IMG/VR virus record: IMGVR_UViG_3300048442_000857
Coordinates: 1 to 25,311 of that record
DNA length: 25,311 nucleotides
Direction: 5' to 3' (one strand)
DNA from: a virus
Position numbers and translations under genes: made by a program. Positions within the stretch are counted from its first letter, which is position 1. Each line of letters opens with the position of its first letter. A model generated the notes under the pieces. That model saw nothing but the letters and a program-made list of their open reading frames with translations, was not told the origin of the DNA and ran no database searches. Shown here piece by piece: positions 1 through 25,311 of the stretch.

Positions 1-363
1 TATGCTTCACAAATATTAAGTCGAGCTCAAACTGGTAGTGGGATAGTAAGAAGAGCATGTAGAATGCCTTTCAACCAAATATTAGTTAATGCCGGTTATG
101 AATCAACCGAAGCACAAATGTTAGGTAAATATAAATTAGTAGAATCAGGTAATGATACTTGGGCCGGAATTAATGTTGAGACTAAAGAAGTCATTAACAT
201 GAAAGAATCAGGTATTATAGATCCTACTAAAGTAACTAGAACAGCACTTCAAAATGCTGCCTCAATAGCGGGTACAATATTACTTACAGAATGTACAGTA
301 GTAGAAGAACCCCAAGATGATAATCAACAACCGCAATTAGACCCAATGATGGGGATGATGTAA
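1..363 (+). CDS. groEL: GroEL-like chaperonin, C-terminal part (5' end outside window)
   Basis: The open frame runs in from the window edge, so only about 120 C-terminal residues are visible. They match the end of the GroEL equatorial domain: a segment resembling RRA...PF.QI..NAGYE, then the NV.T.E...M...GI.DP.KVTR.ALQNAAS.A core that in GroEL returns to the ATP-binding equatorial domain, and a tail ending MMGMM like the flexible GGM tail. GroEL forms 14-mer folding chambers in the cytoplasm. A phage copy probably folds capsid or other virion proteins, as shown for some giant Pseudomonas phages. An ATG at 64 lies inside the conserved domain and is not the start. The gene is followed after 18 nt by a small H1-like gene. 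Family assignment is firm; the ATP-binding N-terminal half cannot be checked here. Confidence 0.93.
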   Translation, partial: YASQILSRAQTGSGIVRRACRMPFNQILVNAGYESTEAQMLGKYKLVESGNDTWAGINVETKEVINMKESGIIDPTKVTRTALQNAASIAGTILLTECTVVEEPQDDNQQPQLDPMMGMM

Positions 364-381
364 ATTTAAATTTAATTAATT

Positions 382-549
382 ATGACAAAGCAAGAAATTT
401 TCGAACAAATTGACACTCTTTACAATTCATTTGTAGAGGAACACAATTCAACTACTAAAGCTGGAGCACAACGTGCCCGTAAAGCTATTGGTAGTATCAA
501 GAAATTAGTTACAGATTATAGAAAGGCTTCAGTAAATGAAAGCAAGTAA
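382..549 (+). CDS. Histone H1/Hc1-like small basic protein
   Basis: A 55-residue protein begins at ATG 382 (MTKQEIFEQI) and ends at TAA 547. The central stretch TTKAGAQRARKAIGSIKKL, with an alternating basic pattern, resembles the core of the short Hc1/histone-H1-like proteins common in Bacteroidota (typical pattern: KAAGTRARKALQELKKL). Those proteins are thought to bind and compact DNA non-specifically. Here it could condense phage or host DNA, but that is inference. The last 14 nt overlap the next gene. The match rests on a short motif, so a superficial resemblance of a Lys/Arg-rich helix remains possible. Confidence 0.7.
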   Translation: MTKQEIFEQIDTLYNSFVEEHNSTTKAGAQRARKAIGSIKKLVTDYRKASVNESK

Positions 550-814
550 TCCTGAAATTAATATAATTGAAGATAACGTTCTTATTGCCAGGCGAGTACC
601 GCCTGGTGATAAGTGGCGTTTAATAGCAAATGAACCTGATGGGCAAGTCCATCCTACTCTAACTGATGCCCTAGAAGCATATATGGTAAAAACAGGATTT
701 AAGGGAGATTATCGCTTAGCTCCTTTGAAAAGCGAATTATTTGCCATATCTTCCACGGAAGAAATTGTGGAACCAGAACCAGAAAAAAGATATTCAATAT
801 ATGGTGAGTACTAG
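536..814 (+). CDS. Hypothetical protein, 92 aa
   Basis: The protein starts at ATG 536 inside the end of the H1-like gene and ends at 814, overlapping the clamp-loader gene start at 801. It is mixed alpha/beta in composition. The first half contains ARRVPPGDKWRLIAN, and a short acidic segment (VEPEPEK) precedes the C-terminus. No known domain is recognised. The tight overlaps on both sides argue that it is translated as part of the replication operon. Its place directly before the gp44-like gene suggests a link to replication, but nothing in the sequence proves it. Confidence 0.7.
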   Translation: MKASNPEINIIEDNVLIARRVPPGDKWRLIANEPDGQVHPTLTDALEAYMVKTGFKGDYRLAPLKSELFAISSTEEIVEPEPEKRYSIYGEY

Positions 815-1712
815 AGAGAATACACTACTAAATGAAAAATATCGTCCTGATAATTTAGACAATTATGTTGGTAATCTTAATTTAAAATCAACATTAGCTA
901 AACAATTATCCCAAAATGATATCCAAAATTATCTATTTTACGGACCCGCAGGTACAGGTAAAACTACACTTGCTAAGTTAATAGTTAATAATTTAGATTG
1001 TGATTCACTTTATATTAACGCCTCTGATGAACGAGGCATCGAAACCATAAGAGACAAAGTATCAGGCTTCGCTTCAGTTGCCAGTATAAAACCCTTAAAG
1101 GTAGTTATATTAGACGAGTCTGATTTTTTAACAATTCAAGCACAAGCCTCTTTGCGAAATGTAATTGAAACGTTTTCACGTACTACAAGATTTATTTTAA
1201 CTTGTAATTTTGTAGAACGTATTATTGACCCAATTCAATCACGTTGTCAAACATTCAAAATAGTTCCACCAACTAAAAAGGAGGTAGCAGTTCATATAAC
1301 AGGAATATGTGATAAAGAGAATATAGGTTATGAAATTCCTTCAATAGGGAAATTAGTAAACAAGTATTATCCTGACATCCGTAAAATGTTAAATACTGTT
1401 CAAGCAAGTACTGTGGATGGCCATTTACAACTTGATGATAGTTTACTTATTTCATCTAGTTATATGGACTCTGTGCTTGATGAGTTAAAACAAGATAATT
1501 ATAAAAACATAAGACAAATAATAGCTGATTCAGGTGTTAATGATTTTGAAGAACTATTTAGATTTTTATATGATAATTCTTCAGAATACATGCCTGGCAA
1601 GGAAGGTACAGCTGCTATTTTAATAAATGAACACTTATATAAATCAAACTTCCGTATAGACAAAGAGATAAACTTAATGTCTTTAATTCAAAATTTAATA
1701 AATAATAAGTAA
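801..1712 (+). CDS. 44: Clamp-loader large subunit (T4 gp44-like, AAA+ ATPase)
   Basis: This 303-residue AAA+ protein is close in length to T4 gp44 (319 aa). Gp44 forms a tetramer and, with one gp62, loads the gp45 sliding clamp onto primer-template DNA using ATP. Visible motifs are NEKYRPDNLDNYVGN at about 11-25, Walker A GPAGTGKTT at 48-56, Walker B VVILDESD at 101-108, and the clamp-loader arginine-finger motif SRC at 147-149 (IQSRCQTF). An in-frame ATG exists at 741, but it lies wholly inside the preceding gene. ATG 801 gives a normal gp44/RFC N-terminus and the operon's usual short overlap. The Walker B acidic box reads DESD rather than the more usual DEAD/DEFD type. The gp62-like partner lies one gene downstream. 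Confidence 0.93.
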   Translation: MVSTRENTLLNEKYRPDNLDNYVGNLNLKSTLAKQLSQNDIQNYLFYGPAGTGKTTLAKLIVNNLDCDSLYINASDERGIETIRDKVSGFASVASIKPLKVVILDESDFLTIQAQASLRNVIETFSRTTRFILTCNFVERIIDPIQSRCQTFKIVPPTKKEVAVHITGICDKENIGYEIPSIGKLVNKYYPDIRKMLNTVQASTVDGHLQLDDSLLISSSYMDSVLDELKQDNYKNIRQIIADSGVNDFEELFRFLYDNSSEYMPGKEGTAAILINEHLYKSNFRIDKEINLMSLIQNLINNK

Positions 1713-1954
1713 TGGAACAACCTATCCAACAACCCCAAATTGATCTCAAAAATACCTCTGGTTTAAAAACTAGTGATGATAAAAGTATATTTCAACAAGG
1801 AGTTATTTTACGTAAAGTTTCTAAATTTGTAACAGGTACAAATGAAGATGCTATGATACCCATTCCCGTATTTTATGAACCTACTACTGGTAAAATACTA
1901 GCAGATTCAGTACCTAAAGAATTACGTGAAGAATTAGCTGATGAACTTATTTGA
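1712..1954 (+). CDS. Hypothetical 80-aa protein between the clamp-loader genes
   Basis: ATG 1712 shares one base with the stop of the gp44-like gene (TAATG), so translation is probably coupled. The N-terminus is rich in Gln and polar residues (MEQPIQQPQ). A compact region follows (GVILRKVSKFVTG...IPIPVFYEP..GKIL), and the protein ends in an acidic helix ELREELADELI. No family is recognised. It sits between genes for the two clamp-loader subunits and overlaps the second by 14 nt, so the three products are probably made together. A small clamp-loader accessory or regulatory factor is conceivable but not supported by any motif. Confidence 0.75.
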   Translation: MEQPIQQPQIDLKNTSGLKTSDDKSIFQQGVILRKVSKFVTGTNEDAMIPIPVFYEPTTGKILADSVPKELREELADELI

Positions 1955-2351
1955 TTGGCTTAAAGAAATAAACAATAAGAAATCTCCAGTTGGTTCCTTT
2001 TCTCAAGAGGATTGGGATCAATGGAATTCTTATATGGTACATCGATTTCTAAGTATGAATCCTAATCTTTTAGAGTTAGTAAATGAAGTACAATCGTTAC
2101 CACCAACAGATAAACAACAAATATATTCTATTTATAGGGAATATGTGCCCAAAAATAATAAATGGAGTAAATACATTAAATCAAATATTAAATCACAAAA
2201 TAAAGATTTAGTTACTTATTTTGTTGATTATTTTCAATTATCATCTCGTGAAGTAAAAGATTATTTAAGTTTATTAAGTAATAAAGAAATCACTAATTTA
2301 TTATCTCAATTAGGAATAGAAGATAAAGAAATAAAAAAGTTATTAAAATAG
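1941..2351 (+). CDS. 62: Clamp-loader small subunit (T4 gp62-like)
   Basis: This 136-residue protein resembles T4 gp62 (187 aa), the non-ATPase subunit that completes the gp44/62 clamp loader. The shared pattern as I recall it includes the [ND]xYMVxRxLSxxPxxLxxxNE-type helix (here WNSYMVHRFLSMNPNLLELVNE), the aromatic/basic YVPKNNKWSKYIK segment (T4: VPRGKRYGKWAKLVE), and a C-terminal helical part with KDYLSLLSN. It is shorter than T4 gp62, mainly at the N-terminus. The start at 1941 overlaps the previous gene by 14 nt. Near its end the frame contains A AAA AAG (2333-2339), a classic -1 slippery heptamer in the correct phase, four codons before the TAG stop. Confidence 0.82.
   Translation: MNLFDWLKEINNKKSPVGSFSQEDWDQWNSYMVHRFLSMNPNLLELVNEVQSLPPTDKQQIYSIYREYVPKNNKWSKYIKSNIKSQNKDLVTYFVDYFQLSSREVKDYLSLLSNKEITNLLSQLGIEDKEIKKLLK
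2333..2339 (+). other. Possible -1 frameshift heptamer A_AAA_AAG
   Basis: In the gp62-like frame the codons read ATA AAA AAG, giving the X_XXY_YYZ arrangement used for programmed -1 slippage in E. coli dnaX. A slip here continues with GTT ATT AAA ATA GTT, exactly the frame of the downstream pyruvyl-transferase-like gene, which has no ATG/GTG/TTG at its N-terminus. No strong downstream hairpin is evident, and the AGGA about 17 nt upstream is a weak stimulator candidate. In such AT-rich DNA the heptamer may also occur by chance. Confidence 0.35.
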
Positions 2352-3181
2352 TTTATAAACATACTAAAGATACTATAGCAGTAAATCCTGATAATAACTG
2401 GGGTGATAATATTAGTTATTTAATATTACAATATTTTTCTAATAGTAAAAACCTCAAACCCGAAAAAGTATTCCATTCATCTCATTTTGAATATTATGAT
2501 GATAATTTTACTTCACCATCGGGTAAAATTGTATCTGTAGGTAGCATAATGTCTACCACTAAAAAGGAAGATATAGTGTGGGGTGCTGGGTGTATAAGTC
2601 CCGGGGCAATTGGTGAAGATCCTTTAAAGGTATATGCTGTTAGAGGACCATTAACTAGAAAAGAATTAAATGATAGGGGGGTAGAATGTCCTAAAGTATA
2701 TGGGGATCCTGCACTTTTATTCCCCAAAATCTATAACCCACCACGTAATATAAAATATAAATACGGTTTGATTCCACATTATATTGATTATACTAATGAG
2801 TATGCCCTAAATATAATTACCTATTTAGAATCTCAAGGTGTAAAAATAATTAATATTACTAATAATACATTTAAATTTATAGATGAATTACTATCAGTAG
2901 AGAAAGTAATGTCTTCTGGGCTTCATGGTTTAATTGCTGCTGATGCTTATGGTATACCTAATATAAAAGTAATGTTAAGTAATCTATTAGTTGGGGGTAA
3001 ATTTAAATTTAATGATTATTTTAAATCAGTAGATAGAGAACTTATATTTAAAACATTTATAGATAATACTCCATCTATAGATAATCTTGAATTATTACCT
3101 TTTAATACTAAAATAAATTTTAACCCTGATATTCTTTTAAAAGCAGGCCCTTGGAATGATAATAATTGTACTTTTTTCTAA
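2342..3181 (+). CDS. Polysaccharide pyruvyl transferase-like protein (start codon abnormal)
   Basis: The family normally moves a pyruvate ketal from phosphoenolpyruvate onto a sugar of a surface polysaccharide. Recognisable parts are NWGDNISYLI near the N-terminus, VGSIM...DIVWGAG, VYAVRGPLTRKEL, YGDPALLFP, and SSGLHGLIAADAYGIPNI near the C-terminus. The first ATG is at 2549, yet NWGDNISYLI and VGSIM, clear N-terminal domain sequence, lie upstream of it in the same frame. The frame opens after TAA 2324 and contains no ATG, GTG or TTG before 2549. I place the start at ATT 2342 (I-K-I-V-Y), overlapping the gp62-like stop. ATA 2348 or a -1 frameshift from gp62 are alternatives. About 279 residues from 2342. 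Confidence 0.78.
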   Translation: MKIVYKHTKDTIAVNPDNNWGDNISYLILQYFSNSKNLKPEKVFHSSHFEYYDDNFTSPSGKIVSVGSIMSTTKKEDIVWGAGCISPGAIGEDPLKVYAVRGPLTRKELNDRGVECPKVYGDPALLFPKIYNPPRNIKYKYGLIPHYIDYTNEYALNIITYLESQGVKIINITNNTFKFIDELLSVEKVMSSGLHGLIAADAYGIPNIKVMLSNLLVGGKFKFNDYFKSVDRELIFKTFIDNTPSIDNLELLPFNTKINFNPDILLKAGPWNDNNCTFF

Positions 3182-3846
3182 TGAAAATCCATTTAATACA
3201 AATATCATCTAACCCACAAGATCTTAAAGAGATTAAATCTTATAATGATTTACAAAAATTAAATGTAGATTATATTAGACATATTAATCCTAATTTTACT
3301 GAATTACCTCCCTCTAATTTAGCTTTTGGTGATATTAGCGATATAAAAATAAATAAAAAGTATAATGAATGGGGTTTAACACCCGCTCATTATGGTTGTT
3401 TCAAATCACATTCCCAAGCTATAGCTTCAGCAATGTGTAAAGATAACCCCACTATCATATGTGAAAATGATGTTCAAATACTTGATTATGAATTAATGAA
3501 TAAAAAAATTCAAATTGGTGCTGAATACATGTTAAAAAATAAATATAAAATTTTAAGATTAGAAACCCCCACTTTTAAAATTGAAAAAAATAGAGGGTGT
3601 TATAAACAACTTACAAATGATTTATGGGAAAGCAATAGAATGATAGGAGCATATTGCTACATGGTTAATCCAAATGAAAAATTATGGTGGTTAGAAACAA
3701 TTTTAAAGAAAGGTTGGCATGCCTGGGATATTTTCTTAAATTATACATTTCAGTCTGAGCATTTGCCGATGTTAAGCTTTAAAGAAGAACTTACTTACTT
3801 TTATGAAGGAGGTTCAATTATAGATCCTAATACTAATGAAAAATAA
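3181..3846 (+). CDS. Glycosyltransferase family 25-like
   Basis: GT25 enzymes add galactose or glucose to lipooligosaccharide cores or to proteins. This 221-residue protein has a GT25-like layout: a beta-strand start MKIHLIQISS, LTPAHYGCFKSHSQA at about 66-80 (the G..GC..SH pattern of the family), and IICENDVQI at about 93-100 as the acidic metal/donor-binding site (usually EDD, here END). YCYMVNPN near 160 resembles the family's A.Y.V... segment. ATG 3181 overlaps the preceding stop (TAATG), and a TTG at 3166 in the same frame is rejected as the start. It lies next to the pyruvyl-transferase-like gene, so both may act on the same glycan. Donor and acceptor cannot be deduced. Confidence 0.75.
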   Translation: MKIHLIQISSNPQDLKEIKSYNDLQKLNVDYIRHINPNFTELPPSNLAFGDISDIKINKKYNEWGLTPAHYGCFKSHSQAIASAMCKDNPTIICENDVQILDYELMNKKIQIGAEYMLKNKYKILRLETPTFKIEKNRGCYKQLTNDLWESNRMIGAYCYMVNPNEKLWWLETILKKGWHAWDIFLNYTFQSEHLPMLSFKEELTYFYEGGSIIDPNTNEK

Positions 3847-3852
3847 ATACTA

Positions 3853-4083
3853 ATGAAAAAAGAACTATTTGACATGTTAATGTCCGAAGCGGTTGCTGAA
3901 AGAAACAAAGCAATCCTAACCCTTAATTTGCTAAGTGAACACCCAGCGGGGATTGGAGACCATTCAACTAAAGATTTTTATGAAAATGCTACTGAAGCAC
4001 TTACTACTCTAGTAGATGCTGACGATAAAATAGAAGCATTAAATAGGTACTTTACTTCTCCAAAACAACAAGTAAATGGGTGA
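3853..4083 (+). CDS. Hypothetical helical protein, 76 aa
   Basis: The start is ATG 3853, six nt after the previous stop. The sequence is predominantly alpha-helical in character (KKELFDMLMSEAVAERNKAILTLNLL, then ENATEALTTLVDADDKIEALNRYF), with a small Gly/His loop HPAGIGDH between the helices. This suggests a helical hairpin. No family is recognised. It overlaps the DUF1599-like gene by 8 nt and is probably co-translated with it. A partner or regulatory subunit of that protein is possible, but only from position. Confidence 0.75.
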   Translation: MKKELFDMLMSEAVAERNKAILTLNLLSEHPAGIGDHSTKDFYENATEALTTLVDADDKIEALNRYFTSPKQQVNG

Positions 4084-4495
4084 TTCACGTCAAAAATATT
4101 TAGAAACTCGTACTGATGAAGTAATTCCACTTTCAAAAGCTAAAAAACTACCTAAGTATGATGCTGTAGTTTCACTTTTTGAAAATGAATACCCGGACTT
4201 ATCTAAGGAATTTAAAAATATTCAAAATGAAATGTATCAAATGTTTGCTCGCAAACATATGGATTATGGATTAAATAATATTGCTCTGGGTGGTGATTTA
4301 AATAATAAAGAAGATAAAAAGTTTTCACTTACTGGTTTAGCAATTAGGTTAACAGATAAAATTTCTAGATTAAAAAACCTTCTTATTAATGGGAAGAATT
4401 TTGTTAAAGCCGAGAGTATGGAAGATACATTTATTGATATAGCTAATTATGGGATAATTGGTTTATTAGTAGGGCGTAATAAATGGAAAAAATAA
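4076..4495 (+). CDS. DUF1599 / nucleotide modification associated domain 1-like protein
   Basis: A 139-residue protein with the features I associate with DUF1599 (Nmad1): ARKHMDYGLNNIALGG near the middle, then the hallmark GLAIRLTDKISRLKNLL, and the C-terminal ESMEDTFIDIANYGIIGLLV. The family is helical, often found in phages, and proposed from genome context to act on modified nucleotides or deoxynucleotides. The biochemical role is unproven. The acidic and His residues (KHMDYG, ESMEDTFID) look like a metal/nucleotide site similar to MazG-type folds. The downstream neighbour is a kinase-like gene two nt away, and a thymidylate synthase is encoded elsewhere in the window. Confidence 0.8.
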   Translation: MGDSRQKYLETRTDEVIPLSKAKKLPKYDAVVSLFENEYPDLSKEFKNIQNEMYQMFARKHMDYGLNNIALGGDLNNKEDKKFSLTGLAIRLTDKISRLKNLLINGKNFVKAESMEDTFIDIANYGIIGLLVGRNKWKK

Positions 4496-4496
4496 A

Positions 4497-4925
4497 ATGA
4501 TATATTGGTTTACAGGCCAGCCATGTGCTGGAAAAACAGTTTTAGCTAATAAGCTTAAAAAAGAAATACCCGGAGCATTTAGAATAGATGGTGATGATAT
4601 GAGAGAGTTATTCTCTAATAAAGATTATTCTATTAATGGTAGAGTTATCAATGTTGGTACAGCACAACGTATAGCTCAGTACTTAAATAATCAAGGTAAG
4701 GATATAATAGTATCTTTAGTTTCCCCATATATTGATCAAAGAGAAGATTTTAAAACACTAATGGGTGATCAAATAATAGAATTTTATGTACATACAACTG
4801 AACCTAGAGAAAGAGACCATTTTAAAGCAATAGCTTATTCTCCACCACTAACTAACTTTGTAGATATTGATACTACTTACGATACAAAAGAACAATCATT
4901 TGAAAAAATACTAAATGAAATATAG
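4497..4925 (+). CDS. cysC: Adenylylsulfate (APS) kinase-like P-loop kinase
   Basis: APS kinase phosphorylates APS to the sulfate donor PAPS. At 142 residues this is shorter than typical CysC (about 200). Visible motifs: P-loop GQPCAGKT at 7-14 (CysC usually GLSGSGKS), DGDDMRELF at 31-39 matching the DGD..R substrate motif, SLVSPYIDQRE at 73-83 matching the CysC SPY..R segment, and NFVDIDTTYD near 120-129 matching the FTGIDDPYE region. The stretch before it (RDHFKAIAYSPP) differs from the usual RDPKGLY, so specificity may have changed. The following two genes, a nucleotidyltransferase and a DUF2061 membrane protein, fit a sulfate-activation cluster. A different small-molecule kinase remains possible. 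Confidence 0.72.
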   Translation: MIYWFTGQPCAGKTVLANKLKKEIPGAFRIDGDDMRELFSNKDYSINGRVINVGTAQRIAQYLNNQGKDIIVSLVSPYIDQREDFKTLMGDQIIEFYVHTTEPRERDHFKAIAYSPPLTNFVDIDTTYDTKEQSFEKILNEI

Positions 4926-5268
4926 TTTATTTATAGGTAGGTGGCAACCTTTACATAAAGGTCACTTATGGTTAATAAATCAACGTTTAAAAGAAGGTAA
5001 GAATGTTTGCCTTGCTATTCGAGATGTTGAACCAAATAAAAACCAACCTTGGACTGCTAAAGAGATTGAAAAAATGGTACACGAAGGTGAATTAAAAGAA
5101 TTAATACAAGATGGTAAAGTTATCACAACTATCATCCCAGATATAGAATCAATTAATTATGGCAGAGGAGTTGGTTATGAAGTAATCGAGCATTTTCCCC
5201 CTGAAGATATAAAAGAAATATCCGCTACAAAAATTAGAGAACAAATGCGAAAAGATGGTAAACTATAA
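4915..5268 (+). CDS. HxGH-type nucleotidyltransferase
   Basis: This 117-residue protein has both nucleotidyltransferase-superfamily signatures: FIGRWQPLHKGH at 6-17, holding HxGH, and ISATKIR at 102-108. Family members join a nucleoside monophosphate to a phosphorylated or sulfated substrate (cytidylyltransferases, NMN adenylyltransferase, PPAT, ATP sulfurylase). The opening resembles NadR/NMNAT-type enzymes, but no substrate can be assigned. Because it overlaps the APS-kinase-like gene by 11 nt and is followed by a DUF2061 gene, a role in making activated sulfate (APS) or another activated surface-sugar precursor is a reasonable inference. At 117 residues it is a minimal version of the fold. 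Confidence 0.75.
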   Translation: MKYSLFIGRWQPLHKGHLWLINQRLKEGKNVCLAIRDVEPNKNQPWTAKEIEKMVHEGELKELIQDGKVITTIIPDIESINYGRGVGYEVIEHFPPEDIKEISATKIREQMRKDGKL

Positions 5269-5461
5269 AAGACACATACTAAAAACAATTAGTTGGAGAA
5301 TTATAGGTACATTAGATACTATGTTACTTTCAGGTTTAATTACTGGATCTTGGGAACTTGGTCTTACTATTGGAAGTATAGAAGTATTAACTAAAATGGT
5401 TCTTTATTTTTTTCACGAAAGAGCCTGGTATAAATTCAGTAAATACGGTATAAAAAAATAA
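5255..5461 (+). CDS. DUF2061 membrane protein
   Basis: A 68-residue protein matching DUF2061: KTISWRIIGTLDTMLLSG near residues 10-27, GLTIGSIEVLTKMVLYFFHERAW to about residue 58. It has two hydrophobic segments (roughly 16-32 and 36-53) and the family's characteristic closing HERAWYK. DUF2061 proteins are inner-membrane proteins of unknown activity, and in bacteria I recall them beside or fused to cysC/cysD-type sulfate-activation genes. Here it directly follows an APS-kinase-like and a nucleotidyltransferase gene and overlaps the latter by 14 nt. The conserved linkage supports a role connected with activated sulfate or its use at the membrane. Confidence 0.85.
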   Translation: MVNYKRHILKTISWRIIGTLDTMLLSGLITGSWELGLTIGSIEVLTKMVLYFFHERAWYKFSKYGIKK

Positions 5462-5463
5462 TT

Positions 5464-6432
5464 TTGGCTAAAAAAATTCCTAAAATAGTAAAGGAGATTA
5501 GGAATAATCCTCCCCAACCTATAAACTTTGCATTCCAAAAGAATATTTCATATTCTCAAATGTCATTATTTAGATCTTGTCCTTATAGATGGAAACTCCA
5601 ATATAAAGATAAAATAAAAGTATTCACTTCATCTATTCATACTGTATTTGGTACAGCAATACATGAAACTATGCAAGAATATCTTACAGTAATGTATGAT
5701 AAATCAGCTCGTGTAGCTGATGAAATAGATTTAGAAGATTTATTTCAAACTAATTTTATAAGTGAATACCAAAAACAATATAAATCAAATAATAATGAAC
5801 ATTTCTCTTCAGCTGAAGAAATGAGAGAATTTTTTGAAGATGGAGTTGCGATTTTAAATTGGTTTAGGAAAAAACGAAGTAAATATTTTTCAAAACGAGG
5901 ATGGCATTTAGTAGGGTGTGAAATACCACTTACAATTGCCCCCAATAAAATGTATAATAATATTTTGTATACAGGATATTTAGATGTAGTTTTATATAAT
6001 GAAAATACTGGGGAATTTAAAATTATAGATATTAAAACTAGTACTCGTGGGTGGAAAGAAAAAGATAAAAAAAATGAAGATAAACAATTTCAATTATTAC
6101 TTTATAAACAATTCTTTTCTGAACAATATCATATCCCAATAGATAATATTAGTATTGAATTTTTCATTGTTAAACGTAAGGTATTAGAATGGGATGATGA
6201 TAATATTAAATCACCACATCAAGCATATAGAGTACAAATATTTAACCCACCAAGTGGTAAAATTAAGTTGGGCAGAGCAAATAAAGCAATACAAGATTTT
6301 ATTAGAGAATGTTTTGTATCAAGTGGAGAAATAAAAGAAATTACTTATCCTAAATCCCCAAGTAAGTGGAATTGTGGATTTTGCCCCTTTAAGGAAGATT
6401 TAAATCTTTGTGGAGAAGGATTAAAATTTTAA
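5464..6432 (+). CDS. PD-(D/E)XK nuclease, RecB/Cas4-like, probable Fe-S cluster
   Basis: A 322-residue nuclease of the RecB/AddB/Cas4 type. Motifs in order: SYSQMSLFRSCPYRWK at 29-43 (family N-terminal signature with Cys39), GTAIHE at 63-68, catalytic Asp in GYLDVVL at 171-177, IIDIKTS at 187-193 (D189, K191), and Q210...Y214 (QFQLLLY). The C-terminal Cys304-x2-Cys307-x8-Cys316, with Cys39, fits the four-cysteine Fe-S staple of Cas4/AddB. It probably processes DNA ends during phage recombination or host DNA breakdown. The start is TTG 5464, three nt after the previous stop. The first ATG (5557) would cut into the N-terminal motif. Confidence 0.88.
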   Translation: MAKKIPKIVKEIRNNPPQPINFAFQKNISYSQMSLFRSCPYRWKLQYKDKIKVFTSSIHTVFGTAIHETMQEYLTVMYDKSARVADEIDLEDLFQTNFISEYQKQYKSNNNEHFSSAEEMREFFEDGVAILNWFRKKRSKYFSKRGWHLVGCEIPLTIAPNKMYNNILYTGYLDVVLYNENTGEFKIIDIKTSTRGWKEKDKKNEDKQFQLLLYKQFFSEQYHIPIDNISIEFFIVKRKVLEWDDDNIKSPHQAYRVQIFNPPSGKIKLGRANKAIQDFIRECFVSSGEIKEITYPKSPSKWNCGFCPFKEDLNLCGEGLKF

Positions 6433-6438
6433 ATATCT

Positions 6439-6455
6439 TGATATATGTATTATCA
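6439..6455 (+). promoter_or_regulatory. Small inverted repeat upstream of the RHH-like gene
   Basis: TGATA (6439-6443) and TATCA (6451-6455) form a 5-bp inverted repeat with a 7-nt spacer in the 47-nt gap before the ribbon-helix-helix-like gene. This is the largest gap in the first 14.8 kb. RHH proteins often bind such short palindromes to control their own gene, so it is a candidate operator. It is short enough to be chance, and no clear promoter accompanies it. Confidence 0.25.
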
Positions 6456-6479
6456 TAAAAACGTTTTAAAATAAAGATT

Positions 6480-6665
6480 ATGCCAACAAAAGACATGACA
6501 CTAACAAGTGTAAAAGTAAAAAGTGATTTATTTGAAAATTTTAAAATTGAGTGTGTAAAACGCAAATTTTCTTTTCAAAAACTTGCCGATCGAGCTATTT
6601 ATTTGTATCTTACTGATGAAGATTTTCGTAAACAAATTGCAAACCAAAATAATCTCGAACTGTAA
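6480..6665 (+). CDS. Small ribbon-helix-helix-like DNA-binding protein
   Basis: The 61-residue sequence has the length and layout of Arc/MetJ/CopG-type repressors: an N-terminal beta-strand with alternating residues (TSVKVKSDLFENF), a first helix (ENFKIECVKRK), a turn, and a second helix (SFQKLADRAIYLYL). Such proteins dimerise through the strand and insert it into the DNA major groove. The gene is preceded by a 47-nt gap with a small inverted repeat, and followed by the long glycan locus, which it might regulate. The fold is inferred from pattern only; a non-DNA-binding phage protein with the same shape is possible. Confidence 0.6.
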   Translation: MPTKDMTLTSVKVKSDLFENFKIECVKRKFSFQKLADRAIYLYLTDEDFRKQIANQNNLEL

Positions 6666-6679
6666 ATTTTAATAAATAA

Positions 6680-8119
6680 ATGAATCAAAGTTTTGAATAT
6701 CTTCCTAAGGAAGAAAGAAAAAAAATCCTTTTAATTTGTGATGATATCAGAGTACACTCTGGAGTGGCTACTGTTGCTCGTGAAATTGTAATGCATACTT
6801 GTCATCATTTTAATTGGGCACAAATGGCAGGAGCAATCAAACACCCGGATAAAGGCAAAGCATTAGACATAAGTACGGATACGGGAAAAAAGATGAATAT
6901 TGATGATGCTTATGTAATGATGTATCCAACTGATGGATATGGTAATATTGAACTTCTTCGTAATGTTATAGAAAGAGAAAATCCTGATGCTATAATGTTG
7001 GTTACTGATCCAAGGTATTTTGGATATATTTTTAATGCCGAACAAGAAATTAGAAAAAATATACCTATTACTTATCTAAATATATGGGATGACTACCCAG
7101 CACCAATGTATAATCGTGCCTTTTATGAAGCATGTGATTTATTAATGGGTATTTCAAAACAAACCGTTAATATAAATAAAATTGTATTAGGTGAAGCTGC
7201 TAAAAGTAGAATATTTAAATATATTCCACATGGGTTAGATATAGAAGATTATCATCCATTACCTGATACAGATGAAGGGTTAATTAAATTTAAAAATAAT
7301 TTTTTTAATAAAGAAAACCCTGAATTTGTTCTATTTTTTAACTCTAGAAATATTAGACGTAAACAAATCCCAGATGCAATGTTAGCATTTAGAGCATTTT
7401 TAGATACATTACCCCAAGAACAAGCTAAAAAATGCAAATTTGTATTACATACTGAAGTTAAAAGTGATCATGGTACTGATTTAGATAAAGTAAAAGAATA
7501 TTTCTTTGATGAATCTTATCCTAATACTATAAAATTTTCTACAAGTAAATTAAGTTCACAAGAATTAAATTACCTTTATAATATTGCAGATGCTCAAATA
7601 TTACTTACCTCAAATGAAGGATGGGGTCTAACTATTACTGAAGCTATTTTAGCAGGTACTCCTATTATAGCTAATGTAACAGGTGGTATGCAAGATCAAA
7701 TGAGATTTGAGGATGAAAATGGTGAGTGGTTTACCCCCACACCCGATTTACCTTCTAACCATAGAAAAACCTTGACTAAACATGGAGAGTGGGTATTTCC
7801 TTGTTATCCATCTTCCCGTTCAATTCAAGGTTCACCCATGACACCTTATATTTTTGATGATAGATGTAATTGGGAAGATGCTACTGAACATTTAATTACT
7901 TTAAATAACATGACACGTGAAGAACGTAAAGCATTAGGTGCAAAAGGTAGAGAATGGGCTATAAGTGATGAGGCAGGATTTACAGCTAAACACCAAGCAA
8001 ATAGAGTGATGGAAGCATTTACTGAATTATTTAATACTTGGAAACCAAGAGAAAAATATGAAATTATTAATGCAACCGAATATAAAGGAAGACACCTAAC
8101 ACATAAATTATATTATTAA
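6680..8119 (+). CDS. GT4-like (GT-B) glycosyltransferase
   Basis: A 479-residue GT-B glycosyltransferase, the first enzyme of the glycan locus. The N-terminal acceptor domain begins KKILLICDDIRVHSGVA at 14-30, with the glycine/serine loop typical of GT4. The donor half contains IPHGLD at 182-187, the basic NSRNIRRK at 221-228, and the GT4 E-x7-E motif from E313 to E321 in NEGWGLTITEA, followed by GTPIIANVTGG. These bind the nucleotide sugar and retain the anomeric configuration. It acts in the cytoplasm or at the membrane face. The stop overlaps the next gene's start, another GT4-like enzyme, so they are probably made together. Sugar donor and acceptor are unknown. Confidence 0.88.
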   Translation: MNQSFEYLPKEERKKILLICDDIRVHSGVATVAREIVMHTCHHFNWAQMAGAIKHPDKGKALDISTDTGKKMNIDDAYVMMYPTDGYGNIELLRNVIERENPDAIMLVTDPRYFGYIFNAEQEIRKNIPITYLNIWDDYPAPMYNRAFYEACDLLMGISKQTVNINKIVLGEAAKSRIFKYIPHGLDIEDYHPLPDTDEGLIKFKNNFFNKENPEFVLFFNSRNIRRKQIPDAMLAFRAFLDTLPQEQAKKCKFVLHTEVKSDHGTDLDKVKEYFFDESYPNTIKFSTSKLSSQELNYLYNIADAQILLTSNEGWGLTITEAILAGTPIIANVTGGMQDQMRFEDENGEWFTPTPDLPSNHRKTLTKHGEWVFPCYPSSRSIQGSPMTPYIFDDRCNWEDATEHLITLNNMTREERKALGAKGREWAISDEAGFTAKHQANRVMEAFTELFNTWKPREKYEIINATEYKGRHLTHKLYY

Positions 8120-9387
8120 TGAATAAACCAGTTTTTGTAATCAGTTGCCCATATGACACATATTCAGGATATGGCGCACGAGCTAGAGATATAGTTAAAG
8201 CAATAATTAATACGGATAAATACGATGTAAAATTAATGGCTCAACGTTGGGGTAGTACTTCCTGGGGGTTTTGTAAAAACCACCCTGAATGGGAATATTT
8301 ACATAATCATAAATTACCTGAAAATAAATTAACAACAAAACCAGACATTTGGATGCAAATTACTATTCCAAATGAATTCCAAGCAGTAGGGAAATATAAT
8401 ATTGGATGTACAGCAGGAATTGAATCCAATTTATGCAAACCCGAATGGATTGAAGGGTTAAATAGAATGGATATTAATTGGGTTTCTTCTAATTTTGCTA
8501 AAAATACATTTGAAAATACTAAGTATGAAAGACGTAATAAAAAAACTGAAAAAGTAGAAGGGTTTATTAAATTAGAAAAGCCTATTAAAGTGGTATTTGA
8601 AGGAGCTAATTTAGATATATACAAACCTATTACTTCCAAAGAAATTAAGACTATTAATTTAGAAGAAATTAAGGAGTCATTTTGTTATTTATTTGTAGGC
8701 CATTGGATGCAAGGAGCTTATGGACATGACAGAAAAAATGTTTGGAAAACTGTTAAAGCATTTTTTGAAACTTTTAAAAACCAAAAACAAAAACCTGCCT
8801 TAATATTAAAAGCATCTGTAGGAGTTGCTTCATATGTTAGTAGAGATGAAATATTAAACCGTATTAAGCAAATACGCAAAAGTGTAAATGCTACTAATTT
8901 ACCTAATGTTTATGTATTGAATGGTGAATTTAGTGATCAAGAAATGAATGAATTATATAACCACCCTAAAATAAAATCAATGGTAAGTTTTACTAAAGGT
9001 GAAGGGTATGGTAGACCTCTATTAGAATTTAGTTTAACAGGTAAACCTATCATAGCTAGTAATTGGTCAGGCCACACTGATTTTTTAAAGCCTTCATTTA
9101 CTACTTTAGTAGGAGGTGAATTAGAAAATGTAGATAGTAGTGCGGCTAATGATTGGTTAATAAAAGAATCTAAATGGTTTAAAGCTCATGATGCTGAAAT
9201 GGGTCGTACATTAAAAGATGTTTATAAAAAATATAAACAATATGGTGTTAAATCAAAACAACAAAAGAATTTTAGTAAAACAAAATTTAGTTTTGATAAA
9301 ATGCAGGAATTAATAACTGAAATTTTAACAGATAGTATACCTGAATTTGCTAAACAAGTTGAATTAAAATTACCAACATTACAGTAA
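8119..9387 (+). CDS. GT4-like (GT-B) glycosyltransferase
   Basis: A 422-residue GT-B enzyme that starts on the last base of the preceding gene's stop (TAATG). The N-terminus PVFVISCPYDTYSGYGARAR at 4-23 holds the SGYG loop. FEGANLDIYKP at about 160-170 and LFVGHWM at 191-197 mark the interdomain region, and KGEGYGRPLLEFSLTGKPIIAS at 293-314 has the GT4 E-x7-E pair (E295, E303). The protein is only distantly similar to its neighbour, which argues against a simple tandem duplication. It probably adds a second sugar in the same pathway. The tail after about residue 400 is not recognisable. Confidence 0.87.
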   Translation: MNKPVFVISCPYDTYSGYGARARDIVKAIINTDKYDVKLMAQRWGSTSWGFCKNHPEWEYLHNHKLPENKLTTKPDIWMQITIPNEFQAVGKYNIGCTAGIESNLCKPEWIEGLNRMDINWVSSNFAKNTFENTKYERRNKKTEKVEGFIKLEKPIKVVFEGANLDIYKPITSKEIKTINLEEIKESFCYLFVGHWMQGAYGHDRKNVWKTVKAFFETFKNQKQKPALILKASVGVASYVSRDEILNRIKQIRKSVNATNLPNVYVLNGEFSDQEMNELYNHPKIKSMVSFTKGEGYGRPLLEFSLTGKPIIASNWSGHTDFLKPSFTTLVGGELENVDSSAANDWLIKESKWFKAHDAEMGRTLKDVYKKYKQYGVKSKQQKNFSKTKFSFDKMQELITEILTDSIPEFAKQVELKLPTLQ

Positions 9388-9827
9388 TGGCTTACGATAA
9401 TTTAATAGAATGTACCCGTTGTGGTAGTGATGCTTGTTATATACAAGAAGTAACTAAAGATATTACTATAGAACTATGTTATGGATGTGGGTTCCAATCT
9501 AATTCAGTAATGAAAGTTGATAGTGATTTTTTAAAAGAGCAAATGGAAACATTACCCGATTTATATAAATCACTTATTGATGAAGAAGAATCTGGTAAAG
9601 TATGGATGCCCTCATTTCATAGTGTAGAGGGAAAAGGTATGGTATTTGCAGATGGTGTTTCAAGAGAAAAATGGGCTTGGGGGGCTGCTAAACATATTAA
9701 AGTACTAGAAGAAGAAAAAGATAAATATAAAGGAGCTAAATACAGAGCTGATATGTCTACTATAAAACATTTCCCTGAACGTGATTTTATAGGAGCATTA
9801 ACGTATATTGGAGTATTACCAGAATAG
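9387..9827 (+). CDS. Hypothetical protein with N-terminal zinc ribbon
   Basis: The first 35 residues form a four-cysteine zinc-ribbon pattern: CTRCG at 9-13 and CYGCG near 31-35, with a further Cys (DACYIQE) between. The rest (about 110 residues) is unassigned: an acidic linker, VWMPSFHSVEGKGMVFADG, and a C-terminal Lys/Tyr-rich helix. No catalytic motif is seen. The gene overlaps both flanking frames closely and sits between glycosyltransferase genes, yet nothing suggests it is an enzyme of the glycan pathway. It could be a small regulator or scaffold. Confidence 0.7.
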   Translation: MAYDNLIECTRCGSDACYIQEVTKDITIELCYGCGFQSNSVMKVDSDFLKEQMETLPDLYKSLIDEEESGKVWMPSFHSVEGKGMVFADGVSREKWAWGAAKHIKVLEEEKDKYKGAKYRADMSTIKHFPERDFIGALTYIGVLPE

Positions 9828-9829
9828 AT

Positions 9830-10459
9830 ATGAAAATAAGTTATGCAATAACAGTTTGTAATGAAATTGTAGAGATACAAAGACTTATACCTTTTTTACT
9901 TAATAATAAAAGGACCCAAGATGAGATTGTTATATTATATGATTCTAAAGGTGGAATTGAACCAGTAGAAGAATATCTTAGAGCTAAATCAGTTAATGCT
10001 GAATTTATGTGGCATAGTGGAGAGTTTGGAGGTCACTTTGCTGACTGGAAGAATAAGCTTACTAAATATTGCTCCGGTGATTACATCTTTCAGATAGATG
10101 CTGATGAGTACCCTCATGAGACACTTATAGAAAAACTCCCAGAAATATTAGAGGGTAACCCTAACAATGATGTTTACTTAGTTCCCAGAGTTAATACGGT
10201 TGATGGTCTTACTAACGAACATATAAAAAAATGGGGTTGGCAAGTAAGCCAATCAGGTTGGGTTAATTGGCCTGATTATCAATGGCGTATATGGAAAAAT
10301 AAACCAGAGATTAAATGGAAGAATAAAGTACATGAAGTACTAGAAGGATTTAAAACATATTCTCCTTTACCAGATATAGAGTTATTAGCTTTATACCACC
10401 CAAAACAAATAAATAGACAAGAAAAACAAAACAATTACTATGCAACCTTGGATGAGTAA
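9830..10459 (+). CDS. GT2-like (GT-A) glycosyltransferase
   Basis: A 209-residue GT-A glycosyltransferase. The N-terminus ISYAITVCNEIVEIQRLIPFL is the usual GT2 opening strand and helix. FQIDADEYPH at about 88-96 contains the metal-binding DxD (D90-A-D92). WRIWKN...IKWKNKVHEVLEG near 155-175 is typical of the WaaE/KdtX-like glycosyltransferase subgroup that works on lipopolysaccharide core or protein. It starts at ATG 9830, two nt after the previous stop, and its end overlaps a methyltransferase-like gene. Substrates are unknown. Confidence 0.85.
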   Translation: MKISYAITVCNEIVEIQRLIPFLLNNKRTQDEIVILYDSKGGIEPVEEYLRAKSVNAEFMWHSGEFGGHFADWKNKLTKYCSGDYIFQIDADEYPHETLIEKLPEILEGNPNNDVYLVPRVNTVDGLTNEHIKKWGWQVSQSGWVNWPDYQWRIWKNKPEIKWKNKVHEVLEGFKTYSPLPDIELLALYHPKQINRQEKQNNYYATLDE

Positions 10460-10958
10460 ACATGAAATAGCGTTAATATTAAAACATTTATATTATACTG
10501 ATACTATGTTAGAATGGGGAAGTGGGGGTAGTACTACATATTTTCCTCATTTTGTAAATGACTATTATTCTATTGAACATGATGAAGAATGGTCAGTAAA
10601 AGTACAGGAGGAACTAAAATCTAATAACATACTTAATGTAAATTTTCATCATGTAAGTTGGGATTCACCCCGTACAACACCAACACAACGATCCCAATTT
10701 GAAACTTATATACACCATGTAGATAATTTAGAAGTTGATAAGTTTGATAAAGTATTAATTGATGGGAGAGCTAGAGGATGGTGTGCAGAATATGTTTTAA
10801 AATATTTACATAAGGATTCAATAATTTTTATCCATGACTTTTGGAAGAGACCTCAGTATCATGTAGTATTTGATTGGTACGATGAAATAGCTAGTGTTAA
10901 GGACACTCACCAAACTATTGTTGTCTTAAAACCAAAACCAAAATATTTAAATAATTAA
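10440..10958 (+). CDS. Class I SAM-dependent methyltransferase-like protein
   Basis: A 172-residue Rossmann-type protein. TMLEWGSGGSTTYF at about 22-35 resembles motif I of class I methyltransferases (E/DxGxGxG), where SAM binds. YYSIEHDEEW follows as the acidic strand-2 position, FDKVLIDGRARG comes near 100-111 and SIIFIHDFWKR near 126-136. This arrangement is seen in glycan-cluster methyltransferases. The start could be ATG 10440 or ATG 10452 (ATGAGTAA junction with the previous stop); I give the longer form. Its likely role is to methylate a sugar made by the surrounding transferases. This is inferred from context. Confidence 0.72.
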   Translation: MQPWMSKHEIALILKHLYYTDTMLEWGSGGSTTYFPHFVNDYYSIEHDEEWSVKVQEELKSNNILNVNFHHVSWDSPRTTPTQRSQFETYIHHVDNLEVDKFDKVLIDGRARGWCAEYVLKYLHKDSIIFIHDFWKRPQYHVVFDWYDEIASVKDTHQTIVVLKPKPKYLNN

Positions 10959-10960
10959 AT

Positions 10961-11656
10961 ATGAAAATTTATTATAGATTATCTAATTTAGAAGCAGGAA
11001 TATCTAAGAAAAAAATCCCCAATTCCACAAAACAACATTGTTTAGAAAATTGTATTAATGAATTTGGAAAAGAAAATATTACCATATTAGGAGATAAATT
11101 AAATGATGAAACTAAATCATATGTTAATTCATTAAATTTAAGATTAATTGAAGTAAGTAATGGTTCTGGGGCAGGAACATTCAGAGATGCTTTAGATTTA
11201 GCTATTAAGGAAAATGAAGATAATGATTTAGTATATTTACTCGAAGATGATTTTTTACACAAATCAGAATCTAAAAAATTACTAATAGAAGGTTTAAATA
11301 AATATAATGGTTACCTTACTTTATATGATCACCCAGATAAGTATTTAAATAAAGAAAATGGGGGTAATCCTTTTATAGAACAAGAAGGTGAAGTAACTAG
11401 GTTAGTTAAAACAGATTCAGTACATTGGAAAATAACAAATAGTACTGTTATGAGTTTTGCATGTAAAGTATCTAGATTAAAAGAAGATTATGATTTAATA
11501 TTAAAACACTCTTCATCACATATAACTGATTCATTTAGATTTTTTACTGAATTATCTCAAACCAAATCCGTACCTGTATTAAGCTCGGTACCTGGTTATA
11601 GTACACACTGCGAATCAGCTTGGTTATCACCTTTAACAAATTGGAAAAAATTATGA
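10961..11656 (+). CDS. Putative GT-A-type glycosyltransferase
   Basis: A 231-residue protein starting two nt after the preceding stop. MKIYYRLSNLE is a typical GT-A first strand. NGSGAGTFRDALDLAI at about 67-82 and VYLLEDDFLH at 91-100, with the acidic EDD at 95-97, match the layout of small phage glycosyltransferases in which EDD replaces DxD. YLTLYDHPDKY and a conserved His/Ser-rich segment (HSSSHITDS) lie further on. I cannot place it in a numbered family with confidence. The ATGA junction to the next gene and the surrounding transferases support a glycan-building role. Confidence 0.68.
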   Translation: MKIYYRLSNLEAGISKKKIPNSTKQHCLENCINEFGKENITILGDKLNDETKSYVNSLNLRLIEVSNGSGAGTFRDALDLAIKENEDNDLVYLLEDDFLHKSESKKLLIEGLNKYNGYLTLYDHPDKYLNKENGGNPFIEQEGEVTRLVKTDSVHWKITNSTVMSFACKVSRLKEDYDLILKHSSSHITDSFRFFTELSQTKSVPVLSSVPGYSTHCESAWLSPLTNWKKL

Positions 11657-12225
11657 CAAAAAAAGAATTTCAAACCCATATACTTAACTTATCAAAAAAC
11701 ACTGTTGGGGAATTATTACATGAAAGAAGTTGGGATGCAGTTAAAGATATATGTGAAAAAGTCAAACCCTTATCTATTTTAGAATTAGGATTTAATAGAG
11801 GTTCAAGTGCTCTTATGTGGTTATTTAATACACCTAATAAAACTAAACTTCATAGTATAGATATAAGAAGTAAAGAAGAAGTATCTGAATCGTTGAAATA
11901 TATTAATGATATTTTTGGAGGAAGATTTAAATATTCTCATTTAGACCATCAATTATTAACTGAAACCTATACCAAAGGTTTAGGGATGGTAAATAAATAT
12001 GATTTAATTTTTATAGATGGAGATCATAGTTACAGGGGTATATTAAGAGATGCTAAAAACTCATTAAAATTAAATCCCAAATACATTGCCTTTGATGATT
12101 ATTTCCATGCAGCCCATGGCCGTGATACCCAAAAAGTAATATCAGAATTAGGACTTGAAGTCATTAAAGAATATAAAAACGCAACGGGTCAAGCATTAAC
12201 AAAAAATCCATTTTATACTAAATGA
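11653..12225 (+). CDS. Class I SAM-dependent methyltransferase (MTase 24-like)
   Basis: A 190-residue methyltransferase. ILELGFNRGSSALMWLF at about 42-58 is motif I. LHSIDIRS near 67-74 supplies the motif II aspartate, and YDLIFIDGDHSYRG at about 116-129 is the characteristic DGDHSY segment of the Methyltransf_24 group, where the Asp/His bind metal or substrate. YIAFDDYFHA near 145 follows. The start at ATG 11653 gives the ATGA overlap used throughout this operon, and an in-frame TTG at 11620 lies inside the previous gene. Two methyltransferases in one sugar locus point to a methylated glycan. The target is unknown. Confidence 0.8.
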   Translation: MTKKEFQTHILNLSKNTVGELLHERSWDAVKDICEKVKPLSILELGFNRGSSALMWLFNTPNKTKLHSIDIRSKEEVSESLKYINDIFGGRFKYSHLDHQLLTETYTKGLGMVNKYDLIFIDGDHSYRGILRDAKNSLKLNPKYIAFDDYFHAAHGRDTQKVISELGLEVIKEYKNATGQALTKNPFYTK

Positions 12226-13022
12226 TTAGTTTAATTATCCCTACATACCGGAATCCCAAATATTTAGATTTATGTTTACAATCAGCTATTGATGGTCAAA
12301 CTACTAAAAATGAAATTATAGTAGTGATAGATGGTTATATAGATGAAAGTAAAGAAATATTAGACAAACATAAAGATAATATTAAAGTATTACCTTTAGA
12401 ACAAAATCAAGGTATGCAAACTGCTCTTAATTTAGGGGTTTACAATGCCAGCAATGAGAAAATATTAATTATTAATGACGATAATGTGTTATGCCCTGAA
12501 TGGGATATTATAGCAAGTGAAGTTAAAGAACGTTCGGTACTGACTATTAATCAAATTGAACCTACAGGACCAGGTATATTTAATTTCCCAGTTAAAGATT
12601 TTGGTAAAACGTCTGATAAATTTGATTATAAAGGATTTGTTGAGTACGAAAAAACATTAAGGCAAGATATGTTAAGTGTAGATGGGGGTATATTTCCATT
12701 TGCAATGTACAAAAAACAATATATGATTGTAGGTGGATTTGATACAATTTACAAATCTCCTTTTATATGTGATTGGGATTTTTTCCTTAAATTAGATTTA
12801 AATAATATAGGGTTAGCGAGAACACATAAGGGCCATTTTTATCATTTTGGTAGTACAGCTACTAAAAATAGAAAAGATGGGGATCAAATTAAATTTAGAG
12901 AAAGTGAACAACCTGCTGCCCAAACTTTTATATATAAATGGGGAATCTCACCTCAATTATTTGAAAATTGTTCTCATAATCCCAAAAATAATAAAGTAAT
13001 AAAAGGCATAAAATATGAATAA
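12222..13022 (+). CDS. GT2 family glycosyltransferase
   Basis: A 266-residue GT-A glycosyltransferase. The N-terminus MISLIIPTYRNPKYLDLCL is a textbook GT2 start. EIIVVIDGYIDES at about 31-43 is the nucleotide-binding strand, NQGMQTALNLGVYNAS at 62-77 is the usual NxGxxxAxNxG helix, and ILIINDDNVL at 81-90 carries the DDN metal site in place of DxD. GGFDTIY...CDWDFFLKL near 170-190 is the GG(F/Y)D...(E/D)D catalytic-base region. It overlaps the preceding methyltransferase by 4 nt (ATGA) and the following epimerase by 8 nt. Donor and acceptor are unassigned. Confidence 0.9.
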   Translation: MISLIIPTYRNPKYLDLCLQSAIDGQTTKNEIIVVIDGYIDESKEILDKHKDNIKVLPLEQNQGMQTALNLGVYNASNEKILIINDDNVLCPEWDIIASEVKERSVLTINQIEPTGPGIFNFPVKDFGKTSDKFDYKGFVEYEKTLRQDMLSVDGGIFPFAMYKKQYMIVGGFDTIYKSPFICDWDFFLKLDLNNIGLARTHKGHFYHFGSTATKNRKDGDQIKFRESEQPAAQTFIYKWGISPQLFENCSHNPKNNKVIKGIKYE

Positions 13023-14013
13023 AACAGTATTAATAACGGGTGTAGCAGGTTTACTAGGAAGTAGATTAGCTGATTGGATAATAGAAAATCACCCTGATAT
13101 TAAAGTAGTAGGTATAGATGACTTAAGTGGGGGGTATAAAGAAAATATCCACCCTAAAGTTGATTTTTGGCAAATGAATTTAGTAGATCATCCGATTGAA
13201 AATTGTTTTGAAGTAAATAAATTTGATTATGTATTCCACTTTGCTGCTTATGCTGCTGAAGGATTATCCCCATTTATTCGTACTTACAACTATAAAAACA
13301 ATTTAATATCAACCGCAGCTATAGTTAACCAATGTATTAAACATAACGTTAAAAGATTAGTATTTACATCATCAATGGCTGTCTATGGTCATGGGGTAGG
13401 ACAAATATTTAATGAAAAACAATTACCATCACCAATAGACCCTTATGGTATAGCTAAATATGCTTGTGAGCAGGATATTAAAATAGCAGGTGAACAACAT
13501 GGGTTAGATTGGTGTATTATTAGACCACATAATGTTTATGGTATTAAACAAAATATATGGGATAAATACAGAAATGTGCTTGGAATTTGGATGTACCAGT
13601 ACATGAATGGTGAAGAAATGACTATATTTGGGGATGGTGAACAAAAAAGAGCCTTTAGTTATATAGATGATAGCTTAGAACCATTATGGAAAGCAGCAGT
13701 TGAACCCAAAGCATGTTGTGAGATTATTAATTTAGGTGGTATTAAAGAATATACAATTAATGAAGCTAATAAAGTATTATTAGATGTAATTACTGATGGG
13801 GAAATAGCATATAAAGAACAAAGACATGAAGTAAAATATGCTGTACCTACCTATCAAAAATCAGTTGATATTTTAGGGTTTGAACATAAAACTGATCTAA
13901 AAGAAGGATTAAGTAAAATGTGGGAATGGGCTAAACAACAACCATTAAAAGAAAGATTTGTTTGGGACAAGTATGAAATAGAAAAGGGAATATATAGTTT
14001 TTGGAAAAAATGA
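13015..14013 (+). CDS. Extended SDR nucleotide-sugar epimerase/dehydratase
   Basis: A 332-residue extended short-chain dehydrogenase of the GalE/WcaG type. ITGVAGLLGSRLAD at 7-20 is the NAD-binding GxxGxxG, VVGIDDLSGG at 31-40 binds the adenosine ribose, and HFAAYA at 75-80 follows. The catalytic triad is visible as SSMAVYG near 119-125 and Y144-x3-K148 in DPYGIAK. RPHNVYG and FGDGEQKRAFSYIDD are the substrate-side motifs of UDP-sugar epimerases. It would remodel a UDP-sugar (for example Glc/Gal or GlcA/GalA) to feed the local transferases. The downstream gene is a UDP-sugar dehydrogenase with an ATGA overlap, so the two may act in sequence. The exact substrate is not resolvable. Confidence 0.88.
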   Translation: MNKTVLITGVAGLLGSRLADWIIENHPDIKVVGIDDLSGGYKENIHPKVDFWQMNLVDHPIENCFEVNKFDYVFHFAAYAAEGLSPFIRTYNYKNNLISTAAIVNQCIKHNVKRLVFTSSMAVYGHGVGQIFNEKQLPSPIDPYGIAKYACEQDIKIAGEQHGLDWCIIRPHNVYGIKQNIWDKYRNVLGIWMYQYMNGEEMTIFGDGEQKRAFSYIDDSLEPLWKAAVEPKACCEIINLGGIKEYTINEANKVLLDVITDGEIAYKEQRHEVKYAVPTYQKSVDILGFEHKTDLKEGLSKMWEWAKQQPLKERFVWDKYEIEKGIYSFWKK

Positions 14014-14846
14014 GAATAGGAATAATTGGTCAAGGTTTTGTTGGTAATGCTATTTATCAAAAATTTAGTAAATATTATGATGTTTTAACTTATGATTTAG
14101 ATGAGTCAAAAAGTAATTCAACTAAAGATAAAGTATTAAACCAAGAAATTGTATTCATGTGTTTACCTACACCTATGAATAAAGATGGTAGTTGTAATGT
14201 GGATATTATAGAAAGAGAATTAGAAAATATAGATTTGATTGCAGATAATCAAGAAATTTTAAAAACGGTAGTAGTTAAATCAACAATCCCTCCGGGTACA
14301 ACTGATAAATGGAATAAAAAATATGAATCACTAGATATAGTTTTTAATCCTGAATTTTTAACAGAAGCGAATGCAGTAGATGATTTTGAAAACCAATCCA
14401 GAATTATACTAGGTGGAAGTAAAGAATCAACTACTAAGTTAAAGCAATTATATTCTTCTATATTTAGAAAAACTTCTAAAATAATTAAAACAGATTCTAA
14501 AACTGCTGAATTAGTAAAATATGTTACTAATGCTTTTTTATCTACTAAAGTATCATTTGCTAATGAAATATATGATTTATGTAATGGTATAGGCTTAGAT
14601 TATGATAAAGTAATAGAATATGCTACTTATGATGAACGTCTAGGGCTATCACATTGGGGTGTACCCGGACCTGATGGTGATAGGGGATTTGGTGGTCATT
14701 GTTTTCCTAAAGACCTATCAGCATTAATTAAAATTACTGAAAACTTAAATATAAAAAATAATGTATTAGTTGCTACTCAAAAAACTAATAATGAAGTTAG
14801 AAGTAATAGAGATTGGGAAAAAATGAAAGGGAGAGCTGTGGTTTAG
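14010..14846 (+). CDS. UDP-glucose/GDP-mannose dehydrogenase-like, short form
   Basis: Family members oxidise a nucleotide hexose to its uronic acid with NAD. RIGIIGQGFVGNA at 2-14 is the NAD site. FMCLPTP near 49-55, KSTIPPGTT near 90-98 and FNPEFLTEANAVDDF near 112-126 are conserved, and GGHCFPKD at 228-235 contains the catalytic Cys231. AELVKYVTNAFLSTKVSFANEI at about 166-187 is the central dimerisation helix. At 278 residues, about 150 fewer than usual, the protein stops shortly after the catalytic Cys and lacks the C-terminal UDP-binding domain. The stop is clean. ATG 14010 is chosen for its ATGA junction; TTG 14001 is upstream in frame. It closes the glycan operon. Confidence 0.85.
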   Translation: MRIGIIGQGFVGNAIYQKFSKYYDVLTYDLDESKSNSTKDKVLNQEIVFMCLPTPMNKDGSCNVDIIERELENIDLIADNQEILKTVVVKSTIPPGTTDKWNKKYESLDIVFNPEFLTEANAVDDFENQSRIILGGSKESTTKLKQLYSSIFRKTSKIIKTDSKTAELVKYVTNAFLSTKVSFANEIYDLCNGIGLDYDKVIEYATYDERLGLSHWGVPGPDGDRGFGGHCFPKDLSALIKITENLNIKNNVLVATQKTNNEVRSNRDWEKMKGRAVV

Positions 14847-14868
14847 CCAAAAAGTTTTCGTATATTTA
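14837..14868 (+). promoter_or_regulatory. Phage promoter copy 1 (TGTGGTT / TTCGTATATTTA)
   Basis: TGTG at 14837 and TATATTTA at 14861-14868 are separated by exactly 20 nt. The core TTTTCGTATATTTAC and the upstream GGTT agree with the other four copies. The arrangement matches Bacteroidota housekeeping promoters (TTTG, 19-21 nt, TAnnTTTG). It overlaps the end of the dehydrogenase gene and drives the gene at 14896. The leader contains AAAAGG about 10 nt before that ATG. Confidence 0.75.
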
Positions 14869-14895
14869 CATATATTTTTAAAAGGTTATATATTT

Positions 14896-15243
14896 ATGTA
14901 TTCGACAATTCAAATTACAACGCCCGTGAAAATGATTCCTTGCTCTAGATGTAAAGGTGATATGCCTGAACTTAGATATACCCAATATGGGTATGATTTC
15001 TGTGTAAAATGTTCTACTGTAGGTGCTAAAAGAGGATTACCTGTAACAATGGGTACTGGTGATCACACTTGGACTGAAACTATAGTAATGGAAGAAGATG
15101 ATTATATCCAGTATACAGAAATGGAAGAAATGCATTATGGAAAATCAAAAAAGAATAAAGCTGAACGATTAAATTTGGAAGAAGATGACCGAAATCTTCA
15201 AGGTCCTTTCCAAATTATTAATGGAAAATCAAAAGAAGATTAA
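14896..15243 (+). CDS. Hypothetical protein with zinc-finger cysteines, 115 aa
   Basis: First gene after promoter copy 1, starting at ATG 14896. Cys16-x2-Cys19 (IPCSRCKGDMPE) and, after a Tyr-rich stretch, Cys36-x2-Cys39 (DFCVKCS) form a classical four-cysteine zinc-ribbon or treble-clef-like unit. The rest is acidic and hydrophilic (METIVMEEDDY..., MEEMHYGKSKKNKAERLN). The four-Cys arrangement recalls DksA/TraR-type fingers, but the flanking helices are missing, so I do not assign that family. It may be a transcription- or nucleic-acid-associated factor. Followed five nt later by the HNH-like gene. Confidence 0.7.
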   Translation: MYSTIQITTPVKMIPCSRCKGDMPELRYTQYGYDFCVKCSTVGAKRGLPVTMGTGDHTWTETIVMEEDDYIQYTEMEEMHYGKSKKNKAERLNLEEDDRNLQGPFQIINGKSKED

Positions 15244-15248
15244 AAGTT

Positions 15249-15863
15249 TTGCCTAAACCTAAACCGCTTTCTAAACAACAAATAGAAGCAGCTCAATCCC
15301 AAACGAGATCTAATATGGCTGCTGCAAGGTATTTACATGTTTCATATCAACACTACAAACGATATGCAAAGATGTATGGTATTTTTGACCAACATACAAA
15401 TCAAAGTGGAAAAGGTATACCTAAATTCCTCAAAGGACACGGTAAAAAACCGGCTTTGATGGATATAATTGAGGGCAAAGTATCAGCGGCACATTTCCAA
15501 CCTGCAAAAATAAAGTATCGTTTAATAGAAGAGGGATATTTATCAGAGCAATGTTCAGTGTGCGGTTTCAAAGAACGTAGGGTTTTAGATTACAAAATGC
15601 CCCTACTGTTGCATTTCAAGGATGGTAACAAATCAAACTACCTACTTGAAAATATAGAGTTACTGTGTTACAATCATTATTTCCTCACCGTGGGTGATAT
15701 CTTTAATGATAAAGATGTTAAACAAATAGAGTCTACAAGAGAACATTTTGGGACTAGTGAGAAAATAGATTGGGAGGTTGATGAATATCATCTACAACGT
15801 CTTAAAGAATTAGGATTAGAAGATGATGAAGACAACCCTAACCAGTATATCTCTAGAATCTAA
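15249..15863 (+). CDS. HNH endonuclease-like protein with N-terminal helix-turn-helix
   Basis: A 204-residue protein starting at TTG 15249. The N-terminus (LSKQQIEAAQSQTRSNMAAARYLHVSYQHYKRYAKMYG) looks like a homeodomain-type helix-turn-helix. The middle contains CSVCGF near residue 100, then LLLHFKDGNKSNYLLENIELLCYNHYF, which follows the HNH template of zinc cysteines, a catalytic His position with D.N, then N..LLC..H. One member of the usual leading His-His/Asp-His pair is not obvious, so catalytic competence is uncertain. Free-standing HNH enzymes in T4-like phages are often selfish homing nucleases; others process DNA. ATG 15315 is a later start that would remove the first helix. Confidence 0.68.
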   Translation: MPKPKPLSKQQIEAAQSQTRSNMAAARYLHVSYQHYKRYAKMYGIFDQHTNQSGKGIPKFLKGHGKKPALMDIIEGKVSAAHFQPAKIKYRLIEEGYLSEQCSVCGFKERRVLDYKMPLLLHFKDGNKSNYLLENIELLCYNHYFLTVGDIFNDKDVKQIESTREHFGTSEKIDWEVDEYHLQRLKELGLEDDEDNPNQYISRI

Positions 15864-16022
15864 ATGAAACGAAGTAAGAAACATACTAAAATCGTAACTG
15901 ATTATGATCGTATTAAATCTAAACATTTAGATCGTTTAGCATCTAAAACTTTAGATAAAGATGAAACATCACAACAGTTAAAAAAAAGACCTGTTAAAGG
16001 CAACTTCCTAAAAAATTTTTAA
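15864..16022 (+). CDS. Small basic protein, 52 aa
   Basis: A short gene directly after the HNH-like gene's stop, running from ATG 15864 to TAA 16020. The sequence is Lys/Arg-rich at both ends (MKRSKKHTKI..., KKRPVKGNFLKNF) with a more neutral helical middle (DRIKSKHLDRLASKTLDKD). No family is recognised. The tight packing with neighbours on both sides (0 and 2 nt) and coding-like composition support a real gene. The charge suggests nucleic-acid binding, but this is unsupported by any motif. Confidence 0.6.
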   Translation: MKRSKKHTKIVTDYDRIKSKHLDRLASKTLDKDETSQQLKKRPVKGNFLKNF

Positions 16023-16024
16023 TT

Positions 16025-16615
16025 ATGAAATCAAAATCAAGTGAATTGTTATTCCTGACCTTTTTTATCTCAGTTGTATCAGCATTTGCAGCAGTACCTA
16101 ATGTAATAAGATATAATGCTGGTACTGTTTCTAATTTAGAAGCCCAAAAGATAAAAATTGATATTGAAATACCTAAAGCTAAAGTAGAAATTATAGATCA
16201 AACTACATTATTTTTAACTTCAATAGGCCGCCGTGAATCCTCAAATCGATATAACGTAGTAAATAAATGGGGATATATGGGTAAATACCAGTTTGGACGC
16301 AAAACCCTAAATGCTTTAGGGTATGAAAATATTTCTAATAAGCAATTTCTTAATAATCCTAAACTGCAAGAAGAAGCTATGGTAAAGCTTCTTAAGCATA
16401 ATAAACATATTCTTAGAAGAGAAATTAGAAAATATTGTGGTACCCAAAAACATGGGGTGTATATTACAGAATCAGGATTATTAGCAGCAGCTCATTTAGC
16501 TGGTCCGGGTAATGTAAAAAAATGGTTAAGGCGAGGTAAACGTTTTAGGGATGGTTTGGGAACTGATTTAGTAGAATATTTAAAATTATTTGGTAATTAT
16601 AAAATTAATATTTAA
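16025..16615 (+). CDS. Secreted lysozyme/transglycosylase-like protein
   Basis: A 196-residue protein with an N-terminal signal or anchor sequence: positively charged MKSKSS, hydrophobic core ELLFLTFFISVVSAFAAVP to residue 25. The mature part has a lysozyme-superfamily signature, SIGRRESSNRYNVVNKWGYMGKYQFGRKTLNALGY at about 66-100, with the probable catalytic Glu71 and the Y.G.YQFG segment of SLT-like transglycosylases. LLAAAHLAGPGNVKKWL near 155-171 is the typical closing helix. It would cleave peptidoglycan glycan strands from the periplasmic side. A signal-anchored muralytic enzyme suggests lysis or local wall opening. Whether the signal is cleaved is unclear. Confidence 0.8.
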   Translation: MKSKSSELLFLTFFISVVSAFAAVPNVIRYNAGTVSNLEAQKIKIDIEIPKAKVEIIDQTTLFLTSIGRRESSNRYNVVNKWGYMGKYQFGRKTLNALGYENISNKQFLNNPKLQEEAMVKLLKHNKHILRREIRKYCGTQKHGVYITESGLLAAAHLAGPGNVKKWLRRGKRFRDGLGTDLVEYLKLFGNYKINI

Positions 16616-16637
16616 TATGTATAATAAAAAATAAATT

Positions 16638-16775
16638 ATGGCAAAAGGTATTAACCTAGGTTCTTATGTTGCACAACCTAAAAGAAAACGTCCTGGTGTA
16701 CATGCAAAAAGTAAAACATCAAAATTAAAAACAAGTAAAAATTATGCTAAACAATACAGAGGACAAGGTAAATAA
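16638..16775 (+). CDS. Small basic conserved-type phage protein, 45 aa
   Basis: The start is ATG 16638 and the stop TAA 16773. The sequence runs MAKGINLGSYVAQPKRKRPG, then VHAKSKTSKLKTSKNYAKQY and RGQGK: strongly basic and free of acidic residues. I recall very similar short KRPGVHAK.KTSK-type proteins in marine T4-like phages, but no function is known to me. Basic charge and length suggest a DNA- or RNA-binding or virion-packaged peptide. A TATAATAAA element lies 9 nt upstream. Confidence 0.7.
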   Translation: MAKGINLGSYVAQPKRKRPGVHAKSKTSKLKTSKNYAKQYRGQGK

Positions 16776-16776
16776 A

Positions 16777-16926
16777 ATGATAACTACTCCTGTAACTTTA
16801 TTTCATAATTTAACTAATAATGATTTGATTGCTATACATGAAGCTGGGGAGTTAGAAAATTTCTGTTATGCCCTAACTTTAGATTTAGCTACAAAATATG
16901 AAAAAGGTACAACTTACGAGGCATGA
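16777..16926 (+). CDS. Hypothetical protein, 49 aa
   Basis: ATG 16777 follows the previous stop by one nt. An in-frame ATG at 16744 lies inside the previous gene and is rejected. The protein reads MITTPVTLFHNLTNNDLIAI, then HEAGELENFCYALTLDLATK with a YEKGTTYEA end. It looks like a compact two-helix protein. No family is recognised. Start position and coding evidence rest on the operon-style spacing. Confidence 0.6.
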   Translation: MITTPVTLFHNLTNNDLIAIHEAGELENFCYALTLDLATKYEKGTTYEA

Positions 16927-16939
16927 ATGGCAGGAAGCG

Positions 16940-17047
16940 ATGAAGGTACCTTTACCACATCGTAATAAGAAACAATATTTTCGTAAAGAAAAGCATAAGA
17001 AAAACGGCAACCAATTAGGTTGCCTCAATTATTTTTCGTATATTTAG
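16940..17047 (+). CDS. Possible small basic ORF running through the terminator
   Basis: An ATG at 16940 opens a 35-residue frame, MKVPLPHRNKKQYFRKEKHK then KNGNQLGCLNYFSYI. The first 22 residues are basic and protein-like. The rest is the translation of the terminator hairpin and the TTCGTATATTTA promoter. Either the gene really ends inside the terminator, or the frame is accidental. Coding is therefore doubtful. Confidence 0.3.
   Translation: MKVPLPHRNKKQYFRKEKHKKNGNQLGCLNYFSYI
17006..17036 (+). terminator. Intrinsic terminator (GGCAACC-AATTA-GGTTGCC)
   Basis: A perfect 7-bp stem GGCAACC/GGTTGCC (17006-17012 and 17018-17024) with a 5-nt AATTA loop is followed within 6 nt by ATTTTT. An A-run precedes it. 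It ends the transcription unit from promoter copy 1. The 3' arm and loop (TTAGGTT) also supply the -33 region of promoter copy 2. Confidence 0.75.
17015..17046 (+). promoter_or_regulatory. Phage promoter copy 2, built into the terminator
   Basis: TTAG at 17015 and TATATTTA at 17039-17046 are 20 nt apart; TTAGGTT lies in the loop and 3' arm of the terminator hairpin. The core is TTTTTCGTATATTTAG. Transcription would restart here for the gene at 17064, whose leader reads AAATAAAAGGTTATG. Confidence 0.75.
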
Positions 17048-17063
17048 GTATAAATAAAAGGTT

Positions 17064-17279
17064 ATGAAACAATTAAGCAAAGAGTATGTAATTGATAGTA
17101 TTTCAGATACTATTAAATCAGAAGTAAAAATGGGAGTAACAATTCCAGAATTATCTGATAGTAGAATAAGTTATATTGCTGATTCTATTTTATTTGAATG
17201 GAATGAGCTAGGTGATCCTGATGCTAATTTTTCTGAATTAGTTAAATGGAATTTATTTGAAAACCTAACACACTCATAG
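17064..17279 (+). CDS. Hypothetical protein, 71 aa
   Basis: First gene after promoter copy 2, starting at ATG 17064 with AAAAGG two nt upstream. Amino-acid pattern: MKQLSKEYVIDSISDTIKSE, then VKMGVTIPELSDSRISYIAD and an acidic C-terminal half (LFEWNELGDPDANFSELVKW). It is probably helical and soluble, and no family is recognised. Its stop is immediately followed by the next start at 17280, indicating co-translation with the SWIM-type protein. Confidence 0.7.
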   Translation: MKQLSKEYVIDSISDTIKSEVKMGVTIPELSDSRISYIADSILFEWNELGDPDANFSELVKWNLFENLTHS

Positions 17280-17708
17280 ATGGGACTTTGGGAATTTTCA
17301 AATAAAAATAAACATGGTAATTGGCGAACTAGAATAGTCAATATAGATGGAGCATTAAGTCATCCCGGGGGTGCTTTTGGTAGTGCAACTTCCGCAAGAC
17401 GATTTAAATATGAGTATAAACATGAATTAATGCCTCCTACTATATTAAAATTAAATGGTAAAACTTATTTAATGCCCCTATGGAAAGAAGTAGTCAATGG
17501 TACTACTATAAATGATATAGAATGGATAAAACCAGTTAAGAAAAAAACAGTAGTAGAAGAATTTAAATTTGAATCTGCTAGTTCAGGTTCACTTTATACA
17601 ACTAAAAAATTTACTAAACCAAGTGGGGAAATAAAATATAGTTGTACTTGCCCCGGTGTATGGAGAGCCAAAGATAGGCGCTGTAAACATATTAAATCCC
17701 TTGAATAA
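17280..17708 (+). CDS. SWIM-type zinc-finger protein
   Basis: A 142-residue protein. The C-terminus ends CTCPGVWRAKDRRCKHI, a CxC...CxH pattern typical of SWIM zinc fingers, which bind DNA or proteins. The N-terminal part is a small domain of unknown type (MGLWEFSNKNKHGNWRTRIV, then HPGGAFGSATSARRFKYEY), with KLNGKTYLMPLWKEV further on. SWIM domains occur in transposases, SWI2/SNF2 enzymes and small phage proteins. Here the finger appears to stand alone with an unidentified partner domain. A DNA-associated role is inferred. Confidence 0.65.
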   Translation: MGLWEFSNKNKHGNWRTRIVNIDGALSHPGGAFGSATSARRFKYEYKHELMPPTILKLNGKTYLMPLWKEVVNGTTINDIEWIKPVKKKTVVEEFKFESASSGSLYTTKKFTKPSGEIKYSCTCPGVWRAKDRRCKHIKSLE

Positions 17709-17721
17709 GTATATTTTTTTA

Positions 17722-17736
17722 TATATTTATAATAAA
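17722..17736 (+). promoter_or_regulatory. Weak promoter-like element
   Basis: TATATTTA at 17722-17729 is followed by TATAATAAA (17728-17736) in a 48-nt gap before the gene at 17757. A similar TATAATAAA occurs at 16620-16628 before the gene at 16638. Neither has the GGTT -33 box or TTCG of the strong copies, so I treat both as candidates only. Confidence 0.3.
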
Positions 17737-17756
17737 TCAATTTAAATCAAAAGTAA

Positions 17757-18071
17757 ATGAAAATTTTAGGTATTATTTTATTAGTTATTATTATTGCAGG
17801 AGTTGTATATTACTTCACTCAATTAAAAGATCGTGATGGGGATGGAGATGTAGACTTTAAAGATGCTAAATTAACAGCTGAAGATATTAAAGAAGACTTA
17901 GATGCGGGTGTTAAAGATGTAAAGCATAGAGCTAAACGTGTTAAAGAAGAAATTAAAGATGTTGCGGCTGCAGTAAAAGAAGTAGGTAACCAAGTTGGTG
18001 ATGTAGCTAAAGCAGCTAAAGGTAAACCAAGAACTGGTCGTAAGCCAAGAGCTAAAAAAACAAAAAAATAA
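17757..18071 (+). CDS. Single-pass membrane protein with EF-hand-like loop and basic tail
   Basis: A 104-residue protein in three parts. Residues 3-22 are a hydrophobic transmembrane segment (ILGIILLVIIIAGVVYYF). Residues 25-36 read DRDGDGDVDFKD, matching the DxDxDG calcium-loop consensus, with Asp instead of Glu at the twelfth position. Residues 40-85 form an amphipathic, charged helix with heptad-like repeats (EDIKEDLDAGVKDVKHRAKR), and the tail ends in a basic, Lys/Arg-rich stretch. An envelope protein whose tail could bind nucleic acid or acidic lipid is suggested. The function is unknown. The stop abuts the next gene's start. Confidence 0.75.
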   Translation: MKILGIILLVIIIAGVVYYFTQLKDRDGDGDVDFKDAKLTAEDIKEDLDAGVKDVKHRAKRVKEEIKDVAAAVKEVGNQVGDVAKAAKGKPRTGRKPRAKKTKK

Positions 18072-18950
18072 ATGAGTAAATATAATCTAACTGACATCCA
18101 CGAAGGTATTATTAGAGAATCTATGGGCCGAGGTGGTACTGTAAATGATTCATTTTATAATATTGCTAATATAGCGGATGAATTAGAAGGCCAAAACCTA
18201 GGTAAAGATACTTACCCAATTGAAGTCAAACGTTTAGGTCCATCTGGAGATGATAAAGTAACTGAAGAAATAGTAATTCGTTATGGTGAAGGTCATAAAG
18301 ATTATTTTAGCATTTATGATTATAAGTTTGGAGAAGATCCTACTAGTGAGGAAAACTATCAAACTGAATATTCATTTAGTTTAGGCATTCCAACTGGAAA
18401 TACAGATGGAAAAGAATGGGCAACTAAATTAGGGTTTAAAATTGAAGATATGAACGAAATATCAAAAGAGAATATTAAGGAAGAAGAAGGATTTACTGAA
18501 GTAAGTACTAAAGAAATTCGCTTCCACTTAGATGCTTATAAAGCAGGAAACATTAATGGTGATGATTTAGCCCAAGCAATTGAAGAAATTGTATTTGGAG
18601 AAACTAGAGCACCAGGTACAATGGAAGAAGCAGCTATTAAAGAACCTATAGAACTTCAAGATGCCTTAGAAAGATATTCATTTGGAGAAATATTAGATAC
18701 TGCTGCTGAGTTCTATACTGAAAATGGAGAAAAAGAAGTTGCTGTATTAGCACAACAAGCTTCTAGCAAATTCAGAAAAATGTTAGATGATTTAGACGGA
18801 TTAGAAGAAGAAACAGATAGACCTGGATATCATAAAGATGGTACTCCAAAATCAAATGATGAAATGTCAGACGATGAACGTGAAGAGTTCTATTTGAATT
18901 TAGATTCAGTTGATGAAGATCTAAAAGCACATTTTGCTCGCTTTAAATAA
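18072..18950 (+). CDS. Hypothetical acidic protein, 292 aa
   Basis: A long, strongly acidic protein starting directly after the previous stop. The N-terminus MSKYNLTDIHEGIIRESMGR is distinctive. A moderately ordered middle (EIVIRYGEGHKDYFSIYDYKFG, EYSFSLGIPTGNTDGKEWAT) precedes a helical C-terminal half rich in Asp/Glu (MEEAAIKEPIELQDALERYS, DDLDGLEEETDRPGY). No known domain is recognised. The acidity and length might suit a scaffold-type, DNA-mimic or structural phage protein; none is supported by a motif. The gene is closed by the terminator at 18970. Confidence 0.7.
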   Translation: MSKYNLTDIHEGIIRESMGRGGTVNDSFYNIANIADELEGQNLGKDTYPIEVKRLGPSGDDKVTEEIVIRYGEGHKDYFSIYDYKFGEDPTSEENYQTEYSFSLGIPTGNTDGKEWATKLGFKIEDMNEISKENIKEEEGFTEVSTKEIRFHLDAYKAGNINGDDLAQAIEEIVFGETRAPGTMEEAAIKEPIELQDALERYSFGEILDTAAEFYTENGEKEVAVLAQQASSKFRKMLDDLDGLEEETDRPGYHKDGTPKSNDEMSDDEREEFYLNLDSVDEDLKAHFARFK

Positions 18951-18969
18951 AGTAAAAATATATTAAAGA

Positions 18970-19005
18970 AAACGGCGTATCCATTAGGTTACGCCGTTTT
19001 TTTTT
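18970..19005 (+). terminator. Strong intrinsic terminator
   Basis: AAACGGCGTATCC pairs with GGTTACGCCGTTT (one mismatch, ATTA loop; stem 18970-18999), and nine consecutive T residues follow at 18997-19005. It ends the transcript of the genes from 17064 to 18950. Its loop and 3' arm (TTAGGTT, 18984-18990) are the -33 box of the next promoter. Confidence 0.85.
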
Positions 19006-19015
19006 CGTATATTTA
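18984..19015 (+). promoter_or_regulatory. Phage promoter copy 3, built into the terminator
   Basis: TTAG at 18984, 20 nt, then TATATTTA at 19008-19015. The terminator T-run passes directly into TTCGTATATTTA, so the hairpin and the promoter share about 20 nt. The downstream leader has AAATAAAGGTTATATG before the small gene at 19041. Confidence 0.75.
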
Positions 19016-19040
19016 TGGCATAAATAAAAATAAAGGTTAT

Positions 19041-19124
19041 ATGAGTAAATTAGACAAAATTCAATTCGCAATAATAGGAGTTATTGCTGCTTATTTTATT
19101 ATTAGAACAATTCAAACAATATAA
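19041..19124 (+). CDS. 27-aa membrane microprotein
   Basis: A tiny gene at the start of a promoter-led unit: ATG 19041 to TAA 19122. The peptide opens MSKLDKIQFAIIGVIAAYFI and ends IRTIQTI. It is a single transmembrane segment (residues about 9-22) with charged ends. The good leader (AAAGG five nt upstream), a TM-type composition and one-nt spacing to the next gene support translation. Such phage microproteins often modulate membrane or lysis functions, but no specific role can be given. Confidence 0.65.
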   Translation: MSKLDKIQFAIIGVIAAYFIIRTIQTI

Positions 19125-19125
19125 T

Positions 19126-19584
19126 ATGACAGCAACTAGAGATTTATTAAGAGAACATGTTGATCTATTTTTAAAGAAAGCAGATAAAAATGAGGTAGCA
19201 AGTGCAGTTGGTGCTGTATGCGAATCACTTGTGTGTGATTATTTTGGATGGACAAATATTGATGCTGATGGTTATGATGCAGTAGATAACTACGGAAACA
19301 CATATGAAATTAAATCTATGTCCTATGAAACAAATAATTTATATGTGGCTTATAATCATTCAAAGAAACAAGGTCATTATGATTATTTAGTTATATGCCA
19401 CTTTGATGAAAAGAGAGTATCAATTATTCCAAATTTTGAAATAGATAATTTTATTGAAAATGAAAGTAAAGTATTAAGATTAGATTTTAATGATCCTTTA
19501 TTAACCAAATTAGGTAAACAAAGACAAAAATCTAGATTTCAATCTTTATTTCTTAAATATGAAGTAAACCATTTTAAATTTTAA
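19126..19584 (+). CDS. Small PD-(D/E)XK nuclease-like protein
   Basis: A 152-residue protein from ATG 19126; a TTG-initiated extension to 19084 would overlap the membrane microprotein and is rejected. The active-site pattern of PD-(D/E)XK nucleases is visible: E33 in AVGAVCESLVCDYFG, the acidic DGYDAV at 48-53, and ExK at 61-63 (YEIKSMS). This is the order found in compact restriction-type and phage endonucleases. A domain boundary near residue 100 precedes a charged tail. The target is unknown. It could degrade host DNA, cut competing phage DNA, or act in recombination. Confidence 0.65.
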   Translation: MTATRDLLREHVDLFLKKADKNEVASAVGAVCESLVCDYFGWTNIDADGYDAVDNYGNTYEIKSMSYETNNLYVAYNHSKKQGHYDYLVICHFDEKRVSIIPNFEIDNFIENESKVLRLDFNDPLLTKLGKQRQKSRFQSLFLKYEVNHFKF

Positions 19585-19587
19585 ACT

Positions 19588-19728
19588 ATGATTAAACAAG
19601 GTGATTGGGTATTAGTTGATGGTAATAAGAAAAAATGTTTTGGTATTCATATTAATGGTAATTATTTGATTAAAAATAAAGGCAATTTAGTTCAAGTATT
19701 TAAAGAAAGAGTAACATCTTATGTGTAA
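19588..19728 (+). CDS. Hypothetical protein, 46 aa
   Basis: Starts at ATG 19588, three nt after the nuclease-like gene. The sequence opens MIKQGDWVLVDGNKKKCFGI and continues HINGNYLIKNKGNLVQVFKE. Its alternating hydrophobic/charged residues and GDWVLVD opening suggest a small beta-barrel (SH3-like). No family is recognised. It is the last gene of the unit from promoter copy 3. Confidence 0.6.
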   Translation: MIKQGDWVLVDGNKKKCFGIHINGNYLIKNKGNLVQVFKERVTSYV

Positions 19729-19730
19729 AA

Positions 19731-19762
19731 TGTGGTTACCCAAGATAGGATTCGTATATTTA
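19731..19762 (+). promoter_or_regulatory. Phage promoter copy 4
   Basis: TGTG at 19731, 20 nt, then TATATTTA at 19755-19762; the core is GATTCGTATATTTAC. GGTTACCC follows the -33 box, and an inverted repeat TTACC / GGTAA straddles the -7 box. It would drive the block from 19793; the leader ends AAATAAAGGTTATG. Confidence 0.75.
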
Positions 19763-19770
19763 CAAGGTAA
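19736..19770 (+). repeat. TTACC-N25-GGTAA inverted repeat around promoter copy 4
   Basis: Arms at 19736-19740 and 19766-19770 flank the -7 region. The same arms with the same 25-nt spacer occur at 22593-22627. It could be an operator for a dimeric regulator or an accident of a shared promoter cassette. Confidence 0.4.
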
Positions 19771-19792
19771 ATAAGTTAATAAAATAAAGGTT

Positions 19793-20482
19793 ATGTCACA
19801 ATTAGAATTATTTAAAACAAAAGAGCAAGAAGAAAATTTACAATACGCTATTAATAGATTTAATAAGCGTCAAGTAAAAGCTGAAGAGTGTTATTTTAAT
19901 ATTCTTAATATCCTAAGTCAAAATGGTTTTATAAAAAACAAACATTATGTACTTGAAGGTGAAGGAGAATATGTTACTAGTTATAAAGAATTTGATTTTG
20001 GGAGTTGGAGAGAAAATTTAACTGAAGAAGTATTAGTTAAATCCTGGAATGGTTCAATTAGGTTTTTATATTCATCTTATAATGAATATGATAATAAATT
20101 AGAAAACCGTGATGCAATGGTTGATATAAAAGATGGAAAATTCAATTTAGTTCAATTGCAAGGTAATTATCGTTATATTAAACCATCTACTTTATTGAGT
20201 AAATTAGATGAATCACATATTATTGCTAAAAACCGTTTTGATAAAGCTAATAAGTACAATAATACTGTTATTAAAGCATTAGAAGATTTACAAACTAAAT
20301 TTCCAGATGCTAAAATTACTCGTTCATCTTATGATGATAATATTACTATTGAATTTAAAAATGGTAATTCAGTTACATATAAGGTATGGAGTGATGGTTC
20401 ATTAAGTGAAAAAAGATGTTATATTAAAACTATCCAATCACTTAATCAGGATGATAAATTAAAAATGTTACAAAATCTATAA
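19793..20482 (+). CDS. Hypothetical protein, 229 aa
   Basis: First gene of the unit led by promoter copy 4. The protein opens MSQLELFKTKEQEENLQYAI and is dominated by mixed alpha/beta segments (FDFGSWRENLTEEVLVKSWN, IRFLYSSYNEYDNKLENRDA). The N- and C-terminal thirds are helical and rich in Lys/Glu, and the C-terminal part contains ITIEFKNGNSVTYKVWSDGS, which looks like a short beta-sandwich. No known domain is recognised. Its length and leading position suggest it is a main product of this unit. Confidence 0.7.
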   Translation: MSQLELFKTKEQEENLQYAINRFNKRQVKAEECYFNILNILSQNGFIKNKHYVLEGEGEYVTSYKEFDFGSWRENLTEEVLVKSWNGSIRFLYSSYNEYDNKLENRDAMVDIKDGKFNLVQLQGNYRYIKPSTLLSKLDESHIIAKNRFDKANKYNNTVIKALEDLQTKFPDAKITRSSYDDNITIEFKNGNSVTYKVWSDGSLSEKRCYIKTIQSLNQDDKLKMLQNL

Positions 20483-20484
20483 TT

Positions 20485-20769
20485 ATGACTTTTAAAGATT
20501 TAAAATTCAAAAAACATAAGGTAGTAGAAGGTATTCAAGCTACACTTGAGATTAAAACGAATATTTTCATATCAGTAGTAGCTGGTGATGGAATGTACTC
20601 AAATGGTAAAACAGGAAATAGAGCAGCTGTCTCTAAAGTTAAAGATGTTTCTTCATTTGAAGTAGGAATTATAAATGAGAATTTACCAAAAGAAGACCAA
20701 CAATGGGAAGTTATGGGTTGGCAATCAAGAGAGGATATTAATAGAATAATTCAAGAATATGCAAATTAA
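20485..20769 (+). CDS. Hypothetical protein, 94 aa
   Basis: Starts two nt after the previous stop. It reads MTFKDLKFKKHKVVEGIQAT, then LEIKTNIFISVVAGDGMYSN and a helical end (QSREDINRIIQEYAN). The first half is strand-rich, and AGDGMYSNGKTGN forms a polar loop. No family is recognised. The last codons overlap the next gene's start at 20759 by 11 nt, so they are translationally coupled. Confidence 0.65.
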   Translation: MTFKDLKFKKHKVVEGIQATLEIKTNIFISVVAGDGMYSNGKTGNRAAVSKVKDVSSFEVGIINENLPKEDQQWEVMGWQSREDINRIIQEYAN

Positions 20770-20986
20770 AAGACAAGTTTTACATCATTGTTTAGACCAA
20801 GCAAAGGAAATGTTTAAATTAGGTGAACAAGATAAAGCAAGAGATTATTGTGATATGGGAATTGCTTATGTTAGAGAAAAACGTATTGAAGGATACGATG
20901 CTAAAGATTTAATTGAAGATGTTAGAGTAGAGTTATGGTTAGAACGTTTTTGGATGTTCTTAGAAAATAAAAATTTATTACTATGA
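20759..20986 (+). CDS. Hypothetical helical protein, 75 aa
   Basis: Two amphipathic helices, QVLHHCLDQAKEMFKLGEQD then KARDYCDMGIAYVREKRIEG, give a TPR-like helix-turn-helix impression; the YCDMGIAY pattern is the kind seen in such repeats. A third helix (DLIEDVRVELWLERFWMFLE) ends in aromatic residues. A small protein-protein interaction module is possible but unproven. It overlaps both neighbours slightly. Confidence 0.6.
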   Translation: MQIKRQVLHHCLDQAKEMFKLGEQDKARDYCDMGIAYVREKRIEGYDAKDLIEDVRVELWLERFWMFLENKNLLL

Positions 20987-21183
20987 GTTTAAACTTTAAC
21001 AGTGGGAAATGGTGGGAATTATCGCTTACATTTGCTTGGCCCCACCAATGGTTTCAAATCGGGTGGTCAATAGAAGAACCAGATGAAAAAGATAGAAGTT
21101 TCTTAGTAAGAATATTTTTAGGTGTTATGTCCATTAATATAGAATGGGGAAACGAAGATTGGAAATTTAAAGACGATGTGTAG
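20983..21183 (+). CDS. Hypothetical aromatic-rich protein, 66 aa
   Basis: Tryptophan-rich and compact: MSLNFNSGKWWELSLTFAWP, HQWFQIGWSIEE, VRIFLGVMSINIEWGNEDWK. The alternating aromatic residues suggest a small beta-sheet protein or a membrane-associated one. Nothing recognisable by family. It overlaps the preceding gene by 4 nt and the following by 8 nt. Confidence 0.6.
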   Translation: MSLNFNSGKWWELSLTFAWPHQWFQIGWSIEEPDEKDRSFLVRIFLGVMSINIEWGNEDWKFKDDV

Positions 21184-21436
21184 TTCAGGTGCTATGTATA
21201 TAGATGAAGAATCCTATAGTGTAGATAGAATTATAGAGATGGCTTGGGAGGATAGAACGCCATTTGAAGCTATTGAATATCAATTTGGGGTTAAAGAAAA
21301 TGATGTTCGAAAAATAATGAGAGAAAATCTTAAACGATCATCATTTGAGTTATGGAGAAAAAGAGTTAAAGGACGTAAAACTAAACATAATAAAACGTCT
21401 GAAGCAAATAGATTTAAAAGTAAAAATCAAAAATGA
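21176..21436 (+). CDS. DUF2805 (TIGR03643-type) protein
   Basis: An 86-residue protein carrying the strongly conserved DUF2805 core: VDRIIEMAWEDRTPFEAIEY at about 17-36, FGVKENDVRKIMRENL at about 38-53, and SFELWRKRVKGRKTKH near 56-71. The function of this family is unknown; I know it from bacterial (including Bacteroidota) genomes. The helix-turn-helix-like spacing (FEAIEYQFGVKENDVRKIMR) suggests DNA binding. The start could be ATG 21176 or ATG 21194 (MYIDEESY), both in frame; the first overlaps the previous gene by 8 nt. Confidence 0.8.
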   Translation: MCSSGAMYIDEESYSVDRIIEMAWEDRTPFEAIEYQFGVKENDVRKIMRENLKRSSFELWRKRVKGRKTKHNKTSEANRFKSKNQK

Positions 21437-21726
21437 GTTTTTTAATAGGTTTTAGTTTAGCATTACCATTAATAATATTTACTATTATACTTTATTTTAT
21501 TAGTAAATTTGTTCCTAAAGAAGCAATCCAATTGCCTATATTATTTATGTGTGTGGGTGATGGTTTATTAGTTGCTTTATGGTATTATGGTCTATATGAA
21601 ATAGTAGATAGCTATAAACATTTTAAATTAGGAATATCAGGTTCATTTTGTTTTATTTCATTTGGACGTGCAATATATTTTATGATACAATTTAATTACG
21701 ATAATAAAAATGAATCAATTAGATAA
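21433..21726 (+). CDS. Membrane protein, about 3 transmembrane segments
   Basis: A 97-residue hydrophobic protein with segments near residues 2-24 (FLIGFSLALPLIIFTIILYF), 33-55 (LPILFMCVGDGLLVALWYYG) and 70-88 (SGSFCFISFGRAIYFMIQF), separated by short charged loops. No family match is seen. It overlaps the thymidylate synthase gene by 17 nt. It may modify the host membrane, for example in superinfection exclusion, but that is speculation. Confidence 0.65.
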   Translation: MSFLIGFSLALPLIIFTIILYFISKFVPKEAIQLPILFMCVGDGLLVALWYYGLYEIVDSYKHFKLGISGSFCFISFGRAIYFMIQFNYDNKNESIR

Positions 21727-22585
21727 AGATTACCAATCACTCTTGTTTGATGTGTTATCATCAGGTGTAAATAAAACTGATAGAACAGGTACTGGTACAA
21801 GATCAGTATTTGGTAAACAAATTAGACATGATATGTCAGATGGTTTTCCTATTTTAACTACTAAAAAAGTAGCTTGGAAAACTATGGTTACCGAATTAAA
21901 ATGGTTTATAAAAGGAGATACTAACATTAAGTATTTAGTTGATAATGGATGTAACATTTGGAATGGTGATGCTTATAAAAGATATTGTAAATTACAAGTT
22001 CCTCACGATCATTTTGAAACTCAAAAAGAGTTTATTGAATTAATTAAAACAAAGGATGTGTTTGCTAAGAAGTGGGGTGAATTAGGCCCTATATATGGTA
22101 AACAATGGAGAGATATTAACGGTATAGACCAATTAGAGAATCTAATTACAGGACTTATATCTAACCCAGATGGAAGAAGACACTTAGTTGATTCTTGGAA
22201 CCCAGAACAATTAAATATAATGACTTTACCCCCATGTCATTATTCATTTCAATGTTATGTAAATAATGGTAAGTTATCTTTAATGTGGAATCAACGTAGC
22301 GCAGATCTATTCTTAGGCGTACCGTTTAACATCAGTAGCTATGGTCTTTTATTACATTTACTGTGTAAAGAAACCAGACTTGAACCAGGTGAATTAATTG
22401 GCTCGTTCGGTGATATACACTTGTATAAAAACCATATTGAACAAGCTAAAGAACAACTTGATAGAGATAGTTTTGATTTACCTGAATTAAAAGTATCATG
22501 CTATGATATTTACAGAGGCGATTTTGATGCCGAATTAATAAATTATAAATCACACCCAGCAATTAAAGCACCACTTAGCAATTAA
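21710..22585 (+). CDS. thyA: Thymidylate synthase
   Basis: Converts dUMP to dTMP with methylene-tetrahydrofolate, supplying thymidine for phage DNA. At 291 residues it is close to the family length. Landmarks: DRTGTGTRSVFG near 24-35, TTKKVAWKTM near 50-59, ELKWFIKGDTN near 62-72, GPIYGKQWR near 126-134, GRRHLVDSWNP near 155-165, catalytic Cys176 in LPPCHYSFQ, QRSADLFLGVPFN near 195-207 with the dUMP-specific Asn207 (an Asp there would indicate dCMP hydroxymethylase), and GDIHLY near the C-terminus. Everything expected for activity is present. It overlaps the preceding membrane protein gene by 17 nt and is the last gene of its unit. Confidence 0.95.
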   Translation: MNQLDKDYQSLLFDVLSSGVNKTDRTGTGTRSVFGKQIRHDMSDGFPILTTKKVAWKTMVTELKWFIKGDTNIKYLVDNGCNIWNGDAYKRYCKLQVPHDHFETQKEFIELIKTKDVFAKKWGELGPIYGKQWRDINGIDQLENLITGLISNPDGRRHLVDSWNPEQLNIMTLPPCHYSFQCYVNNGKLSLMWNQRSADLFLGVPFNISSYGLLLHLLCKETRLEPGELIGSFGDIHLYKNHIEQAKEQLDRDSFDLPELKVSCYDIYRGDFDAELINYKSHPAIKAPLSN

Positions 22586-22587
22586 AA

Positions 22588-22619
22588 TTTGGTTACCCTA
22601 AATATTGTTCGTATATTTA
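22588..22619 (+). promoter_or_regulatory. Phage promoter copy 5
   Basis: TTTG at 22588, 20 nt, then TATATTTA at 22612-22619: the best match of the five to the Bacteroidota consensus, with a perfect TTTG. TTGGTTACCC follows the -33 box. It drives the metalloprotease lipoprotein gene at 22655, and the leader ends AAATAAAGGTTATG. Confidence 0.8.
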
Positions 22620-22627
22620 CAGGGTAA
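22593..22627 (+). repeat. TTACC-N25-GGTAA inverted repeat around promoter copy 5
   Basis: Arms TTACC (22593-22597, extending to TTACCC) and GGTAA (22623-22627, extending from GGGTAA) with a 25-nt spacer, as at promoter copy 4. The flanking bases GGTAAATAAGT are also shared by the two sites. Possible operator or shared cassette. Confidence 0.4.
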
Positions 22628-22654
22628 ATAAGTAATTAATTTAAAATAAAGGTT

Positions 22655-23377
22655 ATGAAACGAGTATTAGAAATTATATTGTTTAGTTTAGTAACATATG
22701 GTTTACTTACCCTATGTTCATGTTCAAGTGATGAATTAGAAATAATAGAACCAGAAATAATAGAACCCGAACTAAGCAAAGTAGTAGTAGAAGCATCATT
22801 AATCCCTACACCTACTGTTAACGTTACGAGCTCAACTACAACTAATGAAATAAATACTTCTTGGGAAACAGATGAATTTTATTCTAGATTAGTAGATCCT
22901 AATTCAACACCAAATGATTATTTAGAGGTATTTTTAGATGAAGCTGAGGCACATGGTTTATATTTTAGACAATATATTAATGAAAGAAAATGGGTTGGAT
23001 ATGGAACTGAAGCTAGTGATGGTACTTCAACTGGATGGACAGGTGGGGCATGTAATGATGAATTAGTATTTGTCTCAATCCCAGATGGTGAGGATTATAA
23101 TTGGGGAATGATGTCTTTACCCCATAGACTTATGTTTATGTACCATGAATTAGGACATGATATTTTGAATTTAGCTCATATTTGTGAACCAGGACATCAT
23201 ATGACTGGCTGGACAACTTGTATGGATTTATATGGTAACACAGATAAACTAAGACATAATGGTGAGGAAATTAATCAAAATGCTTTAACATATAATAATC
23301 CTGACCCTGTTTTAGATTGGAAACGAGCAACAAAAGATATGTTTGAGGGTCATCTTCAAGACCCAGTATGTTGGTAA
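22655..23377 (+). CDS. Lipoprotein zinc metalloprotease with surface-export signal
   Basis: A 240-residue protein. The signal peptide (MKRVLEIILFSLVTYGLLTL) ends in a lipobox LCSC with the lipidated Cys23. The next residues, SSDELEIIEPEIIEPE, are acidic, like the Flavobacterium-type lipoprotein export signal (S-D-D/E rich) that sends lipoproteins to the cell surface. The rest is a metallopeptidase: H164-E165-x2-H168 in YHELGHDILNLAH, a further H175, HHMTG near 181-185, and several Cys that could form disulfides. The family resembles Bacteroidota HELGHDILN-type proteases. It probably cuts host surface proteins from outside. The C-terminus lacks further domains. Confidence 0.8.
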   Translation: MKRVLEIILFSLVTYGLLTLCSCSSDELEIIEPEIIEPELSKVVVEASLIPTPTVNVTSSTTTNEINTSWETDEFYSRLVDPNSTPNDYLEVFLDEAEAHGLYFRQYINERKWVGYGTEASDGTSTGWTGGACNDELVFVSIPDGEDYNWGMMSLPHRLMFMYHELGHDILNLAHICEPGHHMTGWTTCMDLYGNTDKLRHNGEEINQNALTYNNPDPVLDWKRATKDMFEGHLQDPVCW

Positions 23378-23380
23378 TTA

Positions 23381-23587
23381 ATGTATTATAAAATTATAAT
23401 TAGGGATAATATACCATATGAAATTAGAGATAATATTCATAAAAATAAATTTCAAAATAAAGATGGTTCGTTAAATAAGAAAGTACTAGGACTATATGTT
23501 AAAGAGCTTAATTGTGATAAAGTATTAGAAATGAAAGGATACTTATTAATTTGTAAAGTAGTAGAAGATGCCCAAATTGAAATGTGA
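23381..23587 (+). CDS. Hypothetical protein, 68 aa
   Basis: Starts at ATG 23381, three nt after the protease. The sequence opens MYYKIIIRDNIPYEIRDNIH with a charged middle (KNKFQNKDGSLNKKVLGLYV) and a strand-rich end (LEMKGYLLICKVVEDAQIE). Compact alpha/beta; no family recognised. It overlaps the next gene by 20 nt. An immunity or partner function for the adjacent protease is possible only on position. Confidence 0.6.
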   Translation: MYYKIIIRDNIPYEIRDNIHKNKFQNKDGSLNKKVLGLYVKELNCDKVLEMKGYLLICKVVEDAQIEM

Positions 23588-23858
23588 ATGGTGTCATGGG
23601 GCAACAAATGTTATCCCAATGTATATTCCAGAATCACCAGTATTAGAATGGATGGAAGAAAAACTTATTCGTATTGATAATGATTTTAGTGAACAAAAAT
23701 TAAGTAAAGAAGAAGAATGGGAAATATTAGCATATGATGAAATGGTTAGGGCAATACGGAGGGGAACAGTGTGTACTAAATGTTGGAAAAAAGACCAAAG
23801 GTTATATGACAAATATTATGATCCGGGCGACGAAGAAGATTATATAAGATTAATATGA
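23568..23858 (+). CDS. Hypothetical protein with four zinc-ligand cysteines, 96 aa
   Basis: CEWCHG near residues 6-11 and CTKCWKK near 69-75 form a pair of CxxC motifs, typical of a zinc ribbon whose halves are separated by a helical insert (LEWMEEKLIRIDNDFSEQKL, EEEWEILAYDEMVRAIRR). The tail is acidic (YDPGDEEDYIRLI). No family is recognised. It overlaps both the previous gene and the epimerase gene slightly. Confidence 0.65.
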   Translation: MPKLKCEWCHGATNVIPMYIPESPVLEWMEEKLIRIDNDFSEQKLSKEEEWEILAYDEMVRAIRRGTVCTKCWKKDQRLYDKYYDPGDEEDYIRLI

Positions 23859-24682
23859 GAGCACTAGTTACAGGAGCAAATGGTTTTATAGGTAATAACC
23901 TATATAATAAGTTAAAACAACAAGGTTATACAGTATATGGAGTTGACCCTAAACTAAAAGATAATGATATCATAGGTAGATTTAAATCTCAAGAATTACT
24001 CCCTAAACTATCATGGAACCCCGATGTAGTATTTCATTTAGGTGCTTATGTTGATGTATCAGAGTCATTTGAAAAACCAAATGAATATTTTGATAATAAT
24101 ATAAATTCAACACTTGCGGTATTAGAATTTGCACGTAGACGAAATTGTAAAGTAATATATGCCGGTTCTGCTTCAAAACATACTAATCAATATGCTTCAC
24201 CTTATGCCTCAAGTAAATATATTGGTGAGGAACTATGTAAAACATATAAAACGGCTTACAATATGAATATTGAAATCGCTCGTTTTTATAATGTTTATGG
24301 TCCAGGTGAACACTTGGGGCTAGAAAATACAGGTGTAATTGGCACTTGGAGATATAGTATTGCTAATAAGGTTGCTTGTGCAATTGTAGGTGATGGTGAG
24401 CAGCGTAGAGATTTTATTCACGTAGATGATACTACAGATGCTTTAATTACAATACACGAAAGTGTTTCATCACATAAGGATGCTTGGGAAATAGGAACGG
24501 GTGTAACTACGAGTATAAACGAGCTAGCAGACATATTTCAAACACATTTAAAAGCAGAATTTATTAGTGTAGATGATATAAATAAAACACCAAAATTATC
24601 TCACCAAATAAACAATGATCTATATGAAAGGATAGGTTGGAAGGCCAAACATAAATTAGTAGATTACATTAGTTCATTATGA
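23855..24682 (+). CDS. Second extended SDR nucleotide-sugar epimerase
   Basis: A 275-residue UDP-sugar epimerase/dehydratase-type SDR. GANGFIG at 7-13 binds NAD, AYVDVSESF near 64-72 follows the catalytic core, AGSASKH near 103-109 supplies the Ser, and Y117-x3-K121 (SPYASSK) is the catalytic pair. RFYNVYGPGEH and GDGEQRRDFIHVDDT match the GalE/WcaG substrate loop. It shares the GDGEQ-R--F--(I/V)DD segment with the epimerase at 13015, but the two differ elsewhere. At 275 residues it is shorter than most GalE proteins (about 330). Lying 9 kb from the glycan operon, it may act in the same pathway or on a separate sugar. Confidence 0.85.
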   Translation: MRALVTGANGFIGNNLYNKLKQQGYTVYGVDPKLKDNDIIGRFKSQELLPKLSWNPDVVFHLGAYVDVSESFEKPNEYFDNNINSTLAVLEFARRRNCKVIYAGSASKHTNQYASPYASSKYIGEELCKTYKTAYNMNIEIARFYNVYGPGEHLGLENTGVIGTWRYSIANKVACAIVGDGEQRRDFIHVDDTTDALITIHESVSSHKDAWEIGTGVTTSINELADIFQTHLKAEFISVDDINKTPKLSHQINNDLYERIGWKAKHKLVDYISSL

Positions 24683-24873
24683 AAGAAATATTAATGCAAT
24701 CAACAGTAGATTGGCTTCATCCAATTAACCCTCAACTATTAGATAACATAACTAAAGGTAGGGGATTTGAAAAAAAACAAATCATAGCCGATAAAGAAGA
24801 AAATGACATAACATATTATGTTATAGAAAATGAAGTAAAAATAATAGCTAAAACGTTAGGTAAAAATGAGTAG
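24679..24873 (+). CDS. Hypothetical protein, 64 aa
   Basis: ATG 24679 overlaps the epimerase stop (ATGA). It reads MKEILMQSTVDWLHPINPQL, then LDNITKGRGFEKKQIIADKE and a strand-rich end (ITYYVIENEVKIIAKTL). The layout suggests a small alpha/beta protein. No family is recognised. Its last 8 nt overlap the next gene. Confidence 0.6.
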   Translation: MKEILMQSTVDWLHPINPQLLDNITKGRGFEKKQIIADKEENDITYYVIENEVKIIAKTLGKNE

Positions 24874-24994
24874 TAAATTTTTTGGAAACAAGCATGATAA
24901 AAATGCAAGTGGAAAGCAAGGCAAAATAAAAGGTAAAGGTAAAAGCAAAGCAGTTAAAAACGTAGGTGTAAAAAAATCGGGTAGAGGTAGATAA
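24866..24994 (+). CDS. Small highly basic protein, 42 aa
   Basis: From ATG 24866 to TAA 24992. About a third of the residues are Lys or Arg (MSSKFFGNKHDKNASGKQGK, IKGKGKSKAVKNVGVKKSGR), with Gly and Ser between them. It is low-complexity and probably intrinsically disordered, like nucleic-acid-binding tails. A phage protein of this kind could bind DNA, RNA or ribosomes; no specific role is visible. The stop is followed by a short A-run. Confidence 0.6.
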   Translation: MSSKFFGNKHDKNASGKQGKIKGKGKSKAVKNVGVKKSGRGR

Positions 24995-25055
24995 AAAAAA
25001 AGCCCAAACAGAGCTCTTTACTACACACCATCACATTTTAATACGTATATACAAT

Positions 25056-25187
25056 ATGGTAATGAAAATAGATCAAGTCATAATATTACTAAACAAAGTC
25101 TACCATGAGGTAGACGATGAGGACCTTAAATTGGAGGTGAGATACATGGCAGAAGATTTACAAATGTATAGACACACCCTCATATGA
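25056..25187 (+). CDS. Hypothetical acidic helical protein, 43 aa
   Basis: Starts at ATG 25056 (or the in-frame ATG 25062) and reads MVMKIDQVIILLNKVYHEVD, then DEDLKLEVRYMAEDLQMYRH. It is amphipathic and acidic. Its stop shares bases with the next gene's start (ATGA), which supports it. A degenerate promoter-like TACGTATATACA lies at 25042-25053. Confidence 0.6.
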   Translation: MVMKIDQVIILLNKVYHEVDDEDLKLEVRYMAEDLQMYRHTLI

Positions 25188-25311
25188 GACAACTTTGGAA
25201 ACATTGGGCAAGGGCCTTAGGTGAGAAGGTTGGTGAAGATAATAAGAAGGCAGACAACGTAGCTTGGATTAGAACATTTATAGTATTACAGGCTGTCATT
25301 TGTAACATTTT
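25184..25311 (+). CDS. Hypothetical phage protein, N-terminal part (runs off window)
   Basis: The frame opens at ATG 25184 and continues past the window edge. The visible part reads MRQLWKHWARALGEKVGEDN, then KKADNVAWIRTFIVLQAVIC. A Trp-rich amphipathic start is followed by a hydrophobic segment (FIVLQAVICNIF), probably transmembrane. I recall similar short WKHWARALGEKVGE-type proteins in marine T4-like phages, but without known function. The C-terminus is missing. Confidence 0.7.
   Translation, partial: MRQLWKHWARALGEKVGEDNKKADNVAWIRTFIVLQAVICNI

What the first reader, a model, noticed from the sequence alone, without database searches (positions are those of the whole stretch)
17006..19015. 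Terminator-promoter fusions: the hairpin carries the next -33 box
At 17006-17046 and 18970-19015 a Rho-independent hairpin and promoter share bases. The loop and 3' arm give TTAGGTT, in the exact -33 register, and the terminator T-run leads into TTCGTATATTTA. One compact element of about 40 nt would stop one transcript and start the next. Hairpin formation in RNA and promoter recognition in DNA use the same bases, which may couple the two.
Basis: partly seen in the sequence, partly recalled or inferred. Interest (0 to 1): 0.65.

Follow-up and report, generated by a model that had tools for sequence, protein, structure and literature searches.

The report
Fused terminator-promoters ending a stopless gene
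In viruses of Bacteroidetes-type bacteria, short RNA hairpins that look like stop signals for one transcript share their bases with the start signal of the next gene, and at one of the two sites the hairpin also takes the place of the stop codon of a tiny ribosome-rescue-like gene, a trick so far known from bacterial genes such as arfA and brfA.

Summary
TTCGTATATTTA occurs five times in the window (about 0.01 expected), always with GGTT exactly 17 nt upstream. At two of the five, a terminator-like hairpin supplies that GGTT. In 236 non-redundant phage promoters of this type, hairpins overlapping the -33 box are far above shuffled controls, in two fixed registers. At the first site, relatives keep pairing through compensatory changes (6 of 9 pairs) while the -33 box is kept.

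The proposed coupling is not supported as obligatory. Relatives have promoter without hairpin, and one has hairpin without promoter. Hairpin and promoter are separable modules, repeatedly superimposed.

The new result is at site 1. The hairpin lies inside a conserved 49-aa ORF (16898-17047; pN/pS 0.22 in frame). In 26 relatives with a hairpin there, no stop codon precedes the hairpin; in 37 without one, a stop follows within 24 nt. The protein ends in a basic RKxKHK tail resembling the mRNA-channel tail of ArfA. This suggests a phage ribosome-rescue-like factor made from nonstop mRNA, as for arfA and brfA, with the terminator also serving as the next gene's -33 box. Termination, promoter activity and rescue activity are all inferred.

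The parts
16898..17047 (+). 49-aa ORF MKKVQLTRHEWQEAMKVPLPHRNKKQYFRKEKHKKNGNQLGCLNYFSYI; ArfA/BrfA-like candidate; its only in-frame stop (TAG 17045-17047) lies beyond the hairpin, overlapping the -7 box
   Evidence: pN/pS 0.22 in frame versus 1.03 and 1.89 in the other frames over 64 homologues; DUF7230 match E 4e-4 to 6e-4, below the curated cut-off; no stop before the hairpin in 26 of 26 hairpin-bearing relatives
17006..17024 (+). terminator-like hairpin, site 1 (5' arm 17006-17012, loop 17013-17017, 3' arm 17018-17024)
   Evidence: covariation in 6 of 9 pairs among orthologues
17015..17021 (+). -33 element TTAGGTT, made of loop and 3' arm of the site-1 hairpin
   Evidence: GGTT exactly 17 nt before TTCG, as in the other four promoters
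17035..17046 (+). TTCGTATATTTA, -7 region of the site-1 promoter
17064..17279 (+). 71-aa ORF that the site-1 promoter would serve (start context AAGGTTATG)
18072..18950 (+). 292-aa ORF upstream of site 2, with an ordinary stop codon before the hairpin
18970..18999 (+). terminator-like hairpin, site 2 (core arms 18970-18982 and 18987-18999; A/T pairs can lengthen it)
   Evidence: fold -22.0 kcal/mol, z -6.5; relatives with compensatory stems
18984..18990 (+). -33 element TTAGGTT of site 2, inside the hairpin
19004..19015 (+). TTCGTATATTTA, -7 region of the site-2 promoter; the terminator T-run 18997-19005 runs into it
19041..19124 (+). 27-aa ORF downstream of the site-2 promoter
   Evidence: read from sequence
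14840..14868 (+). third promoter of the same type, no hairpin
19734..19762 (+). fourth promoter of the same type, no hairpin
22591..22619 (+). fifth promoter of the same type, no hairpin

Best explanation
Each site superimposes an intrinsic-terminator-like hairpin on a Bacteroidetes-type promoter. An RNA polymerase arriving from upstream transcribes the hairpin and is released in the T-rich stretch leading into TTCG. A fresh polymerase binds the same DNA as a promoter (-33 TTWGGYT inside the hairpin, -7 TATATTTA after it) and starts the next transcript about 7 nt further on. The result is a compact stop-and-restart insulator between co-directional genes. Base sharing is best explained by genome compactness; no coupling is needed. 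At site 1 the hairpin is also the 3' end of the coding region of a small basic protein with no stop codon before it. Terminated transcripts would be nonstop mRNAs, whose product would be tagged by host tmRNA when trans-translation works and would accumulate when it is saturated, as for arfA and brfA. Shown: sequence anatomy, recurrence, covariation, coding constraint, missing stop. Inferred: termination, promoter activity, ribosome-rescue function, tmRNA control.
For: Exact register in five of five promoters. Overlapping hairpins far above shuffles in two registers. Stem covariation at site 1: 6 of 9 pairs with compensatory changes, 96.3% of cells paired, 31-47% in slid controls. Different stems with kept pairing at relatives of site 2. 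Fold z-scores -4.2 and -6.5. Small ORF under purifying selection in frame only. Stop codon 9-24 nt after the KHK codons in 37 of 37 relatives without a hairpin; first stop 30-90 nt after, beyond the hairpin, in 26 of 26 with one, across about six different hairpin types. At composites next to other genes the upstream ORF ends before the hairpin, or inside a weak A/T-rich one. Basic tail matches DUF7230 (16 of 22 members at E 0.1 or better), and E. coli ArfA matches the same DUF7230 positions weakly. hhalign puts the tails in the same register, 36% identity over 25 residues, P 0.007. BrfA's internal terminator and the Lys-His motif shared with ArfA: PMC6881298; arfA nonstop regulation: PMC3989581.
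Against: No transcript data. The site-1 U-tract is interrupted and may terminate only partly. In the hairpin interval the other two reading frames are mostly open too (stops in 3 and 2 of 27 loci), so an open frame there is not by itself surprising; the argument rests on the replacement pattern, and the relatives are not phylogenetically independent. ArfA (PF03889) itself is not matched, the DUF7230 scores are below the curated cut-off, and no PDB sequence is found. The last base of TAnnTTTG is A here, not G.
Confidence: 0.66

Rival explanations
1. The fusion is functional coupling: polymerase released at the T-run stays on the DNA and is captured by the promoter it has just reached, so upstream transcription feeds downstream initiation.
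For: E. coli RNAP can stay on DNA after intrinsic termination and reinitiate at nearby promoters (PMC6978380; PMC6978322). The geometry puts release within a few bases of the promoter.
Against: In this promoter family most promoters have no overlapping hairpin, and hairpin and promoter separate among relatives of site 1. Recycling would also work with a terminator tens of bases away, so it does not require base sharing.
Confidence: 0.12
2. The palindromes are protein operators or DNA cruciforms acting at the promoter, not RNA terminators.
For: In the 5'-arm register the 3' arm ends right at TTCG with no T-run (0 of 17 with 5 or more T in the next 8). Three spacer-only hairpins exist, such as GGCTCCC-ATA-GGGAGCC.
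Against: Stem sequences differ widely while pairing is kept, unlike a sequence-specific operator. Arms are purine-rich 5' and C/T-rich 3', and outside the promoter core G-T pairs outnumber A-C (18 versus 7, P 0.02-0.06), which favours RNA, though weakly. Both window sites have a T-rich tail.
Confidence: 0.12
3. The hairpin in the small gene is an RNase III or 3'-end processing or stabilising structure rather than a terminator; the mRNA is still nonstop.
For: E. coli arfA mRNA is made nonstop mainly by RNase III cleavage of a stem-loop (PMC3989581). The site-1 U-tract is weak.
Against: Stems are short (7-10 bp), most are followed by a T-rich stretch, and the same hairpin class ends genes that have ordinary stop codons.
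Confidence: 0.1
4. The nonstop arrangement is accidental: the small protein is an unrelated basic peptide whose stop codon drifted past a terminator-promoter without regulatory meaning.
For: Homology to ArfA is weak and limited to the basic tail. Many homologues simply have a stop codon.
Against: Stop and hairpin are mutually exclusive in 63 of 63 relatives, across about six different hairpin types, and other genes at the same kind of composite keep their stop.
Confidence: 0.2

Closest known systems
BrfA (Bacillus subtilis YqkK), ribosome rescue factor made from nonstop mRNA by an intrinsic terminator inside its ORF (PMC6881298)
   Same: Small basic protein, intrinsic-terminator-like hairpin before the stop codon, Lys-His motif in the basic C-terminal tail.
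   Different: BrfA's sequence was not compared here, so homology is untested; in the phage gene the terminator bases also form the -33 box of the next gene.
ArfA (E. coli YhdL, PF03889)
   Same: C-terminal basic tail in the same register (RKxKH), nonstop mRNA architecture, hairpin overlapping the 3' end of the ORF.
   Different: PF03889 is not matched by the phage proteins; the N-terminal part (LTxHEWxxALKxPxPHRNKK) has no counterpart found in ArfA.
ArfA genes annotated in phages (pelagiphage HTVC027P gp30, PMC12753301; Citromicrobium phage RXM g10, PMC8953757)
   Same: A phage-borne putative ribosome rescue factor.
   Different: Those were named ArfA by their authors (for HTVC027P, by PF03889); I found no statement about nonstop architecture in the passages read, and neither phage infects a Bacteroidetes host.
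Bacteroidetes primary sigma (sigma-ABfr) promoters, TTTG at -33 and TAnnTTTG at -7 (PMC7366714)
   Same: TTTG-N20-TATATTT spacing and motifs.
   Different: Last base of the -7 box is A, with TTCG before it and GG(T/C)T at the -33 box; strongly enriched in viral contigs.
Intrinsic (Rho-independent) terminators next to promoters, and RNAP recycling (PMC6978380, PMC6978322)
   Same: Released polymerase could meet a nearby promoter.
   Different: Here terminator and promoter share bases in a fixed register; a role for recycling is untested.

Membership tests
Intrinsic (Rho-independent) terminator | Stable G+C-rich stem with short loop | tested here: met
   -12.4 and -22.0 kcal/mol, z -4.2 and -6.5.
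Intrinsic (Rho-independent) terminator | U-tract directly after the stem | tested here: inconclusive
   Site 2 yes (nine T's). Site 1 weak (TCAATTATTTTTCG). The 5'-arm-register hairpins elsewhere lack one.
Intrinsic (Rho-independent) terminator | Transcript 3' ends in the U-tract | not testable with these tools
   No transcriptome available.
Bacteroidetes sigma-ABfr promoter | TTTG near -33 | tested here: met
   TTWGG in fixed register; at the position directly before GG, T 86% and A 13% in 236 promoters. Both window composites have the A variant TTAG.
Bacteroidetes sigma-ABfr promoter | TAnnTTTG near -7 | tested here: inconclusive
   TATATTTA differs from TAnnTTTG only at the last base, A instead of G. 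The search pattern fixed this base.
ArfA (PF03889) | Match to the PF03889 profile | tested here: not met
   no PF03889 match at E 1 or 0.1; only DUF7230 below its cut-off.
ArfA/BrfA-type nonstop rescue factor | Hairpin or terminator inside the ORF before the stop codon | tested here: met
   26 of 26 hairpin-bearing loci; 37 relatives instead have a stop and no hairpin, so it holds for one part of the family.
ArfA/BrfA-type nonstop rescue factor | Basic C-terminal tail with Lys-His motif | tested here: met
   K30, K32 and H33 invariant, R29 and K34 at least 90% in 22 diverse members.
ArfA/BrfA-type nonstop rescue factor | Releases peptidyl-tRNA from nonstop ribosomes with RF1 or RF2 | not testable with these tools
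   Needs a biochemical assay.

The most novel reading that the evidence does not exclude
Phages of Bacteroidetes carry a family of ribosome rescue factors expressed from a nonstop mRNA, in which one stretch of about 40 bp is at once the last codons, the terminator that replaces the stop codon, and the -33/-7 promoter of the next gene. Infection-driven saturation of host tmRNA would switch the factor on, and termination would feed the next promoter.
Probability: 0.3. Interest if true: 0.82.

Novelty: new variant of a known kind. Interest (0 to 1): 0.62.

Why it matters
If true, it adds a further case, after arfA and brfA, of a rescue-factor-like gene whose stop codon is replaced by a transcription stop, this time in phages of a host group in which I found no homologue of the gene (1 of 149 genomes, with a stop inside). 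It gives a sequence rule (basic RKxKHK ORF plus hairpin, no stop) for finding more. It also shows how far phages compress control signals: coding, termination and initiation on the same bases, with natural variants that separate the functions and so make the design testable.

Tried and rejected
Obligatory coupling: rejected, because both separated forms exist among relatives. TTAGGTT as an enriched word: not enriched by itself. G-T versus A-C strand test: first looked decisive (53 versus 8), but the fixed T and G bases of the -33 box can only give G-T wobbles; with the core excluded it is 18 versus 7 and only suggestive. A host version of the nonstop gene in Flavobacterium (L522): rejected, it looks like the end of a tRNA gene followed by a terminator and is not found in the family sample. 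Host homologues: 1 of 149 genomes of that family at E 0.001, with a stop inside. Cultured phage homologues of the small ORF: none by tblastn in 50,697 records. PDB: no match. The promoter in bacterial genomes: 109 stretches, mostly scattered singletons that look like chance, plus a few phage-like contigs and a multi-copy element in Flavobacterium and Chryseobacterium. A direct literature match for terminator-promoter base sharing in phages was not found, but the library is partial.

Full report
What was checked. The window is a whole virus record of 25,311 bases. Its clamp loader is closest to those of T4-like phages at about 38% identity or less, and no DNA relative of 15000-21000 exists in the phage collection. 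TTCGTATATTTA occurs exactly five times, all on the + strand, against a Markov expectation near 0.01 per strand. In each case GGTT lies exactly 17 nt upstream. So the promoter motif is TTWGGYT-N13-TTCGTATATTTA, which is TTTG-N20-TATATTTA and matches the Bacteroidetes primary sigma consensus TTTG / TAnnTTTG (PMC7366714) except for the last base. Three of the five promoters (14857, 19751, 22608) carry no hairpin.

Is it more than chance? The exact pattern was scanned through IMG/VR without asking for a hairpin. In 85,000 bacterial and archaeal genomes it gave 109 stretches, mostly scattered singletons, so it is a phage-enriched element. In 236 non-redundant promoters, hairpins overlapping the -33 box were counted against shuffles that keep the promoter fixed: 9 versus 0.3 with GG in the 3' arm, and 16 versus 1.4 with GG in the 5' arm; a further 10 versus 0.5 lie just upstream. 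The two overlapping registers are tightly fixed.

Evolution of the two sites. Relatives found through the gene after site 1 carry the same composite. Nine distinct sequences give 96.3% paired cells, six of nine pairs with changes on both sides, and 31-47% paired in slid controls. All but L448 keep GG(T/C)T. In L448 the stem is kept as CGATC/GATCG but the -33 and -7 motifs are gone. At site 2, relatives show different stems with preserved pairing, next to an upstream gene ending in a similar sequence (LKAHFARFK in the window, SLQEHFGRF or SLKEHFNRF in relatives).

The unexpected part. The site-1 hairpin lies inside an open reading frame, 16898-17047, coding for MKKVQLTRHEWQEAMKVPLPHRNKKQYFRKEKHKKNGNQLGCLNYFSYI, whose stop overlaps the -7 box. 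The ORF is real: 64 homologous segments give pN/pS 0.22 in frame and 1.03 and 1.89 in the other frames. A search of IMG/VR returned 80 relatives. In all 37 without a hairpin, a stop codon follows the KHK codons within 24 nt. In all 26 with a hairpin, the first stop is 30-90 nt away and beyond the hairpin (details; in L458 it comes directly after the stem; the 27th hairpin listed, in L509, lies well after an ordinary stop and is not counted). About six different hairpin sequences do this, including both registers and one without a promoter. At composites next to other genes, the upstream ORF ends before the hairpin in nearly all cases, and in four it ends inside a weak A/T-rich hairpin. The open interval is short and the other frames are mostly open as well, so the weight lies on the replacement pattern, not on openness.

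What the small protein may be. It is basic, with invariant K, K, H in a K-Y-x-R-K-x-K-H-K tail. It matches Pfam DUF7230 below the curated cut-off (E 4e-4 to 0.02 for the members shown, 16 of 22 members at E 0.1 or better). PF03889 itself is not matched. ArfA is made from nonstop mRNA through a stem-loop in its ORF (PMC3989581). BrfA has an intrinsic terminator in its ORF and shares a Lys-His motif with ArfA that contacts the 16S rRNA of the mRNA channel (PMC6881298). The phage gene therefore looks like an ArfA/BrfA gene in architecture and tail chemistry; membership in the ArfA family is not claimed.

Mechanism. Most likely: the upstream transcript ends at the hairpin, and the next transcript starts at a promoter built on the same bases. 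This isolates two transcription units in minimal space. Post-termination recycling of RNAP to a nearby promoter is established for E. coli (PMC6978380, PMC6978322) and could add coupling, but nothing here requires it. At site 1 the terminated mRNA would lack a stop codon, putting the product under tmRNA control. Termination, initiation and rescue activity were not observed and remain inferred.

Limits. No transcriptome or cultured relative was available. Relatives are not independent samples. The strand test for RNA pairing is only suggestive once the promoter core is excluded. Hairpins in the 5'-arm register mostly lack a U-tract and may have a different role. The host assignment to Bacteroidetes rests on the promoter type and on the phage-like matches in Flavobacteriales contigs, not on a host link. 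The literature library is partial.

Noticed in passing
L119, L094, L315, L301, L303, L374 and others: Hairpins whose 5' arm contains the -33 TTTGG and whose 3' arm ends exactly at TTCG, with no T-run; stems vary but pairing is kept. Whether they terminate transcription is unclear.
   Followed up: partly
L011 (G002 159795 and 166061), L120, L035: Perfect hairpins lying entirely in the promoter spacer, such as GGCTCCC-ATA-GGGAGCC between -33 and TTCG.
   Followed up: no
L164, L174, L175, L177, L206, L210, L162, L181 (Flavobacterium, Chryseobacterium, Epilithonimonas): A multi-copy element, often at contig ends, has a terminator-like GTCTCA-n-TGAGAC hairpin directly upstream of the same promoter motif; possibly an insertion sequence.
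   Followed up: no
L462, L464, L468, L479, L481, L515: In relatives of the small gene without a hairpin, the stop codon directly abuts the -7 region (TAG or TAA then TTCGTATATTTA or a one-base variant).
   Followed up: yes
window 17757-18071: 104-aa protein with an N-terminal membrane segment followed by DRDGDGDVDFKD, an EF-hand-like calcium-binding motif.
   Followed up: no
L413, L416, L417, L422, L423, L431, L432: A separate family with the same composite: GTGGCGCATCC-TTTTT-GGATAGCGCCAC, then a long T-run and TTCGTATATTTA; here the -33 is GGAT and the 5' arm matches it.
   Followed up: partly
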